Positions 1 through 64,000 of a stretch of 64,000 nt of DNA are shown here, in pieces. This stretch comes from Anaeromyxobacter sp. Fw109-5. Its GTDB lineage: Bacteria; Myxococcota; Myxococcia; Myxococcales; Anaeromyxobacteraceae. The stretch lies in the NCBI RefSeq assembly GCF_000017505.1, contig NC_009675.1, positions 62,001 to 126,000 on the forward strand, in the 5' to 3' direction. The notes under the pieces were generated by a model. The model searched no databases. It saw nothing but the letters and a program-made list of their open reading frames with translations, and was not told the DNA's origin. Every line of letters begins with the position of its first letter. Positions within the stretch are counted from its first letter, which is position 1. Position numbers and translations under genes: made by a program.

Positions 1-1296
1 GAGCCCGGCGCGGAGCGAGCCGTGGCCGCGATCCGGCCGCCGCGCCTCGGGGGCGGGCACCTGCAGGGGGGCGCTCGGCACCGGCAGCTCCGCGCGTCGC
101 TCGAGCAGCGCCTGGCGCAGCCGCGCGGCGCGGGGATCCTCGCCCATGACGAGCTTCCGCCCGTGGCGCAGGTCGAGCAGGTCCTGGGCGGCGTCGAGCA
201 CGGCGACGCGACGCGCGGGCGCGAGCGCGGGGGGGAAGGGCGCCGAGGGCCGGCTGGCGAGCTCGACCGCGGTGTCGAGCTCCAGGCCGGAGAGGGTCCT
301 CGCGCGCGCCTCGAACTGCGTGCGGATGGAGGGGCGGTAGTGGACGGCGCGCACGAGCCCGGGGTTCGCGAAGAGCGCCTTGACGGTGTCGGAGGGCAGC
401 ACCACCCCGCCACGGACGCGAGCGAGCAGCTCGAGGCGCGGCGCCGCCGCCTCCAGCGCGCCGAGCACGTGGTAGCTGCAGTTCTCGTCGAGGTACCAGT
501 ACGCGAACCAGGTCCCGCCGAGCTCCCACAGGTGGCGGGCGAGGAGCGCGGTCTCGTCCGGCGTGAAGGCGAGGTCGTACTCCCACAGGTCGCGCGACTC
601 GAAGTCTCCGTACTGCCGGACCTTGTAGTAGTACGCGTAGTGCTTGAACTCGCCCTTGAACAGGCCGAACACCCCCTTCACCGCGTAGAGGATGGCGTTC
701 GAGGTGTCGACGGTGGCGGCGTAGTCCACGCCGTAGTCGAGCAGCTCGAAGTGCTTCCCCTCGCGCGCGCCCTCCGCCTTGTCGAGCCGGAGCAGGGTGT
801 GGCCGAAGGAGGAGGACGGGTTGTTGAGGTAGTACGACGAGAAGACGAGGGTCACGCCCGCCGGCCGCACGCGGGCGAGGAAGTCGTCGCGCTTGGGGCA
901 GCTGCGCGGCGGGAGCGCGGCGGGATCGAGCCCGAGCCGCGCGGCGAGGAAGGCGAGGCGGGCCGGGAAGCGGCAGACGGGATCCGACAGCTCGTCCGCG
1001 AAGGGCCCCGAGGAGAAGAAGCCCTCGAGGGTGGCCTCGAGCTCGGCGGCGGGGTCCTCCTTGCCCTCGGGGGCGAGGAAGAATTGGGGGCCGTCGATCT
1101 CGCTCTTCCAGCCGAAGAGCCCCTTGCGCCAGTGGCCGAGCCGGAGCCAGCCGAGGTCCTCGGCGAGCCGGGCGGCGCGGGCGCGCGCGACGTGGGGCGC
1201 GGCCGCCTGCGCGGGCGAGGGTACGGCCTCCGCGGCCCCCGCGGGCGCGGCGAGCAGGAACGAACAGAGAAGGAGCGCGGCGCCGGTCGAGGCCAT
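1..1296 (-). CDS. Lnb N-terminal-like (DUF4105) exported protein, C-terminus cut by window edge
   Basis: The frame runs from ATG at 1296 to the left edge with no stop, so at least 432 codons are present and the C-terminus is missing. A signal peptide of about 22 residues (hydrophobic LLLCSFLLAAPAGAAEA stretch) precedes the mature chain. The central segment carries the SSSFGHTLLRLD motif typical of the DUF4105/Lnb N-terminal domain family of periplasmic proteins, followed by Tyr-rich stretches and an ENCSYH motif with conserved Asn, Cys and His. A GGAG Shine-Dalgarno lies about 8 nt before the ATG. The biochemical role of the domain is not settled for most bacterial members. DUF3015 lies just upstream on the same strand. 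Family assignment is from motif recognition. Confidence 0.8.
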   Translation of the reverse strand, partial: MASTGAALLLCSFLLAAPAGAAEAVPSPAQAAAPHVARARAARLAEDLGWLRLGHWRKGLFGWKSEIDGPQFFLAPEGKEDPAAELEATLEGFFSSGPFADELSDPVCRFPARLAFLAARLGLDPAALPPRSCPKRDDFLARVRPAGVTLVFSSYYLNNPSSSFGHTLLRLDKAEGAREGKHFELLDYGVDYAATVDTSNAILYAVKGVFGLFKGEFKHYAYYYKVRQYGDFESRDLWEYDLAFTPDETALLARHLWELGGTWFAYWYLDENCSYHVLGALEAAAPRLELLARVRGGVVLPSDTVKALFANPGLVRAVHYRPSIRTQFEARARTLSGLELDTAVELASRPSAPFPPALAPARRVAVLDAAQDLLDLRHGRKLVMGEDPRAARLRQALLERRAELPVPSAPLQVPAPEARRPDRGHGSLRAGL

Positions 1297-1352
1297 CCGC
1301 GCTCCTGATTACCACGGGGGCCGCGCCAGGAGCGCCTGCCCCGGGCGGACCG

Positions 1353-1853
1353 CTAGCTCTTGCCGCAGCCGAGGCTCTGGTCGCCGTGCAGCGTCTCGAG
1401 GATGGCGCGCGTCACGTCCTCGTTGGACGCGCTCTCGCTCGGGAAGATGGTCTTGAAGTTCTTCTGCAGGGCGGCGCCGACCTTGTGCGAGTCCTCGCAG
1501 GCGTTGATCACGGTGAGCGCGCCGATCGCCTCGCCCTCGCCGCGGGAGATGTCCTTCGCGAGCGCCTCGCGGTTGGCCTCGACGAAGTTCTGCGTGCCCA
1601 TGGCGAAGAGACCCGGGCCGCAGTTCGAGGTGCCGGTGGTGATGCCGAAGGTCTGCGTGCCGAAGAGGCCGTTCGTGGTGGCGGCGAGGATCTGCACGGC
1701 GCCCGGCGTGTCGCCGAAGGCCATCGAGCCGAGGCCGCAGCCGGCGGTCCCGTACTTGCCCGTGCCGCGGATGGCGGACTCGGCCTGCGACTGGGCGGCG
1801 GCGGGGAGGGCGAAGAGGACGGCGGCGATCGCGAGTGCGAAGGAGCTGCGCAT
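1353..1853 (-). CDS. DUF3015 family periplasmic protein
   Basis: Encodes 166 residues. The frame stays open further upstream, but ATG 1853 is preferred: it begins a clean signal peptide (MRSSFALAIAAVLFALPAAAQ) and has an AAGGAG Shine-Dalgarno 8-9 nt away. The mature part contains the TAGCGLGSMAFGD start, NCGPGLFAMGTQNF and INACEDS motifs characteristic of DUF3015, with four cysteines that could pair in the periplasm. The family is widespread in proteobacteria and has no assigned activity. The gene lies 56 nt upstream of the DUF4105 gene on the same strand, so the two may be co-transcribed. It is divergent from etfB across a 210-nt spacer. Confidence 0.85.
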   Translation of the reverse strand: MRSSFALAIAAVLFALPAAAQSQAESAIRGTGKYGTAGCGLGSMAFGDTPGAVQILAATTNGLFGTQTFGITTGTSNCGPGLFAMGTQNFVEANREALAKDISRGEGEAIGALTVINACEDSHKVGAALQKNFKTIFPSESASNEDVTRAILETLHGDQSLGCGKS

Positions 1854-2063
1854 CGGGGTTCTCCTTGGAGCGAGTTTGACGGAGCGAGAACGAGCCCGTC
1901 CGGGGGCTCGCGGTGCAGAACGTCGTATCCGCTCTCTCACGACAGCGCCTGTTTCTGGCTGCGCCCTCGTGGGGCGCAGGCGCCCGCCTTTTCGGTTGCG
2001 GTCCGATGCCGCGCTGCGCAATATCTCGGCCACCACGAACCGATTCGACAATCAGGTGCGCGC
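1854..2063. other. Divergent intergenic region with two short inverted repeats
   Basis: This 210-nt spacer separates DUF3015 (minus) from etfB (plus). Two perfect inverted repeats are visible: GAGCCC at 1892-1897 with GGGCTC at 1904-1909 (6-nt loop), and TGCGCCC at 1960-1966 with GGGCGCA at 1972-1978 (5-nt loop). The first sits in the likely 5' leader of the DUF3015 gene and the second upstream of the etfB promoter candidate. No ORF is supported here. Whether the repeats act as operators or RNA hairpins cannot be told from sequence alone. Confidence 0.4.
1996..2024 (+). promoter_or_regulatory. Candidate sigma-70-like promoter of etfBA
   Basis: TTGCGG (1996-2001), a 17-nt spacer, then CAATAT (2019-2024), in the most AT-rich part of the spacer and 39 nt before the etfB ATG. 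The -10 match is only partial (3 of 6), so this is a weak call made on spacing and position. Confidence 0.3.
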
Positions 2064-2867
2064 ATGCCCCTCAAGATCCTGGTGACCGCCAAGCGGGTGG
2101 AGGACCCGGAGTCGAAGATCAAGGTGAAGCCCGACGGCTCGGGGATCGTCACCGACGGGGTCAACTACAAGATGAACCCCTTCGACGAGATCGCCGTCGA
2201 GGAGGCGCTGCGCCTGAAGGAGAAGCACGGCGGTGAGGTGGTCGTCGCCTCCATCGGGGGCGAGAAGTCCGCCACCGAGCTCCGCGCCGCCCTGGCCATG
2301 GGCGCCGACCGCGGGATCCTCGTGCGCCACGACGGTCCGCTCGACCCGGTGGTCGTCTCCGCGCTCCTCGCCAAGGTCTTCGAGCTGGAGAAGCCGGACC
2401 TCGTGGTGCTCGGCAAGCAGTCCATCGACGACGACCAGAACCAGGCCGGCCAGTACCTCGCCGCGCGCCTGGGGCTCGCCCAGGCCACGTTCGCCTCCAA
2501 GACGGAGAGCCTCGAGAGCGAGGCGGAGCAGAAGAAGCAGCCAGGGCTCGCGCTGGCGGCGGACGGCAAGACCCTCGCCGTCGTCCGCGAGGTGGACGGC
2601 GGCGTGGAGACGCTCGAGGTGACGCTCCCGGCGGTGGTGACCACCGACCTGCGGCTCAACAAGCCGCGCTTCGCCTCCCTCCCCGGCATCATGAAGGCGA
2701 AGAAGAAGGAGCTGAAGGAGCTCGCGGCGGCCTCGCTCGGCGTGGATCTCGCGCCGAAGGTGGTGGTGCGGAGGCTCTCCGAGCCCCCCGCGCGCAAGGG
2801 CGGCGTGAAGGTGCAGGACGTCGAGGAGCTGTGGAAGAAGCTCCACGACGAGGCGAAGGTCGTCTAG
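2064..2867 (+). CDS. etfB: Electron transfer flavoprotein beta subunit
   Basis: Encodes 267 residues, slightly longer than the usual 250 or so. The N-terminus (MPLKILVTAKRVEDPESKIK), the MNPFDEIAVEEALRLKE segment, the GADRGILV stretch and the C-terminal ADLRLN-like TTDLRLNKPRFASLPGIMKAKKK segment are hallmarks of EtfB. With EtfA it forms a soluble heterodimer that carries electrons from acyl-CoA and other flavin dehydrogenases to the quinone pool through ETF:quinone oxidoreductase. The frame is open upstream, but ATG 2064 matches the family start. etfA follows after 20 nt, so the pair is an operon. The sequence looks like the ordinary rather than the bifurcating type, though that is inferred. 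Confidence 0.95.
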   Translation: MPLKILVTAKRVEDPESKIKVKPDGSGIVTDGVNYKMNPFDEIAVEEALRLKEKHGGEVVVASIGGEKSATELRAALAMGADRGILVRHDGPLDPVVVSALLAKVFELEKPDLVVLGKQSIDDDQNQAGQYLAARLGLAQATFASKTESLESEAEQKKQPGLALAADGKTLAVVREVDGGVETLEVTLPAVVTTDLRLNKPRFASLPGIMKAKKKELKELAAASLGVDLAPKVVVRRLSEPPARKGGVKVQDVEELWKKLHDEAKVV

Positions 2868-2887
2868 GCGCGCGGCGGAGGAACACC

Positions 2888-3850
2888 ATGGCGAACGTCC
2901 TCATCGTGGCGGAGCAGTCCGGCGGCGCGATCCGCAAGGCGACGTTGCACGCGATCTCGGCGGGGCGCGAGGTGGCGCGCCGCACCGGCGGGGAGCTGCA
3001 CGTGGCGCTCCTGGGGAAGGGGATCGGCGCGGCGGCCGAGGAGCTCGCCGGCTACGGCGCCGAGGTGCACGCCGCCGACGCCGCGGTGCTCGAGCACCCG
3101 CTCGCCGAGGCGCACGCGCCGGTGGTGGCGGAGCTCGCCCGCGCCGTGCAGGCGGCCTACGTCGGCGCGGCGGCGACGGCGATGGGCAAGGACCTCCTGC
3201 CGCGCGTCGCCGCCCTGCTCGAGGCGGGCATGGCCACCGAGGTGCTCGGCTTCGGCGGCGACGGCGCGGAGTTGACGTTCCATCGGCCGATGTGGGCGGG
3301 CAACGTCCTCGCCGAGGTCGCCATCGCCACGCCGGTGAAGGCGTTCACCGTGCGGGCGACCGAGTTCCCCGCCGCGGCGAAGGAGGGCAAGGGGGCCGTG
3401 ATCCCGGCGCCGGTGAGCGTGGACGCGGGCGCCCTGCGCACCCGCTACGCGGGGTTCAAGGAGGTGAAGAGCGAGCGGCCGGAGCTCACCGAGGCGCGCG
3501 TGGTGGTCGCGGGCGGGCGCGGCACGAAGGGCGACTTCAAGGCCGTGGAGGCGCTCGCCGACGAGCTCAACGCGGCGGTCGGGGCGAGCCGCGCGGCGGT
3601 GGACGCGGGCTGGGTGCCGAACGACTGGCAGGTCGGCCAGACCGGCAAGGTGGTCGCGCCGGACCTGTACGTCGCCGCCGGCATCTCGGGGGCGATCCAG
3701 CACCTCGCCGGCATGAAGGGCTCGAAGGTGATCGTGGCGGTGAACAAGGATCCCGACGCGCCCATCTTCCAGCTCGCCGACTACGGCCTCGTCGCCGATC
3801 TCTTCAAGGCGCTGCCGGAGCTCACCGCGAAGGTGAAGGGCGCCCGTTGA
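2888..3850 (+). CDS. etfA: Electron transfer flavoprotein alpha subunit
   Basis: Encodes 320 residues, normal for EtfA. A GGAGG Shine-Dalgarno lies 7 nt before ATG 2888. The C-terminal FAD-binding half carries [28 protein letters not shown]-type and [18 protein letters not shown] motifs, and ends in the [18 protein letters not shown] segment that defines the family. It binds the redox-active FAD of the ETF dimer in the cytoplasm. The gene directly follows etfB. The next gene, an MBL-fold enzyme, starts only 31 nt downstream and may share the transcript. A thiolase at 18.5 kb is consistent with fatty-acid oxidation in this organism but is not adjacent. Confidence 0.95.
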
Positions 3851-3881
3851 CGGAACGTCGGCGGGGCGGCGCGGGCGGGCG

Positions 3882-4886
3882 ATGACCGAGGCGGACCTCG
3901 CCGCGCTGGGGGTGCACCGCATCGCGGTGCCCATCCCCTTCCCGCAGGCGGGCGGGCCGGTCAACGTCTACGCCATCGAGGAGGCGGGCGGCGGGCTCGT
4001 GCTCTTCGACTCGGGCTTCTCGAGCGCGGAGGCGCACGCGGCGCTCGAGGACGGCTTCCGCCGCATCGGCCGGCGCTTCGACGAGGTGACGCGCATCGTC
4101 GTGTCGCACGGCCACGTGGACCACTACGGCGGCGCCCGCCACGTCCAGGAGCTGCACGGCGGCACGCCCCCCGTGTACGCGCACCCGGCCGATCTCCCCA
4201 AGGTGACCGAGGAGGGCTGGCGCTGGCGCGAGCACGCGCCCGCGTACGCGGCGCACCTCGCGCGCCTCGGCCTCCCCGAGGACGTGATCGCGGCCACCGC
4301 CGCGGCGGGCGAGAAGAGCTTCGAGCTCGCGCCCCGCGTCCCCGAGGCGCGCCCCCTCGCCGAGGGCGAGCGGCTCCGCGCGCGCCACCTCGACCTCGAG
4401 GTGCTCCACATGCCGGGGCACACCCCCGGCCTCGTCTGTCTCTACGACCGCGCGCGGCGGCTCTTCCTGTCCGACGATCACCTGCTGCAGAAGATCTCGC
4501 CGAACCCGCTCATCGAGCTGGGCCCGCACGGCGAGGAGGGCTACTTCCGCCCGCTCCTCGCCTACCTCGACAGCGTCCGCCGCCTGCACGCGCTCGACGT
4601 CGACCTCGTGCTCCCCGGCCACGGCCCGCCGTTCTCGGGCCACCGCGCGGTGATCGACCGGCTCGTGGAGTTCTACGGGAAGCGTCAGGCGAGGCTGCGC
4701 GAGCTCCTCGCCGCGGGGCCGCGCACCGCGTGGGAGCTCTGCCGGACGCTCTTCCCCTGGGCGAAGCCGGCCGAGGCGTTCCTCACCATCTCCGAGACGG
4801 CCGCGAACCTCGAGCTGCTGGAGGCGCGCGGGGAGGTCGCCCGGACGGAGGTGGCCGGCCGCTGGAGCTACGCGCTGGCCCGCTGA
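3882..4886 (+). CDS. MBL-fold metallo-hydrolase with C-terminal winged-helix-like extension
   Basis: Encodes 334 residues. The metal-binding HxHxDH motif is at His76, His78, Asp80, His81 (SHGHVDHYGG). Further ligands are supplied by MPGHTPG, the SDDHLL segment and LPGHGPPF. The last 100 residues or so form a helical, winged-helix-like tail (ELLAAGPRTAWELCRTLFP) as in LACTB2-like members of the superfamily. The substrate is unknown; thioester, glyoxalase-like or nuclease activity are all possible. Placement 31 nt after etfA suggests a hydrolase working with acyl-CoA metabolism, which is inference. ATG 3882 has only a weak purine-rich upstream stretch. Confidence 0.85.
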   Translation: MTEADLAALGVHRIAVPIPFPQAGGPVNVYAIEEAGGGLVLFDSGFSSAEAHAALEDGFRRIGRRFDEVTRIVVSHGHVDHYGGARHVQELHGGTPPVYAHPADLPKVTEEGWRWREHAPAYAAHLARLGLPEDVIAATAAAGEKSFELAPRVPEARPLAEGERLRARHLDLEVLHMPGHTPGLVCLYDRARRLFLSDDHLLQKISPNPLIELGPHGEEGYFRPLLAYLDSVRRLHALDVDLVLPGHGPPFSGHRAVIDRLVEFYGKRQARLRELLAAGPRTAWELCRTLFPWAKPAEAFLTISETAANLELLEARGEVARTEVAGRWSYALAR

Positions 4887-4950
4887 CCTCCGCAGTCCCG
4901 GCCACTGCCGCTCGACAAGGACCCCCGCATCGGGCAATCAGAGGGCCGCC

Positions 4951-5712
4951 ATGCTCGACCTCCTCACCCAGCCGGACGTCTGGATCTCGCTCGCCACGCT
5001 CGCCGCGATGGAGATCGTCCTCGGCATCGACAACGTGGTGTTCCTCACCATCCTCGCCGGGCGCCTCCCGCAGGAGCAGCAGCCGAAGGCGCGCAGGCTC
5101 GGGCTCGGCTTCGCCCTCGCCACCCGGCTCGGCCTGCTCTTCGCGATCAGCTGGGTGATGGGGCTCACGCGCGAGCTGTTCTCCGTCGCCGGCCAGGGCT
5201 TCTCCGGGCGCGACCTCATCCTCCTCGCCGGCGGCCTGTTCCTCATCGGCAAGGCGACGTTCGAGATCCACGACAAGCTCGAGGTGGAGCACGGGCCGGA
5301 GGAGGCGAAGAAGGGCGGCGCGAGCTTCTGGGGAGTGATCGTCCAGATCGGCATCCTCGACATCGTCTTCTCGCTCGACTCCGTCATCACCGCCGTGGGC
5401 ATGGCCCGCCACCTCTCGGTGATGGTGACCGCGATGGTGCTCGCGGTGGGCGTGATGCTGGTGTTCGCCGGGCCGATCGGGGGCTTCGTGGAGCGCCACC
5501 CGACCATGAAGATGCTCGCGCTCTCGTTCCTCATCCTCATCGGCGTGATGCTCGTGGCGGAGGGGTTCGGCAGGCACGTCGAGAAGGGCTACATCTACTT
5601 CGCGATGGCGTTCTCGCTGGCGGTGGAGCTCCTCAACATGCGCATCCGGCGGGCGAAGGAGGCGCCGGTGAAGCTGCACGGTCGGTTCGAGATCGAGGAG
5701 CCCCGTGGCTGA
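4951..5712 (+). CDS. TerC family integral membrane protein
   Basis: Encodes 253 residues with about seven membrane segments. The diagnostic TerC motifs are present: GIDNVVFLTILAG near residues 25-37 and FSLDSVITAVGMA in the middle, with acidic residues inside membrane helices thought to bind metal. TerC proteins are linked to tellurite resistance, manganese efflux and metal loading of exported proteins; which applies here cannot be told. The following DMT-family gene starts inside the last codons of this one (8-nt overlap), so the two are translated from one message. The start is ATG 4951 after a weak AGAGGG element. Confidence 0.9.
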   Translation: MLDLLTQPDVWISLATLAAMEIVLGIDNVVFLTILAGRLPQEQQPKARRLGLGFALATRLGLLFAISWVMGLTRELFSVAGQGFSGRDLILLAGGLFLIGKATFEIHDKLEVEHGPEEAKKGGASFWGVIVQIGILDIVFSLDSVITAVGMARHLSVMVTAMVLAVGVMLVFAGPIGGFVERHPTMKMLALSFLILIGVMLVAEGFGRHVEKGYIYFAMAFSLAVELLNMRIRRAKEAPVKLHGRFEIEEPRG

Positions 5713-6607
5713 CCTGGCGCTGCTCGTCCTCACGCTGTTCTGGGGCACCACCTTCCACTTCGTGAAGGGGGTGCTCGAGGTCGCCTCGCCGGGCGTGTTC
5801 CTCGCGGCGCGCTTCGCGACGGCCGCGGCCGTCCTGGGCGCGGTCGCGCTCTGGCGGCGCGAGCGGGTGGGGGCGGGGTTCCTGCGCCACGGGGTGCTGC
5901 TCGGCGCGTTCATGCTGGCGGGCTTCGCCCTCCAGACCGTCGGGCTCCGCCACACGACGCCGGCGCGCTCCGGCTTCTTCACCGGCCTGGCGGTGCTCAT
6001 CGTCCCGTTCCTCGCGAGGTTCCTGCTCGGACGGGCGGTGAAGATGGCGAGCTGGGCGGGCGTCGCGCTGGCGGTGGCCGGGCTCGCGCTGCTCACCCAC
6101 CCCTTCGGCGAGCCGGTCGACGCCGGGGTGCGGCTCGGAGATCTCCTCACCGCCGGCTGCGCCGTCGCGTTCGCGCTCCAGATCGTCTACACGTCCGAGT
6201 GGTCCCCCCGGCACCCCATCGTGCCGCTCACGCTCGCGCAGATCACGGTCACCTTCCTCGGAGCGGCGGCGATGCTGCCCTTCGAGTCGCGCTACTACCG
6301 GCCCGAGGGCGCGGCGGTGTTCGCCGTCACGGTGGTCTTCACGGGCGTGTTCATGACCGCCCTCGCCTTCTTCGTCCAGAACTGGGGCCAGCGGCACACG
6401 ACGGCGGTCCGCGCGGCGCTCATCTTCTCGCTCGAGCCGGTGGCGGCGGCGCTCTTCAGCCACTTCTACGGCGGCGAGCCGCTGCGGGCGACCGACTGGG
6501 GTGGCGGCGCGCTCATCGCGCTCGGCGTCGTCGCCGGGGAGGTGGGCGGCTTGGTGGAGGGGCGGCGGTCCCCCGGCCCCGCGCTCACCGCCGGCGGGCG
6601 CGGCTGA
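5705..6607 (+). CDS. EamA/DMT-family transporter
   Basis: Encodes 300 residues starting at GTG 5705, which overlaps the end of the TerC gene by 8 nt. Two EamA repeats of five hydrophobic segments each are visible (first about 5-135, second about 145-285). They carry the typical WGTTFHFVKG start, the LRHTTPARSGFFTGL helix and the second-repeat LIFSLEPVAAALFSHFYGGE segment. DMT proteins export small metabolites or take up nucleotide sugars; substrate cannot be predicted from sequence. Translational coupling to TerC is the only functional hint. Confidence 0.88.
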   Translation: MADLALLVLTLFWGTTFHFVKGVLEVASPGVFLAARFATAAAVLGAVALWRRERVGAGFLRHGVLLGAFMLAGFALQTVGLRHTTPARSGFFTGLAVLIVPFLARFLLGRAVKMASWAGVALAVAGLALLTHPFGEPVDAGVRLGDLLTAGCAVAFALQIVYTSEWSPRHPIVPLTLAQITVTFLGAAAMLPFESRYYRPEGAAVFAVTVVFTGVFMTALAFFVQNWGQRHTTAVRAALIFSLEPVAAALFSHFYGGEPLRATDWGGGALIALGVVAGEVGGLVEGRRSPGPALTAGGRG

Positions 6608-6714
6608 GAAGGGGCCCCAGCCTCGGCCCCCGGGCGGTCGGAAGCCCGCCGCAGGGCTTCCCCGCGTCCCGAGCGGTCTCCATGTTGCGTGTGACGGAGA
6701 GGGCCCTCACGCGC

Positions 6715-7893
6715 ATGAATCATCCGGACACGTCTCTCTCGATCGCCTACGCCAACTATGGGGAGCAGAGCGGTGTCACCGCCCACGTGGCCGGAGCGCT
6801 CCGCGCCCTCGGCCACCGGATCGCTCCGGTGTCGGCGCGCGGGCCGCTCGACCTCCGCGACCCGCAGACCCGCCTGCCCCGGCTCACCCGCGACGTGTTC
6901 GCCCACCTGGCGGTCGCTGCCGCGCGCTTCCGGGGGCGGGCGCTCGCGTACCGCTGGAACACGGCGTACGCCTTCGACGTCCACTCGCGCTACCTCGGCG
7001 CGGCGATCGACGGGCTCGATCCCGCCCCGGACGTCGTGCTCCAGAACGGCGCCCTGTTCGCGCCCGGCGCGCCGCCGCGCGTCCCGTACGTCCTCCTGCT
7101 CGACCACACGCGCGCGCTCGCGGAGGCGTCGCCGGCGTTCCCCGCCGCCGGCCTGGCGGCCCCGCCGCGCTACGGCCCGTCCTGGTTCGCGCGCGAGCGC
7201 GCCTGCTACCAGGGGGCCGCCGCGATCGCGACGTTCTCCGAGAACGTGGCCCGCTCGCTCGTGCGCGACTACGGGATCGCGGGCCAGCGCGTGGAGATCG
7301 TCGGCGCCGGCGCGAACGCGGTGCCGGAGCGGGTGGTCCGCGCGGACGACGGCGAGACCATCCTCTTCGTGGGGCGCGAGTTCGCGCGGAAGGGCGGGAC
7401 GTTCCTGCTCGACGCCTTCGAGCTGGTGCGCCGCCGCCGGCCGTCGGCGCGGCTGCTCATCGCGGGACCGCCCGAGCCCCTCGCCCTGCCCGCCGGCGCC
7501 GAGCAGCTCGGGCCCGTTCCCTACGAGGAGCTCGAGCCGCTGTTCGCCCGCGCCACCGTGTTCGCCCTGCCGACCTTGTGGGAGCCGTTCGGCATCGCCT
7601 TCCTCGACGCGATGGCGTGCGGCGTGCCCTGCGTCGGGACCCACGTCGAGGCGGTGCCGGAGATCGTCGAGGACGGGAAGACCGGCGTGCTCGTGCCGCC
7701 CGGGGACCCGGCCGCCCTCGCGGAGGCGCTGCTCGCGCTCCTCGGCGATCCGGCGCGTGCGCGGGCGATGGGCGCGGCGGGCCGCGCGCGCGTGCAGGGC
7801 CGCTTCCTGTGGTCGCACGTCGGCGGCCGGCTCGACGGCCTGCTCCAGTCGGTGCGGGCGACGCCGCGCCAGCCCGCGCGCGCCGCCTCCTGA
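6715..7893 (+). CDS. Glycosyltransferase family 4 (GT-B fold)
   Basis: Encodes 392 residues. The N-terminal Rossmann-like half (SIAYANYGEQSGVTAHVAGAL) resembles acceptor-binding domains of GT4 enzymes. The C-terminal half has the donor site: ILFVGREFARKGG, then LWEPFGIAFLDAMACGVPCVG followed by EIVEDGKTGVLVPPGDP. The usual second Glu of the EX7E motif is replaced by Asp (FLDAMA). It probably transfers a sugar from a nucleotide-sugar donor during surface polysaccharide or glycolipid synthesis. No other polysaccharide gene is nearby. An alternative in-frame ATG at 6682 would add 11 residues; neither start has a good Shine-Dalgarno. Confidence 0.85.
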   Translation: MNHPDTSLSIAYANYGEQSGVTAHVAGALRALGHRIAPVSARGPLDLRDPQTRLPRLTRDVFAHLAVAAARFRGRALAYRWNTAYAFDVHSRYLGAAIDGLDPAPDVVLQNGALFAPGAPPRVPYVLLLDHTRALAEASPAFPAAGLAAPPRYGPSWFARERACYQGAAAIATFSENVARSLVRDYGIAGQRVEIVGAGANAVPERVVRADDGETILFVGREFARKGGTFLLDAFELVRRRRPSARLLIAGPPEPLALPAGAEQLGPVPYEELEPLFARATVFALPTLWEPFGIAFLDAMACGVPCVGTHVEAVPEIVEDGKTGVLVPPGDPAALAEALLALLGDPARARAMGAAGRARVQGRFLWSHVGGRLDGLLQSVRATPRQPARAAS

Positions 7894-7989
7894 GATGGCC
7901 GGCGGTCCGGGCCGCGGCGCTCGTGCCCCAGGAGGGCGGCCGGACGAGCGGGCGGAATGCCGCCGGCCGGTCCCGAGTTATCGTGCGCG

Positions 7990-9174
7990 ATGCGCCGCGC
8001 CCTCCGCCTCGCCCTCGCCGCCACGCTCGCGCTCGCCGCCTGCCGCACCGTCCCGCCGCCGCCCCCGCAGCCGGCCACCACCGCCGAGCGGGCCCTCGAG
8101 GAGCTCTCGCCCGGCGCCTTCCCGGCGTTCGGCGACGACCTCGACTACGCGGGCCTGGACGCCGCCCTGGAGGGATCGCTGCAGCACTTCGCGCGGGTGG
8201 CGCGCGCCGATCCCGGCCGGACGCTCGCCTTCGGGAAGGAGCGCGTCCCGGTCGCGAAGGTGGCCGCCTCGCTGCGGCGCTTCCGCGAGCTCGTGGGGGC
8301 GCGGCCCGCGCCGGCCGCGCTGCGCGAGGCGCTGCGCCGCGAGTTCCGCGTCTTCCGCTCGATCGGCGACGGGCGCGGGACGGTGCTCTTCACGGGCTAC
8401 TACCTCCCGGAGATCGCGGGCTCGCTCGAGCGCGGCGGCCGGTACCAGGTCCCCCTGCACCGGGCCCCGGTCGATCTCGTGCAGGTCCGCGCGCGCGACT
8501 TCCCCGCGCTCTCGGCGGACCTCATCGGCCGGGTGCGCGACGGCCGGCTCGTGCCGTATCCGACGCGCGCGGAGATCGCGGACGGCGCCATCGCCGGCCA
8601 GGGCGCGGAGCTGGCGTGGGTCGCCTCGGCGGTGGACGCCTTCTTCCTGGAGATCCAGGGGAGCGGGCTCTTGCGCCTGCCGGACGGGACCACCCGCGTC
8701 GTGACCTACGCCGGCAAGAACGGCCACCGCTACGAGGCGATCGGCGCCGAGCTGATCCGCCGCGGCGCGCTCACGCGCGAGCAGGTCTCGATGCAGGCCA
8801 TCCGCGCGTGGCTCGCGGCGAACCCGGCGGAGCAGCCGCTCCTCCTCGCCACGAACCCGTCCTACGTCTTCTTCCGCTTCGCGGACGACGCCATCGGCTC
8901 CCTGGGCGTGCCGGTCACCCCGGATCGCACCATCGCCGCCGACGCGCGCGTGTTCCCGAAGGGCGCGCTCGCCTTCGTGGAGACGGAGCGCCCCGCGGAC
9001 GCGACGGGGGGGCCCATGAAGCCGTTCGGCCGGTTCTTCCTCGACCAGGACGCGGGCGGCGCGATCAAGAGCTCGGCGCGCGTCGACCTGTTCCTCGGCA
9101 GCGGCGCCTACGCGGAGAGCGCGGCGGGACGGATGAAGCAGCCGGGGCGGCTCTACTACCTGCTCCTGAAGTAG
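7990..9174 (+). CDS. mltA: Membrane-bound lytic murein transglycosylase A, lipoprotein
   Basis: Encodes 394 residues. The N-terminus is a lipoprotein signal ending LALAAC with Cys18 as lipid site. The MltA domain follows (TVLFTGYYLPEIAGS, then GNGYEA-like KNGHRYEAIG, and a 3D-type C-terminal part with SARVDLFLGSG). The Asp in VDLFLGSG corresponds to the catalytic Asp region of the family. The enzyme cleaves the MurNAc-GlcNAc bond of peptidoglycan with 1,6-anhydro ring formation, anchored in the outer membrane. No Shine-Dalgarno precedes ATG 7990; a TATCGT hexamer ends 5 nt before it, pointing to leaderless expression. Confidence 0.92.
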   Translation: MRRALRLALAATLALAACRTVPPPPPQPATTAERALEELSPGAFPAFGDDLDYAGLDAALEGSLQHFARVARADPGRTLAFGKERVPVAKVAASLRRFRELVGARPAPAALREALRREFRVFRSIGDGRGTVLFTGYYLPEIAGSLERGGRYQVPLHRAPVDLVQVRARDFPALSADLIGRVRDGRLVPYPTRAEIADGAIAGQGAELAWVASAVDAFFLEIQGSGLLRLPDGTTRVVTYAGKNGHRYEAIGAELIRRGALTREQVSMQAIRAWLAANPAEQPLLLATNPSYVFFRFADDAIGSLGVPVTPDRTIAADARVFPKGALAFVETERPADATGGPMKPFGRFFLDQDAGGAIKSSARVDLFLGSGAYAESAAGRMKQPGRLYYLLLK

Positions 9175-9176
9175 AA

Positions 9177-9208
9177 GCGCCCGGCCCCGCGCGGGCGGGA
9201 CCGGGCGC
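9177..9208. terminator. Bidirectional hairpin between convergent mltA and uraA
   Basis: A 14-nt arm (9177-9190) pairs with 9195-9208 around a 4-nt GCGG loop, with one mismatch in 14 pairs. It begins 3 nt after the mltA stop and lies 26 nt beyond the uraA stop on the other strand. There is no U-tract. The position between converging genes makes a shared terminator the most likely role. Confidence 0.6.
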
Positions 9209-9233
9209 CGAGGATTCGCCGCCGCTCGGGGAT

Positions 9234-10538
9234 CTAGACGTCCGCCGCCTCGCCGGCCGCCTCGCCGGCGCCCTTCTCCATGGCGCGGGGCAGGATCAGG
9301 TTCAGCAGCATGCCGACGTAGGCGGCGAGGGACATCTCGCCGAACTCGATGCCGCCGATGTGCAGCTTCGCGCCGCCGATGCCGATGACGAGCACCACCG
9401 AGGCGATGATGAGGTTGCGCTTCTGGGAGAAGTCGATGCCGGCCTCGACCAGCATGCGGATGCCGGCGGAGGCGATGATCCCGAAGAGCAGGATGCAGAT
9501 GCCGCCCATCACGTGGGTCGGGATGGTGCGGATGAGCGCGCCCACCGGCGGGAAGAACGACATCACGATGGCGATCACGGCCGCGCCGCCGATGACCCAC
9601 ACGCTGAACACCCGCGTGATCGCCATGACCCCGATGTTCTCGCCGTAGGTGGTGTTGGGCGGGCCGCCCAGGAGGCCCGCGAAGGCGGTGGCCACGCCGT
9701 CGCCCGCGAGCGAGCGGTGGAGGCCCGGATCCTTCACGAAGTCGCGCCCCACGATGTTGTTCGTGACGATGAGGTGGCCGATGTGCTCGGTGATGACGAC
9801 GAGCGAGATCGGGGCGAGCGTGAGGATCGCGCCCCAGGTGAACTTCGGCGGCACGAAGGGGGGCAGCGCGACCGGCGCGGCGGACCTCACCGCGTCGAAG
9901 CTCACCTGCCCGGCGAGGAGCGCCACGAGGTAGCCGCCCACGATGCCGATCAGGATGGGGATGACGCCGAGGAACCCCTTCAGGAACACCGCCGCCAGGA
10001 TGGCGATCGCGAGCGCGGAGAGGGCCACCGCGAAGTACTCGGGGTGATAGGTCCCCGTGCCGCCCTCCATCGCCATCGTCACCACCGCGGTGCGGGCGAG
10101 GCCGAGGCCGATGACCATCACCACCGAGCCGATGACCACGGGCGGCAGCAGCCGGTCGATCCAGCCGGTGCCGAACTTGCCGATGATGGCCGCCACGACG
10201 ATGTAGACGAGGCCCACCACCACGCAGCCGCCCATGGCGACCGCGATGCGGTCGGGCGAGGCGAGCTCTCCCGCCTTGGCGCCGAGCAGGCCGATGAACG
10301 CGGCGATGAAGGCGAAGGACGACCCGAGGTAGGCGGGGATCTTCCCCTTCGTCACGAAGATGTAGAGCAGCGTGCCGACGCCGGAGGTGAAGAGCGTCAC
10401 CGAGGTGTCGAGGCCGACGAGGTACGGCACGAGCACCGTCGCGCCGAACATCGCGAACAGGTGCTGCAGCGAGAGGGGGATGCTCTGCAAGAGCGGGAGC
10501 CGCTCTCCCACGTCGACGGTGCGCTGCTCCGCTTTCAT
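9234..10538 (-). CDS. uraA: Uracil/xanthine permease (NCS2 family)
   Basis: Encodes 434 residues with about 14 hydrophobic segments. Family marks include LQHLFAMFGATVLVPYLVG near residues 24-42, the SLVVITEHIGHLIVTNN segment carrying the substrate-contacting Glu, and GLLGGPPNTTYGENIGVMAITR, which matches the uracil-permease signature. It imports uracil or a related nucleobase with protons across the inner membrane. The frame is open upstream, but ATG 10538 has a GGGAGG Shine-Dalgarno 6 nt away and matches the family start. Inverted repeats in its leader are described separately. Sequence favours uracil, but xanthine is not excluded. Confidence 0.92.
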   Translation of the reverse strand: MKAEQRTVDVGERLPLLQSIPLSLQHLFAMFGATVLVPYLVGLDTSVTLFTSGVGTLLYIFVTKGKIPAYLGSSFAFIAAFIGLLGAKAGELASPDRIAVAMGGCVVVGLVYIVVAAIIGKFGTGWIDRLLPPVVIGSVVMVIGLGLARTAVVTMAMEGGTGTYHPEYFAVALSALAIAILAAVFLKGFLGVIPILIGIVGGYLVALLAGQVSFDAVRSAAPVALPPFVPPKFTWGAILTLAPISLVVITEHIGHLIVTNNIVGRDFVKDPGLHRSLAGDGVATAFAGLLGGPPNTTYGENIGVMAITRVFSVWVIGGAAVIAIVMSFFPPVGALIRTIPTHVMGGICILLFGIIASAGIRMLVEAGIDFSQKRNLIIASVVLVIGIGGAKLHIGGIEFGEMSLAAYVGMLLNLILPRAMEKGAGEAAGEAADV

Positions 10539-10554
10539 CTTCGCCTCCCGGGGG

Positions 10555-10597
10555 GAGCCCACGTCCCTGCGGGCGGGCTCGGTGTCTCTTCGAAGAG
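10555..10597 (-). promoter_or_regulatory. uraA leader: 12-bp palindrome plus hairpin next to the ribosome site
   Basis: CTCTTCGAAGAG (10586-10597) is a perfect 12-bp palindrome about 48 nt before the uraA ATG. Closer in, GAGCCC (10555-10560) pairs with GGGCTC (10575-10580), placing a hairpin just before the Shine-Dalgarno. The first looks like a dimeric-regulator site and the second like a leader hairpin. No known pyrimidine regulator motif was recognised. Confidence 0.4.
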
Positions 10598-10628
10598 GTA
10601 GGGCCATGGCGGCGCGCATGATGCCAGA

Positions 10629-10644
10629 GGGGGCTGACGCCCCC
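10629..10644. terminator. GGGGGC-TGAC-GCCCCC hairpin in uraA/58-aa spacer
   Basis: A perfect 6-bp stem with 4-nt loop (10629-10634 with 10639-10644) lies between the divergent uraA and the small gene at 10736. Its orientation relative to transcription is ambiguous, and it has no U-tract. It may only be a structural hairpin. Confidence 0.25.
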
Positions 10645-10735
10645 AAGCGAGGTTCGCGCGCAGGGGTGGCCCCGAAGGCGCCTCGCACCGGCGCGCGGGC
10701 GGCGCGACGATCCCGGCCAGACGCGGAGGTGGGCG

Positions 10736-10912
10736 ATGGCACAAGACAGGCGAGGCGGCTTCCATTCGCTCGAGAAGAAGATCCACGACCTCGAGGAGCA
10801 GGACCGCACCTCGGAGCGGAAGGCCGGCGCGGAGGGCGGGCAGCGGCGCGAGCCGAAGGGGGAGAAGGAATCGGCGGAGCGGCGCACCCCGCCGGCCGCC
10901 CACGACGAGTGA
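10736..10912 (+). CDS. Small highly charged hypothetical protein (58 aa)
   Basis: An unrecognised 58-residue frame with a very good GGAGGTGGG Shine-Dalgarno 5-7 nt before ATG 10736, which is the main reason to accept it. The product is hydrophilic and charged (about half Lys, Arg, Glu, Asp, Gln), with a SLEKKIHDLEEQ helix near residues 12-23 and a disordered remainder. No cysteine or hydrophobic core is visible. It is divergent from uraA and precedes the MBL nuclease gene by about 100 nt. Function unknown. Confidence 0.6.
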   Translation: MAQDRRGGFHSLEKKIHDLEEQDRTSERKAGAEGGQRREPKGEKESAERRTPPAAHDE

Positions 10913-11010
10913 GCAGAGCCCTGCGGGCGTGAGCCCCCGAGGCGCGCCGCGACCCGGCGCGCAGGCGGGGGTTCGCGCCTGTGGGGAGGGCGGTGTAGAA
11001 CGGGCGCCCG

Positions 11011-12003
11011 ATGAGGCGGCCGCCGATCGAGCTCCACAAGGGAGAGCTCCGCATCACCCACAGCGCGCTCCACCTCGACGCGAAGCGCCGCGTCGAGTGC
11101 GCGTTCGTCTCGCACGCGCACGGCGACCACATCGGCCGCCACGACCGCACCATCGCGACCACCCCGACCCTGGCGCTCATGCGCCACCGGCTGGGGGAGC
11201 CGAAGCGGCGCAAGACCGAGGCGCTCCCCGTCGACTACCGCACGCCGTTCGGGCTCGGCGAGCTCACCCTCGAGCTGTTCAGCGCGGGCCACGTGCTCGG
11301 CTCGGCGCAGCTGCGCGTGACCCGCAACGAGGTGGCGGTGGGCTACACCGGCGACCTCTGCACCGAGCCCACCCACGCCGCGGAGCGCGCGGACGTGATG
11401 CCGTGCGACGTGCTCGTGATGGAGTCGACCTTCGGGCTGCCGCGCTACGTCTTCCCGCCCAAGGAGGAGACCCTCGCGGCGGTCCGCAGGTTCGTGGACG
11501 ACGCCCTGTCGGACGGCGTCACCCCGGTGCTCCTCGGCTACGCGCTCGGCAAGGCCCAGGAGATCCTGAAGTTCCTCTCCGACGCGGGCTACCCCTGCCG
11601 CGCCCACCCGGTGGTGCACGCGGTGAACCGGGTCTACGAGGCCCACGGCGTGGCGTTCCCGAACGTGCGGGCGCTCGGGCCGGAGGGGCCGGAGCGTGGG
11701 GAGGTGGTCGTCGCCCCCCCGCACCTCGCGCGCAGCCCCGCGATGCGGGGCGTGGGAAAGCGCCGCACCGCCATCCTCACCGGCTGGGCGATCGACGGCG
11801 GTCGCTGGTTCCGCGGCGTGGACGCGGCCTTCCCGCTCTCCGACCACGCCGACTTCCCGTCCCTCGTGCGCTACGCGAAGGCGACCGGCGCCGGGCGCGT
11901 CTTCACCGTGCACGGCCACGCCGACGCGCTCTCCGCCGCGCTCCGCAAGGAGGGCGTGCGGTCGGAGCCGTTGCGCGAGCACATGCAGCTGGAATTGCTG
12001 TAG
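11011..12003 (+). CDS. MBL-fold exonuclease of the CPSF/beta-CASP-like group
   Basis: Encodes 330 residues. The metal site is HAHGDH at His35, His37, Asp39, His40, followed by SAGHVLGSAQ and the YTGDLCTEP motif. A later GYALGKAQEILKFL segment and PLSDHADF motif complete the site. This set is typical of the YSH1-related exonuclease family often found near ATP-dependent DNA ligases; no ligase is in this window. It probably digests DNA or RNA ends in the cytoplasm. TAGAAC ends 9 nt before ATG 11011 and no Shine-Dalgarno is present. The stop is only 5 nt from the stop of the convergent methyltransferase gene. Confidence 0.85.
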   Translation: MRRPPIELHKGELRITHSALHLDAKRRVECAFVSHAHGDHIGRHDRTIATTPTLALMRHRLGEPKRRKTEALPVDYRTPFGLGELTLELFSAGHVLGSAQLRVTRNEVAVGYTGDLCTEPTHAAERADVMPCDVLVMESTFGLPRYVFPPKEETLAAVRRFVDDALSDGVTPVLLGYALGKAQEILKFLSDAGYPCRAHPVVHAVNRVYEAHGVAFPNVRALGPEGPERGEVVVAPPHLARSPAMRGVGKRRTAILTGWAIDGGRWFRGVDAAFPLSDHADFPSLVRYAKATGAGRVFTVHGHADALSAALRKEGVRSEPLREHMQLELL

Positions 12004-12008
12004 CGGGC

Positions 12009-12686
12009 TCAGCGCACCTTCACTCCGAGCGATAGCCCCTCCGCCGTCGGGAGCATCGTCGCGCGGAAGCGGCCGCCGCGGGCGAGCCGCTCGCTGAAGC
12101 GCCGCAGCGGCTCCATCGCGGCGGCGTCCTCGCCGGCCGAGGCGGGCTCGTGCACGTGGCCGAAGCCGAAGGTGTTGTCGGCGAGCAGGACGCCGCCCAC
12201 GCGCAGGTGCTCCTCCGCCCAGGCGAGGTAGGCGGGGTAGCCGCCCTTGTCGGCGTCCACGAAGACCAGGTCGAAGGGGCCCTCGCCCTCCACCTCCCGC
12301 AGCCGCTCCAGGGCGGGGCCGACGTGGACCCGGACGCGGCCCGCCACGCCCGCGCGCGCGAACGCGGCCCGCGCGAGCGCGGCGTGCCGCTCGAGCAGCT
12401 CGAACGTGTGGAGCACGCCGTCCTCCGGGAGCGCCCGCGCGAGGCAGACGCCGCTGTACCCGGCGAGCGTGCCGATCTCGACGATCCGGCGCGCGGCGCA
12501 GGCGCGGGCGAGCACCTCGAGGTGGAGCCCGTCGAAGCGGCCCACGTGGATGGGCGGGAGGCCGGCCGCGTCGCTCCGCGCCCGGATCTCGCGCAGCACC
12601 TCGTCCTCCGGCGCGTACACCGACTCCGCCCACGCCGCGAGCGCGGGGTCGCCCTGCCCGAACCCCTTCACCGGGGGAGATCCCAT
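12009..12686 (-). CDS. SAM-dependent O-methyltransferase (family 3)
   Basis: Encodes 225 residues. The SAM pocket is seen as EIGTLAGYSGVCLARALPEDG, then HTFELLERHAALA, and the metal-linked VFVDADKGGYPAYL followed by GGVLLADNTFGFGHV. This is the catechol-O-methyltransferase-like family 3 layout, usually Mg-dependent. The natural substrate is unknown. ATG 12686 is chosen because a GGAGGACAGG Shine-Dalgarno lies just upstream. The gene converges with the MBL exonuclease with 5 nt between stops, leaving no room for a separate terminator. Confidence 0.88.
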   Translation of the reverse strand: MGSPPVKGFGQGDPALAAWAESVYAPEDEVLREIRARSDAAGLPPIHVGRFDGLHLEVLARACAARRIVEIGTLAGYSGVCLARALPEDGVLHTFELLERHAALARAAFARAGVAGRVRVHVGPALERLREVEGEGPFDLVFVDADKGGYPAYLAWAEEHLRVGGVLLADNTFGFGHVHEPASAGEDAAAMEPLRRFSERLARGGRFRATMLPTAEGLSLGVKVR

Positions 12687-12843
12687 CCTGTCCTCCGCGG
12701 AGCGAGTTACCGTCCCCGGCGCGGGTCGCACGTGCCGGGCGGGTGGGGCGATCGGCGCGAGGCAGGCGCGGCGCTCCGGCGAGCGCTCCGCCGGCCGGCA
12801 CGGCGAGGTCGTCGGAGGCGGGCGGGTGCTGTAGAACATCCCC

Positions 12844-13863
12844 GTGCTGACGTTCACCATCTCAGAGGACGCCGCCGGGCAGCGGCTCGACAAGCTCGTG
12901 CGCAAGGCGCTCCGCGACGTGCCCCTCTCGCACGTCTACAAGATGTTCCGCACCCGGAAGATCCGCGTGAACGGCGGGCGCGGGAAGGCGGAGCAGCTCG
13001 TAGCGGCCGGCGACGTCGTGGTGATCCGCGGCGACGAGGAGCGGCTCCTCGCGCGGCAGGAGCCGGAGCCGGGCGCCCGGGCGGGCGCGGTCACCTTCGG
13101 CGTGCTCCACGAGGACGCCGACGTGCTCGCGGTGGACAAGCCGGCGGGGCTCGCCGCTCACCCCGGCACCGGCATCAGCGGCGCGACGCTCGTGGAGATG
13201 GCGCGCGCCCACCTCGGCACGCCCGCGGACCTGCCGCCCACCGAGTTCAAGCCCTCCCCGGCGCACCGGCTCGACCGCGACACCTCCGGCGTGGTGCTGG
13301 TCGCGAAGAACCGCAAGACGATGGTGCGGCTCACCGAGCTCTTCACCGACGGCGCGGACGTGAAGAAGACCTACCTCGCGCTCGTGAAGGGCAAGATGCC
13401 GCGCGAGGCGGGGACCATCGACCTGCCGCTCGCCGAGCACGAGCAGACCGCGCGCTCCAAGGCGGCGCGCGGGGTGAACCTCCAGGAGGCGCTCACCCGC
13501 TGGAAGGTGGTGTCCGCCATGAAGGAGGCCTCGCTGCTCGCGGTGACCATCGAGACCGGCCGCACCCACCAGATCCGGCGCCACCTCGAGGCGGTCGGGC
13601 ACCCGGTGCTGGGCGACCGCCGCTACGGAGACTTCCCGACGAACCGCGCCGCGCGCCAGCGCTGGGGCCTGCGGCGCATGTTCCTCCACGCGTGGCGCCT
13701 CGAGCTGCCGCACCCGACCACCGGCGCGCCGCTCAGGCTCGAGGCGCCGCTCCCGGGGGAGCTCCTGGAGGCGCTGTCGCGCGCCAACCTGAGCTCGCCC
13801 GCCGGCACGGCGTCCGGGCGGGCGGCGCCCCGTGGGGCGGCTCGCCCACACGGCGAGCGTTGA
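12844..13863 (+). CDS. RluA/RluC-family pseudouridine synthase
   Basis: Encodes 339 residues from GTG 12844. An N-terminal S4 RNA-binding domain (about 1-75, with DKLVRKALRDVPLSHVYKMFRTRKIRVNG-like features) precedes the catalytic domain. The HRLDRDTSGVVLVAKN motif holds the catalytic Asp, with VDKPAGLAAHPG and the later ETGRTHQIRRHLEAVGHPVLGD. It isomerises uridines in rRNA or tRNA; the layout resembles RluC, but target sites cannot be inferred. TAGAAC ends exactly 6 nt before the GTG and no Shine-Dalgarno exists, so the transcript should start at or next to the start codon. Confidence 0.9.
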   Translation: MLTFTISEDAAGQRLDKLVRKALRDVPLSHVYKMFRTRKIRVNGGRGKAEQLVAAGDVVVIRGDEERLLARQEPEPGARAGAVTFGVLHEDADVLAVDKPAGLAAHPGTGISGATLVEMARAHLGTPADLPPTEFKPSPAHRLDRDTSGVVLVAKNRKTMVRLTELFTDGADVKKTYLALVKGKMPREAGTIDLPLAEHEQTARSKAARGVNLQEALTRWKVVSAMKEASLLAVTIETGRTHQIRRHLEAVGHPVLGDRRYGDFPTNRAARQRWGLRRMFLHAWRLELPHPTTGAPLRLEAPLPGELLEALSRANLSSPAGTASGRAAPRGAARPHGER

Positions 13864-13889
13864 ACTCACCCGGACCCGGGGCATAGATT
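13860..13889 (+). promoter_or_regulatory. Promoter candidate for the penicillin-binding protein gene
   Basis: TTGAAC (13860-13865), 18-nt spacer, TAGATT (13884-13889), ending 9 nt before ATG 13899. Both hexamers match 4 of 6 consensus bases. Initiation 6-7 nt downstream would leave a 2-3-nt leader. Confidence 0.5.
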
Positions 13890-13898
13890 CGCCTGCCG

Positions 13899-16457
13899 AT
13901 GACCGACAGCCGCGATCCGACGGTCGAATCCGGGGGCGCGCCGGACGCCCCTCCCCGGGTGGTGCTCGACGGGCTTCCGCCCCGGCGCCCCTTCGTCCGC
14001 GGGCTCGTCCGCTGGGCGCTGTTCCTGGCCATCGTGGCCGTGAACGCGGGCGTGGTGGCCGGGATCGCCGGCTACCTCTACTTCTCGCGCGGGCTGCCGG
14101 AGCTCCCGAAGCTCTCCGACTACCGGCCGCCCATCGTCACCGAGATGGTGAGCGCCGACGGCCAGATCGCCGGGGAGTTCTTCGTCGAGCGCCGCAAGGT
14201 GGTCCCCTACGAGCGCATCCCGAAGCGGCTCCTGCAGGCGTTCGTCGCCTCCGAGGATCAGGACTTCTTCGAGCACGGCGGCGTCGACTGGACGGGCACG
14301 CTGCGGGCGGCGCTCAACACCTACGTGCTGCGGCGCCGGATCCAGGGCGGCTCGACCATCACGCAGCAGACCGCCAAGGCGCTGCTCATCAGCGCGGAGG
14401 GGTTCGAGTCGGGGACGCGGCGGAACCTCGCCCGCAAGCTGCGCGAGTTCATCCTCGCGAAGCGGCTCGAGCGCGCGTTCACGAAGGAGGAGATCCTCTG
14501 GATGTACCTGAACGGCGTCTACCTCGGGCACCACAGCTACGGGGTCCAGGCGGCCGCCGAGAACTACTACCGCAAGAACGTGGAGGACCTGACGCTCGAG
14601 GAGGCCGCGCTCATCGCCGGCCTCCCCCAGGCGCCGTCGCGCTACTCGCCGTTCTCGCACCCCGAGGCGGCGAAGGACCGCCGCCGCTACGTGCTGCGCC
14701 GCATGGCGGAGGAGGGCTTCATCACGCAGGAGGAGCGGGCGCGCGGCTCCGAGGCGGAGGTGAAGGTCTTCGGCGTGGACGACGTCTTCCGCGAGACCGC
14801 GCCCTTCTACGTCGAGCACGCGCGCCGCTACGTGGTGGACCGCTTCGGCAACGAGCGGCTGCTTCAGGACGGCCTGCGCGTGGAGCTCGCCATGGACCTC
14901 GAGAAGCAGCGCGCGGCGCAGGCCGCGATGCTCTCGGGCCTCATGGAGGTGGATCACCGCCAGGGCTACAACGGGCCCGTCGCGAACGTCGCCGGGGCCG
15001 AGCGGAAGACGCTCGCCGAGCGGCTGGCGCGCGCCTGGCCGAAGGGGAGGCTCGAGCGCGGCGAGTACTGCGTGGGGATCGTGGCCCGCGTGGACGACCG
15101 CGCCGGGTTCGCGGAGGTGGAGGTCGGCGAGAACCGCGGCCTGCTCCCCCTCTCCGGCATGCGCTGGGCGCGCCGGCCGAACCCGGAGGTCTTCTACCCC
15201 GACGCGCTCATCTCCCGCGCCTCCATCGCCGTGAAGACGGGCGACGTGGTGCTGCTCCGCCGCGTCGCGCGCGAGGATCTGCAGAAGCGGGAGAGGGAGC
15301 TCGGGCTGGGCAAGGCCGCCTCGGTGCCGGAGGCGGAGCTGCTCTTCACCCTCGAGCAGGAGCCCAAGCTGCAGGGCGCGCTCGTCTCGGTGGACCCGTG
15401 GACCGGCTACGTGGTGGCCATGGTGGGCGGCTACGACTTCGACGCGTCCGAGTTCAACCGCGCCTTCCAGGCCTGCCGCCAGCCGGGCTCGGCGTTCAAG
15501 CCCCTCGTCTACGCCGCCGCCATCGAGAAGCTCGACTTCACGCCGGCCACCATCCTGACCGACGCGCCCATCGTCTTCCGCGACGACGAGAACAGCTGGA
15601 AGCCCCAGAACTACGGGCAGGACTTCAAGGGCGACGTGACGCTGCGCACCGCCCTCGTGGACTCGATGAACATCCCGGCGGTGAAGACCGCCGAGGCGCT
15701 CTCGGCGAAGGTCGGCATGCAGGCCCTCGCCGAGTGGGCGAAGGCGCTCGGGCTCACCACGCCCGTGAAGCTCGAGCTCGGGACCGCGCTCGGCTCGTCG
15801 TGCGTGAACCTGTGGGAGCTCACGAACGTGTACGCGCTCTTCGCGCGCTACGGCGAGAAGCGCCCCGCCACCTTCGTGAAGCGGGTGCTCGACCGCGACG
15901 GCAACGTGCTCGAGGACCGCACCGACTGGCGCGATCCCTGGGTCGGCCTCGACGCGCGGCTCGCCGCCGGGTTCGCGGAGGTGACGCGCCCGCGCGCCCG
16001 GGTGATGGACGAGCGGACCGCCTACATCCTGGTGCGGCTCCTGCGCGAGGTCGCCACCGTCGGCACCGGCGCGCGGGCCTCGGCCCTCGGCAAGCCCGCG
16101 GCGGGCAAGACCGGCACGACGAACGACTCGTTCGACACCTGGTTCATGGGCTTCACCCACGACCTCGCCACCGGCGTGTGGCTGGGCTACGACGTGAACG
16201 TGACGCCGCTCGGGCGGTACGAGACGGGCGGCCACGCGGCCCTGCCGATCTGGCTGTCCTACATGCGCACCGCGCTCGACCGCCGCCCGCAGCCCGAGTT
16301 CACCGCGCCCGCCGGGATCGTGGAGGTGCGGATCGATCCCGACACCGGCAAGCCGGCGGCCGACGGCGTGTTCGAGCCCTTCAAGCAGGGCACCGAGCCG
16401 AGCGCGCCCGCCGAGGGTCAGCAGCAGGTCGAGGTGCAGGACCTGTTCATGCAGTAG
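13899..16457 (+). CDS. mrcA: Class A penicillin-binding protein (PBP1A type)
   Basis: Encodes 852 residues. A short cytoplasmic tail and one membrane anchor (about 36-60) precede a GT51 glycosyltransferase domain, with the catalytic Glu119 in ASEDQDFFEHGG and the QGGSTITQQTAK motif. The transpeptidase domain has SxxK at Ser531 (GSAFKP), SxN at Ser589 (SMN) and KTGTT at Lys737. An OB-like insertion lies between the two catalytic domains, as in PBP1A. It polymerises and crosslinks peptidoglycan in the periplasm. Its 5' end follows the pseudouridine synthase gene by 35 nt, but it has its own promoter candidate. The C-terminal tail is Gln/Glu-rich and probably flexible. Confidence 0.94.
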   Translation: MTDSRDPTVESGGAPDAPPRVVLDGLPPRRPFVRGLVRWALFLAIVAVNAGVVAGIAGYLYFSRGLPELPKLSDYRPPIVTEMVSADGQIAGEFFVERRKVVPYERIPKRLLQAFVASEDQDFFEHGGVDWTGTLRAALNTYVLRRRIQGGSTITQQTAKALLISAEGFESGTRRNLARKLREFILAKRLERAFTKEEILWMYLNGVYLGHHSYGVQAAAENYYRKNVEDLTLEEAALIAGLPQAPSRYSPFSHPEAAKDRRRYVLRRMAEEGFITQEERARGSEAEVKVFGVDDVFRETAPFYVEHARRYVVDRFGNERLLQDGLRVELAMDLEKQRAAQAAMLSGLMEVDHRQGYNGPVANVAGAERKTLAERLARAWPKGRLERGEYCVGIVARVDDRAGFAEVEVGENRGLLPLSGMRWARRPNPEVFYPDALISRASIAVKTGDVVLLRRVAREDLQKRERELGLGKAASVPEAELLFTLEQEPKLQGALVSVDPWTGYVVAMVGGYDFDASEFNRAFQACRQPGSAFKPLVYAAAIEKLDFTPATILTDAPIVFRDDENSWKPQNYGQDFKGDVTLRTALVDSMNIPAVKTAEALSAKVGMQALAEWAKALGLTTPVKLELGTALGSSCVNLWELTNVYALFARYGEKRPATFVKRVLDRDGNVLEDRTDWRDPWVGLDARLAAGFAEVTRPRARVMDERTAYILVRLLREVATVGTGARASALGKPAAGKTGTTNDSFDTWFMGFTHDLATGVWLGYDVNVTPLGRYETGGHAALPIWLSYMRTALDRRPQPEFTAPAGIVEVRIDPDTGKPAADGVFEPFKQGTEPSAPAEGQQQVEVQDLFMQ

Positions 16458-16468
16458 CCGCGCGCGGC

Positions 16469-16503
16469 GCCGCGGCTTCACGGAGCGTCACGTTCGCCGC
16501 GGC
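16469..16503. terminator. Inverted repeat between convergent PBP and EVE genes
   Basis: GCCGCGGC occurs at 16469-16476 and again at 16496-16503, able to pair as an 8-bp stem with a 19-nt loop. It lies 12 nt after the PBP stop and beyond the EVE stop on the other strand. No U-tract; the call rests on position between converging genes. Confidence 0.35.
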
Positions 16504-16531
16504 GGCGGGACCGGCGCTCCGGACGGCCCTC

Positions 16532-16972
16532 TCAGAAGCGCTCGTCGCGGCGCAGCCCACCGGTCTTCGCGATGATGTCGGCGAGCGCGGTGAGATCGCG
16601 CCACTCGGCCGGCGACAGCGGCACGACCGAGAGCCGCCCCTGGCGCACGAGCGCGGAGCCCTCGAACGCCGGCTCCTGCTTGAGCGCCTCGAGCGGCACC
16701 GGCGCGGGCAGGGGGGCCACCGCCTTCACGTCCACGCAGACGGCGCCCTCCCCGGCGGAGGGGTCGGGGTAGGCGGTGCGGACGACCTCGGCCACCCCCA
16801 CCGCGCGCTTCTCGCCCGAGTGGTAGATGACCGTGCGGTCGCCCGCCTGCATCGCGCGGAGGTTCGCCTGCGCCTGCGGGTTCGAGACCCCGGTCCAGGC
16901 GGTGGTGCCCTCGCGGACGAGATCGTCCCAGGCGTAGGTGCCGGGCTCGGTCTTCAGCAGCCAGTAGGCCAT
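16532..16972 (-). CDS. EVE domain protein
   Basis: Encodes 146 residues, a complete stand-alone EVE domain. The start MAYWLLKTEPGTYAWDDL, the TAWTGVSNPQAQANLRAM segment and GDRTVIYHSGEKRAVGVAEV are diagnostic. EVE domains have a PUA-like fold and are thought to bind modified bases in DNA or RNA. Stand-alone copies are common in proteobacteria without an assigned partner. A promoter candidate TTGCGG-N17-TAACTC ends 8 nt before the ATG with no Shine-Dalgarno, and a 14-bp palindrome overlaps it. The gene is divergent from tatB. Confidence 0.9.
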   Translation of the reverse strand: MAYWLLKTEPGTYAWDDLVREGTTAWTGVSNPQAQANLRAMQAGDRTVIYHSGEKRAVGVAEVVRTAYPDPSAGEGAVCVDVKAVAPLPAPVPLEALKQEPAFEGSALVRQGRLSVVPLSPAEWRDLTALADIIAKTGGLRRDERF

Positions 16973-16980
16973 GCGCCGGA

Positions 16981-17009
16981 GAGTTAGGGGGCGGCGGACC
17001 GGTCCGCAA
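16981..17009 (-). promoter_or_regulatory. EVE promoter overlapped by a perfect 14-bp palindrome
   Basis: On the minus strand TTGCGG (17009-17004), 17-nt spacer, TAACTC (16986-16981), followed by the EVE ATG 8 nt later. GCGGACCGGTCCGC (16994-17007) is a perfect palindrome covering the -35 and spacer. It sits 50 nt from the tatB start on the other side, so one bound regulator could affect both genes. Confidence 0.45.
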
Positions 17010-17056
17010 CGACCGTGCGAAGCCTTCCCCTCGCCCGCGTGTTATATGGGCCGGGC

Positions 17057-17413
17057 ATGTTCGGCCTCGGCTTCGGCGAGATCATCATCATCGCCATCCT
17101 GGCGCTGCTCCTCCTGGGCCCCGAGCGCCTTCCGGAGGCGGCCAAGGCGCTCGGGAAGACCCTCCGTGACGTCCGCCGGGCGACCGACGACATCAAGGGC
17201 CAGATCGAGACGGAGATCTACGCGGAGGAGCGCAAGGCCGCGAAGCCCGCCCTCGTCCCGCCGGTGCCCGCTGCGCCGCTCGCCCCGGCGGGGCCGCCCC
17301 CGCCGGCCACGAGCGAGAACGTCCCCGGCCTCGAGGCGGCGCTCGCCGAGCCGCCAGCCTCGGCCTCCCCGGAGACCACTCCCGGCGAGCCAGCCCCCAG
17401 CAGGACCGCATGA
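17057..17413 (+). CDS. tatB: Sec-independent translocase subunit TatB
   Basis: Encodes 118 residues: one N-terminal membrane helix (FGEIIIIAILALLLLGPERLPE) followed by an amphipathic helix (AAKALGKTLRDVRRATDDIKG) and a Pro/Ala-rich tail of about 60 residues. Glu near the periplasmic end of the helix and the GPERLP hinge are Tat A/B hallmarks. The length and extended amphipathic helix favour TatB over TatA. It forms the twin-arginine signal receptor with TatC in the inner membrane. The tatC start overlaps the stop by 4 nt (ATGA). A TATATG hexamer ends 8 nt before ATG 17057. No tatA is in the window. Confidence 0.88.
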   Translation: MFGLGFGEIIIIAILALLLLGPERLPEAAKALGKTLRDVRRATDDIKGQIETEIYAEERKAAKPALVPPVPAAPLAPAGPPPPATSENVPGLEAALAEPPASASPETTPGEPAPSRTA

Positions 17414-18222
17414 GCTCGACCGCGCCGCAGCTCCCCCCCGCCGGTGCCGCAGCGCCGGAGCCGGAGAACGAGGTCCGGCTCACGTTCATGGAGCACCTCC
17501 GCGACCTGCGGAAGCGGCTCACCCACGCCATCCTCGGCGTGCTCGTGGGCATGCTCGCGGTGGGCGGGTTCGTGGACGGGATCTTCCACTGGCTCATGGC
17601 CCCGGTGCGCGCCGCCCTGCCGCCGAACCAGCAGGTGCTGCACTACACGAGCTCGATCGAGCCGCTCATGGTGTACCTGAAGGTGGCCGTGTACGGCGGC
17701 GTGTTCGTGGCCGCGCCTTGGGTGCTGTACCAGCTGTGGCAGTTCGTCGCCCCGGGCCTGTACAAGAAGGAGAAGCGGCTCGTCATCCCGTTCCTGTTCT
17801 TCGGGACGCTGCTCTTCTACGTCGGCGCGGCGTTCTGCTACTTCCTCGTCATGCCGCCGGCGTTCCCCGCGATGCTCGCCGTCGCGGCCGACGCGAGCCT
17901 CGCCCCGATGCTCACCATGAGCTCCACCCTGGGGCTCGTGCTCGCCATGCTGCTCGGCTTCGGCGTCGTGTTCGAGGTCCCGGTCATCCTCGCCTTCCTC
18001 TCGCTCATCGGGGTGGTCTCGGCGCAGACGCTCGCCAAGTACCGGCGGGTGGCGATCATCGTGAACGTGCTCGTCGCGGCGGTGATCACCCCCACCGGCG
18101 ATCCGCTGAACCTCGCCATGATGGCCGTGCCGATGATCGTGTTCTACGAGATCGGGATCCTCCTCGCGCGCATCCTCGGCAAGCGCAAGGCCGAGCCGGT
18201 GGGCGCGGCCGCCAATCCGTAG
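17410..18222 (+). CDS. tatC: Sec-independent translocase subunit TatC
   Basis: Encodes 270 residues with six membrane segments. The N-terminal FMEHLRDLRKRLTHAI motif (conserved Glu and Arg for signal peptide binding), the PLMVYLKVAVYGGVF segment, LYKKEKRLVIPFLFF and the VITPTGDPLN loop are TatC signatures. It recognises twin-arginine signal peptides and recruits TatA for folded protein export. Translation is coupled to tatB through the 4-nt ATGA overlap. A Pro/Ala-rich N-terminal extension of about 20 residues precedes the conserved part. Confidence 0.95.
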   Translation: MSSTAPQLPPAGAAAPEPENEVRLTFMEHLRDLRKRLTHAILGVLVGMLAVGGFVDGIFHWLMAPVRAALPPNQQVLHYTSSIEPLMVYLKVAVYGGVFVAAPWVLYQLWQFVAPGLYKKEKRLVIPFLFFGTLLFYVGAAFCYFLVMPPAFPAMLAVAADASLAPMLTMSSTLGLVLAMLLGFGVVFEVPVILAFLSLIGVVSAQTLAKYRRVAIIVNVLVAAVITPTGDPLNLAMMAVPMIVFYEIGILLARILGKRKAEPVGAAANP

Positions 18223-18317
18223 GTCGAGTCGCTCCCGGCGCTCGCCGACGCGCGCCCCGCCCGGTGGCCCCATCCGAAGGCGCGCGAGCAACCGCGCGCG
18301 GAAGTAGCATCCCGGAC

Positions 18318-18512
18318 GTGACGACCTTCCACGTCCTCGCCGCGCTCTTCGGGATCTACATGCTCGCGCGCCACGCCCCGCGGGCGGTGCGGCTGCTGCG
18401 CTCCCCCGGCCACCGGGCCGCCGCCGCGATCCCCCTCGTGAACATCTTCCTCGCCATGGCCATCCTGGCCTTCGCCGTGAAAGGGCTCGCCGCGAGCCTT
18501 ATCCCTGGATGA
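18318..18512 (+). CDS. Small hypothetical membrane protein (64 aa)
   Basis: An unrecognised 64-residue frame from GTG 18318. Two hydrophobic stretches are visible (about 4-20 and 38-60) separated by a basic segment rich in His and Arg, giving a helical hairpin shape. No Shine-Dalgarno is present, but TAGCAT ends 7 nt before the GTG, matching the leaderless pattern seen elsewhere in the window. The thiolase gene begins 17 nt after the stop. It could be real and in the same transcript as the thiolase. Confidence is limited by length. Confidence 0.5.
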   Translation: MTTFHVLAALFGIYMLARHAPRAVRLLRSPGHRAAAAIPLVNIFLAMAILAFAVKGLAASLIPG

Positions 18513-18529
18513 CGGGAGGCTCAGGGCGC

Positions 18530-19738
18530 ATGAAGCGGGCAGGCCAGAAGGACGTCGTCATTCTCGCCGCCAAGCGGACCCCCTTCGGGACGTTCGGCGG
18601 CGCCCTCAAGGACCACAGCGCCACCGATCTGGCCGTGCACGCCGCCGGCGCCGCGATCGCGCAGGCCGGCGTCCCCGCCGAGGACTACGGGCACGTGGTG
18701 ATGGGGAACGTCGTGCAGACGAGCCCCGACGCCATCTACCTCGCCCGCCACGTGGGGCTGCGCGCCGGGCTGCCGCAGCGCGTGGCGGCGCTCACCGTGA
18801 ACCGGCTCTGCGGCTCCGGGTTCGAGGCGATCATCCAGGCGGCCAGGCTCATCGAGCTGGGCGAGGCGGAGCTGGTCCTCGCCGGCGGGACGGAGTCGAT
18901 GAGCCAGGCGCCGCTCGTGGTGCGCGGCACGCGCTTCGGCTACGCCTTCGGGAAGCCGCCTGCGATGGAGGACATGCTCTGGTCGGCCGTCACGGACAGC
19001 TACGCGGGCATGCCCATGGCGCTCACCGCGGAGAAGCTGGCCGAGCAATACGCCCTCTCGCAGGACGAGGTGGACGACTACTCGGTGCTCTCCCAGCGAC
19101 GCTGGGCGGCGGCCCACGAGGCGGGGCGCTTCCGCGAGGAGCTGGCGCCCCTCGAGCTGAAGGGCAGGAAGGGGCCGGTCGCCTTCGAGCGCGACGAGCA
19201 CCCCCGGCCCGACACCACCGTCGAGGGCCTCCGCACGCTCCCCAAGGCCTTCAAGAAGGACGGGGTGATCCACGCGGGCGCGGCGAGCGGCATCGCGGAC
19301 GGGGCCGGCGCGCTGGTCGTCGCCACCCGCGAGTACGCGGAGCGACGCGGGGTGAAGCCCATCGCGCGGGTGGTGAACTGGGGCCACGCCGGCGTGGACC
19401 CCACGGTCATGGGCATCGGTCCGGTGCCCGCCATCCGCAACGCGCTCGAGCGCGCCGGCGCGACCCTCGCGGACGTGGACCTGTTCGAGGTGAACGAGGC
19501 CTTCGCCCCGCAGTACCTCGCGGTGGAGAAGGAGCTCGGGCTGCCGCGCGAGCGCACCAACGTGGACGGCGGCGCCATCGCCGTGGGGCACCCGCTCGGC
19601 GCGAGCGGGGCGCGCATCACCATGCACCTCGCGTACGAGCTCCGCCGTCGCGGCGGCCGGGCGGCGGTGGGCGCCGCCTGCATCGGGGGCGGCCAGGGCG
19701 TCGCCATCGTCCTCGCGCCGGCCGAGCCCGGCGCATGA
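18530..19738 (+). CDS. Thiolase (acetyl-CoA C-acetyltransferase)
   Basis: Encodes 402 residues, normal for thiolases. Nucleophilic Cys94 lies in NRLCGSGFEAI, and the second active-site Cys is in CIGGGQG near the C-terminus. The FEVNEAFAPQ segment and GHPLGASGARI His complete the site. It joins two acetyl-CoA or cleaves 3-ketoacyl-CoA. ATG 18530 is preferred over an upstream in-frame ATG at 18509 because a GGGAGG Shine-Dalgarno sits 11 nt before it. No other beta-oxidation gene is adjacent, although etfBA is present at 2-4 kb. Biosynthetic versus degradative role is undecided. Confidence 0.93.
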   Translation: MKRAGQKDVVILAAKRTPFGTFGGALKDHSATDLAVHAAGAAIAQAGVPAEDYGHVVMGNVVQTSPDAIYLARHVGLRAGLPQRVAALTVNRLCGSGFEAIIQAARLIELGEAELVLAGGTESMSQAPLVVRGTRFGYAFGKPPAMEDMLWSAVTDSYAGMPMALTAEKLAEQYALSQDEVDDYSVLSQRRWAAAHEAGRFREELAPLELKGRKGPVAFERDEHPRPDTTVEGLRTLPKAFKKDGVIHAGAASGIADGAGALVVATREYAERRGVKPIARVVNWGHAGVDPTVMGIGPVPAIRNALERAGATLADVDLFEVNEAFAPQYLAVEKELGLPRERTNVDGGAIAVGHPLGASGARITMHLAYELRRRGGRAAVGAACIGGGQGVAIVLAPAEPGA

Positions 19739-19804
19739 CCGCAGCGATCTTGCCGCGTCTCCCTCGGAGGGATAGGGTCCAGCCCGTTCCGAAGGAGGGC
19801 GCGG

Positions 19805-20002
19805 ATGGCGAGCTTCACCGGGGTGAAGGTGTTCTCCACGACCCTCGCGCGCGACCGCGAGCACATGGGGGAGCAGGTCGGGCGCTGGCTCGCCGAGCAC
19901 CCCGACTACGAGGTCGTGGAGCGTGAGGTGAGGCAGAGCTCCGACAAGGAGTTCCACTGCCTGTCGATCATCCTCTTCTACCGGGACCGAAGAAAGGCCT
20001 GA
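19805..20002 (+). CDS. Conserved-looking small protein (65 aa)
   Basis: An unrecognised 65-residue protein with a strong AGGAGG Shine-Dalgarno 6-7 nt before ATG 19805. It starts MASFTGVKVFSTTLARDR and has an alpha/beta pattern: a strand, an amphipathic helix (REHMGEQVGRWLAEHP), then two strands (YEVVEREVRQSS, EFHCLSIILFYRD). The order resembles a compact sheet-helix fold. The rhomboid-like gene follows after 6 nt, so the two are probably translated from one transcript. Function unknown. Confidence 0.72.
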   Translation: MASFTGVKVFSTTLARDREHMGEQVGRWLAEHPDYEVVEREVRQSSDKEFHCLSIILFYRDRRKA

Positions 20003-20008
20003 CGCCAC

Positions 20009-20743
20009 ATGCCGACCGCGCGCCGCCGTGCCCCTCGCCTCGGAGACACGTTCACCTTCGGGGGACGGGTCCCCGCCGTGGTGGGGCTGCTCATCGCGGC
20101 GATGGCGGTGGTCACGATCGCGAGCTGGCTCGACCGGCGGCTGCTGCAGCTCCTCGCGTTCGACCCGGCGAGCGTGCTCTACGGTCAGCTGTGGCGGCTC
20201 CTCACCTGGGTGTTCGTCCAGGACAGCCCGCTCACCCTGTTCTTCGCCGGGTTCATGCTGTGGTGGCTCGGGCAGCAGCTCGTGTACGTGTGGGGCGAGC
20301 GGCGCTTCCTCCTGCGCTTCCTGGGGATCACCGTCGGCGCGGGCGTGCTCGCCACGCTGTTCGCCCTGGTGTACCGGCCGGCCGCCGTCGGTCACGTCAA
20401 CGCCTGGCCCACGGTGAACGGGCTGCTCGTCGCCTGGGCGCTCATGTTCCCCGACCGGCCGCTCTCCTGGTTCGGCGTCATCAACATGAGCGCCAAGATG
20501 ATGGCGGCGCTCGTGGCGTTCGGGACCGTGCTCTACGCCATCGCCTACGGCGGCCCGGGGCGCTTCGCCGTGCACTTCGCGGCGCTCGCCATCGGCTGGG
20601 CGCTCTCCCGTGGCCTCTCGTTCGGCGGCTTCTTCCGCAAGGCGCGCCGCAACCTGGAGGAGCGGGAGGCGCGCCGCCGCGCGAAGCACCTCAAGGTCGT
20701 CCGCCGCAACGGGCAGGACGAGCCGCCGCGCTGGATGAATTGA
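20009..20743 (+). CDS. Rhomboid-fold membrane protein lacking the catalytic serine
   Basis: Encodes 244 residues with about six membrane segments and a basic C-terminal tail. The order of elements follows rhomboid proteases: a GQLWRLLTWVFVQ first-loop segment, then WPTVNGLLVAWALMFPDR, which aligns with the family's GxSGxxxxxxxxxxxFPxR motif, then AVHFAALAIGW with the conserved His189. At the position of the nucleophilic Ser the sequence has Asn137 (TVNG). It therefore looks like an inactive rhomboid, of the kind that binds membrane clients without cutting them. It follows the 65-aa gene by 6 nt. Confidence 0.75.
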   Translation: MPTARRRAPRLGDTFTFGGRVPAVVGLLIAAMAVVTIASWLDRRLLQLLAFDPASVLYGQLWRLLTWVFVQDSPLTLFFAGFMLWWLGQQLVYVWGERRFLLRFLGITVGAGVLATLFALVYRPAAVGHVNAWPTVNGLLVAWALMFPDRPLSWFGVINMSAKMMAALVAFGTVLYAIAYGGPGRFAVHFAALAIGWALSRGLSFGGFFRKARRNLEEREARRRAKHLKVVRRNGQDEPPRWMN

Positions 20744-20745
20744 GG

Positions 20746-20768
20746 CCTCGCCCTCCCGCCCGGCGAGG
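20746..20768. terminator. Hairpin between convergent rhomboid-like and WDP-repeat genes
   Basis: CCTCGCC (20746-20752) pairs perfectly with GGCGAGG (20762-20768) around a 9-nt loop, 2 nt after the rhomboid-like stop and 21 nt from the opposing stop at 20789. No U-tract. Placement suggests a two-way terminator. Confidence 0.45.
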
Positions 20769-20788
20769 ACGCAGCCGCGCCCGAGGCT

Positions 20789-23368
20789 TCAGCTCACGGA
20801 CACTTCCTTCACCGCCGCCCGGTAGACCCAGATCCGGCCGGTGTTGGTGCGCGTGTCGCCGGGGACCATGAAGAAGCCCGGGCCGTCCTCGCGGTAGTCC
20901 GGGCTGTAGCCCGCCACCTGCCGGCCGTCGCGGAACGTCACGCGCACCTTCTTCCCCTCGGCCGCGGGGGTGGGCTCGCCGGGGGCGAGCATGAAGAAGA
21001 TCGCCTTCACCTTCTCGGTCGCGATCGTCTCCCCGGCGGCGCCGGGTGCAGGGAGGAGCGCGAGGGCCGGGGCGGCGAGGTCGAGGTCCTCGACGACGCC
21101 GCGCTTCACCGTGCCCTCCAGCGTGTGCACCACCACCCGCTGCGTGCCCGAGGCGACGGTCGGTCCCGCGGGCGAGGCGGCGCGCGCCGGCATCGCGGCG
21201 GCCCGCGGGGGCTCGGGCGCGGAGGGCGGCGCGGGCACCGCGGCGCCGCGCGCCGGCGAGAGCGCCGGAGGCGGCGCCACCGCCGCGGGGGCGGCTGGCG
21301 TCGCGGCGCGCGGCGCTGGAGCGGCTGGCGCGGCGGGCGCGGTGGACGTCGCAGCGGCCGGCCGTGGGGCGGGCGCCGGGACCGCGGCGGGTGGGGCGGC
21401 GGCGGGGCGCGGAGCGGCGGCGGTCGCCGGAGCGGCGAAGTCGAGCGCGGGAGGGGGGAGGTCCGCCTCGTCGGCCGGGATCTCCTCGAGGATCTCCTCC
21501 CCGTCCACCGTCGGGATCTCCTCGACGATCTCGGGCAGCGAGAGATCGTCCCCGTCGGGCGCCGCCGCGGAGACCGGCACGAGGGAGTGACTCTCCGTGA
21601 CGGAGTCCGCCTCGGCGGCGTCCGGCGTGGCGTCGGCGTGCGCGACGGGCGCCGCCGCCGCGCCGGCGGCGAGCTCCCAGGGCGCGGGCGCCTCGGCGGT
21701 CGCCCACGCGGCGCCTGGATCGGCGGCGTCGAACGAGCCACCGGACGCGAGCGAGAAGTCGGGGTCGAGCGCGGCGCCCGGCGGCCAGTCGCCCGCCCCG
21801 TCCAGCGCGGAGCCGTCCGGGTCGAGCGCGAGGGGCTCGCCGGCCTCGAACCCGTCGGCGGGGGGCTCGAACACCGCCCCCGGCGCGAACGCGGCGGTGT
21901 CGTCGTACTCGCCCAGCGCGAACGCGGCGGTCGCGTCGATGGGAGCGCCGGGCTCCGCGGAGAACCCGGCGTCGAGCGAGAGGCCGTCGTCCGGGCCGAA
22001 CGCGGACGCGCCGGCGCCGGGGTCCTCGTCGTACGCGCCGAGCGGCGCGCCCGGCGCGGAGGGAGCGGGCGGCGGCGTGGGATCCCAGCCGGCGGGAGGG
22101 AGCGTGGAGGCATCGCCGCCGAGCGGCAGCGTCTGCGTGGGCTCCGGCTCGCTCGCGAGCCCCAGCAGCTGGGTCGGCTCGGGCGCCGAGGCCGGATCGA
22201 GCTCGGCGCCCTCCGGCTCGGCGGCCAGCGCGACGTCCTCGAGGCCCAGGAGGTCCAGGTCGGCTGCGTCCAGATCCAGCGCGGGCAGCTCCTCGAGCGC
22301 TCCGGCGGGCGCCGCGGCGCCGAGCGGGAACGCCCGCGTCGGCTCGGGCTCGGCCTCCGGCGCGAGTCCGGCATCCCAGCCCCCGTCGAAGGCGGGCTCT
22401 GCCGCCCCGTCGGCCGCGAGCGAGGCGGGATCCCACGCGGCCTCCCCCTCGCCGCCGAGGGCGGACAGGTCGAAGGGCTCGGGCGCGATGCCGGCCGGTT
22501 GCAGGCCGGCCTCGGGGAGCCCGGCGTCGTCGTACGCGAGGGCGGGCGCTCCCGCGAGCGCCGCCGGATCGAGCGGGGCCGCTGCGCCGTCCGCGCCGCT
22601 CCACGCCGCCGCGTCGTCCGGGGTGGGCGAAGCGGCCGCGTCACCCGAAGGATCCCAGCCGGCCGCGCTCGCCGGATCCCACGCCGGCGGCGCGCCGGGG
22701 TCCGCGGGGAGCGCGTCCGGAGCCCAGGCGGCCGTTTCGTCCGCGAGGGTGGCGGGATCCCAGGGCTGTCCCTCCGCGCCGGCGCTCGGGTCCCAGGCGG
22801 CGTCCTGCGGGATCGCGGCCGGATCCCAGGCCTGGGCGCCCTCGGGAGCGTTCGGGTCCCAGGAGGCCGGATCCTGCGAGGCCGCGCCCGGATCCCACGG
22901 CGGCGCGGCGGCGTTCGGATCCCAGGCGGCCGTTTCCTGCGGGAGGGCGGCGGGATCGTAGGGGGGCTGCGCGCCGAGCTCGCCCTCCCAGCCGAGCGTG
23001 GCGGGATCGAACAGGGCGGAGGGGTCGAGGTCGGCGAGCGGGTTCTCCCCCGCCGGCTCGGCCGGCGCCGCCTCGAGCGCGACCGGCGGCGCGGACGCCG
23101 GGAAGAACGGCTCGGGCTCGGGCTCGGGCGAGAGCTCGGGCGGCGGCGGTGGTCGGTTCCGCAGCCCCGCGGGGAGCAGCGACTCGCGCAGCCGGGCCGC
23201 GGCCGCGTTCACGTCGAAGCCGCCGCGCGGCGCTCCCCCGCCCGCGTCGCCGCCCACGAGATCGCGCAGCTCGGCGAGGCGGCGCTCCTCCTCCGGCGAG
23301 AGCTTTCCCGCGCGGCGCTTCGCGTCGAGGGTCCGGAACTCCTGCATGACGCTGCGCGGATCGGGCAT
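20789..23368 (-). CDS. 859-aa Trp-Asp-Pro repeat protein with DUF6982-like C-terminal domain
   Basis: Encodes 859 residues from ATG 23368. Three parts are visible. Residues 1-40 form a charged helical module (MQEFRTLDAKRRAGKLSPEE) shared in style with myxobacterial PilZ-type regulators. Residues about 60-740 are Ala/Pro/Asp/Glu-rich, with roughly ten WDPxx units at 120-260 and later FDL/LDLD acidic motifs and PAPA linkers. The last 110 residues fold into a beta-rich domain (TLEGTVKRGVVEDL, VKAIFFMLAPGE, VRVTFRDGRQVAGYSPDY, GFFMVPGDTRTN) resembling DUF6982. There are no signal peptide or membrane segments, so it should be cytoplasmic. Function unknown; a scaffold with one folded sensory end is a reasonable guess. 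Confidence 0.72.
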   Translation of the reverse strand: MPDPRSVMQEFRTLDAKRRAGKLSPEEERRLAELRDLVGGDAGGGAPRGGFDVNAAAARLRESLLPAGLRNRPPPPPELSPEPEPEPFFPASAPPVALEAAPAEPAGENPLADLDPSALFDPATLGWEGELGAQPPYDPAALPQETAAWDPNAAAPPWDPGAASQDPASWDPNAPEGAQAWDPAAIPQDAAWDPSAGAEGQPWDPATLADETAAWAPDALPADPGAPPAWDPASAAGWDPSGDAAASPTPDDAAAWSGADGAAAPLDPAALAGAPALAYDDAGLPEAGLQPAGIAPEPFDLSALGGEGEAAWDPASLAADGAAEPAFDGGWDAGLAPEAEPEPTRAFPLGAAAPAGALEELPALDLDAADLDLLGLEDVALAAEPEGAELDPASAPEPTQLLGLASEPEPTQTLPLGGDASTLPPAGWDPTPPPAPSAPGAPLGAYDEDPGAGASAFGPDDGLSLDAGFSAEPGAPIDATAAFALGEYDDTAAFAPGAVFEPPADGFEAGEPLALDPDGSALDGAGDWPPGAALDPDFSLASGGSFDAADPGAAWATAEAPAPWELAAGAAAAPVAHADATPDAAEADSVTESHSLVPVSAAAPDGDDLSLPEIVEEIPTVDGEEILEEIPADEADLPPPALDFAAPATAAAPRPAAAPPAAVPAPAPRPAAATSTAPAAPAAPAPRAATPAAPAAVAPPPALSPARGAAVPAPPSAPEPPRAAAMPARAASPAGPTVASGTQRVVVHTLEGTVKRGVVEDLDLAAPALALLPAPGAAGETIATEKVKAIFFMLAPGEPTPAAEGKKVRVTFRDGRQVAGYSPDYREDGPGFFMVPGDTRTNTGRIWVYRAAVKEVSVS
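22640..22960 (-). repeat. Degenerate coding repeat producing Trp-Asp-Pro units
   Basis: Within the 859-aa gene the block GGATCCCA (reverse of TGGGATCC, encoding Trp-Asp-Pro) recurs about nine times at irregular intervals of roughly 24-70 nt, each surrounded by Ala/Pro/Glu codons. Residues about 137-243 are affected. Spacing stays in frame throughout, showing selection for an open protein rather than random expansion. Confidence 0.65.
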
Positions 23369-23508
23369 TCGGTCTTCCGGGAGGGTGGCGGGCCACGGGG
23401 GCCGAGCGAGAGGGCGGATGATACCTCGCCCGGCGAGGCCCACAAAACTGGCGAGGGGGGCGCTCCTCCTTGATTTCCCTAGCTCCGGCAGCCATGTATG
23501 GCGCGCCC

Positions 23509-25446
23509 ATGAATCGCCTGCCGGTGCTCCACGACGGCCGCGCCCAGCCGCCCGCGGCCCGCGCCGACTCCTTCCTGCCCACCTCCGCCGCCGAGCTCCG
23601 CGCGCGCGGCTGGAGCGCGCTCGACGTCCTGCTCGTGACCGGCGACGCCTACGTCGACCACCCGAGCTTCGGGGCGGCCGTGATCGGCCGGGTGCTCGAG
23701 GCGCAGGGCTACAAGGTCGGCATCGTGGCGCAGCCGGACTGGCGCAGCACCGCGGACGTGCTGCGCATGGGGCGGCCGCGGCTCTTCGTCGGGGTCACCT
23801 CGGGCGCCATGGACTCCATGGTGAACCATTACACGGCCCACAAGCGCCGCCGCTCCGACGACGCGTACACGCCGGACGCGGTCGCCGGCAAGCGGCCCGA
23901 TCGCGCGACCACGGCCTACGCGCGCCTCTGCCGGCAGGCGTTCGGGGCCACGACGCCCATCGTCGTGGGCGGCATCGAGGCCTCGCTCCGGCGCATCGCC
24001 CACTACGACTACTGGGACGACCGGGTGCTGCCCTCGGTGCTCGTCCCCTCGGGCGCGGACCTGCTCGTCTACGGGCAGGGCGAGAAGCCGGTGCTGGAGA
24101 TCGCGCGCCGGCTCGCCTCGGGGGAGGACCTCTGCGGGCTCGTGGACGTGCCGGGGACGGCCCTCGCGGTGCCGGACCTCGCGCTCGCCATGCTGGAGGG
24201 ACGCGAGCGGAAGACGCTCGAGCTCCCCGCCTACGAGGAGATCGCGCTCGACAGGCGGCGCTTCGCCGAGTTCAGCCGCCTCTACCACCTCGAGCACAAC
24301 GCCGAGAACGCGCGCATCCTCGTGCAGCGCCACGGGCGCGGGGAGAGGGCGCGCTTCGTGGTGGTGAACGAGCCGATGGCCGCGCCCTCGACCGAGGAGC
24401 TCGACCGGATCGCCGAGCTCCCCTACGTGCGCGAGGCGCACCCGTCCTACGGCGGCGCGCACATCCCCGCGCTCGAGCAGATCCGCTGGTCGATCCAGAT
24501 CCTGCGGGGCTGCGCCGCCGGCTGCGCCTTCTGCTGCATCACCGAGCACCAGGGGCGCGACATCGCCAGCCGCTCGGAGGCGAGCGTGCTGCGCGAGCTC
24601 GCCACGCTCGCCTCGAAGGAGAGCTTCAAGGGCACCATCACCGACGTGGGCGGCGCGACCGCCAACATGTGGGGGATGCGCTGCACGGACGCGGAGGCGC
24701 ACGCGGTGTGCCGGCGCGCCTCCTGCGTCTATCCGACCGTCTGCAAGTTCTTCGCGGTGGACCACGGCCCGCTCGTCGACCTCTACGAGAAGGCGCGCAA
24801 GGTGAAGGGGGTGAAGCACCTCTTCGTCGGCTCGGGCGTGCGCTACGACCTCGCCCAGGCGGACACGAAGAACGGCGCCCGGTATCTCAAGACGCTCGTG
24901 CAGCACCACGTCTCGGGGCAGCTCAAGGTCGCCCCCGAGCACGTCTGCGAGCCGGTGCTGAAGCTCATGAAGAAGCCGGGCGTCTCGTCGTTCGAGCGGC
25001 TCCGCAAGGACTTCGAGCGCTACTCGCGCGAGGCGGGCAAGGAGCAGTACCTCGTCCCGTACTTCATCTCCTCGCACCCGGGGTCGTCGCTCGAGCAGGC
25101 CGCGGAGCTCATGGACTACCTGCAGGACAACCGCTGGAAGCCGCAGCAGGTGCAGGACTTCATGCCCACGCCGATGACGCTGGCCTCCGACATGTACTGG
25201 TCGGGCTACCACCCCATGACCGGCGAGCCGGTGCACGTCACGCGCGACATGGACGAGAAGCGCATGCAGAAGGCGCTGCTCCGCTGGGGAGACCCGGCGA
25301 ACCGGCCGCTCATCGAGAAGGCGCTCCGCAAGCTCGGGCGGCTGAAGCCGGGGGAGCGGCTCGGGCCGGGGATGCGGCCATCGCGCGGCTCCCCGAAGAG
25401 GCGCGGCCCCGCCGGTGGGCCGGGCCCCCGGCGCCCGCGTGCCTAA
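23509..25446 (+). CDS. YgiQ family radical SAM protein
   Basis: Encodes 645 residues from ATG 23509 (a second in-frame ATG at 23494 would add five). An N-terminal B12-binding-like region ([26 protein letters not shown]) precedes the radical SAM core with CxxxCxxC at Cys335, Cys339, Cys342 ([12 protein letters not shown]). The C-terminal extension has the family's [18 protein letters not shown] and [22 protein letters not shown] motifs. YgiQ proteins are conserved 4Fe-4S enzymes of unknown reaction. The SGNH esterase gene begins 10 nt after the stop and its leaderless-type hexamer overlaps the TAA. The C-terminal 40 residues are basic and low in complexity. Confidence 0.92.
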
Positions 25447-25456
25447 GGTACCGGCC

Positions 25457-26191
25457 GTGATCCCGCACCGTGGCCGTGCCGCGCTCGCCGCCGCGCTCCT
25501 CCTGCTCGCCGGCGCCGCGCGCGCCCAGCTCCCGGAGCGGCCGAAGGCCGGCCGCGGCGCGCCCATCGCCTACCTGGCCATGGGCGACTCGACCGCGGTG
25601 GGGGTGGGGGGCGGCGCCGGCGGCGGCTACCCGCAGCGGCTCGCGCGGCGGCTCGAGGCGAGCGGCGTCCCGGTGAAGCTCGCCGTGGTGGCGGCGTCGG
25701 GCGCCACCATCGCCGACCTGCGCCGCGACCAGCTCCCGGAGGTGATGGCGAAGCGGCCGGCGCTCGTCACCATCGGCGTGGGGATCAACGACCTCATGCA
25801 GGGGCGCAAGCTCGCCGACTTCGCCCGCGATCTCGAGGTCGTCGCCGACCTGGTGCGGCGCACCAAGGCGACCGTGGTCCTCCAGACGCTCCCCGACCTC
25901 ACCTTCTCGCCCGCCGGCCACGGCGCGCCGCCCTCGCTCGGCAGGCGCCTCGAGGCGTACAACGCCACCATCGCGCGCGTCGCCGAGCGGCACGGCTTCG
26001 TGCTCTCCGACGTGTACGGCAAGAGCCGGCGCGCCTTCCGCGACCGCCAGGCCGAGCTCTTCGCGAAGGACGGCTTCCACCCCTCCTCCGCCGGCTACGA
26101 GGTGTGGACCGAGGCGCTCTGGCCGGACGTGGAGCGCGCGGTCGTCGCTCCGCGCGTGCAGGCCCGCACGCCCGCCGCGGGCGAGCGCTGA
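25457..26191 (+). CDS. Secreted SGNH/GDSL hydrolase
   Basis: Encodes 244 residues from GTG 25457, which begins a good signal peptide (cleavage near ARAQ, residue 24). Block I GDST holds nucleophile Ser45, the block III GxND is GIND, and block V DGFHPS supplies Asp205 and His208. This is the SGNH fold, probably an esterase or lysophospholipase acting in the periplasm. The acyl substrate is unknown. TAAGGT, using the TAA of the upstream gene, ends 7 nt before the GTG, and no Shine-Dalgarno is seen. The frame is open upstream, but only this start gives a clean leader. Confidence 0.85.
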   Translation: MIPHRGRAALAAALLLLAGAARAQLPERPKAGRGAPIAYLAMGDSTAVGVGGGAGGGYPQRLARRLEASGVPVKLAVVAASGATIADLRRDQLPEVMAKRPALVTIGVGINDLMQGRKLADFARDLEVVADLVRRTKATVVLQTLPDLTFSPAGHGAPPSLGRRLEAYNATIARVAERHGFVLSDVYGKSRRAFRDRQAELFAKDGFHPSSAGYEVWTEALWPDVERAVVAPRVQARTPAAGER

Positions 26192-26194
26192 AGG

Positions 26195-26255
26195 GCGGCT
26201 CGCGATCCGCGACCGCGTCGCGGCTCGCGACTCCCGGCCGGCGCCGGGCTCGCGA
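26195..26255 (+). repeat. Three GGCTCGCGA direct repeats at exact 25-bp spacing before bioA
   Basis: GGCTCGCGA occurs at 26197-26205, 26222-26230 and 26247-26255, each 25 bp from the last, in the 119-nt spacer between the SGNH gene and bioA. The first two copies extend to the 11-mer GCGGCTCGCGA. The last copy is about 55 nt before the bioA ATG. It does not resemble the BirA operator. It looks like a multi-site operator for an unknown regulator. Confidence 0.55.
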
Positions 26256-26310
26256 GCGCTCGCTCTACCGCTTCCCTTCGGCCGAGGGCGCGCGATAGCC
26301 TCGCCGCCCC

Positions 26311-27699
26311 ATGTCCGACCCGTCCGGCTCCCTCGCCGCGCGCGCCGCGCGGCACCGCCGCCTCTGCGAGGCCGATCACCGCCACCTCTGGCACCCGTTC
26401 ACGCAGATGCAGGACTGGCTCGCCGAGGAGCCGCTCGTCGTCGACGCGGCCGACGGCGTCCACCTCGTCGACACCCTCGGCAACCGCTACCTCGACGGCG
26501 TCTCCTCGCTCTGGTGCAACGTGCACGGCCACCGGGTGAAGGCCATCGACGACGCGATCCGCGCGCAGCTCGACCGCGTCGCCCACTCCACCCTGCTGGG
26601 CCTCGCCTCCACCGCGTCCATCGAGTGCGCCGAGGAGCTCGTCCGCCACCTGCCGGAGGGCCTCACCCGCGTGTTCTTCTCCGACGCGGGCGCCACCGCG
26701 GTGGAGATCGCGCTCAAGATGGCCTTCCAGCACCACCAGCTCCGCGGCGACGTCGAGCGCAGCGAGTTCGTGGCGCTGCGCGGCGGCTACCACGGGGACA
26801 CCCTCGGGTCCGTGTCGGTGGGCGGCATCGAGCTCTTCCACCGCATCTTCAAGCCGCTCCTCTTCGACGTGCACCACGCCCCGCAGCCGTACTGCTACCG
26901 CTGCCCGCTCGCGAAGGAGCCGTCCTCCTGCGGGATGGCCTGCGCCGACGCCGTCGAGGAGGTGTTCGCCGCGCGGCCGGGGAAGATCGCCGCCCTGGTG
27001 ATGGAGCCCGTGATGCAGGGCGCGGACGGGATGATCGCCCAGCCGCCCGGCTACGTGCGCCGCATGCGCGAGCTCTGCGATCGCCACGGGGCGCTGCTCG
27101 TCTGCGACGAGGTCGCGACCGGCTTCGGCCGCACCGGCACCACCTTCGCGGTGGAGCAGGAGGGCGTCGTCCCCGACATCCTCACCATGGCGAAGGGGAT
27201 CACCGGCGGGTACCTGCCGCTCGCCGCCACCGTGACCACCGAGCGGGTGTTCGAGTCGTTCCTCGGGCCGTACGAGGAGAAGCGGACCTTCTTCCACGGC
27301 CACACCTACGCGGGCAACCCGCTCGCCTGCGCCGCGGCCACCGCCTCCATGCGGCTGCTGCGCGAGGAGCGCGTCATCGAGGGGCTGCCCGCGAAGATCG
27401 CCGCCCTCGCCCGCGCGCTGGAGCCGGCCCGGCGGCTGGCGCACGTGGGCGAGGTGCGCCAGCGCGGCCTCATGGTGGGCATCGAGCTCGTGCGCGACCG
27501 CGAGACGCGGGAGGAGTACGCCTACGCGCTCCGGGCCGGGCACCAGGTGATCCTGGAGGCGCGCAAGCGCGGCGCCATCCTGCGGCCCCTCGGGAACGTG
27601 GTGGTGCTCATGCCGCCGCTCGCCATGACGGAGCGACAGCTCGAGGAGCTCGCCGCCATCGCCCTCGCCGGCATCGAGCGGGCGACGGCGAGGATCTGA
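26311..27699 (+). CDS. bioA: Adenosylmethionine-8-amino-7-oxononanoate aminotransferase
   Basis: Encodes 462 residues. The N-terminal HLWHPFTQMQDW motif is diagnostic of BioA, which uses SAM as amino donor for 7,8-diaminopelargonate synthesis in biotin formation. PLP-binding Lys295 lies in LTMAKGITGGYLPLAA, with the CDEVATGFGRTGT aspartate upstream. Other class III motifs (GVSSLWCNVHGH, FSDAGATAVEIALKMA) are intact. bioD follows after 75 nt. No bioF or bioB is in the window. TAGCCT ends 9 nt before the ATG, and a triple 25-bp repeat lies upstream. Confidence 0.95.
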   Translation: MSDPSGSLAARAARHRRLCEADHRHLWHPFTQMQDWLAEEPLVVDAADGVHLVDTLGNRYLDGVSSLWCNVHGHRVKAIDDAIRAQLDRVAHSTLLGLASTASIECAEELVRHLPEGLTRVFFSDAGATAVEIALKMAFQHHQLRGDVERSEFVALRGGYHGDTLGSVSVGGIELFHRIFKPLLFDVHHAPQPYCYRCPLAKEPSSCGMACADAVEEVFAARPGKIAALVMEPVMQGADGMIAQPPGYVRRMRELCDRHGALLVCDEVATGFGRTGTTFAVEQEGVVPDILTMAKGITGGYLPLAATVTTERVFESFLGPYEEKRTFFHGHTYAGNPLACAAATASMRLLREERVIEGLPAKIAALARALEPARRLAHVGEVRQRGLMVGIELVRDRETREEYAYALRAGHQVILEARKRGAILRPLGNVVVLMPPLAMTERQLEELAAIALAGIERATARI

Positions 27700-27718
27700 A
27701 CGCGGTCACGCGTGAACG

Positions 27719-27751
27719 CCGCTCGTGGTGAGCCTGTCGAGCCGCGGGCGG
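27719..27751 (+). repeat. Degenerate copy of a dispersed GTGGTGAGCCTGTCGA-type repeat
   Basis: Between bioA and bioD lies CTCGTGGTGAGCCTGTCGAG flanked by CCGCTCG (27719-27725) and CGGGCGG (27745-27751), which can pair in 6 of 7 positions. The core closely resembles a short repeat scattered through many proteobacterial genomes, commonly seen as GTGGTGAGCTTGTCGAAC. It was the only copy noticed in this window. It lengthens the bioA-bioD spacer and could form an RNA hairpin. Confidence 0.5.
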
Positions 27752-27774
27752 GGGTGGCGACGGAGGTGTGCAGG

Positions 27775-28446
27775 ATGCGGGGGCTGTTCATCACCGGGAC
27801 CGACACCGGCGTCGGCAAGACCGAGGTGACCTGCGCGCTCGTCGCGAACGCGCGCGCGGCGGGCTTGGACGCGGTGCCGATGAAGCCCGCGCAGTCCGGC
27901 GTCGCGCCCGGCGAGCCCACCGACGCCGACCGGCTCCACGCCGCCTGCGACGGGGCGGAGCCGCTCGAGGTCCTCTGCCCGTACTCGTTCGCCGCGCCGC
28001 TCGCGCCCGCGGTCGCCGCCCGGCTCGAGGGTAGGCAGGTGTCGTTCGGCGCGATCGTGGACGGGGTGCGCGCGCTCGCCGCGCGGCACGAGGCCGTGCT
28101 GGTGGAGGGGGCGGGCGGGCTCCTCGTCCCGCTCACCGAGGAGGAGACCTACGCCGATCTCGCCGTGGCGCTCGGGCTGTCGGTGCTGGTGGTCGCGCGC
28201 GCCGGGCTCGGCACGGTGAACCACACCGCGCTCACCGTGGAGGCGCTCCGCGCGCGCGGGCTCGTCCTCACGGCGATCGTCCTCAACCAGGCGTGCGAGA
28301 CGGACGACCCGTCCGTGCCGTACAACCCGGCCGAGATCGCGCGCGTGACCGGACGTGAACCGCTCGCGCGCCTCGCGCACGTGCGCGATATCGCTGAGCG
28401 CCAGCGATTTCTGCGATCCAGGCTCGCCGGGAAGATCCAGTTTTAG
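27775..28446 (+). CDS. bioD: Dethiobiotin synthase
   Basis: Encodes 223 residues. The P-loop GTDTGVGKTEVTCALV (residues 7-22), the MKPAQSGV Lys region, VEGAGGLLVPLTEEETYADLA and the VILNQ-like IVLNQACETDD segment identify BioD. It carboxylates 7,8-diaminopelargonate with ATP and CO2 to dethiobiotin, the step right after BioA. ATG 27775 is preferred over earlier in-frame codons because a GGAGGTG Shine-Dalgarno precedes it and the protein then starts at the P-loop strand. It is probably co-transcribed with bioA despite the repeat between them. Confidence 0.95.
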   Translation: MRGLFITGTDTGVGKTEVTCALVANARAAGLDAVPMKPAQSGVAPGEPTDADRLHAACDGAEPLEVLCPYSFAAPLAPAVAARLEGRQVSFGAIVDGVRALAARHEAVLVEGAGGLLVPLTEEETYADLAVALGLSVLVVARAGLGTVNHTALTVEALRARGLVLTAIVLNQACETDDPSVPYNPAEIARVTGREPLARLAHVRDIAERQRFLRSRLAGKIQF

Positions 28447-28466
28447 GGCACGGCGCGCGAAAATTG

Positions 28467-28482
28467 GATCGCCTCGGCGATC
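28467..28482. terminator. GATCGC-CTCG-GCGATC hairpin after bioD
   Basis: A perfect 6-bp stem with a CTCG tetraloop lies 20 nt after the bioD stop and 18 nt before the 90-aa gene. Outer bases GGATC and GATCC nearby add weaker pairing. It could end the bio transcript or act as an operator for the next gene. There is no U-tract. Confidence 0.35.
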
Positions 28483-28500
28483 GATCCTAGAGATCGCCGC

Positions 28501-28773
28501 GTGCCGAACGTCGTCGACCTCACGCTCGTCTCCCGCGCCCGCCGCATCCTCCAGCAGGTCCTCGAGGAGCGCGGCCTCGGCTTCTTCCTCCTCGCCTCGT
28601 CGCGCGTCCCGAAGCTCGACGCGCGGCGCATCGCCTGGGTCGTCCAGGCGGCGCGGCGCAAGGCGGGCCCGCACGCGCGGCGCGACCCGAACGCCCTCTC
28701 CCGTACCCGCCGCGTGGTCCGGCGCGAGCTCATCCGGCTCCTCGCCGAGGCGATGGTGCAGGCGGGGGTGTAG
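28501..28773 (+). CDS. Basic hypothetical protein (90 aa)
   Basis: An unrecognised 90-residue frame from GTG 28501. The product is strongly basic and helical (VSRARRILQQVLEERGLGFFLLASSRVPKL start, then two Arg-rich helices). It could bind nucleic acid, but no known helix-turn-helix spacing is evident. TAGAGA ends 7 nt before the GTG and there is no Shine-Dalgarno, consistent with leaderless starts in this window. It converges on the DUF1844 gene. Function unknown; the gene call itself is moderately secure. Confidence 0.55.
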   Translation: MPNVVDLTLVSRARRILQQVLEERGLGFFLLASSRVPKLDARRIAWVVQAARRKAGPHARRDPNALSRTRRVVRRELIRLLAEAMVQAGV

Positions 28774-28814
28774 CGCCGCGCGGCGTCCGGCGCGAGCGCC
28801 ACCGCGGCCGGGGG

Positions 28815-29090
28815 CTACTCCGGCTTGCCGCCCTGCCTCGACACGTAGCGCAGCCGCAGGTCGGTGAGGAGGTGGTCGATGAACTGCTCCTCCTCCGCCG
28901 TGAGGTTGCCCTTCGTCTTCTCGCGGAGCATGGCGAGGATGTCGATCGTCTGGTGCGCGAGGGCGAGGTCGGGCTTGCCGGGCAGCCCGGTGTCGGGGTG
29001 GGGCGCGTCGCCGAGGTGGACGAACGCGCTCGAGGCGAGCGACAGCACGAAGGTGTAGAAGTCGATCCCGCCGGCGCTCTTCTCGTCCAT
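28815..29090 (-). CDS. DUF1844 protein
   Basis: Encodes 91 residues. The IDFYTFVLSLASSAFVHLGD motif, the GKPDLALAHQTIDILAMLREKTKGNL stretch and TAEEEQFIDHLLTDLRLRYV tail are the DUF1844 signature. The family is short, soluble and of unknown function, common in myxobacteria and relatives. A GGGGAGG Shine-Dalgarno lies 5 nt before ATG 29090. It lies 48 nt downstream of degP on the same strand and could be the last gene of that transcript. Confidence 0.88.
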   Translation of the reverse strand: MDEKSAGGIDFYTFVLSLASSAFVHLGDAPHPDTGLPGKPDLALAHQTIDILAMLREKTKGNLTAEEEQFIDHLLTDLRLRYVSRQGGKPE

Positions 29091-29138
29091 GGCGACCTCC
29101 CCGCAGCGCGGGCCGCGACGCGGCCTGTGCCCCGGAGT

Positions 29139-30518
29139 CTACTGGAAGTCGAAGGCGATCCGCTCGGCCGCGTAGCCGCGCTGCACGAGCAGCACGAGCT
29201 GGCCGCTCCGGCGCGCGCGGGCGGCGGCCCGGCGGAAGTCGGCGAGCGTCGCGACCTCGGTCGAGTTCACCTCGCGCACGAGGTCGCCCTGGCGGATCCC
29301 CACCCGGGCGGCGGGCGAGGCGGGCGCGACGGTCTTCACGATGAGCACCGAGCCGCGGTGCAGGCGCTCCTCGGCGAGCGTGAGCCCCGTCGAGCGCGTG
29401 GCGAGCTGCGCGGCGGCCTCCGGGGAGAGCTCCACCGACGGCACCGACAGGGCGATCCGCTTCCCGCCCCGGACGAGCTCGAGGCGCGCGGCCTGGCCGA
29501 TGGGGAGATCGCGCATCCGGAAGCGGAACTCCTCGGCGCTGCGGGCCGCGAAGCCCTGCACCGCCTCCACGACGTCGCCCTTCTTCACGCCGGCCTTCGC
29601 GGCGGGTGAGCCGGGATCCACGCCGGTCACCACCACCCCGCCGGACGCCCCCTCCGCCGCGCCGTCCTTCGCGGGCAGGTCGTCCACCGCCACGCCCACG
29701 TAGCCCTCGCGCACCTCGCCGTGCGCGATGAGGTCCTCGGCGATGCGCCGCGCGCGGTCGATGGGGATGGCGAAGCCGATGCCGGCGTTCCGGTCGCCCA
29801 GGATGGCGGTGTTGATGCCGACGAGCCGCCCCTCGATGTCGAGGAGCGCGCCGCCGGAGTTGCCCGGGTTGATGGAGGCGTCCGTCTGGACGAAGTCGAA
29901 GAGCATCCGGTCGCCGGCCCGGAAGTTCCGGTGCACCGCGGAGACCACGCCCGTCGTGACGGTGTGCGAGAGGCCGAACGGGTTCCCGATGGCGATGAGC
30001 GTCTCGCCGATGAGGAGGTCGTCCGAGCGGCCCAGGGTGGCGAAGGGGAGCCGCTCCTTCGTCTCCAGCTTCAGCACGGCGAGGTCGCTCGACGGATCGG
30101 TCCCCACCACCTTGGCGTTGATCTCGCGCCCGTCGAGCAGGCCCACGCGGAAGCGGGCGCCGCGCTCGACCACGTGGTTGTTCGTGAGCACGTACCCGTC
30201 GGGCGAGACGATGACGCCCGAGCCGAGCGAGCTCACCGCGTAGCCCTTGCGGAAGCGGGGCTTCTCGAAGAAGTCGCCGAAGAGCAGCTCCGCCATCGAG
30301 CTCGCCCGCGACGGCACGCGGATGCGGACGAGCTCCTCGGCGGAGACGTTGACCACCGCGCCGCGCACCTTCTCCACCGCCTGCACCACCGGCGTGCGCC
30401 GGCTCGGCGAGGGACGCTCGTCGGGGCGGGGGAGGGCGTTCGGTCGGGCGGAAGCGCTCGCGGCGAGCACGGAGGCCCCGAGCGCGAGCGAGGCGAGGAT
30501 CGCGCGGTGCGCGCGCAC
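29139..30518 (-). CDS. DegP/HtrA-type periplasmic serine protease
   Basis: Encodes 459 residues from GTG 30518. A signal peptide (about 1-24) precedes the trypsin-like domain with catalytic His115 (TNNHVV), Asp145 (SSDLAVL) and Ser221 (GNSGGALL). Two PDZ domains follow (about 258-345 and 370-450), as in DegP/DegQ and MucD. It degrades or refolds damaged envelope proteins. The LA loop at about 70-92 is short, closer to DegQ than DegP. The gene begins 3 nt after the stop of the 77-aa gene, so both should be one operon driven by the promoter at 30785-30814. Confidence 0.92.
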   Translation of the reverse strand: MRAHRAILASLALGASVLAASASARPNALPRPDERPSPSRRTPVVQAVEKVRGAVVNVSAEELVRIRVPSRASSMAELLFGDFFEKPRFRKGYAVSSLGSGVIVSPDGYVLTNNHVVERGARFRVGLLDGREINAKVVGTDPSSDLAVLKLETKERLPFATLGRSDDLLIGETLIAIGNPFGLSHTVTTGVVSAVHRNFRAGDRMLFDFVQTDASINPGNSGGALLDIEGRLVGINTAILGDRNAGIGFAIPIDRARRIAEDLIAHGEVREGYVGVAVDDLPAKDGAAEGASGGVVVTGVDPGSPAAKAGVKKGDVVEAVQGFAARSAEEFRFRMRDLPIGQAARLELVRGGKRIALSVPSVELSPEAAAQLATRSTGLTLAEERLHRGSVLIVKTVAPASPAARVGIRQGDLVREVNSTEVATLADFRRAAARARRSGQLVLLVQRGYAAERIAFDFQ

Positions 30519-30521
30519 GGC

Positions 30522-30755
30522 TCAGGTCTGGGGGGCCTCGCCGGTGTCGGCGGGCGACTCGGGCTCGTCGTCGACGTCGTCGAGGTCGTCGCGATCGTCG
30601 GAGTCCATCGAGGCTTCGATGGGCATCGCCTGGTCCGCGAGGTCCGGGAGGGACTTCAGGTGCTTCTCGTAATCCTTCTCGTCCAGCACGCCCTTGCGCA
30701 GGTAACGCTGCGCGACGCGCTTGTCGACGAGCTTGTTCTCGGGCTGATCGGCCAT
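30522..30755 (-). CDS. Small acidic-tailed protein co-transcribed with degP (77 aa)
   Basis: An unrecognised 77-residue protein. The first half is a basic helical module (KLVDKRVAQRYLRKGVLDEKDYEKHLKSL in outline), and the second half is very acidic (SMDSDDRDDLDDVDDEPE). No signal peptide is present, so it should stay in the cytoplasm while its operon partner DegP is exported. An AGGTGG Shine-Dalgarno precedes ATG 30755. It has the best promoter match in the window 30 nt upstream. The stop lies 3 nt before the degP GTG. Confidence 0.78.
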   Translation of the reverse strand: MADQPENKLVDKRVAQRYLRKGVLDEKDYEKHLKSLPDLADQAMPIEASMDSDDRDDLDDVDDEPESPADTGEAPQT

Positions 30756-30784
30756 GGGTCCACCTGGAAACGCGGGAGGCCGCG

Positions 30785-30814
30785 AAAATATGCGGCACCT
30801 TGCGGGGCCGTCAA
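30785..30814 (-). promoter_or_regulatory. Strong sigma-70-like promoter of the 77-aa/degP operon
   Basis: On the minus strand TTGACG (30814-30809) is followed after 18 nt by TATTTT (30790-30785); matches are 5/6 and 4/6. The 77-aa ATG lies 30 nt downstream, giving room for a leader with a Shine-Dalgarno. Confidence 0.6.
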
Positions 30815-30828
30815 GCGCGTGTTAGCGC
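30800..30828 (+). promoter_or_regulatory. Weak promoter candidate of thiE
   Basis: TTGCGG (30800-30805), 17-nt spacer, TAGCGC (30823-30828), ending 7 nt before the thiE ATG. It overlaps the -35 of the divergent degP-operon promoter, so the two may compete. No THI-box riboswitch fits in the 80-nt spacer. Confidence 0.35.
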
Positions 30829-30835
30829 TGTCGTC

Positions 30836-31504
30836 ATGCCCACTTCCGACGGCTCCGCCGGCGCCGCACGGCGGGCGCGGCTCGCGGGGCTCTACGCCAT
30901 CGTGGGGGGCGCGGCCGCGGTGGAGCAGGCGCGCGCGGCGATCGCCGGCGGCGCTCGGGTCGTGCAGGTGCGCATCAAGGACGCGCCCGCAGGCGCGGTG
31001 CTGGCCGCCGCCCGCGAGATCGTCGCCCTCGCCCGCGGCCGCGCGCTCGTCATCGTGAACGACCGCGCCGATCTGGCGCTCCTCTCGGGCGCCGACGGCG
31101 TGCACCTCGGGGACGAGGATCTCCCTCCCGCCGAGGCGCGCAGGCTGCTCGGCCCGGACCTCCTCGTCGGCCGCACCACCCGCACGCTCGAGGAGGCGCG
31201 CGAGGCGCTGCGGGAGGGGGCCGATCACGTGGGGTTCGGCCCCATCTTCCCGACCGGCTCGAAGGCCCTCGCGGTCCCGGCCCGCGGGGCGGGGATGCTG
31301 CGGGAGGTGGCGGCGGCGCTCGCGGCGCCGGTGGTGGCCATCGGCGGCATCGGCCCCGCGAACGCCGGCGAGGTGGCGCGCGCCGGCGCGGCCTGCGCCG
31401 CGGTCATCGGCGCGCTGTTCGACGCGGGGGACGCGCGCGCCAACGCCGAGCGCCTCGCCGCGGCCTTCGAGGCGGGGCGGGCCGCGCGTGAGGCGACGCG
31501 GTGA
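30836..31504 (+). CDS. thiE: Thiamine-phosphate synthase
   Basis: Encodes 222 residues, a TIM barrel. VQVRIKDAPAG near residues 43-53, VIVNDRADLAL, GADGVHLGDEDLPP, then VGFGPIFPTGSK and VVAIGGIGPANAGEV are ThiE signatures, with phosphate-binding glycines intact. The usual first Lys motif QLRDK is varied to VRIKD. It couples HMP-pyrophosphate and thiazole phosphate to thiamine phosphate. The stop overlaps the start of the amidotransferase gene by 4 nt, and thiD follows that, so this is a three-gene operon. No Shine-Dalgarno; TAGCGC ends 7 nt before the ATG. Confidence 0.9.
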   Translation: MPTSDGSAGAARRARLAGLYAIVGGAAAVEQARAAIAGGARVVQVRIKDAPAGAVLAAAREIVALARGRALVIVNDRADLALLSGADGVHLGDEDLPPAEARRLLGPDLLVGRTTRTLEEAREALREGADHVGFGPIFPTGSKALAVPARGAGMLREVAAALAAPVVAIGGIGPANAGEVARAGAACAAVIGALFDAGDARANAERLAAAFEAGRAAREATR

Positions 31505-32211
31505 CGCGCCCTCGCATCGGCCTCACCCTCGACGCCGAGGAGGGGGCGGGCCGCTACTTCCTCGGCCGCGCGTACGTCGACGCGGTGCTCGCCGCCGGCG
31601 GCCTCCCCATCCTGCTCCCTCACTCGAGGGAAGCCGCCGCGGCCTACCTCGCGCTCCTCGACGGCCTCGTCGTGACGGGCGGGTTCTTCGACGTGCCGCC
31701 CGAGCTCTACGGCGAGGCGCGCCGGGAGGCGTGCGGGGTGACGAGGCCGGAGCGGACCGCCTTCGAGAAGGAGGTCCTCGAGGCGGCGCTCGCCGCGCGC
31801 ATGCCGGTGCTGGGCGTCTGCGGCGGGATGCAGCTCCTCAACGTGGTGCGGGGCGGGACGCTGTACCAGGACCTCCCCCAGGACGCGGGGATCCGCGGGC
31901 ACGAGCAGCCCGCGCCCAGGGACGTCCCCTCGCACGAGGTGGTGGTCCAGCCCGGCACGCACCTCGCCGCGCTCGTCGGGGCGGGTAGCCTCCAGGTGAA
32001 CTCGACGCACCACCAGGCCCTCCGCGAGCCGGGCGCGGGCGTCCTCGTCTCGGCCCGGGCGCCGGACGGCGTCGCGGAGGCGATCGAGCTGCCCGACCTG
32101 CCGTTCGCGCTCGGCGTGCAGTGGCACCCCGAGGCCGTCGCCCGCCACGAGCCGCGCCACGCCGCCCTCTACCGCGGCCTCGTCGCCGCGGCGCGGGACC
32201 GCCGGCGGTGA
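31501..32211 (+). CDS. Class I glutamine amidotransferase-like hydrolase (peptidase C26)
   Basis: Encodes 236 residues from GTG 31501, overlapping thiE by 4 nt. The catalytic triad is visible: Cys107 in GVCGGMQLLN, and His209 with Glu211 in GVQWHPE. The GGYFDV-like VVTGGFFDVPPELYGE segment places it with the PuuD-type gamma-glutamyl hydrolases. Those enzymes cleave gamma-glutamyl-GABA, and close relatives act on other gamma-glutamyl amides. Its position between two thiamine genes, with overlaps on both sides, suggests a thiamine-related substrate here. That is inference. Confidence 0.88.
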   Translation: MTRPRIGLTLDAEEGAGRYFLGRAYVDAVLAAGGLPILLPHSREAAAAYLALLDGLVVTGGFFDVPPELYGEARREACGVTRPERTAFEKEVLEAALAARMPVLGVCGGMQLLNVVRGGTLYQDLPQDAGIRGHEQPAPRDVPSHEVVVQPGTHLAALVGAGSLQVNSTHHQALREPGAGVLVSARAPDGVAEAIELPDLPFALGVQWHPEAVARHEPRHAALYRGLVAAARDRRR

Positions 32212-32999
32212 CGCCGCGCGGATCCTCCGCCCGCGCGCGCGCGCCGCGGGCGCCGCACGCCGGGCCGCGCGTGCTCGTGGTGGCCGGCCTCGATCCCTCC
32301 GGCGGCGCGGGGCTCCTCGCCGACCTCGAGGCGGTCCGCGCCGCGGGCGCCCAGGGGTGGGCGGTGGCCGCCGCGCTCACCGCCCAGGGTCCGGGCGGCG
32401 CGCGCGGCTTCGAGCCCGCGAGCCCTGAGATCCTGGTCGCCCAGATCGACGCGCTGGTGCTCGGCGCGGAGCGCCCGCGGGCGGTGAAGACCGGGATGCT
32501 CGCCACCGCGACGCTCGCGCGCGCGCTCGCCACACGGCTCGGCGAGCGCCCGCTCGGGAGGGTCCCGCTGGTCGTGGACCCCGTGCTCGTCGCCTCCTCC
32601 GGCGCGCCGCTCTTCGACGCCGAGGGCGGCGGGGCGGGGGACGCGCTCGCCCCCCTCCTCGCGCGCGCCCGGCTCGTGACGCCGAACCTCCCCGAGCTCC
32701 GCGCCCTCACCGGCCTCGACGTGTCCACCGACGACGCGGCCATCCGGGCGGCGCGGGCGCTCCCCGCGCGCGCGGTGCTCGTGAAGGGCGGGCACCGCGA
32801 GGGCGCGCCGCTCGACCTGCTCGTCATCGCCCGCGCCGTGGTCCGCGTCCCCGGTCGCCGGCGTGCGGGGACCGCGCGCGGCACGGGCTGCCGGCTCGCC
32901 TCGGGGATCGCGGCGCTCCTCGCGCAGGGCGCCTCGCTCGAGGAGGCGGTGCGCGGCGCGAAGCGGCTCGTGGAGCGCTACCTCGACCGGATGATCTAG
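32208..32999 (+). CDS. thiD: Hydroxymethylpyrimidine/phosphomethylpyrimidine kinase
   Basis: Encodes 263 residues from GTG 32208, overlapping the amidotransferase stop by 4 nt (GTGA). The ribokinase-fold motifs are AGLDPSGGAGLLADLEAV, KTGMLATATL, DPVLVASSGAPLFD and a C-terminal GTGC anion hole (RGTGCRLASGIAAL). The residues before GTGC are GTAR instead of the more usual DTHG-like stretch, a mild deviation. It phosphorylates HMP and HMP-P for thiamine synthesis. About 20 Arg/Ala/Pro residues precede the conserved core and may be disordered. Confidence 0.9.
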   Translation: MTPRGSSARARAPRAPHAGPRVLVVAGLDPSGGAGLLADLEAVRAAGAQGWAVAAALTAQGPGGARGFEPASPEILVAQIDALVLGAERPRAVKTGMLATATLARALATRLGERPLGRVPLVVDPVLVASSGAPLFDAEGGGAGDALAPLLARARLVTPNLPELRALTGLDVSTDDAAIRAARALPARAVLVKGGHREGAPLDLLVIARAVVRVPGRRRAGTARGTGCRLASGIAALLAQGASLEEAVRGAKRLVERYLDRMI

Positions 33000-33017
33000 A
33001 CCGGGGGCCCGCCGAGC

Positions 33018-33035
33018 GAAGCTCCGCGCAGCTTC
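33018..33035. terminator. GAAGCT/AGCTTC hairpin at the thiD-dnaB convergence
   Basis: GAAGCT (33018-33023) pairs with AGCTTC (33030-33035) around a 6-nt loop. It is 18 nt past the thiD stop and overlaps the dnaB stop codon. It is short and has no U-tract. Confidence 0.3.
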
Positions 33036-34458
33036 ACTGTCCGTCGCGCCGCCGCTCCATCTCCGCGAAGTAGGTCGTGGTCTTGAAGAAGACGAGCGGG
33101 ATCGTGCCGGTGGGACCCTGGCGCTGCTTCGCCACGACGAGCTGGACCTCGAGCGTGTCGCCGCTCGCGGTGCCGGACTGGACGTCCTTGTTGTCCTCGT
33201 CGTTCCGGTGCAGGAACATGACGATGTCCGCGTCCTGCTCGATGGCGCCCGACTCGCGCAGGTCGGAGAGCATGGGCGGCTCCCCCTTGCGCTTCTCCAC
33301 GCCGCGGTTGAGCTGCGAGAGCGCCACGATGGGGCACTCGAGCTCCTTGGCGAGCGACTTGAGCGAGCGGCTGATGGTGGCGATCTCCTGCTCGCGCGAC
33401 TGGCTCGCGCGGTCCGACGGGGCGTGCATGAGCTGGAGGTAGTCGATCATCACGAGGTCGAGGCCGCCGTTCTCGCGCTTCAGCTTGCGGCACTTGGAGC
33501 GCAGCTCGACCGGGGTCAGCACGAAGTTGTCGTCGAGCCAGATGGAGGCGGCGCCGAGCTTGTCCGCGTGCGTGGCGATCTTCTGCCAGTCGTAGGCGGA
33601 GAGCTGTCCCGCCGAGAGCCGCCGCCAGTCGAGGCGGGCCTCCGAGGCCAGCATGCGGAGCGCGAGCTGGTCGGAGGGCATCTCGAGCGAGAAGAACGCG
33701 ACCTTCTTGCCGGCCCGGGTGGCCGCGTGCGTCGCGATGTTGAGCGCGAAGGCGGTCTTGCCCACCGAGGGGCGGGCGGCGAGCACGGTGAGCGTGCCGG
33801 GCTGGAACCCGAGGGTGTTCTTGTCGAGCGACTGGATGCCGGTGGGCACGCCGGTGATGGGCGAGAGGCCGGCCTGGACGCGCTTCTGGACGGCCTCCAG
33901 GTTCTCGATCGCCCGCATCACGGGCTCGGCGATCTTCTTCAGCGTCTCGGTGCCGGTCCCCTGCGCCGCCCCGAAGACGTCCTGCTGGGCGGAGTCGAGG
34001 AACTGCTGGACGCTCGCCCCCGCCTCGTAGCCGCGCTCCACCACCCGCTGGGCGGTGAGCATCATCTGCCGCAGCCGGGCGAGCTCCTGCACCGTGCGCC
34101 CGTAGTGCTGCACGTTGGCGGTCGTGCCGATGGCGCGCGCGAGCGAGAGCGGCAGCTCGCGGGGGACGGCGCTGCCGAGGAGCCCCTTCGCGTCGAGCCG
34201 CTGCTGCACGAGGATGGGGTCGAGCGTCTTCGACTCGCGCGCGAGCTCCTCGCACACCGCGTACACGTGCTGGTGCGCGAGCAGGTAGAAGTCGCCCGAC
34301 TTGATGAGCGCGGCGACCTGGTCGAAGGCGGTCTCCTCGACGAGGATCGCGCCGATGACCGCCTGCTCGGCCTCGAGGCTGTGGGGCAGGTCGCGGGCGC
34401 TGCGCAGGGGTGCGACGGGCGCCTCGGAGACGCGTCGGACGGGGTCGTGCTCGGCCAT
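33034..34458 (-). CDS. dnaB: Replicative DNA helicase DnaB
   Basis: Encodes 474 residues. The N-terminal DnaB domain (about 22-125, starting LPHSLEAEQAVIGAIL) and linker helix precede the RecA-like ATPase domain. Walker A is ARPSVGKTAFALN with Lys234, Walker B is VMIDYLQLM, and the H4 motif is SQLNRGVEKR. The arginine finger region (AKQRQGPTG) and full length indicate an active hexameric helicase. No intein is present. The spacer upstream holds an unusual 11-bp-periodic array. rpsF, rpsR and rplI, often next to dnaB, are absent here. The start ATG 34458 lacks a strong Shine-Dalgarno. Confidence 0.96.
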   Translation of the reverse strand: MAEHDPVRRVSEAPVAPLRSARDLPHSLEAEQAVIGAILVEETAFDQVAALIKSGDFYLLAHQHVYAVCEELARESKTLDPILVQQRLDAKGLLGSAVPRELPLSLARAIGTTANVQHYGRTVQELARLRQMMLTAQRVVERGYEAGASVQQFLDSAQQDVFGAAQGTGTETLKKIAEPVMRAIENLEAVQKRVQAGLSPITGVPTGIQSLDKNTLGFQPGTLTVLAARPSVGKTAFALNIATHAATRAGKKVAFFSLEMPSDQLALRMLASEARLDWRRLSAGQLSAYDWQKIATHADKLGAASIWLDDNFVLTPVELRSKCRKLKRENGGLDLVMIDYLQLMHAPSDRASQSREQEIATISRSLKSLAKELECPIVALSQLNRGVEKRKGEPPMLSDLRESGAIEQDADIVMFLHRNDEDNKDVQSGTASGDTLEVQLVVAKQRQGPTGTIPLVFFKTTTYFAEMERRRDGQ

Positions 34459-34500
34459 GGGAACCGGCGCAGCCTACCAGCGAGGTCCGACGGGATCACC

Positions 34501-34589
34501 GTGGACAGGCGGTGGAAAACGTCGGAAATACCGGGGGAAAACGCTGTGGAGGGAGGGTGGACGGGCTGTGGACGAGGTGTGGACGGGCG
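34501..34589. repeat. Eight-unit 11-bp periodic GTGGA array before dnaB with DnaA-box-like sites
   Basis: Reading the plus strand, GTGGA starts at 34501, 34512, 34546, 34557, 34568 and 34579, with two diverged units (CGGAA at 34523, GGGGA at 34534) keeping the 11-bp beat apart from one 12-bp unit. On the dnaB strand three of these read NNNTCCACA (34545-34553, 34567-34575, 34578-34586), the form of DnaA boxes in GC-rich bacteria. Units 2-4 make a locally A-rich stretch. The array lies 43-131 nt upstream of the dnaB ATG, in a 252-nt spacer with no gene. Confidence 0.7.
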
Positions 34590-34710
34590 TGAATGCCGGC
34601 CCGGGGCCGTCCGTCCGTCCCCTGGCCGCGGGCTTGCCGCGCCCCGCGCCGCGCTCGGAGTCCGGCTCCCACCTCGCCCATCACCACCTCTCCCCTGTAG
34701 AACCTCACCC

Positions 34711-35541
34711 ATGAAGAAGACCTTCGCCCTCGCCCTCCTCGCGCTCACCGGCGCCGGCTGCGCCGGCCTCTCCGATCTCGCCCGCGTCGCCTTCGAGGAG
34801 CCGAAGCTCAGCTTCCGCTCGGCGAGCGTCGAGGCGCTCGACCTGGAGGGCGCCACCATCGGCGTGAAGTTCGACCTCGAGAACCCGAACGGCTTCGGGC
34901 TCGACGTGGCGCGCGTCGGCTGGGGCGTGGAGGTGGAGGGGACCCGCGTCGCCACCGGGGACATGCCCGGCGGGCTCGCGATCCCGGCGAAGGGCGTCGC
35001 GCCGCTCACCATCCCCGTCCGCGTGCGCTACCAGGACGTCCCCGGCATCGTCGGGCTCCTCACGAGCCGCCGCGACGCCATCGGCTACCGCCTCTCCGGC
35101 AAGGTCGGCGTCCGCACGCCCATCGGCATCGTGGACCTCCCCGTCTCGCACTCCGACCGGGTGGCGCTCCCCTCGCTGCCGAGCTTCTCGCTCGAGGGGG
35201 TCTCGCTGCGCACCGCCTCGTTCACCGACATGGCGCTCGACGTGAAGCTCCGGGTGAAGAACCCCAACGCGTTCCCCATCCCGGCCGGGAGCCTCGACTA
35301 CGCGCTGTCGCTGGCGGGGACCGAGGTCGTGCGCGCGCAGGACACCGCGCTCGCCAGGGTGGCGGGCGGGGCCGCGCAGATCGTGTCCATCCCGGTGCGG
35401 GTGAGCGTGCTGAAGGCGGGCCGCGCCGCCACGGAGCTCGCGCGCGGCGCTCCCGTCCAGCTGGGGCTCGCCGGGACCGCGGACGTGGCGGGCATCCCGG
35501 TGCCGCTCGACCTCGCCGCGACGGTCCCGGCCCGGCGCTGA
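34711..35541 (+). CDS. LEA-type-2 (WHy domain) lipoprotein
   Basis: Encodes 276 residues. The N-terminus is a lipoprotein-like leader with Cys17 (LTGAGC; the -3 position is Gly rather than the standard Leu). Two WHy/LEA-2 domains follow (about 30-135 and 165-265), each with a F-x-L-x-N-PN-x-F motif (FDLENPNGFGLDVA and LRVKNPNAFPIPAG). LEA-2 proteins of this kind are associated with desiccation and stress protection and probably sit in the periplasm. TAGAAC ends 7 nt before the ATG with no Shine-Dalgarno. Confidence 0.85.
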   Translation: MKKTFALALLALTGAGCAGLSDLARVAFEEPKLSFRSASVEALDLEGATIGVKFDLENPNGFGLDVARVGWGVEVEGTRVATGDMPGGLAIPAKGVAPLTIPVRVRYQDVPGIVGLLTSRRDAIGYRLSGKVGVRTPIGIVDLPVSHSDRVALPSLPSFSLEGVSLRTASFTDMALDVKLRVKNPNAFPIPAGSLDYALSLAGTEVVRAQDTALARVAGGAAQIVSIPVRVSVLKAGRAATELARGAPVQLGLAGTADVAGIPVPLDLAATVPARR

Positions 35542-35666
35542 CGCCGCCGCGCCGGCGCCGCTCGGCGCCGCGTGGGCGCGCGCCTCCCGGTGCGCGTCCA
35601 CGGCGGAGCCTTTCGCTTTACGCGGCTCCATCGCGCGACTAGCCTCCGCGTCGCGAGGAGAGCGGC

Positions 35667-36983
35667 ATGGACGCGGACGAGCTGGTCGACGTGCCGCTCA
35701 CGGCGGAGGAGCTCCGGGACGCCTGGCCGGCCCTCTCCTGGGAGGAGCGGATCGAGGGCTTCCACCGCCTCGTGCGCGCCGAGGCCGACGACTTCTTCCT
35801 CGAGCTGCCCCCCGCGGACGAGGCGGCGCTGCTCCTCGCCCTGCCGCCCCCGGAGCGGCGGCTGTGGATCCGGCTCCTCGCGCCCGACGACGCGGCCGAC
35901 GTCATCCAGGAGACCCCGGAGGAGGAGCGGCCCCGCCTCATCGAGCTGCTCGACCCGGTGGCCCGCCGCGAGGTGACCGCGCTCCTCGCCTACGCGGAGG
36001 ACGCCGCCGGCGGCCTCATGAGCCCGCGCTTCGCCCGCCTGCGGCCGGAGATGACGGCGGACGAGGCCATCCGCTACCTGCGGCGCCAGGCGCGCGAGCA
36101 GGCGGAGACCATCTACTACGCGTACGTGCTCGACCCCGAGCAGAAGCTCTCCGGCGTGGTGTCCTTCCGCGACCTGCTCACCGCCCCGCCCGACCGGCGC
36201 ATCTCCGAGCTCATGAAGCGCGACGTGGTGAGCGTGCCGGACACCCTCGACCAGGAGGCGGTGGCGCGCATCATGGCGCGCGAGGACATCAACGCCATCC
36301 CGGTGGTGGACGGGCAGGGGCGCATGCAGGGCATCGTCACCGTGGACGACGTGGTGGACGTGGTCCAGCAGGAGGCCACCGAGGACATCCAGAAGATCGG
36401 CGGCACCGAGGCCCTCGACGCGCCCTACCTCGACACCGGGCTCTTCGCGATGGTGAAGAAGCGCGCCGGCTGGCTCGCGCTGCTCTTCGTCGGGGAGATG
36501 ATGACCGCGAGCGCGATGGGCCGGTTCGAGGAGCACATCGCGAGCGCGGTGGTGCTGGCGCTGTTCGTGCCCCTCATCATCTCGTCGGGAGGGAACTCCG
36601 GGTCGCAGGCCTCGACGCTGGTGATCCGCGCCATGGCGCTCGGCGAGGTGGGCATCGCGGACGCGTGGCGGGTGGCGCGCCGCGAGATCCTGTCGGGCCT
36701 CGTCCTCGGGGGGATCCTGGCGGTGCTGGGCGTCGTGCGGATCTTCCTGTGGCAGGGCCTCTTCGGCACGTACGGCCACCAGGCCGCCCGCCTCGCGCTG
36801 ACCGTCGGCTCGAGCGTCATCGCCGTGGTGACGTTCGGGACGATCGCCGGATCGATGATGCCGCTCCTCATCCGGCGCCTGGGGTTCGACCCGGCGAGCG
36901 CGTCCGCGCCGTTCATCGCCACGATGGTGGACGTGTCGGGGGTGGTCATCTACTTCTCGATGGCGCGCCTCGTCCTCCTCTGA
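35667..36983 (+). CDS. mgtE: Magnesium transporter MgtE
   Basis: Encodes 438 residues. The N-domain (about 1-120, helical repeats with LLLALPPPERRLWIRLL), two CBS domains (about 130-245, with VVSVPDTLDQEAVARIMARED and DDVVDVVQQEATEDIQKIGG plug helix) and a five-helix membrane domain (about 265-438) follow in MgtE order. The pore motif LIISSGGNSGSQASTLVIRAMA is intact. It conducts Mg2+ into the cell, gated by cytoplasmic Mg2+ binding to the N and CBS domains. GAGGAGAG gives a Shine-Dalgarno before ATG 35667. Neighbouring genes are unrelated. Confidence 0.95.
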   Translation: MDADELVDVPLTAEELRDAWPALSWEERIEGFHRLVRAEADDFFLELPPADEAALLLALPPPERRLWIRLLAPDDAADVIQETPEEERPRLIELLDPVARREVTALLAYAEDAAGGLMSPRFARLRPEMTADEAIRYLRRQAREQAETIYYAYVLDPEQKLSGVVSFRDLLTAPPDRRISELMKRDVVSVPDTLDQEAVARIMAREDINAIPVVDGQGRMQGIVTVDDVVDVVQQEATEDIQKIGGTEALDAPYLDTGLFAMVKKRAGWLALLFVGEMMTASAMGRFEEHIASAVVLALFVPLIISSGGNSGSQASTLVIRAMALGEVGIADAWRVARREILSGLVLGGILAVLGVVRIFLWQGLFGTYGHQAARLALTVGSSVIAVVTFGTIAGSMMPLLIRRLGFDPASASAPFIATMVDVSGVVIYFSMARLVLL

Positions 36984-37112
36984 CCGGCGCGCCGCGCGGG
37001 GCCCCCGCGCCAGCGCGCCCCGCCGCCCCACCGGGCACGTTCCGCCCGGGCGTCACGTACGGTATGGCAACGCCTCCGGAGACGAGAGCCTCCGGCGAAA
37101 GGGGTCGCCGCC

Positions 37113-38504
37113 ATGAAGCCCGTCCTGCCGCTCGCCCTCGCGCTCGCAGCGCTCGCGTGCGCCTCGTCCCGCGGCGCGGCGGGGGGCGCGGAGCCCGCGC
37201 GCGCCACGCGCCTCTCCGTGCCGCTCGAGTACCACACGCTGGAGAACGGCCTGCGGGTGGTGCTCTCCCCGGAGCGGAGCGTCCCGAAGGTCGCGGTGGG
37301 CGTCTACTACGGGATCGGCTTCCGCGTGGAGCCGAAGGACCGCACCGGCTTCGCCCACCTCTTCGAGCACATGATGTTCCAGGGCTCGCGGAGCCTGGGG
37401 AAGATGGAGTTCATCAAGCTCGTGCAGTCGAACGGCGGGACGCTCAACGGCTCCACCCGCTTCGACTTCACGAACTACTTCGAGGTGGTCCCCTCCAACG
37501 TCCTCGAGACGATCCTGTGGGCGGAGGCCGACCGGATGCGAGGCCTCGCGGTGACCCAGGAGAACCTCGCGAACCAGCAGGGCGTGGTGGCGAACGAGGT
37601 GAAGGTCAACGTGCTGAACCGCCCGTACGGCGGGTTCCCCTGGCTCGACCTGCCGCAGGTCGCGAACGAGAACTGGTACAACGCGCACAACTTCTACGGC
37701 GACCTCGCCGACCTCGAGGCGGCGACGCTCGCCGACGTGCGGCGGTTCTTCGAGACCTACTACGCGCCCAACAACGCGGTGGTGGCGCTCGTGGGGGACT
37801 TCGAGCCGAAGGAGGCGCTCGCCTGGGTGGAGCGGCACTTCGGCGACATCCGCCCGGCCAGCCAGCCGCCGCGCCCGGATCTCTCCGAGCCGCGGCAGGA
37901 GCGGGAGAAGCGGGCCGAGAAGGTGGATCCGCTCGCGGAGCGGCCCGCCGTCGCGCTCGCCTGGCACGCGCCGGCGCGGAACACGCCCGCGCACGCCGCC
38001 TTCGTCCTCCTCGACCAGATGATCCTGCAGGGGCGGGACTCGGCCCTGTACCAGAAGCTCGTGCAGGAGCAGGGGCTCACCGGCGAGGTGTCGGGGGGGC
38101 TGAACCTCCTCGGCAACCCGTGGAACTACCAGGGCCCGATGCTCCACATCGCCTACCTCTTCCACGACAAGGACCGCTCCGCCGGCGAGATCCTGCGCGC
38201 GGTGGACGAGGCGCTCGCGCCGTACCTCGAGCGGCCGGTGGAGCCCGAGGCGCTCGCGCGGGCCAAGGTGAAGGCGCGCTCCGCGCTCTACGCGGAGATG
38301 GAGAGCTTCGCCGGCTTCGGCCTCGCCGACCTCCTCGCCGCCCACGCGCTGTTCGACGACGACCCCGCCCGCGTGAGCCGGATCGAGGCCGAGCTCGAGG
38401 CGGTCACGCCGGCGCTGGTCCTCGAGACCGCGCGCGAGTACCTCCGCCCGACGAACCGCACCGTGCTCCTCGTGAAGACCAAGGACCAGGGGGTCGCCCC
38501 GTGA
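37113..38504 (+). CDS. M16 zinc peptidase, active subunit, lipoprotein
   Basis: Encodes 463 residues. A lipoprotein leader ends ALAC (Cys16). The inverted zinc motif HLFEHMMF (HxxEH) is present in the first half, with the downstream zinc-ligand Glu in GVVANEV, so this copy should be catalytic. The C-terminal half is the typical inactive repeat of the fold. M16B enzymes work as two-chain or paired proteins that digest peptides; here the probable site is the periplasm. The next gene overlaps by 4 nt and encodes the partner without the zinc motif. Confidence 0.92.
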   Translation: MKPVLPLALALAALACASSRGAAGGAEPARATRLSVPLEYHTLENGLRVVLSPERSVPKVAVGVYYGIGFRVEPKDRTGFAHLFEHMMFQGSRSLGKMEFIKLVQSNGGTLNGSTRFDFTNYFEVVPSNVLETILWAEADRMRGLAVTQENLANQQGVVANEVKVNVLNRPYGGFPWLDLPQVANENWYNAHNFYGDLADLEAATLADVRRFFETYYAPNNAVVALVGDFEPKEALAWVERHFGDIRPASQPPRPDLSEPRQEREKRAEKVDPLAERPAVALAWHAPARNTPAHAAFVLLDQMILQGRDSALYQKLVQEQGLTGEVSGGLNLLGNPWNYQGPMLHIAYLFHDKDRSAGEILRAVDEALAPYLERPVEPEALARAKVKARSALYAEMESFAGFGLADLLAAHALFDDDPARVSRIEAELEAVTPALVLETAREYLRPTNRTVLLVKTKDQGVAP

Positions 38505-39934
38505 CCGTCCTCGCCGCCGCCCTCGCCCTCGCCCTCGCCGCCCAGGACCCCGCCGCGGCCGCGCCGAAGCAGGCGCCGCCGCCGCCGCGTCCGCCGCCGG
38601 ACTTCCGCGTGCCGGGGACGCGCTCGTTCACGCTCGACAACGGCCTCGCCGTCACGCTCGTCGAGATGGGCCAGCTCCCCAAGGCCACCGTGGCGCTGGT
38701 GCTGCGCGCCGGCACGGGCGACGACCCCCTGGAGAAGACGGGGCTCTCGAGCTTCCTCGGGGCGCTCCTCACCGAGGGGACGACCACCCGCAGCGCCGCG
38801 GACATCGCCGCGGCCGCGGCGCGCTGGGGCGGCGCCATCGAGACGAACGTGACGCCCGACGAGACGGTGGTCGGCGGCACGGTGCTGTCCGAGTTCGCCC
38901 CCGAGCTCGTCGCGCTCGTCGCCGACGTGGCGCTCAACCCGGCCTTCCCGCCGCGCGAGGTGGAGCGCGTGCGCCAGGACACCCTGCGCGCCGTGACCAT
39001 CGCCCGCACGCAGCCGCAGGTGCTGGCGCAGGAGCGGTTCCTCGCGTCGCTCTACCCCGATCACCCGTACGGCAGGCTCCTCCCCACGCCGGAGATCGTG
39101 CGCGGCTACACGGTCGACGAGGCGCGGGCGTTCCACCGGGCGAGCTACGGCGCGCGCCGCGCCCACCTCTACGTGGCCGGACGCTTCGACCGGGCGGCGA
39201 CCGAGGCGCGGATCCGCGCCGCGCTCGCCGCCATGCCGCCGGGCGCCCCGCGCGAGCCGACGCCGCCGCGGCCGGCCTCGCGCCGCGCGGTCGAGCTCGT
39301 CCCGCGCCCCGGGGCGGTCCAGTCTTCCCTCTACCTCGGCCTGCCCGTGCTCGACCCGCGCCACCCGGACTACCTCCGGCTCGCGGTCGCGAACACGCTC
39401 CTCGGCGGCTACTTCTCCTCCCGCATCACCGCCAACATCCGCGAGGCGAAGGGCTACACCTACTCCCCGTACAGCCTGGTCTCGGTGCGGGCCGGGACGG
39501 GGTACTGGGCGCAGGTGGCCGACGTGACGACGGCGGTGACCGGCGCGTCGCTGAAGGAGATCTTCGCCGAGGTGGAGCGGCTGCGCGCCGCGCCGCCGGG
39601 GGCTGACGAGCTCCGCGCGGTCCAGGCATACCTCGCCGGCACCTTCGTGCTGCAGACCTCCGATCGCGACGGGCTCATCGCGCGCCTGCGCTTCGTCGAT
39701 CTGCACGGGCTCGGGGAGCGCTGGCTCGAGGAGTACGTGAAGAACGTGCGGGCGGTGACGCCCGCGGACGCGCAGCGCATGGCGCAGGCCTGGCTCGACC
39801 CGGCGCGGATCACCGTGGTGGTGGTGGGCGACCCGGCCCTGGTGACCGAGCAGGTGCGGCCGTTCGGCGAGATCGTCACCGCCCCGGCCGCGCCGCAGCC
39901 GGACGCCGCGGCGCCTTCGAAGCCGCGGACCTGA
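38501..39934 (+). CDS. M16 peptidase-like partner lacking the zinc motif
   Basis: Encodes 477 residues from GTG 38501, overlapping the active M16 gene by 4 nt. A short hydrophobic leader and a Pro-rich linker are followed by the M16 fold (LDNGLAVTLVEMGQLPKATVAL). At the place of HxxEH the sequence reads SSFLGALLTEGT, with no zinc ligands. The glycine-rich GGYFSSRI, plus the later REAKGYTYSPYS segment that in paired M16B enzymes helps complete the substrate site, are present. This is the non-catalytic partner, as in mitochondrial processing peptidase. Both chains probably form a heterodimer. Confidence 0.9.
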   Translation: MTVLAAALALALAAQDPAAAAPKQAPPPPRPPPDFRVPGTRSFTLDNGLAVTLVEMGQLPKATVALVLRAGTGDDPLEKTGLSSFLGALLTEGTTTRSAADIAAAAARWGGAIETNVTPDETVVGGTVLSEFAPELVALVADVALNPAFPPREVERVRQDTLRAVTIARTQPQVLAQERFLASLYPDHPYGRLLPTPEIVRGYTVDEARAFHRASYGARRAHLYVAGRFDRAATEARIRAALAAMPPGAPREPTPPRPASRRAVELVPRPGAVQSSLYLGLPVLDPRHPDYLRLAVANTLLGGYFSSRITANIREAKGYTYSPYSLVSVRAGTGYWAQVADVTTAVTGASLKEIFAEVERLRAAPPGADELRAVQAYLAGTFVLQTSDRDGLIARLRFVDLHGLGERWLEEYVKNVRAVTPADAQRMAQAWLDPARITVVVVGDPALVTEQVRPFGEIVTAPAAPQPDAAAPSKPRT

Positions 39935-40021
39935 GCCCTCGGGGAGGGGGCGCGACGGCCCCGTGCGTGACGGCGCGGCCAGCGGCGGACGGGACCACCG
40001 CTCGGCGGCACCTCGGAACCT

Positions 40022-40050
40022 TTGACGTCATACGGTGTCGTGGGTAGTGT
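40022..40050 (+). promoter_or_regulatory. Promoter candidate of the HTH-DUF5985 operon
   Basis: TTGACG (40022-40027), 17-nt spacer, TAGTGT (40045-40050), ending 9 nt before the TTG start at 40060. The -35 matches 5/6 and the spacing is ideal, but the -10 matches only 3/6. Transcription would begin almost at the start codon. Confidence 0.45.
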
Positions 40051-40059
40051 GCCGCCGAC

Positions 40060-40458
40060 TTGAGCGAGGAGATCGCGCACGACATCCGGGCGTTCCTGCT
40101 GGCGTACGTGGAGTCGTACGAGCAGCTCGAGATCCTGCTCCTGCTGCACCGCGAGGCGGCCGCGTGGCAGCCTCCCGGCGTGGCGGACGCGCTCAAGATC
40201 CCGCTCTCGTCGGCCGCCGCCTCGCTGGACGAGCTCGCCGCGCGCGGCCTGTTGCGCCGCGAGCGCGGGGGCTACCGCTTCGACCCGGGGGATCCGTCCG
40301 TCGCTTGCCTCGTCGCGGGCCTGGCGCGCGCCTACGAGGAGCGCCGGGTGGCGGTGATCGATCTCATGAGCGCCAACGCCATGGACCGCATCCGGAGGTC
40401 GGCGCTCCGCACCTTCGCGGAGGCGTTCCGGCTGAGGGGGACGAAGAAGGATGGCTGA
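40060..40458 (+). CDS. Winged-helix-like regulator, first gene of the DUF5985 operon
   Basis: Encodes 132 residues, apparently from TTG 40060, with no better in-frame start. Residues about 40-75 have a winged-helix pattern (VADALKIPLSSAAASLDELAARGLLRRERGGYRF), with a helical N-terminus and a basic C-terminal helix. No ligand or phosphorylation domain is visible. It could be a DNA-binding repressor for its own operon or a partner of the membrane proteins. The following DUF5985 gene overlaps by 8 nt. The family is not recognised beyond the fold pattern. Confidence 0.7.
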   Translation: MSEEIAHDIRAFLLAYVESYEQLEILLLLHREAAAWQPPGVADALKIPLSSAAASLDELAARGLLRRERGGYRFDPGDPSVACLVAGLARAYEERRVAVIDLMSANAMDRIRRSALRTFAEAFRLRGTKKDG

Positions 40459-40708
40459 GGCGGTCTACCTGCTGTGCGCCCTGACGAGCATCGCCTGCGC
40501 GGCGCTGCTCGTGCGGAGCTACCTCGCCACGCGCGTGCGGCTCACGCTGTGGAGCGCGCTCTGCTTCGTCGGGCTCGCGCTCAACAACGTGATGCTGTAC
40601 GTGGACCACATCGTGGTGCCGGGCGCGGACCTGTGGCTGCTCCGCACGGCGCCCGCGGTCCTGGGGATCGGCGTGCTCGTCGCCGGGCTCGTCTGGGAGT
40701 CGACGTGA
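40451..40708 (+). CDS. DUF5985 family small membrane protein, first copy
   Basis: Encodes 85 residues with three membrane segments (about 4-24, 31-52 and 62-82). The YLLCALTSIACAALLVRSYL start and FVGLALNNVMLYVDHIVVP are typical of the DUF5985 family, whose function is unknown. It starts at ATG 40451 inside the end of the regulator gene (8-nt overlap) and overlaps the second DUF5985 gene by 4 nt. The two copies are not close repeats of each other, suggesting a heteromeric pair of six helices. Confidence 0.85.
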   Translation: MAEAVYLLCALTSIACAALLVRSYLATRVRLTLWSALCFVGLALNNVMLYVDHIVVPGADLWLLRTAPAVLGIGVLVAGLVWEST

Positions 40709-40965
40709 GAGGGTTCGCGTGGGGCGTGCTCGCCGCCGGGTGCGCGGTCGCCGGGCTGTTCTTCCTGCGCTTCTGGCGGGAGAGCCGGGACCGGCTCTTC
40801 GCCGGGTTCGCCGCGGCGTTCTTCATCCTGTGCGTCAACTGGCTCGTCCTCGGGATCACCAACTCGGGCGACGAGACGCGGCACAACGCCTACGTGCTGC
40901 GGCTCGTGGCGTTCCTCGTGCTCATCTGGGCGATCGTGGACAAGAACCGCCGCTCCGCGCGCTGA
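40705..40965 (+). CDS. DUF5985 family small membrane protein, second copy
   Basis: Encodes 86 residues from GTG 40705, overlapping the first copy by 4 nt (GTGA). Three membrane segments (about 3-23, 31-51, 61-79). FFLRFWRESRDRLFAGFAAAF, the NWLVLG stretch and the ending YVLRLVAFLVLIWAIVDKNRR are the DUF5985 signature. Its stop is only 1 nt from the stop of the convergent PAS activator gene, so the two units share their 3' boundary. Confidence 0.85.
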   Translation: MRGFAWGVLAAGCAVAGLFFLRFWRESRDRLFAGFAAAFFILCVNWLVLGITNSGDETRHNAYVLRLVAFLVLIWAIVDKNRRSAR

Positions 40966-40966
40966 A

Positions 40967-42379
40967 TCAGAGCGGCTCCCGCCCGGACGCCATCGGGCCG
41001 GGGCCCACCACGCCGAGCCGCTTCATCCGCTTCCACAGCGTCACGCGCGAGATGCCGAGCACGTCGGCGGCGCGCGCGCGGTTCCAGCCGGTCCGGATGA
41101 GCGCCTCGACGATCGCCGAGCGATCGGGCGCGGCGCGCTCCGGCGTGGGCGGCGCGGCGCCGCGGATCTCGGCGGGGAGGTGGGCGGGCGAGATGGGCGC
41201 GCCGCCCGCCTGCAGCGCCGCGTACTCGAGCACGTTCTGCAGCTCGCGCACGTTCCCCGGCCACGCGTAGGCGGCGAGGAGCCGCGACGCTTCCGGCGAG
41301 GGCGGCGGCGCGCCGAGCCGCGCGAGGAAGCCCTCCGAGAGGAGCGCCACGTCCTCGGCGCGCTCGCGCAGCGGCGGCACGCGGAGCGGGAACACCGCCA
41401 GGCGGAAGTACAGGTCGGCGCGGAAGCGGCCGTCGGTCACGAGCTGCTTCAGGTCCCGGTGCGTGGCGCAGAGGAGCCGCACGTCGACCGGGAGCGGTTG
41501 CGAGTCGCCCACCCGCTCGACCACGCGCTGCTCGATGACGCGCAGGAGCTTCACCTGGACCGCCGGTGAGATGTCGCCGATCTCGTCGAGCAGGAGGGTC
41601 CCGCCGTGCGCCTCCTGGAACCGGCCGCGCCGGTCGCGCAGCGCCCCGGTGAACGCCCCCTTCACGTGGCCGAAGAGCTCGCTCTCGAGGAGGTTCTCGT
41701 TGAGGGCGGAGCACGACACCCGCACGAGCGGCCCCGCCGCGCGCCGGCTCTGCCGGTGGATCGCCTCGGCCACGCGCTCCTTTCCCACGCCGCTCTCGCC
41801 CAGGATCATGACCGTCGCGTCGGAGCGGGCGACGAGGGCGATCATCCGGTACAGCTCGCGCATGACCGGGTGGCAGCCGAGGAGCCCTGCGCACTCGCTC
41901 TCCGGCGGCGCGGCCTCCGCCGCGGCGGCGACGCCGGCGGACGGAGCCGGGAGCGCGCACGCGCTCTCCCACGGGATGGCGCCGACGCTCAGGTCCGTGA
42001 CGTCGGTGAAGCTCTCGAGCGCGCCGGCGACGGTCCCGTCCGGCCCGTGGAAGGCCACCGCGTTCTTCACGATGAGCCGCTCCCGGCCGTCCTTCGTGCG
42101 GATGCTGCAGCACTTGGAGCTCTTCCCGCGGTCGGAGATCCCGCAGCGCACCGGCCCGCCTCCGCACATGCAGCCGCGCCCCATGTCCCCGGCGAGGAGC
42201 GCGCAGGTGCGGCCGATCGCCTCCGCGGCGGAGTAGCCGGTGATCGCCCCGGCGGCGGGGTTCCAGTAGGTGATCACGCCGTCCCGGTCGGTCGTGAAGA
42301 CGCCGTCGGGGAATGCGTCCGCGACCTGCTGCAGCGACTCAGCGCTGCCGAGGCCGAGATAGGGCAGGGACGGGATCAT
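40967..42379 (-). CDS. PAS-domain sigma-54 activator with cysteine cluster
   Basis: Encodes 470 residues. A PAS domain (about 16-130) holds six cysteines (59, 70, 72, 79, 90, 91) in a short insertion. The AAA+ domain (about 160-395) has Walker A GESGVGKE (Lys200), the sigma-54 contact GAFTGA (241-246) and DEIGDI. A Fis-type helix-turn-helix closes the protein (NRARAADVLGISRVTLWKRMKRL). There is no receiver domain, so it senses directly through PAS. ATG 42379 is used; GTG 42412 would add 11 residues. CAGAC palindromes lie upstream. It may regulate the convergent DUF5985 operon, though no -24/-12 promoter was seen there. Confidence 0.9.
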   Translation of the reverse strand: MIPSLPYLGLGSAESLQQVADAFPDGVFTTDRDGVITYWNPAAGAITGYSAAEAIGRTCALLAGDMGRGCMCGGGPVRCGISDRGKSSKCCSIRTKDGRERLIVKNAVAFHGPDGTVAGALESFTDVTDLSVGAIPWESACALPAPSAGVAAAAEAAPPESECAGLLGCHPVMRELYRMIALVARSDATVMILGESGVGKERVAEAIHRQSRRAAGPLVRVSCSALNENLLESELFGHVKGAFTGALRDRRGRFQEAHGGTLLLDEIGDISPAVQVKLLRVIEQRVVERVGDSQPLPVDVRLLCATHRDLKQLVTDGRFRADLYFRLAVFPLRVPPLRERAEDVALLSEGFLARLGAPPPSPEASRLLAAYAWPGNVRELQNVLEYAALQAGGAPISPAHLPAEIRGAAPPTPERAAPDRSAIVEALIRTGWNRARAADVLGISRVTLWKRMKRLGVVGPGPMASGREPL

Positions 42380-42418
42380 GCGTCGGGCTCGGGGGGTTCC
42401 GTCGGGGTCCACGGAAAC

Positions 42419-42468
42419 GTCTGCGTGAACGAGCAGACCTTATCAGACCGGAGCCCTATCGGGTCTGA
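42419..42468. promoter_or_regulatory. Two CAGAC palindromes upstream of the PAS activator
   Basis: GTCTGC (42419-42424) with GCAGAC (42433-42438), 8-nt spacer, and TCAGACC (42443-42449) with GGTCTGA (42462-42468), 12-nt spacer. Four CAGAC half-sites lie within 50 bp, 40-90 nt before the activator's start. Such arrays are typical of enhancer-binding or dimeric regulators, so autoregulation is likely. Confidence 0.5.
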
Positions 42469-42671
42469 ACCCCCTGAAATTCCCCGCAAACGGCCGCGGC
42501 GCATTGCCGCAGGGTCACGCGCGCCCCTGGTCCGCAGCTCAAACACGCGCGGAGGAGATCGAGGCGCTCCTGGACGGCCTCCGCCGGCTACGGCGAGCGC
42601 CGCTCGGCGGAGTCGCCGTTCCTCTTTCCGCCCGTCCCGGAGCCCGAAGGCGGGCGGCGCGTGGGCGCACC
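42469..42671. other. Spacer between metH end and PAS activator operator region
   Basis: About 200 nt with no supported gene. It contains the hairpin at 42628-42657 after metH and nothing else that stands out. Open frames here show no recognisable family or start signal. Together with the operator region at 42413-42468 it forms a gene-free stretch of about 292 nt. Confidence 0.4.
42628..42657 (-). terminator. Hairpin 15 nt downstream of metH
   Basis: CCGCCCG (42628-42634) pairs with CGGGCGG (42651-42657); the 16-nt loop contains a smaller GCCCG-type hairpin. It is placed correctly to end metH transcription but is followed by AAAGAGG rather than a U-tract. Confidence 0.35.
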
Positions 42672-45600
42672 TCACACCGCCGCAGCGGTGGCGCCCCGCA
42701 CGACGAAGTAGATGGCGTCCGGGTGGTGGAGCACGATGGCCGAGGTGGACGCCTCCGGCACCATCTGGTTCGCCTCGGTGAGCGAGACGCCGATGGTCCG
42801 GTCGGGCTCGAGCAGCTTCCACACCTGGCGCTGGTCGGCGAGCTCCGGCCAGGAGGGATAGCCGGGCGAGTAGCGCTTGCCCTGGCCCTCGGGGACGCCG
42901 AGCTCCGCCCGGACGCGCCGGTGCCAGTACTCCGCGAGCGCCTCCGCCGCCTCCACCGCGAGCCCGTGCACGAAGAGCCCCCGGCTGTAGTCGCCGCGCT
43001 CCTGCGCCGCCTCGGCGAGGTGCGTCGCCTGATCGCCCACCGTCACCACCTGGAGCGCGCACACGTCCGAGCCGCGCTCCTCGCGGAACCAGTCGGCCAT
43101 GCAGAGGTTCCGGTCGTCGGGCTGGCGCGGGAGCACGAGCCGCGCGACCTCCGCCTTGCGGTGCGTCGGGTCGAGCACGACGAGATCGTTCCCCTCGGCG
43201 TGGCAGGGGAAGTAGCCGTACACCACCTTCGGCACGAGCCAGCCGTTCGCCTGCGCCTCGGCCTTCAGCTCCTCGAGCTTGGGGCCGAACTGCTCGCGGA
43301 TGAGCCGCTCGTACTCCTCGCCCTTCGCCTTCACGCCCCACTGCAGCTTGAAGAGCTCGGGGAGGTCGAGCAGCGGCCACAGCTCGGCGAGCGCGATCTC
43401 GCCCGCGGGGACCACCCGCGCGCCCCAGAACGGCGGGGACGGGATGCGCAGCGCGGGGGCGACGCCGGAGCGGCGCGCCGGCGCCGGGGGCGGGACCGGG
43501 GAGGCCGGCATGTCGCGGTTCGCGATCGCCTTCTGCAGCACGCCCTGCTTCAAGCCCTCCCGGCGGGCGGGGTCGACGAGCGCCTCCACCACCTCGAGCC
43601 CCTCGAAGGCGTCCTTCGCGTAGAACACGCCGCCCGGGTACGGGGCGCCGCCCTGCGTGAAGAGGGCGCGGTAGCCGAAGCGCCGGTTGATGGCGGCGCC
43701 GCCGATGATGACGGGGAAGGACAGGTTCCGCCGGGCGAGCTCCTCCACGCAGAAGGGCATCTGCTTCGAGGTCGAGACGAGCAGGGCGGACAGGCCGATG
43801 GCGTCGGCGTTGGCCGCCACCGCCTTCTCGATCACGGTCGCGATCGGCACCTGCTTGCCGAGGTCGTGGACCGTGAAGCCGTTGTTCGCGAGGATCGTCT
43901 TCACGAGGTTCTTGCCGATGTCGTGGACGTCCCCGTAGACGGTGGCGAGCACGACCGTCCCCTTCGTGGCGCCCTCCTTCTTCTCGAGGAACTGCTCGAG
44001 GTGGGCGACGGCCTTCTTCATCACCTCGGCGGACTGCAGCACGAACGGGAGGATGAGCTCGCCCGCGCCGAAGCGATCCCCCACGTCCTTCATGGCGGGG
44101 AGGAGGACCTGGTTCAGCACCTCCACCGCCGAGCGGCGGGTGAGCGCGTCGTCGATGAGCGCCTCGATCCCCTCCGGGCGCCGGTGGAGGATCTGCAGGT
44201 GGATCCGCTCCTCCGCGCTCTTGCCGCCCGCCGCGGCGAGCGGGTCCACCGCCGCCTTCTCCGGGGCGCCCTTCGCCCCGAAGTGCGCGATGAGCCGCGC
44301 GAGCGCGTCGGGGCGCCGGTCGAGGAGCAGGTCCTCGGCGAGGACGCGCTCCTCCTCGGCGATGGCCGGGTAGGGCCGGATGTCCTTGGGGTTCACGATG
44401 GCGAGGTCCAGCCCCGCCTGCACCGCGTGGTAGAGGAAGACCGAGTTCACCACCTCGCGCGCGCTCTTCGCGAGGCCGAAGGAGACGTTCGACACGCCGA
44501 GGGTGGTGAGGACGCCCGGGTTCTCCGCCTTGATGCGGCGGATCCCCTCGAGCGTCTCGATGGCGCTCTTGCGGTACTCCTCGCCGCCGGTGGCGAGCGT
44601 GAACGTGAGCGCGTCGAACACCAGGCTGTCCGGCGGGATGCCGTGGTCCCTCGCGATGGCCACGGTGCGCCGCGCGATCTCCGCCTTGCGCTCAGCGGTC
44701 TGGGCCATCCCCTTCTCGTCGATGGTCATGGCGACCACCGCCGCGCCGTAGCGCCGGACGAGCGGGAGGATCTTCCGCACCCTTTCGCCGGACTTCTCCA
44801 GGTTCACCGAGTTCACGATGCAGCGGCCCGGGTAGACCTTCAGCGCGCCCTCGACCACGTCCGCCTCGGTCGAGTCGATCATGAGCGGGGCGTCCACGGC
44901 CTGGGCGAGGAGCTTCGCGAGCGTGCGCATCTGCGCGCCCTCGTCGTCGCGCTCGTTCAGCGCCACGCACACGTCGAGCACGTGCGCGCCGGCGTCGACC
45001 TGCCCGCGGGCGATCTGCAGGAGCCCGGCGTAGTCGTCGGCGAGCAGGAGCTCCTTCACCTTCTTCGAGCCCTGGCTGTTGAGCCGCTCCCCCACGATGA
45101 GCGGCCGGGGCTCCATCGCGAGCGGGACCGCCTTCATGGCGCTGGAGAGCTCTGGGGCCGGGGCCGGCCGGGCGCGGCGCGGCGCGCGCAGCCCCCGCAC
45201 CCGCTCGACCACCGCGCGCATGTGCTCGGGGGTGGTCCCGCAGCAGCCGCCCACGAGCTCGACGCCGTACTCGGCCACGAACCCGGCGAGCGCGTCGGCC
45301 AGGGCCGCCGGGGAGAGCTTGTAGACCGCCCGTCCGTCCTCGTTCTCCGGCATGCCCGCGTTCGGCAGCACCGAGACGTAGTGGCTCGACTTCTCCGCGA
45401 GGGTGCGCACCGCCGCGCGCATCTCGGCGGGGCCGGTGGAGCAGTTGAGGCCCACCGCGTCCACCGGCAGCCGCTCGAGGGTGGCGAGCGCGCTCGCCAC
45501 GTCCGTGCCGAGCAGCATGCGGCCGTTCGCGTCGATGAGCGTGGGCTGGGCGATGATGAAGACGTCGCGCAGGAACTCCTTGCGGCAGGCGTCGGCGGCG

Positions 45601-46121
45601 AGCACGGCGGCGCGCAGCTCCAGCATGTCCTGCTGGGTCTCGATGATGAGGGCGTCGACGCCGCCCTCGATGAGCCCCTTCGCCTGCTCGAAGAAGATCC
45701 GCTCGAGCGCGTCGGAGGTGATGTTCCCGAGGGCCGGGTCCGAGGACGAGGGCAGCATGCCCGTCGGCCCCATGGAGCCGGCCACGAAGCGCGGGTGGTC
45801 GGGGGTGGCGAACCGCTCGGCGGCGCGGCGGGCGAGGATGGCGGCCCGGAAGTTCACCTCGTAGGTGCGGTGGCCGAGGCCGTACTCGTCGAGCTTGAGG
45901 CGGGAGGAGCCGAACGTGTTCGTCTCGACGACGTCGCAGCCCACCGCGAAGTAGCGGGCGTGGATGTCCTCCACGAGGTCGGGCCGGGTCAGCGTGAGGA
46001 GATCGTTCGCCCCGTCCTTGCCGCCGAACTCCGCGGCCGTGAGCTGGTGGCGCTGGATCTGGGTGCCCATCGCGCCGTCGAAGACGAGGGGGCGGCGGTC
46101 GATGGCTTCGCGGAAGGTCAC
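42672..46121 (-). CDS. metH: Cobalamin-dependent methionine synthase
   Basis: Encodes 1149 residues from GTG 46121, with a GAGGAC element upstream. All four modules are present: homocysteine domain (1-320) with zinc ligands Cys227, Cys293, Cys294; pterin-binding domain (about 335-600, RPLIVGERLNSQGS); cap and B12 domain (about 630-890) with axial His733 in DVHDIGKNLV; and SAM-binding activation domain (about 920-1149, with RYSPGYPSWPELADQ). It methylates homocysteine using methyl-tetrahydrofolate and needs SAM for reactivation. No riboswitch was recognised in its leader, but a perfect GC hairpin lies there. No metF is adjacent. Confidence 0.96.
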   Translation of the reverse strand: MTFREAIDRRPLVFDGAMGTQIQRHQLTAAEFGGKDGANDLLTLTRPDLVEDIHARYFAVGCDVVETNTFGSSRLKLDEYGLGHRTYEVNFRAAILARRAAERFATPDHPRFVAGSMGPTGMLPSSSDPALGNITSDALERIFFEQAKGLIEGGVDALIIETQQDMLELRAAVLAADACRKEFLRDVFIIAQPTLIDANGRMLLGTDVASALATLERLPVDAVGLNCSTGPAEMRAAVRTLAEKSSHYVSVLPNAGMPENEDGRAVYKLSPAALADALAGFVAEYGVELVGGCCGTTPEHMRAVVERVRGLRAPRRARPAPAPELSSAMKAVPLAMEPRPLIVGERLNSQGSKKVKELLLADDYAGLLQIARGQVDAGAHVLDVCVALNERDDEGAQMRTLAKLLAQAVDAPLMIDSTEADVVEGALKVYPGRCIVNSVNLEKSGERVRKILPLVRRYGAAVVAMTIDEKGMAQTAERKAEIARRTVAIARDHGIPPDSLVFDALTFTLATGGEEYRKSAIETLEGIRRIKAENPGVLTTLGVSNVSFGLAKSAREVVNSVFLYHAVQAGLDLAIVNPKDIRPYPAIAEEERVLAEDLLLDRRPDALARLIAHFGAKGAPEKAAVDPLAAAGGKSAEERIHLQILHRRPEGIEALIDDALTRRSAVEVLNQVLLPAMKDVGDRFGAGELILPFVLQSAEVMKKAVAHLEQFLEKKEGATKGTVVLATVYGDVHDIGKNLVKTILANNGFTVHDLGKQVPIATVIEKAVAANADAIGLSALLVSTSKQMPFCVEELARRNLSFPVIIGGAAINRRFGYRALFTQGGAPYPGGVFYAKDAFEGLEVVEALVDPARREGLKQGVLQKAIANRDMPASPVPPPAPARRSGVAPALRIPSPPFWGARVVPAGEIALAELWPLLDLPELFKLQWGVKAKGEEYERLIREQFGPKLEELKAEAQANGWLVPKVVYGYFPCHAEGNDLVVLDPTHRKAEVARLVLPRQPDDRNLCMADWFREERGSDVCALQVVTVGDQATHLAEAAQERGDYSRGLFVHGLAVEAAEALAEYWHRRVRAELGVPEGQGKRYSPGYPSWPELADQRQVWKLLEPDRTIGVSLTEANQMVPEASTSAIVLHHPDAIYFVVRGATAAAV

Positions 46122-46143
46122 TTAGGCGTCCTCGAAAATGTCC

Positions 46144-46165
46144 GGCCCGCGCGGGCGCGCGGGCC
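46144..46165 (-). promoter_or_regulatory. Perfect 8-bp GC hairpin in the metH leader
   Basis: GGCCCGCG (46144-46151) and CGCGGGCC (46158-46165) form an 8-bp stem with 6-nt loop, 22-44 nt upstream of the metH GTG. A TATCTC -10-like element at 46179-46174 would place the transcript start right at the outer edge of this hairpin. Confidence 0.45.
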
Positions 46166-46327
46166 GTGCAGCAGAGATAGCAAAGCCGGGCGCCTCGATC
46201 GAGCGCGCGACCGCCTGCGGACCCGGGTCGCCACGGCGGCGGGACCCCCGCGTGGACCCGCGCGCGCGGGCGAGGCCCCGCCACCCCGCCCGCTGCCGCG
46301 GCCGGGTCGCGCCGCTACGATCCCCGC

Positions 46328-47401
46328 GTGCTCCACGAGGCGCGCTACTGGGAGCCCGCCGAGGGCGGGAGGGTGCTGTGCACGCTCTGCCCGCGCGCCT
46401 GTCGCATCGGGGACGGCCAGGCCGGCTTCTGCTTCATCCGACAGAACCGCGGGGGACGGCTGCTCACCGCCGGCTACGGCCGCTCCACGGGCTTCGCCGT
46501 GGATCCCGTCGAGAAGAAGCCGCTCGCCCACTGGCTGCCGGGCTCGGCGGTGCTGTCCTTCGGCACCGCGGGGTGCTGCCTGGGCTGCCGCTTCTGCCAG
46601 AACTGGGACATCTCGAAGGCCCGCCTCGACGATCGCGCCGCGGAGGATCGCTGGTCGCCGGAGCGCGTCGCGGCGCTCGCGGTCGAGGCGGGCGCGGCGG
46701 GGGTGGCCTTCACGTACAACGACCCCATCATCTGGGCGGAGTACGCCATCGACGTGGCCGAGGCGGCGCACGCGCGCGGCCTCTACACCGTGTTCGTGAC
46801 GAGCGGCTACGTGGAGCCCGCGGCGCGCGCGGAGATCTTCCGCCACATGGACGCGACGAACGTGGACCTGAAGGCGTTCACCGAGGACTTCTACGCGAAG
46901 GTGACCCTCGCGCACCTCGCGCCGGTGCTCGACACGCTCGAGTGGCTCGCCCGCGAGACGGACGTCTGGGTGGAGGTCACGAACCTCCTCATCCCGGGCC
47001 TCAACGACGCGGAGGACGAGACGCGCCGCCTCGCCGACTGGGTCGCCGCGCACATGGGCGTCGACGTCCCCCTCCACTTCACCGCCTTCCACCCCGACTA
47101 CAAGCTGCGCGATCGGCCCCGCACGCCTCCCCGCACGCTCTCGCACGCGCGTGAGCTCGCGCGGGCGGCCGGGCTGCGCCACGTCTACACGGGCAACGTG
47201 CACGATCCCGAGGGCCAGACCACCTTCTGCCCGCGCTGCGGCGCCCGCGTCATCGAGCGCGACTGGCACGCGGTGCGGGCGGTGCGGATGGCCAGGGGCG
47301 CCTGCGCGGCGTGCGGCGAGCGGATCGCGGGGCGCTTCGCCGACGGGCCGGTGGCGCCGACCTCGGGCAGGCGCGTCGCGCTGGGGCTGCCGGACGCGTG
47401 A
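46328..47401 (+). CDS. amrS: AmmeMemoRadiSam system radical SAM enzyme
   Basis: Encodes 357 residues from GTG 46328. An N-terminal Cys-rich stretch (CTLCPRACRIGDGQAGFC) precedes the radical SAM core with CxxxCxxC at Cys83, Cys87, Cys90 (CCLGCRFCQNW). A C-terminal zinc-ribbon-like part (FCPRCGARVIERDW, ACAACGER) completes the family layout. The partner AmmeMemo protein normally beside it is absent from the window. The reaction is not known. TACGAT ends exactly 6 nt before the GTG and no Shine-Dalgarno is present. It is divergent from metH. Confidence 0.9.
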   Translation: MLHEARYWEPAEGGRVLCTLCPRACRIGDGQAGFCFIRQNRGGRLLTAGYGRSTGFAVDPVEKKPLAHWLPGSAVLSFGTAGCCLGCRFCQNWDISKARLDDRAAEDRWSPERVAALAVEAGAAGVAFTYNDPIIWAEYAIDVAEAAHARGLYTVFVTSGYVEPAARAEIFRHMDATNVDLKAFTEDFYAKVTLAHLAPVLDTLEWLARETDVWVEVTNLLIPGLNDAEDETRRLADWVAAHMGVDVPLHFTAFHPDYKLRDRPRTPPRTLSHARELARAAGLRHVYTGNVHDPEGQTTFCPRCGARVIERDWHAVRAVRMARGACAACGERIAGRFADGPVAPTSGRRVALGLPDA

Positions 47402-47423
47402 GCGTCCGGGCCGGCTCTCGGGA

Positions 47424-47720
47424 TCAGGGAGCGTCTGCCGCGAGCGAGATGCCGCACTTCTCCTTGGCGTCCGCCGTGGAGATCCACTCGCAGAACTCGG
47501 CGCCCGACGGGGCGTGGCAGGTGTCGAGCCACCCCTCGCACTGCTTCTGCTTGGCGTCGCCGGCGCCCACGTCGGAGAGCCGGTCCTCCGCGCCGCGCTC
47601 GCAGGAGTCCTGCGAGCTGCCGCCGCCCGCGCACTCGCAGAAGCGGTTCGCGAGCTCCTGGCAAGGCTCGGTGCAGGCGGAGAGGAGGGCGAAGGCGAGG
47701 GCGGTGACGAGGCGGCGCAT
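47424..47720 (-). CDS. Cysteine-rich lipoprotein (98 aa)
   Basis: An unrecognised 98-residue protein. The leader MRRLVTALAFALLSAC has a standard lipobox, with Cys16 as the lipid site. Eight further cysteines in the mature part (TEPC, RFCEC, DSC, KQC, DTC, EFC, KEKC) could form four disulfides, a pattern seen in many small myxobacterial lipoproteins. It ends 22 nt from the convergent radical SAM gene. A TTGACG-N17-GATCCT promoter lies just upstream. Role unknown; periplasmic face of a membrane is inferred. Confidence 0.8.
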   Translation of the reverse strand: MRRLVTALAFALLSACTEPCQELANRFCECAGGGSSQDSCERGAEDRLSDVGAGDAKQKQCEGWLDTCHAPSGAEFCEWISTADAKEKCGISLAADAP

Positions 47721-47731
47721 CGGAGCGGGGG

Positions 47732-47760
47732 AGGATCGCTTGGGGCGCCCCCCGCGTCAA
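47732..47760 (-). promoter_or_regulatory. Promoter candidate of the cysteine-rich lipoprotein
   Basis: On the minus strand TTGACG (47760-47755), 17-nt spacer, GATCCT (47737-47732), 11 nt before ATG 47720. The -35 matches 5/6 and the -10 only 3/6. Confidence 0.4.
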
Positions 47761-47809
47761 GGCATGGTGAATGCCGTGCCGACGCCGCCCGTCTGCTATC
47801 TAGCTCGCC

Positions 47810-48433
47810 ATGATCGCCGCCCTCGCCGCCCTCCTCCTCGCCGCCGCCCCGCCGCCCGCCGACGCGGGCCAGCTCGCTCGCAAGGTCCAGACCTTCTACG
47901 AGCGCACCCGCGATCTGGAGGCCCGGTTCCAGCAGACCTACACCTACTCCGGCTTCGGGCGCCGCCAGGTCTCGGCGGGTACGCTCAAGGTGAAGAAGCC
48001 CGGCATGATGCGCTGGGACTACGAGACGCCCGCGCCGAAGACCGTGGCGGTGAAGGGGTCGCGCCTCGTGCAGTTCGAGCCCGAGGAGAACCAGGCGTAC
48101 GTGGACGAGCGCTTCGACGCGACCGCCATGAGCGCGGCGGTCACGTTCCTCCTCGGCAAGGGCGACCTCGCCCGCGAGTTCGGCCTCTCCACCGACGGGA
48201 CGGGGGCGCTGGTGCTCCGCCCGAAGGAGGAGGACCCGCGGGTCGAGTCGATCGCGCTCACCGTGGGGCCGGACGGCGAGGTGCGCGCCACGCGGGTCGT
48301 GGACGGGGCCGGCAACGTGAACGAGATCCGCTTCGAGAAGGTGAAGCGGAACGCCGGGCTCCCCGACGGGGCCTTCGAGGTGAAGCTGCCCAAGGACGTG
48401 CGCCGCATCGCGCCGCCCGGCGCGGAGCGGTAG
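47810..48433 (+). CDS. lolA: Outer-membrane lipoprotein carrier protein LolA
   Basis: Encodes 207 residues. A short signal peptide (about 1-19) is followed by the LolA fold: VQTFYERTRDLEARFQQTYTYSG, then SAGTLKVKKPGMMRWDYETPAPKTVAV, which is the family signature with its conserved Arg/Trp. The half-barrel carries lipoproteins through the periplasm from LolCDE to LolB. TATCTA ends 7 nt before ATG 47810, extended by TGC, and no Shine-Dalgarno is present. The DUF853 ATPase starts 9 nt after the stop. Confidence 0.92.
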   Translation: MIAALAALLLAAAPPPADAGQLARKVQTFYERTRDLEARFQQTYTYSGFGRRQVSAGTLKVKKPGMMRWDYETPAPKTVAVKGSRLVQFEPEENQAYVDERFDATAMSAAVTFLLGKGDLAREFGLSTDGTGALVLRPKEEDPRVESIALTVGPDGEVRATRVVDGAGNVNEIRFEKVKRNAGLPDGAFEVKLPKDVRRIAPPGAER

Positions 48434-48442
48434 AAGAGGGGC

Positions 48443-49909
48443 ATGTCCCCTCCCGCCCCGCTCCTCGTCGCCAAGAGCACGCAGGAGCTGCTGCTCCTCC
48501 CCGGCCTCGCCAACCGCCACGGCCTCGTCGCCGGCGCGACCGGGACCGGCAAGACCGTCACCCTGCGGGTCCTCGCCGAGGGGTTCAGCCGCCTCGGCGT
48601 GCCCGTGTTCCTGGCGGACGTGAAGGGGGATCTCTCCGGCCTGGCGCGGCCGGGAGGCGACTCGCCGAAGATCGTCGAGCGCGCCCGCGAGCTGGGCCTC
48701 GCGCTCGCGCCGGAGGCGAGCCCGGTCGTCTTCCTGGACGTGTTCGGGGAGGCGGGCCACCCGCTGCGCACCACCATCTCCGAGATGGGGCCGCTCCTGC
48801 TCGCGCGCGTGCTCGGGCTCAACGAGACGCAGGCGGGCGTGCTGCAGGTGGCGTTCCGGGTGGCGGACGAGGGCGGGCTCCTGCTCCTCGACGTGAAGGA
48901 CCTCCGGGCGATGCTGGAGCACCTCTCGCAGCAGGCGGCGGAGCTGCGGCAGCGCTACGGGAACGTGGCGCCGGCGAGCGTCGGGGCCATCCAGCGGTCG
49001 CTGCTCGCGCTCGAGGCGCAGGGCGCCGACCGGCTCTTCGGCGAGCCGGCGCTCGCGCTCGAGGACCTGCTCCGCACGGACCTGGGCGGCCGCGGGCAGG
49101 TGACCATCCTCCACGCCGAGCGGCTCGTGCGCGCGCCGCAGCTCTACGCCACGCTCCTCCTCTGGCTGCTCTCCGAGCTGTTCGAGCAGCTCCCCGAGGT
49201 GGGCGATCCGGAGAAGCCGCGGCTCGTCTTCTTCTTCGACGAGGCGCACCTGCTCTTCGACGACGCGCCGGACGAGCTCCGCGCGAAGATCGAGCAGGTG
49301 GTGCGGCTCGTCCGCTCGAAGGGGGTCGGCGTCTACTTCGTCACGCAGAACCCGCTCGACGTGCCGGACGCGGTGCTGGGACAGCTCGGGAACCGCGTGC
49401 AGCACGCGCTGCGCGCCTTCACGCCGCGCGACCAGAAGGCGGTCCGGGCGGCGGCGGAGACCTTCCGCCCGAACCCGGGGCTCGACGTCGAGGCCGCCAT
49501 CACCGAGCTCGGCGTGGGCGAGGCGCTCGTCTCCTTCCTCGACGCGAAGGGGACGCCCGCGCCGGTGGAGCGCGCGCTCGTCGTCCCGCCGCGCTCGCGC
49601 CTCGCGCCGCTCACGCCGGAGGAGCGGGCGCAGGTGCTCTCCGCCTCGCCGCTGCGCGGGCGCTACGACGCGGCGGTCGACCGCGAGTCCGCCCACGAGC
49701 TGCTGCAGAAGCGCGCGGCGGAGCGGGAGGCGCCGGCGCGCGAGGAGGCGCCGCGGGGCCGGCAGGAGCCCGGCGCGCTCGGCGGCGCGGGCGACATGCT
49801 CGGCAAGATGGCGACGAGCGCGGTGCGCGCCGCCGGGACCCAGATCGGCCGCGAGATCATGCGCGGCATCCTGGGCTCCATGTTCGGCGGCGGCCGCCGG
49901 CGGCGCTGA
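48443..49909 (+). CDS. HerA-like (DUF853, YjgR family) ATPase
   Basis: Encodes 488 residues. Walker A is [15 protein letters not shown] near the N-terminus, followed by [17 protein letters not shown] and Walker [13 protein letters not shown]. The [32 protein letters not shown] segment is typical of the YjgR group. The C-terminal part is Arg/Gly-rich with [22 protein letters not shown]-like features seen in full-length members. It belongs to the HerA/FtsK ATPase superfamily; the cellular role of YjgR is not defined. It lies 9 nt after lolA. Confidence 0.9.
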
Positions 49910-49946
49910 GCCCGGCGATCGGCCGGCTCGTCGCGGGGCCGACCCG

Positions 49947-50704
<758 letters not shown>

Positions 50705-50720
<16 letters not shown>

Positions 50721-51460
50721 AGCGCCCACCAGCTCAGGCCGGGCAGATCGATCCCGAGCCGCGAGAGCAAGAGCGAGAGGGAGGCGTCGAGCGAGAGCGC
50801 GCCGCGCACGAGCGCCGTCACCGGGGCGGGGGCGCTCCACCCGCCGAGCTCGGCCGGCGGACGGGGCCGGTGCCGGAGCCGCTCGAGCGCGACCTGGGCG
50901 GCGCGCGGCGGGATGAGCGCGTGGAACAGGCCGCCCCCGCGGACGACCTCGAGCCCGGCGCCGGCGAGGAGCGCGCGCGCGGCGCCCGGGGCGTACCGCC
51001 GGTGGTGGCGGAGGCCCTCGTCGTGGGACGAGGACAGCGCGGGCCAGGCCGGCACCGAGACGAGCGCGTGCGCGCCGGGCAGGAGCCGCCGCGCGACCAC
51101 CTCCGAGAGGAACCCGAGGTCGTCCGCGACGTGCTCGAGCACGTCCAGGAGGAGGGCGAGCCCGAAGGCGTCCGCGGGGGCGGCCCGCGTGAAATGCAGC
51201 CGGCCGGTGGGGGCGAAGGCCGGGGACGCGAGGTGCGCCGCCGTGTAGTTCGCGTCCCAGCACGTCACCGTGGACCCCGGCGCGAGCTCCTCCGCGAGCC
51301 GGCGGGCGATGAAGCCGTCGCCGGCGCCCACGTCGAGGACGGCGACGCGCGACCGGAGCAGCCCCGCGCCGCGGAGCACGCGCAGGAAGAAGGCGAGGCG
51401 CGCCTCCTCCCACGGGTGACGGCGGACGGGCGCGCCGCTCTCCAGCTCCACGAGATCCAT
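50705..51460 (-). CDS. Class I SAM-dependent methyltransferase
   Basis: Encodes 251 residues from ATG 51460 (an upstream in-frame ATG at 51502 would add 14). The SAM-binding glycine motif is VLDVGAGDGFIARRLAEEL, then LLLDVLEHVADD and SVPAWPALSSSHDEGLRHHRRY. The latter resembles methyltransferases that act on lipid-linked sugars or quinone-like substrates. The stop lies 16 nt inside the GT2 gene. The pair may modify the same glycan. Substrate unknown. Confidence 0.85.
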
Positions 51461-51568
51461 CGCGGGGACTGTCGCGCGAAACCCAGCAGGGATCCAGCGC
51501 ATTGACTGCGCGGCGTCGCGTGCGGCGAGGCGGTGCCGGCCCGCGCCTCCGCGGCGGGGCCGGCTCGA

Positions 51569-52981
51569 TCAGCCCACGACCGGCAGCCCGCCGCGGCGCG
51601 GCGTCTCGCCTCCGGCGGGCGCGGGCAGCGGTCGCCGCGCCCGCTCCGGATCGCGCGCCACCACGTGGCCGACGAGGTCGTACTCGGAGGCGTCGGTGAT
51701 CTCGACGGTGACGAGCTCGCCGGGGTAGGCGACGCCGTCGTTCACGTAGGTGATCCCGTCGATCTCCGGGGCCTGCTGGGCGTGGCGCCCGGCGAGGAGG
51801 TGCTCCGTCTCCTCGGCGCGGCCCTCCACGAGCACCTCCAGCCGGCGGCCGACCATCGCCCGCTGGTGCTCGCGCGAGATCTCCTGCTGGAGCGCCATGA
51901 TCCGGTCGCGCCGCGCGCGCTTCACCACGTCCGGCACCTGCTCCGCCATGTCCGCCGCGGGCGTGCCGTCCTCGGGCGAGAACTCGAACACGCCGAGCCG
52001 CTCGAAGCGCTGCTCCTCCACGAAGCGCACGAGATCCTCGAAGTCCTCCTCGGTCTCGCCGGGGAGCCCGACGATGAGCGAGGTGCGGAGCGCGATCCCC
52101 GGCACCCGCGCGCGCAGCCGCGCGAGCAGCTCGCGCAGGAACACCGAGTCGCGGCCGCGCTTCATCGAGCGGAGCAGCCGGTCCGAGGAGTGCTGGAGCG
52201 GCATGTCGAGGTACTTCACGATCTTCGGCTCGCGGGCGATCACCTCCACGAGCGCGTCCGGCACGTCGCGCGGGTAGGCGTAGTGCAGCCGGAGCCACCG
52301 GATGCCGTCCACCTTGCAGAGCTCGGGCAAGAGGTGATGCAGCCGCACCTTGCCGGGCAGGTCGTAGCCGTAGGCGGTGAGATCCTGCGCCACGAGCGAC
52401 AGCTCCACCGTGCCTTGCGCCGCGAGGGCGGCGGCCTCCGCGACCACGTCGTCCACCGGCCGCGAGCGCTGCGCGCCGCGCAGCTTGGGGATGATGCAGA
52501 AGGCGCAGGCGTTGTCGCAGCCCTCGGAGATCTTGAGGTAGGCGGTGTGCGAGGGGAGCGAGTTCACGCGCGGCGTGGCCGCGGAGTGCACGAAGTCGGG
52601 GTCGGGCACGACGAGCCGCTTCGCCTGCGCGTCGGAGACCACCCGCGCGATCTCCGCGTACGCGCCGGTGCCGAGGAAGTGGTCCACCTCGGGCAGCTCC
52701 GCCGACAGCTCCTCGGCGTGGCGCTGCACCAGGCAGCCGGTCACGACGAGCTTCTTGCAGCGCCCCTCCTGCTTCATCCCCGCGAGCTCGACGATGGCGT
52801 CGACCGACTCCTCCTTGGCGCTCTCGATGAAGCCGCAGGTGTTCACCACGATCACGTCCGCCTGGGCGGGGTCGCGCTCGAGCCGGTAGCCGGCGCCCGT
52901 CAGGGTGCCGAGCATGACCTCGCTGTCCACCCGGTTCTTCGGGCAGCCGAGCGTGTGGAGGTAGACGCGGGTGGTCGCCAT
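51569..52981 (-). CDS. rimO: Ribosomal protein S12 methylthiotransferase RimO
   Basis: Encodes 470 residues. The N-terminal UPF0004 domain has Cys13 (TLGCPKN), Cys49 (NTCGF) and Cys83 (TGCLV) for the auxiliary cluster. The radical SAM core has Cys155, Cys159, Cys162 ([12 protein letters not shown]). A TRAM domain ends the protein (about 385-450). CPKNRVDSE and [21 protein letters not shown] identify RimO rather than MiaB. It adds a methylthio group to Asp of ribosomal protein S12. A TAGATC element precedes ATG 52981 by 11 nt. Confidence 0.95.
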
Positions 52982-53039
52982 GGGAGCCGGCGGATCTAAC
53001 AGACGGGGAGGGGCGGGACAATCCGCGCTCCCGGTCCCC

Positions 53040-53528
53040 TCACTCCCGGAAGTTCTGGAACTGGAGCGGCACCCCCAGGCCCCCCGTCCGGATGGCCTGC
53101 ATCGCCGCCTGCAGGTCGTCCTTCTTCTTGCCGCTGATGCGCACCGCCTCCCCCTGGATGGCGGCCTGGACCTTGAGGCCGCTCTCCTTCATGAGGGCGA
53201 CGATCCTCTTCGCGTCCTCCTGCTTCAGGCCCCGCTTCAGCTTCACGAGCTGGCGCACCGAGCCGCCGGAGGCGGGCTCGAGCTTCTGCGGGTCGAGGCC
53301 CTCGAGCGGCACGCCGCGCTTGGCGAGCTTCTCCATGAGCACCTGCAGCGCCGCCTCCGCGCGCCCCTCCGAGCCGGCCTTCACCACCACGTTCTCGTCC
53401 TTGTCGCGCTCGAGGTCCGTGCTCGTCCCCTTGAAGTCGAAGCGCTGCAGGATCTCCTTGCGCGCCTGGTTGAAGGCGTTCTCCACCTCCATGAGGTTCA
53501 GCTCGGAGACCACGTCGAAGCTCGGCAT
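53040..53528 (-). CDS. yajQ: YajQ family nucleotide-binding protein
   Basis: Encodes 162 residues, full length for YajQ. The [22 protein letters not shown] start, [14 protein letters not shown] and the [16 protein letters not shown] segment are diagnostic. YajQ binds cyclic di-GMP in some bacteria and affects phage, virulence or transcription; here only binding can be inferred. GGGAGAG gives a Shine-Dalgarno before ATG 53528. It lies 81 nt downstream of RNase J on the same strand. Confidence 0.93.
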
Positions 53529-53609
53529 ACCGCTCTCCCTCGTGCGGGCCGTTCGCGATGGCGGGCGCCTCTCCCGAAGCCCGTTGCGCGAAGCTTTGAG
53601 CCCAGAGCT

Positions 53610-55262
53610 CTAGAGTTCCAGCACCACCGGCAGCACCGTGGGCCGCTTCCCCGTGGTGCGCTTCAGGAAGCGGCGGACCGCGACCCGGAGCGTCTCCTGC
53701 ACCTCCTCGATCGCCACGCGGGCCTGCGGCGTGAGCTCGTCGAGGGCGCGCAGCGCCTCCGCCCGGATCTCCTCCTCCGCCCCCTCGAACCCGGCGACGC
53801 CCCGGGCGAAGAGCTCCGGCCCGCGTATCACCGCGCCGGTCACCTTGTCCACGGCGAGCACCGCGATGCAGAGCCCGGCCTCGGCGAGCAGGCGCCGGTC
53901 CTTCACCACGAGCGCGCCGATGTCCTGCCCGAGCAGCGCGTCCCGGTCGGTGTAGACGCGCCCGACCGGGACCGGCTCCTCGAGCACGGTCGCGCCGAGG
54001 TCGCCGAGCTCGAGGACCTGCCCGTCGAGGAGCAGGTGCCGCCCGCGCACCCCCTCCGCGGCGGCGTGGGCCGCGTGGCGCGCGAGGTGACGGTACTCTC
54101 CGTGAATGGGGACGAAGTGCTCGGGCCGGGCGAGCGCGATGAGCCGCCGCTGCTCCGCCTCCTGGGCGTGGCCGGACACGTGCAGCGGCCGGAGCCCCTC
54201 GTAGGCCACCTGCGCCCCGCGCCGGCAGAGCGCGTTCACCAGCTCGCCGACCGCCACCTCGTTGCCTGGGATGAAGCGCGAGGAGAGGACGACGAGATCA
54301 CCCGGCGCGACGTCGAGGTCCAGGTGCTCGCCGCGCGCGAGCCGCGCGAGCGCGCTCCGCGGCTCGCCCTGGGTGCCGGTGGTGAGGACGCAGAGCTCCT
54401 TCGGCGGCAGCTCGCGCGCCTCCGGGAACCCCACCGGCATCCAGCCGGGCAGCTCCAGGTACCCGAGCGCCTGGGCGAGCCGGACGTTCGTCTCCATCGA
54501 GCGGCCGAGGAGCGCGAGCCGCCGGCCGAACGCGCGCGCGGCGTTCGCCACCTGCTGGATGCGGTGGATGTTGGAGGCGAAGCAGGCGACGAAGACGCGT
54601 GCGGGGGCGCGCTCGAACGCCTCCTCGAGGGCTGCCCCGACCTCGGCCTCGGAGAGGGAGGAGCCCGGCCGCTCGGAGTTCGTCGAGTCGGAGAGCAGGA
54701 GGCGCACGCCGCGGCGGCCGAGCGCCTCGACGCGGGCGAGATCGAAGCCGGGCCCGGAGATCGGGCGCGGGTCGATCTTGAAGTCCCCGGAGTGGAGGAT
54801 CGTGCCCTGGGGCGTCGACAGCGCGAGCCCGCACGCGTCGGGGATGGAGTGGGTGACGGCGTAGAACTCGGCCGAGAGGGGAGACGCCTCGCCCGCCGGT
54901 CGCGCGTCGCCGGGCGCCACCTCGCGCAGGTCCGCCTCGACGCCCGCCTCCTCGAGCCGCGGGCGCAGGAGCGCGAGCGTGAAGCGCGTTCCGTAGACCG
55001 GCGCCTTCACCTCGCGCAGCAGGAACGGCAGCGCGCCGATGTGATCCTCGTGCCCGTGGGTCAGGTAGATGGCGCCGACCTGCTCGCGCCGCTCGCGCAG
55101 CCAGCCGAGGTCCGGCGCGATCACGTCCACGCCGATGGGCTCGTTCGGGAAGAGGATCCCGCAGTCCACCACGGCCATCCGGCCGTCGGCCTCGATCGCC
55201 ATGCAGTTCATGCCGATCTCGCCGAGGCCGCCGAGCGGCACGATGCGGACGGGGGGCGCCAC
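53610..55262 (-). CDS. rnj: Ribonuclease J
   Basis: Encodes 550 residues from GTG 55262. The MBL core has His69, His71, Asp73, His74 (LTHGHEDHIG), with the beta-CASP insertion holding SDSTNSERPG and TTGTQGEPRSAL. The C-terminal domain (VYTDRDALLGQDIG) is complete. RNase J combines 5'-3' exonuclease and endonuclease activity in mRNA decay. TAGATT ends exactly 6 nt before the GTG on the minus strand and there is no Shine-Dalgarno, a minus-strand example of the leaderless pattern. Confidence 0.94.
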   Translation of the reverse strand: MAPPVRIVPLGGLGEIGMNCMAIEADGRMAVVDCGILFPNEPIGVDVIAPDLGWLRERREQVGAIYLTHGHEDHIGALPFLLREVKAPVYGTRFTLALLRPRLEEAGVEADLREVAPGDARPAGEASPLSAEFYAVTHSIPDACGLALSTPQGTILHSGDFKIDPRPISGPGFDLARVEALGRRGVRLLLSDSTNSERPGSSLSEAEVGAALEEAFERAPARVFVACFASNIHRIQQVANAARAFGRRLALLGRSMETNVRLAQALGYLELPGWMPVGFPEARELPPKELCVLTTGTQGEPRSALARLARGEHLDLDVAPGDLVVLSSRFIPGNEVAVGELVNALCRRGAQVAYEGLRPLHVSGHAQEAEQRRLIALARPEHFVPIHGEYRHLARHAAHAAAEGVRGRHLLLDGQVLELGDLGATVLEEPVPVGRVYTDRDALLGQDIGALVVKDRRLLAEAGLCIAVLAVDKVTGAVIRGPELFARGVAGFEGAEEEIRAEALRALDELTPQARVAIEEVQETLRVAVRRFLKRTTGKRPTVLPVVLEL

Positions 55263-55477
55263 GCGGGGAATCTACTCCCTGGGGGCGCGTGGAGGGGCGG
55301 GAACCCGGTTCCCTGGCACCGGGCCCCCCACCCGCTCCGCCCGTCGCCTTCGCGGCGGGCCGGAGGCGACCGCCGCGCAGCGGCTGCGGACCCCTGCGCG
55401 GCGCCGGCCTCCCACTGGAAAGGATCCCGCCGCGTCCGGATCGTGTCCCCCCGGCCCCGTGTTAGCCTCGCTCGCCC

Positions 55478-56596
55478 ATGCGAAGGCTCCCTCGCGCGCT
55501 CGCCACGCTCGCCCTCCTCGCCGTCTGCGCCGGCGCGCTCGCGCGAGAGGATGCGCCGGCCCCTGCGCCTGCTTCCCCCGCTCACCCGCCGGGCGGGGCC
55601 GCTCCCGCCTCCCCGGTCCCCGGCGTGCCGGCGGAGGCGCCGGAGCCGGCGGGCATGGGACGGGCCGATCCGAAGCTGGTGCGGCTGCGCTTCGACTGGC
55701 CGGCCGCCGCCGAGGTGCAGGCCACGCAGCGCCGGACCCGGACGCGCACGGGGCACGCGCCGGTGACGACCACCACGCGCTTCACGCAGCGGCTCGAGCG
55801 CCGCGAGGGGGCCCTCCGGATCTCCACCTCCGGCACGACCTGGGAGGGCGACGCGCCGTACCCCGGGCCGCCCGCGGCCGTGGAGGGCGTGCTCCGCGCG
55901 GCGGAGCGGGTCGTGCAGGTGGTCTCTCCAGAAGGCGAGTTCCGCGGGCTGGAGGGCGTGGAGGCGCTCCGCCCGGCGCTGGCGCGCGTGCTCGCCGGCT
56001 CCGTGCCGCCCGAGCAGGTGGAGCGGGCGCTCGGGTTCGCCGAGAGCTCCATGCAGGCGCAGGCGCAGGAGATGTGGAACCTCGCGGTGGGGTTCTGGAT
56101 CGGCGCGGACCTGGAGCTCGGCGAGCGCTACGGCATGCGCACGGAGGCGGAGGTGCCGCTCGCCCACGCGGAGGCCGAGTTCGAGCAGGAGTTCTCGGTG
56201 CGCCGGCGCGTGCCCTGCTCCGCGCGCGACCGCGAGGAGCGCTGCGTGGAGGTGACGCTCCGCTCCGCGCCGGACCCCGCGGCGTTGCCCGCCCTCGCGC
56301 GCGGCGTGGTCGCCCAGCTCGCGGGTGGGGAGGCGCCGGTCGCGGCGGAGGCGCTCCGGGAGCTCGTGGTCGAGAACGAGCTCCTGCTCGTCACCGAGCC
56401 CGCGAGGCTGCTCCCGCACCGCGTCGTCTGGACGCGCACGGTGCGCGCCACCGCCGCCGCCGGCGAGGGCGCCGGGGGCGAGCCGCGGCTCCTCGAGCAG
56501 GTCGATCGCCACGAGGCGGACTACCGCTACGACGCCCCCAGGAAGAAGCCGCCCCGCAAGCCGAAGCGGGCCCAGCCGCGCTCGGCGTCGCGCTGA
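55478..56596 (+). CDS. Secreted hypothetical protein (372 aa)
   Basis: An unrecognised 372-residue protein with a signal peptide (cleavage near AGALA, about residue 22) and a Pro/Ala-rich linker to residue 60. The folded part has beta-strand-rich segments (RLERREGALRISTSGTTWEG) and a middle helical region. The general layout is like exported DUF6263-type proteins, but no signature is firm. The end is very basic (RKKPPRKPKRAQPR). TAGCCT ends 9 nt before ATG 55478. Function unknown. Confidence 0.75.
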   Translation: MRRLPRALATLALLAVCAGALAREDAPAPAPASPAHPPGGAAPASPVPGVPAEAPEPAGMGRADPKLVRLRFDWPAAAEVQATQRRTRTRTGHAPVTTTTRFTQRLERREGALRISTSGTTWEGDAPYPGPPAAVEGVLRAAERVVQVVSPEGEFRGLEGVEALRPALARVLAGSVPPEQVERALGFAESSMQAQAQEMWNLAVGFWIGADLELGERYGMRTEAEVPLAHAEAEFEQEFSVRRRVPCSARDREERCVEVTLRSAPDPAALPALARGVVAQLAGGEAPVAAEALRELVVENELLLVTEPARLLPHRVVWTRTVRATAAAGEGAGGEPRLLEQVDRHEADYRYDAPRKKPPRKPKRAQPRSASR

Positions 56597-56646
56597 CGCC
56601 GGGCCCGCGGCTCGCGTCCCCCGCCTCGATTATCCTTACCCGCCCC

Positions 56647-58986
56647 ATGGCTCCCCCCGACCCGCTCCTCGAGGGCCTGAACGACGCGCAGCGCGAGGCC
56701 GTGCTGCACGGCGACGGCCCGCTCCTCGTCCTCGCCGGCGCGGGCAGCGGCAAGACCCGCGTGATCGTGCACCGCATCGCCCGCCTCGTGCGCGACGAGC
56801 GCGTGATGCCCTGGCACGTCCTCGCCGTGACCTTCACCAACAAGGCGGCGGGGGAGATGAAGGACCGGCTCGAGGCGCTGCTCGGGACGCAGGCGAGCGA
56901 GCTGTGGGTGCAGACCTTCCACGCCTTCGGCGCCCGCTTCCTGCGCCGCGAGGCGGCGCGCGCGGGGCTGCCGCCCTCGTTCGCGATCTACGACGACGAC
57001 GATCAGATCCGCGTGGTGAAGCGCATCTTCCAGGAGCTGCGCGTCGAGGACGGCGAGCCGCTCACCGCCCGCCAGGCGCTGTCGCGCATCGACCGCTGGA
57101 AGAACGCGGCGCTGCGGCCCGCCGAGGTGGTGGTCGGCGAGTACGACGTGGAGGGGCAGCTGGCGCGCGAGGTCTACGGCCGCTTCGAGGCGGCGCTCGC
57201 GCGCGCCGGCGCGGTGGACTTCGGCGACCTGCTCCTGCGCCCGGTGCGCCTCCTCGAGGAGGACGCGACGGTGCGGCGCGCCTGGGCGGGGCGCTTCCGC
57301 TACCTGCTCGTGGACGAGTTCCAGGACACGAACGCCGCGCAGTACCGGCTCCTCAAGCTCCTCGCGAACGAGAAGCGGAACGTGTGCGTCGTGGGCGACG
57401 ACGACCAGGCGATCTACCGCTGGCGCGGCGCGGACGTGACGAACATCCTCGAGTTCGACCAGGGCTTCCCCGGCGCGCGCGTCGTGAAGCTCGAGCAGAA
57501 CTACCGCTCCACCCGCACGGTCCTCGACGCCGCGCACGCGGTCATCTCGAAGGCGCGGCGCCGGCGGGAGAAGCGGCTCTGGACGGAGAGCGGCGCGGGC
57601 GAGACGCTCGCGCTCGTCGTCGGCCAGGACGAGCACGACGAGGCCGAGCGCGTCGCGCGGGCCGTGGCGGCGGAGCGCGCGCGCGGCACGGCGGGCGAGG
57701 AGATCGCCGTCCTCTACCGGACGAACGCCCAGTCCCGTCCCCTCGAGGCCGCGCTCCGGGCGGCCCGCATCCCGTACGTGATCGTGCGCGGGACGAGCTT
57801 CTACGACCGGGCCGAGGTGAGGGACGCCGCCGCCTACCTTCGGCTCGCCCTCTCGCCGCGGAGCGACCTCGACCTGGAGCGCGTCCTGAACCGGCCCGCG
57901 CGCGGCGTCGGCGAGAAGACGCTGGAGCGGCTGCGCGCCCACGCGTCGGCGCGGGGCATCGCGCTCTTCGACGCGATCGCCGAGCGCGACGCGGTGGAGG
58001 ACCTGAAGCCGGCCGCGCGCCGGGCCCTCGGCGAGTTCCACGCCCTCGTCGCCGGCCTGGCCGCGGACGTGCCCGCGCTCGACGCGGGGATCGCCGTGCA
58101 GGAGGCGCTGAAGCGCTCGGGCCTGCTCGCGCGGCTCGAGGCGGAGCACACCGACGAGGCGGTGGAGCGGGCGGAGAACCTGGCCGAGCTCGTCGCCGCC
58201 GCGCGGGAGTTCGACGAGTCGCTCCTCGGCGAGCCGCCCCCGCGCGATCCCGAGGAGGTCCGCCCCCCGCCGCTCGCGCGCTTCCTCGAGCAGATCGCCC
58301 TGCTGGGCGAGGCGGACGCGGAGACGCCGGAGGGGCGCGTCTCGCTCATGACCCTCCACGCCGCGAAGGGGCTCGAGTTCGAGGCGGTGTTCCTCGCCGG
58401 CCTGGAGGACGGGACGCTCCCCTACGAGCGCCCCTGGTCCGACGCCGGCCCCGCCGAGCGCGAGGCGGCGGAGGACGAGGAGCGGCGGCTCTGCTACGTC
58501 GGCATGACGCGGGCGAAGAAGCGCCTCACGCTCTCGCTCGCCCGGCGCCGCATCGGCTACGGGGAGGGCGGACCGTCCTACCGGTCGATGGAGCCGTCGC
58601 GCTTCCTCGCGGACCTCCCGCCCGAGCTGTTCGGCCTCGCGCCCAGGCTCGCTTCGGCGCCGGCCGCGCGCGGCCCCGTCATCCGCCGCCCGCCGGGCTC
58701 CTTGCCGGGCGAGCCGCACATCGAGCTCGAGGAGGATGGGCCGCGCGAGCCGCCGCCCCCGCGGCGGCCGGCGGCCGCGCGCGCGGGGCCGGTGGTGGAC
58801 TACGACTTCGACCAGCGGCCGCGCGCGGCCGGGACGATCGCGCGCGGCACCCGCGTCGCGCACGAGTCGCTCGGGGAGGGGACCGTGGCCGCCTGCGAGG
58901 GCTCCGGCCCCGGGGCGAAGGTGACCGTCTTCTTCGACGAGGTCGGCGAGAAGCGCGTCCTCGCCCGCTTCCTCAGGCCGGCGTAG
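56647..58986 (+). CDS. pcrA: UvrD/PcrA-family DNA helicase
   Basis: Encodes 779 residues. Superfamily 1 motifs: Walker A LAGAGSGKTRV (Lys36), Ia AVTFTNKAAGEM, II VDEFQDTNAAQY, III GDDDQAIYRWRGA, IV LEQNYRST, V MTLHAAKGLEFEAVF and VI CYVGMTRAKK. The C-terminal 60 residues form a small SH3-like domain (ESLGEGTVAACEG) as in PcrA. It unwinds DNA 3'-5' in repair and replication restart. The DUF-like secreted gene upstream is unrelated. TATCCT ends 10 nt before ATG 56647; no Shine-Dalgarno. Confidence 0.94.
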   Translation: MAPPDPLLEGLNDAQREAVLHGDGPLLVLAGAGSGKTRVIVHRIARLVRDERVMPWHVLAVTFTNKAAGEMKDRLEALLGTQASELWVQTFHAFGARFLRREAARAGLPPSFAIYDDDDQIRVVKRIFQELRVEDGEPLTARQALSRIDRWKNAALRPAEVVVGEYDVEGQLAREVYGRFEAALARAGAVDFGDLLLRPVRLLEEDATVRRAWAGRFRYLLVDEFQDTNAAQYRLLKLLANEKRNVCVVGDDDQAIYRWRGADVTNILEFDQGFPGARVVKLEQNYRSTRTVLDAAHAVISKARRRREKRLWTESGAGETLALVVGQDEHDEAERVARAVAAERARGTAGEEIAVLYRTNAQSRPLEAALRAARIPYVIVRGTSFYDRAEVRDAAAYLRLALSPRSDLDLERVLNRPARGVGEKTLERLRAHASARGIALFDAIAERDAVEDLKPAARRALGEFHALVAGLAADVPALDAGIAVQEALKRSGLLARLEAEHTDEAVERAENLAELVAAAREFDESLLGEPPPRDPEEVRPPPLARFLEQIALLGEADAETPEGRVSLMTLHAAKGLEFEAVFLAGLEDGTLPYERPWSDAGPAEREAAEDEERRLCYVGMTRAKKRLTLSLARRRIGYGEGGPSYRSMEPSRFLADLPPELFGLAPRLASAPAARGPVIRRPPGSLPGEPHIELEEDGPREPPPPRRPAAARAGPVVDYDFDQRPRAAGTIARGTRVAHESLGEGTVAACEGSGPGAKVTVFFDEVGEKRVLARFLRPA

Positions 58987-59027
58987 CGCTCAGGCCGGAC
59001 GCGCTCATGGCGCAGGGGGTGGCGCCG

Positions 59028-60803
59028 TCAATTCGGCGCCCCCGGCGTGCGCGCCACGTCCGACCACGCCTCGACGCCGTCGCCGGTGCGCCCGTAGGCG
59101 CCCCCCTCCGCGCGCGGGCCGAAGTAGACGAGATCGTACGGAGCGTGCAGCGTCCCCGGCGCGAACACGCCGAGCTCGCCGCCCGCGGGGGAGAGGACGA
59201 ACGGCAGGCGCAGCGGCTCGCCCGCCGGCGCCCCGGCCGGCGGCGGCCAGGGCGTGCCGTCCGCGACGAGCAGCAGGTGCCCGCGCGGCGGGATCGTGGT
59301 CCCCTCGGGGAGCGCGTACTTCCCCGGCGCGCGCAGGTCGTCGGTGACGTGGGCGCCCGAGAGGTCGAGCGCGACGTCGGCCCGGTTGTACAGCTCCACG
59401 TAGCCGGGCCCCGTCCCGCCGGGCATGCCGACCTCGTTCACCACGAGCGGACCCGAGCCGTGCGCGCGCAGCCTCGCCAGCCGCCCGAGGAGGACGCTCC
59501 GGCGATCGCGGACGAACGTCACCAGGCGGGAGGGCACCGTCTGCGCGCGCGTCGCGTCCACGAACGGATCGGTCACGATCTCCGGGCCCGCCGCCGCCCA
59601 GAGCGCCTCGAGGTAGGGGCCCACCCGCTCCGGGGTGAAGGGGCCCGCGAGGGCGGCCTCGAGCTTGGCGAGCAGGCGCGCGCGCAGCGCCGGGTGATCC
59701 CAGACGCGCGTGGCGAGCACGCTCCAGGTCGGCTTCTGCCCGGCGCGCTCCGTCACCCGCACGTCGTAGATCCGCCGCACCGCGTCGTCGTAGATGGAGA
59801 AGATCTGCGCCTCGCGCCAGACGCCGCCGAGGGGCGCGTTGGCGGCGATGTCGCGCGACCAGTAGGCCTGCGAGTTGTTGAGATCCCACGGGACGTAGGT
59901 CCACACGTCGCGGTGCAGCTCGTGGAGCCAGTAGCCGCGGGCGTCCTCGAGGACGGTGTTCGCGATGAGCTCGTCCGCCGCGAGGTTGCCGAGGTAGGCG
60001 TCGAGGTCCATCACCTCCCCGAGCCGCCGCTCGAGCTCCGCGTCGTCCGTCCGGCTGACGGTCTCGAGGAGGCGGTCGAGGTCGTCCCAGGGGAGCGCCT
60101 CGTTGCGCGTCTTCGTGAAGTCCTGCTGGTACGCCGGCTCGTAGCGGGGGAGCAGCTTCAGCTCGCAGTTGCGGCCGCCGCAGCGGTAGAGGGAGGCGTC
60201 GGTCTCGTGCCCGTGGTGGACGAGGTACTCGCCGCCCACCCGCTCCATGTCGAGGAACACGCCGCGGTAGGCGCCGTTCACGTAGAGCTTCACGTAGCGG
60301 GCGAAGGGGACGGGGAGGCCGAGGGCGCGGTAGAGGTCCACCGCGAAGCGCTCCACGAGCTTCGCCGCGTCGTCGTACTCGGCGAGCAGCGCGAAGCGAT
60401 CGCGCCCCTCGAGCGCGTAGCCCGGGTCGAGGTCGATGCGCCAGCTCCGCTGCGGGCGCGTGCGGGACGAGGCGCCGCGGAAGCGCACGAGCCCCTCGGC
60501 CGCGCGGCCGTCGAGCGCCACGGTCGCGGGGTACATGACGTCCCAGGTCGGCTCCGCCTCGAGCGCGGCGAGGTCGCCCGGCGCGAGCGTGAGATCCACG
60601 CGGCGCAGGCGCGGCTCGGGGGTGGGGAAGGCGCCGGGGGCGCTCGCCACCGGCCAGGACGGCCCCGGGGGAGGGAGCTGCTGCTGCGGGGGCTGGTACG
60701 GCGGCGGCTGCTCGTCGGGAGGGCGCACGACGGTCGTCCCGTCGCCGCGGCCGCAGGCGAGCGAGAGGATGGCGGCCACGAGGAAGGGGGCTTGCCTGTT
60801 CAC
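59028..60803 (-). CDS. CotH-kinase family lipoprotein with lamin-tail domain
   Basis: Encodes 591 residues from GTG 60803. The lipoprotein leader ends LSLAC, followed by a Pro/Gln linker (QPPPYQPPQQQLPPP). The CotH domain (about 65-420) has YPATVALDGRAAEGLVRFRGASS, YVKLYVNGAYRGVFLDMERV and VWTYVPWDLNNSQAYW. A C-terminal lamin-tail-type beta domain (about 455-570) starts VVNEVGMPGGTGPGYVELYN. CotH proteins phosphorylate other proteins outside the cytoplasm or in spore coats. This one should face the periplasm or cell surface. Target unknown. It converges with pcrA. Confidence 0.85.
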   Translation of the reverse strand: MNRQAPFLVAAILSLACGRGDGTTVVRPPDEQPPPYQPPQQQLPPPGPSWPVASAPGAFPTPEPRLRRVDLTLAPGDLAALEAEPTWDVMYPATVALDGRAAEGLVRFRGASSRTRPQRSWRIDLDPGYALEGRDRFALLAEYDDAAKLVERFAVDLYRALGLPVPFARYVKLYVNGAYRGVFLDMERVGGEYLVHHGHETDASLYRCGGRNCELKLLPRYEPAYQQDFTKTRNEALPWDDLDRLLETVSRTDDAELERRLGEVMDLDAYLGNLAADELIANTVLEDARGYWLHELHRDVWTYVPWDLNNSQAYWSRDIAANAPLGGVWREAQIFSIYDDAVRRIYDVRVTERAGQKPTWSVLATRVWDHPALRARLLAKLEAALAGPFTPERVGPYLEALWAAAGPEIVTDPFVDATRAQTVPSRLVTFVRDRRSVLLGRLARLRAHGSGPLVVNEVGMPGGTGPGYVELYNRADVALDLSGAHVTDDLRAPGKYALPEGTTIPPRGHLLLVADGTPWPPPAGAPAGEPLRLPFVLSPAGGELGVFAPGTLHAPYDLVYFGPRAEGGAYGRTGDGVEAWSDVARTPGAPN

Positions 60804-60927
60804 GGGGCAACGTGCGATCCGCCGGGGACGAACCGGGAGGCCGCCGGCGGGGAGGACCACACCTCGGGAAGCGGGCGACCAGGCGGGTCGTCGCGCGGCG
60901 GCCCCCAGCGGGATCTAAGATCCGGCC

Positions 60928-62052
60928 ATGCCCTCCAACGCCGGCGCCTCCCCGATGCCCGTGACGGACGAGCTCCTGCGGGCGCTCCCCAAGACCGACC
61001 TCCACTGTCACCTCGACGGCTCGCTGCGTCTCACCACCCTGCTCGAGCTCGCCGAGGCCCAGGGGGTGCGCCTCCCGGCCGACACTCCGGAGGGGGTGGG
61101 GCGGGCGGTGCGGATGGGCGCCCAGTGCGCGTCGCTCGAGGAGTACCTCACCGCCTTCGACGTGACGCTGTCGGTGCTCCAGACCGAGGACGCGCTCCGC
61201 CGGGTGGCCTACGAGCTCGCCCTCGACTGCGCCGCCGAGAACGTGCGCTACCTCGAGGTGCGCTACTCGCCCGTCCTCCACACGCGCAAGGGGCTCAAGC
61301 CGACGGCCATCGTGGACGCCGTGCTCGACGGCCTGCGCGCGGCGGGCCGCGAGTCCGGCATCCGCTCCAACGTCATCATCTGCGGGATCCGGCACATCGA
61401 TCCGCAGACGTCCGTGCGGCTCGCCGAGCTGGCCGTGGCCTACAAGGGCAAGGGCGTGGTGGGGTTCGATCTCGCCGGGGCCGAGGAGGGCCACCCCGCC
61501 TCGCGCCACCGCGAGGCGGTGCAGCTCATCCTCGACAACAACGTGAACGTGACCATCCACGCCGGCGAGGCGTTCGGCCCGGAGTCCATCGCCCAGGCCG
61601 TCCACACCTGCGGCGCCCACCGCATCGGGCACGGCGTGCGGCTGCGGGAGAACGGGGACCTGCTGAACTACCTCAACGATCACCGCATCCCGCTCGAGAT
61701 GTGCCCCTCCTCGAACGTCCAGACCCGCTCGGTGACCGGCTACGAGAGCCACCCGCTCAAGTTCTACTTCGACTTCGGCCTGCGGGTGACCGTCAACACC
61801 GACAACCGGCTCATCACCGACACCACCATCACGAAGGAGCTCCGCCTCGCCCACGAGCGCATGGGCTTCACCCTCGAGGACCTGTGCACGCTCCTCGTGC
61901 AGGGCTTCAAGAGCGCGTTCCTGCCGTTCCGGGAGAAGGCGGAGCTGCTGCGCGACGTGAACGCGGAGATCGCGGCGGTGCTCGCGCGGTTCGCCGGGCC
62001 GGGGGCGGGCGGGCCGGCCGCCGCGGTGACCGAGGCGGTGGCGGTGCGGTAG
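60928..62052 (+). CDS. add: Adenosine deaminase
   Basis: Encodes 374 residues. Zinc ligands His26 and His28 lie in KTDLHCHLDGSL; the catalytic HAGE and HRIGHGVRL motifs follow, then NTDNRLI with the Asp of the site. It converts adenosine to inosine; a few family members act on adenine or other substrates. TAAGAT ends exactly 6 nt before ATG 60928 and forms the middle of GGATCT-A-AGATCC (60911-60923), so a regulator could overlap the -10. No other purine gene is adjacent. Confidence 0.93.
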   Translation: MPSNAGASPMPVTDELLRALPKTDLHCHLDGSLRLTTLLELAEAQGVRLPADTPEGVGRAVRMGAQCASLEEYLTAFDVTLSVLQTEDALRRVAYELALDCAAENVRYLEVRYSPVLHTRKGLKPTAIVDAVLDGLRAAGRESGIRSNVIICGIRHIDPQTSVRLAELAVAYKGKGVVGFDLAGAEEGHPASRHREAVQLILDNNVNVTIHAGEAFGPESIAQAVHTCGAHRIGHGVRLRENGDLLNYLNDHRIPLEMCPSSNVQTRSVTGYESHPLKFYFDFGLRVTVNTDNRLITDTTITKELRLAHERMGFTLEDLCTLLVQGFKSAFLPFREKAELLRDVNAEIAAVLARFAGPGAGGPAAAVTEAVAVR

Positions 62053-62093
62053 ACTCCGTCCCGAGGCATCCCTGACGGGGCGACCGCGTGCGC

Positions 62094-62133
62094 GATCTCG
62101 CTCGCGCGGCTGGCCTCGCGGTAGAGCGAGATC
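62094..62133. promoter_or_regulatory. 10-bp perfect inverted repeat between add and glgC
   Basis: GATCTCGCTC (62094-62103) and GAGCGAGATC (62124-62133) pair perfectly around a 20-nt loop. It lies 42 nt after the add stop and 87 nt before the glgC start. It could end the add transcript or serve as an operator for glgC. No U-tract follows. Confidence 0.5.
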
Positions 62134-62219
62134 TCCGCGCGCGGCGCGGCCGCTTCCTTGCCCCGCCTCGCGCGGGTGCGTAGCCTCGAAGGCGTACCGT
62201 ATCCACGCGGAGTGACCCG

Positions 62220-63455
62220 ATGGCGAAGCTTCTCGCGATGATCCTCGCCGGCGGAGAGGGCCGAAGGCTCGACCCGCTCACGCGGGAGCGCGCCAAACCC
62301 GCCGTGCCCTTCGGCGGCCGCTACCGCATCGTCGACTTCGTCCTGTCGAACTTCGCGAACTCGGGCGTCCTCAAGATGAAGGTGCTCGTGCAGTACAAGT
62401 CCGAGTCCCTGAACGCCCACATCCAGCGCGGCTGGCGCCTCACCGCCCTGCTCGACCAGTACGTGGAGATCGTGCCCGCGCAGATGCGCGTGGGGCCGAA
62501 GTGGTTCGAGGGCTCGGCGGACGCCATCTACCAGAACCTCAACATCATCACCGACGAGGAGCCCGAGTTCACGTTCATCTTCGGCGCCGACCACGTCTAC
62601 CGCATGGACGTCCGCCAGATGCTCCAGTTCCACCAGGACAAGGGCGCGGACCTGACCGTCGCGGCCATCCCGGTCCCGGTCGAGGAGGCGTCGGAGTTCG
62701 GCATCATCGAGGTGGACGGCGACGGCCGCATGATCGGCTTCGTCGAGAAGCCGAAGGCCGGGGTGAAGACTATGCCCGGCGACCCCACCCGCGCCCTCGC
62801 CTCGATGGGCAACTACCTCTTCACCACGGACGCCCTCGTCCAGGAGATCGTGCGCGACGCCGGCGACACCAAGAGCGCGCACGACTTCGGCAAGTCGATC
62901 GTCGCCGCGATGTACGAGCGCAAGCGCGTCTTCGTCTACGACTTCGCGAAGAACGTGGTGCCCGGCCAGGGGGACAAGGAGCGGGGCTACTGGCGCGACG
63001 TGGGGAGCCTCGACGCGTACTACCAGGCCAACATGGACCTCGTGGACGTGGACCCGTCGTTCTCGCTGTACAACGACCGCTGGCCCATCTTCACCGCCCA
63101 GCACAACTTCCCCCCGGTGAAGTTCGTCTTCAACAACCAGACGGAGGGCCGGGTCGGCTACGCCACCGACTCGCTCGTGTCGGAGGGGTGCATCATCTCG
63201 GGCGGCCACGCCCACCACTGCATCCTCTCGCCCAAGGTGCGGATCAACAGCTACTCGCTGGTGGAGGACTCGATCCTCTTCGAGAACGTGAACATCGGCC
63301 GGCACTGCAAGATCCGCCGCGCCATCGTCGACAAGCACGTCGAGATCCCGGCCAACACGACCATCGGCTACGACCTCGAGCACGACCGCAAGCGCTTCCA
63401 CGTCACCGAGAGCGGGATCGTGGTGATCCCGAAGGCGATGCGGGTCGAGCCGTGA
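62220..63455 (+). CDS. glgC: Glucose-1-phosphate adenylyltransferase
   Basis: Encodes 411 residues. The nucleotide site is [34 protein letters not shown]-type, with the Lys-Pro-Ala-Val motif in it, [10 protein letters not shown], the [18 protein letters not shown] stretch and VEKP; the left-handed beta-helix domain follows (about 285-411). It makes ADP-glucose for glycogen. A CGGAGTG Shine-Dalgarno precedes ATG 62220. It has its own upstream inverted repeat and no other glycogen gene next to it. Confidence 0.95.
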
Positions 63456-63460
63456 CGCGC

Positions 63461-63490
63461 GGGGCCGGGCGTCCCCGGGGGCGCGGCCCC
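63461..63490. terminator. Hairpin between convergent glgC and response regulator
   Basis: GGGGCCG (63461-63467) pairs with CGGCCCC (63484-63490) around a loop that itself contains a CCCCGGGG palindrome. It lies just past the glgC stop and 4 nt before the opposing stop. Position suggests a two-way terminator; no U-tract. Confidence 0.45.
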
Positions 63491-63493
63491 CGG

Positions 63494-63883
63494 CTACCCG
63501 TTCACCAGCCGCTCCGCCTTGTTGAAGGCGATCTGCAGGTCCACCGGCTTCTCCATCACGTCGGAGGCGCCCAGCTCGACGAGCAGGTCGCGCATGTGCT
63601 GGTCGCCGCCGAGCGCCGACACGACCAGCACCGGGATGCCGGCGGTGCGCGGGTCCGCCTTCAGCCGCAGCAGGACGTCGCGCCCATCGAGCGCCGGCAT
63701 GGCGACGTCGAGCACGATCACGTCCGGGAGCTGGGACAGCGCCGCGGCGAGCGTCTCGACGCCGTCGCGCGCGTGGGAGACGGCGTGGCCCCGCCCCGTC
63801 GCGTAGCTCGCGTAGAGCTTCGCGAGCGCGGCGTCGTCCTCGGCGAGGAGGATCCTGATCGGGGCCGGGGGGGTGAGCGCCAT
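63494..63883 (-). CDS. Receiver-only response regulator
   Basis: Encodes 129 residues from ATG 63883, with a GGAG Shine-Dalgarno upstream (an ATG at 63898 would add five residues). The receiver fold has acid-pocket Asp15 and Asp16, phospho-acceptor Asp59 (VIVLDVAMP) and the Lys of EKPVD. There is no output domain, like CheY or FrzZ-type proteins that act through protein contacts. No kinase is adjacent in the window. It converges with glgC. Confidence 0.88.
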   Translation of the reverse strand: MALTPPAPIRILLAEDDAALAKLYASYATGRGHAVSHARDGVETLAAALSQLPDVIVLDVAMPALDGRDVLLRLKADPRTAGIPVLVVSALGGDQHMRDLLVELGASDVMEKPVDLQIAFNKAERLVNG

Positions 63884-63963
63884 CGCGCTCCGAAGCATAG
63901 CGCTGCAGCAGGCGGGCGCAACCCACCGGGGCGTACGGCGGCTCCCTCGGCGTACGGCCGGGC

Positions 63964-64000
63964 TCAGCGAGCCCAGTAGTAGGTCCACTTCACGAGGAAG
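63964..64000 (-). CDS. C-terminal end of a protein entering from beyond the right edge
   Basis: On the minus strand the last codons read FLVKWTYYWAR followed by TGA at 63966-63964. Only 11 residues are visible, enough to suggest a coding end (aromatic-rich, no odd codons) but not a family. It is upstream of and on the same strand as the response regulator. Confidence 0.4.
   Translation of the reverse strand, partial: FLVKWTYYWAR

Follow-up and report, generated by a model that had tools for sequence, protein, structure and literature searches.

The analysed window (64 kb) corresponds to positions 62001-126000 of the single-contig 5.28-Mb Anaeromyxobacter chromosome. In this window, the replicative helicase gene dnaB and a divergent gene for a LEA_2-domain protein flank a core promoter of the PafBC type and, abutting it, an array of short units repeated in 11-bp steps (Table 1). 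Since some relatives retain the array beside different upstream neighbours, the LEA_2 gene was not regarded as a part of the element.

GTGGA is present six times in the array at window positions 34501, 34512, 34546, 34557, 34568 and 34579, with steps of 11, 34 (3 x 11 + 1), 11, 11 and 11 bp between the exact units, and the 34-bp gap is filled by the diverged units TCGGA at 34522 and GGGGA at 34534 with steps of 10, 12 and 12 bp. An 11-bp GTGGA array of six exact and two diverged units had been proposed in a sequence-only reading of this DNA, and it was confirmed by the unit positions and by the shuffles given below; the distance of 43-131 nt from the array to dnaB (start at 34458, minus strand) was correct as well, and the TCCACA read on the dnaB strand holds for three units. 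The A-rich middle claimed there stood in part, as the middle 30 bp contains 50% A+T against 26% in the window, but the enrichment is slight. The PafBC-type core was overlooked in that reading.

Table 1. Coordinates of the features at the dnaB locus, given as window positions.
Feature	Position	Strand	Remarks
dnaB, replicative helicase	33034..34458	-	gene served by the promoter; Pfam DnaB E 2.8e-25, DnaB_C E 9.1e-98
Core promoter GTCGGACCTCGCTGGTAGGCT	34471..34491	-	-26 motif GTCGG, N10, -10 motif TAGGCT
DnaA-box-like unit CTGTCCACG	34500..34508	-	14 nt upstream of core G, about -41
DnaA-box-like unit TTTTCCACC	34511..34519	-	closest to TTWTNCACA; best conserved within the family; -25/-26 from core G
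Two diverged units (TCCGA, TCCCC)	34521..34539	-	within the A+T-richer middle
DnaA-box-like unit CCCTCCACA	34545..34553	-	-59 from core G
DnaA-box-like unit CCGTCCACC	34556..34564	-	-70 from core G
DnaA-box-like unit TCGTCCACA	34567..34575	-	-81 from core G
DnaA-box-like unit CCGTCCACA	34578..34586	-	-92 from core G
Divergent LEA_2-domain gene	34711..35541	+	outside the element; Pfam LEA_2 E 1.2e-35

Only one place in the 64-kb window has four identical pentamers in a row at period 11, and a run of four of any pentamer at this period was reached in 1 of 100 whole-window shuffles, while four GTGGA at 11 bp were obtained in none of 5000 local dinucleotide shuffles. Throughout the 5.28-Mb genome, three TCCAC at 11-bp steps were found at just three sites (0 matches genome-wide for the reversed control), namely at dnaB, in a genomic island that carries a copy of the dnaB promoter, and beside an integrase. 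The last one (L033:1501-1527; C1:1224256-1224282) is located upstream of an ORF resembling a tyrosine-type integrase, as identified by eye. The shorter pattern TCCACN6TCCAC gave 23 genomic sites against 14 for the reversed control, and 8 of the 23 are those at the dnaB promoter, its island copy and oriC. On these counts, a genome-wide regulon of the array was rejected.

The copy in the island is a second full dnaB promoter (L034:1501-1603; C1:3081881-3081983), with the array and the PafBC-type core in identical register. The island (L092, about 2628-12157) lies at a tRNA-Glu cluster and carries a tyrosine integrase and a serine recombinase, without dnaB. Identity of the copy was 92/109 to the dnaB promoter of a relative versus 82/109 to that of the host itself, so that it looks imported; no match to it was found in phage and plasmid collections.

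Conservation of the array and the PafBC-type core

The dnaB upstream regions were collected from relatives, and positions were counted with the initial G of the core promoter as reference. The TCCAC units of the present genome stand at -14, -25, -59, -70, -81 and -92, and the same positions, or positions shifted by one base, recur through the genus Anaeromyxobacter and its family. A unit at -25 or -26 is present in 19 of the 22 promoters listed (the island copy included), neighbouring TCCAC in 16 representatives lie mostly 11 bp (19 cases) or 22 bp (8 cases) apart, and invariant columns amount to 21 of 25 in the box cores versus 17 of 53 elsewhere in an ungapped alignment of six genus members, all of these counts coming from related sequences that are not independent. 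More weight is carried by the divergence of the linkers between the conserved cores. The array keeps company with dnaB in family members whose upstream neighbour gene differs, and the 11-bp beat, for which an alignment of related dnaB upstreams had been proposed as a check, proved to be conserved family-wide at a fixed distance from one core promoter.

Many dnaB promoters of Myxococcaceae have a similar core (GTCAG, nine or ten bases, TAGA), and Myxococcaceae dnaB promoters are without the array, which indicates that the array is dispensable for controlling dnaB in the order as a whole. Three further arrangements were observed in relatives. In another family of the order (f7; L113, L029 and L030), TCCACA boxes lie upstream of dnaB without the 11-bp register, together with TGTCAGAC. 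One genome (G010) has two dnaB genes, the promoter of one (L112) with both array and core and that of the other (L019) with neither. In G007 and G004 (L051, L052 and L059, around 1501), an array of three TCCAC with an inverted GTGGA behind it is located between a hemerythrin-like gene and a gene for a receiver-only response regulator, both genes being named by eye; these arrays were regarded as a separate matter.

The start codon of dnaB lies 12 nt after the core promoter GTCGGACCTCGCTGGTAGGCT. The PafBC (RecA-NDp) motif was described as tTGTCRgtg-8nt-TannnT (PMC5656591) and that of M. tuberculosis as TGTCGG, TGTCAG or TGTCAC-10N-TA-3N-T (PMC8151990); the present core fits TGTC(GG/AG/AC)-N10-TA-N3-T except for the leading T, which is C here. 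In relatives, the core consists of GTCRG or GTCAC, ten bases and TANNNT, and the strict form GTCRG-N9-11-TANNNT was found in 15 of 28 dnaB upstreams versus 0 of 28 for the reversed one. When this genome was searched with GTCRGAC-N8-TAGNNT, seven matches were obtained (two for the reversed pattern), at dnaB, ruvB, recG, thyX, a PcrA/UvrD-like helicase gene, a PD-(D/E)XK nuclease gene and the island copy, respectively, and other genomes add xseA and nth behind a PafBC-type core. At the remaining PafBC-type promoters of the genome, the TCCAC array is absent. PafB and PafC are both encoded, as an adjacent pair of WYL/WCX proteins, one of them with HTH_PafC (E 4.4e-29), and pafBC was reported in Myxococcus xanthus (PMC9705874). 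Apart from dnaB, Myxococcota loci with PafBC-type cores at DNA-repair-type genes were recorded (L164, L168, L170, L171, L172, L165 and L160), and the cores before the nuclease, ruvB, thyX, PcrA/UvrD-like, recG, nth and xseA genes would make up a mappable PafBC damage regulon in this phylum.

Candidate binders of the array

TCCAC(A), the core repeated in the array, is that part of the DnaA box which does not vary. The dnaA gene (48-1430) and dnaN (from 1847) lie at the chromosome start, and the region between them, the probable oriC (L037:1629-1795), contains one TTTTCCACA and two TCCACA at a distance of exactly 11 bp. In most family members, the dnaA-dnaN intergenic region likewise has TCCAC pairs with this spacing, and TTTTCCACA or a variant is found near dnaN in nearly all members. 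The array itself consists of several boxes in one orientation, 2-3 bp apart, with 11-bp steps both here and in other members of the family. For E. coli DnaA, pairs of boxes separated by 2-3 bp are the preferred site (PMC11317965), and this spacing is equal to a register of 11-12 bp, as in the array.

The bases flanking TCCAC in the dnaB units are shifted towards TTATCCACA as compared with the window background (position 2, T in 40% versus 10%; position 9, A in 34% versus 8%). Only TTTTCCACC is within one mismatch of TTWTNCACA; the five other units have 2-4 mismatches and would therefore be low-affinity boxes at best, filled by cooperativity, and the oriC boxes of the family are similarly loose. 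Domain IV of DnaA is intact, with the DHTTV motif retained, and can be aligned to 1j1v, the box-bound structure from E. coli. By geometry only, 85,000 species genomes were scanned with TCCACN6TCCACN6TCCACN28-30TCCAC, and at least about two dozen loci were obtained with dnaA or dnaN beside the array; among the matches listed, dnaB is just downstream in two Anaeromyxobacter records, a Rhodobacteraceae MAG and a Micrococcales MAG, and many of the matches listed are plain tandem repeats. On a viral contig (L306:11569-11628), a dense TCCAC repeat, which may be a coding repeat, was seen some 500 nt before a DnaB-like helicase gene.

Based on the family conservation, the box pairs at oriC and a geometry scan that reached oriC regions and other dnaB promoters, DnaA would be the likeliest binder of the array. 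The suggestion of a DnaA-controlled dnaB promoter made by the sequence-only reading is accordingly well supported at the sequence level by the conserved beat, the 11-bp TCCACA pair at oriC and the same scan.

Boxes of the OmpR/PhoB family, such as Pho boxes and the TTAA-N7-TTAA of CtrA, also recur every 11 bp upstream of promoters. The array has this identical direct-repeat spacing and a promoter-proximal location, and two relatives have a related triple array in front of the gene for a receiver-only response regulator, as would be expected if a response regulator of this family acted as a cell-cycle regulator of dnaB. Such a regulator is nevertheless rather unlikely, because what is repeated is the invariant centre of the DnaA box, TTWTCCAC or TTGTCCAC is retained by the promoter-proximal unit in many species, the paired motif is also present at oriC, and the 23 TCCACN6TCCAC sites do not form a genome-wide regulon.

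The array, with its several DnaA-like boxes, lies near the origin (96 kb from dnaA in this genome and about 94-108 kb in three other closed genomes) and could also serve as a DnaA reservoir (datA- or DARS-like) that controls initiation by titration or nucleotide exchange, and not dnaB transcription. This role is improbable in view of the register to the dnaB core, which is fixed to the base pair family-wide, of the array following dnaB despite changed neighbours, and of the array plus core at the second dnaB of one genome (L112).

The array of DnaA-like boxes and its slightly A+T-richer middle (50% versus 26%) would suit a local origin or a DNA-unwinding element, and a replication-linked site had been put forward in the earlier reading. 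This was not upheld: dnaA and the conserved oriC-like dnaA-dnaN region are at the chromosome start, 96 kb off, and the A+T-richness of the middle is not conserved. The sampled GC skew, whose minimum had been named as a reference point for the array, is mostly positive to about 2.5 Mb and mostly negative past 2.8 Mb, which fits an origin near position 0. A local origin is most improbable. A meaningless tandem duplication of an 11-bp unit, which might be read from the short low-score array reported by Tandem Repeats Finder, is refuted by conservation, with units conserved and linkers diverged across many genera and with no matches in the local shuffles.

Proposed control of dnaB and comparison with known systems

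The element is read as a dual DnaA/PafBC-controlled dnaB promoter, to which a probability of about 0.7 is assigned. The array would be the upstream half of this promoter, with box starts at about -41, -52, -86, -97, -108 and -119 from the predicted transcription start. DnaA would bind the array cooperatively just upstream of RNA polymerase, its head-to-tail oligomer occupying 9-mer boxes 2-3 bp apart, and would activate dnaB by contacting or stabilising the polymerase, and the helicase supply would then follow the level or state of the initiator. At the PafBC-type core, the WYL-domain pair PafB/PafC, which is activated by single-stranded DNA (PMC11804915), would recruit RNA polymerase, and dnaB would rise on fork stalling or DNA damage. 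The supply of helicase is probably adjusted both to the start of replication and to DNA damage. The array, its register and conservation, the oriC box pairs, the core with its recurrence at DNA-repair genes, PafB/PafC and DnaA are all observed; we infer the binding of DnaA and PafBC, their joint control and an activating rather than repressing DnaA, the direction being taken from a mycobacterial DnaA mutant.

That mutant, DnaA I282T of M. tuberculosis, shows weaker binding at the dnaB promoter and under-expression of dnaB (PMC7738170). In pull-downs with M. tuberculosis DnaA, the region upstream of dnaB was recovered, and homologues of the DnaA-bound regions were found by ChIP-seq in M. smegmatis (PMC7738170). 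M. tuberculosis dnaB is induced by mitomycin, partly through PafBC (PMC8151990). In mycobacteria, each half of the proposed control has experimental support, though separately. Among 30 Mycobacteriaceae dnaB upstreams, TGTC[AG][GCT]-N10-TA was found in 24 (1 for the reversed pattern; shuffle mean 0.56), and the mycobacterial core form with the final T in none. TCCAC occurs 67 times in these upstreams versus 14 in shuffles, with 11 and 12 bp as the commonest adjacent spacings, and the core is combined with at least two upstream boxes in 19 of the 30. In a phylum-wide sample of Actinomycetota, the PafBC-like core was found in 8 of 29 and the core with boxes in 2 of 29, and by these lower counts the composite is clearest in Mycobacteriaceae. 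There is about an even chance that the composite module, in which a DnaA-box array feeds into a PafBC damage promoter, is wiring of dnaB shared by Myxococcota and Actinomycetota, either spread or reinvented between the phyla. If so, dnaB reads both the initiator state and single-stranded DNA, and a copy of the module has even reached a genomic island that has no dnaB.

The opinion of the sequence-only reading that no element of this form had been described was too strong. Boxes spaced by 2-3 bp are known in E. coli (PMC11317965), DnaA-bound dnaB promoters are known in Mycobacterium (PMC7738170), and a DnaA-bound dnaB promoter was predicted in Caulobacter (PMC8203912). What is new is the unusually regular array, and no description of the joint architecture of DnaA array and PafBC core across two phyla was found in the open-licence papers searched. 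Two separate mycobacterial observations, DnaA upstream of dnaB and partial PafBC dependence, merge into one recognisable promoter architecture, which recurs in another phylum with a very regular geometry. The promoter would make a clean system in which to study transcriptional activation by a DnaA oligomer on low-affinity, phased boxes and to ask whether the helicase supply is tied to initiation and replication stress.

Of the known systems, the Mycobacterium dnaB promoter (PMC7738170, PMC8151990) shares the gene, upstream DnaA boxes spaced by 11 or 12 bp and a PafBC-like core, but its boxes are fewer and less regular, whereas Anaeromyxobacter, in another phylum, has six exact and two diverged units, as putative DnaA boxes, in strict register. 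For dnaB of Caulobacter crescentus, a member of the DnaA regulon (Hottes 2005, via PMC8203912), upstream DnaA boxes are likewise predicted and expression depends on DnaA, but no PafBC-type core is described in the passage on it in that review. The double DnaA boxes of E. coli (PMC11317965) have the same head-to-tail spacing in an 11-12 bp register; they are pairs near the TTATCCACA consensus, whereas the Anaeromyxobacter array is a longer run of mostly weaker boxes. With the PafBC/RecA-NDp promoters of Mycobacterium (PafBC itself being reported from Myxococcus xanthus as well, PMC9705874), the locus shares the GTCRG-N10-TANNNT core, PafB/PafC and the DNA-repair neighbours, and it differs from the other PafBC-type promoters of this genome in that the dnaB promoter adds an upstream DnaA-like array.
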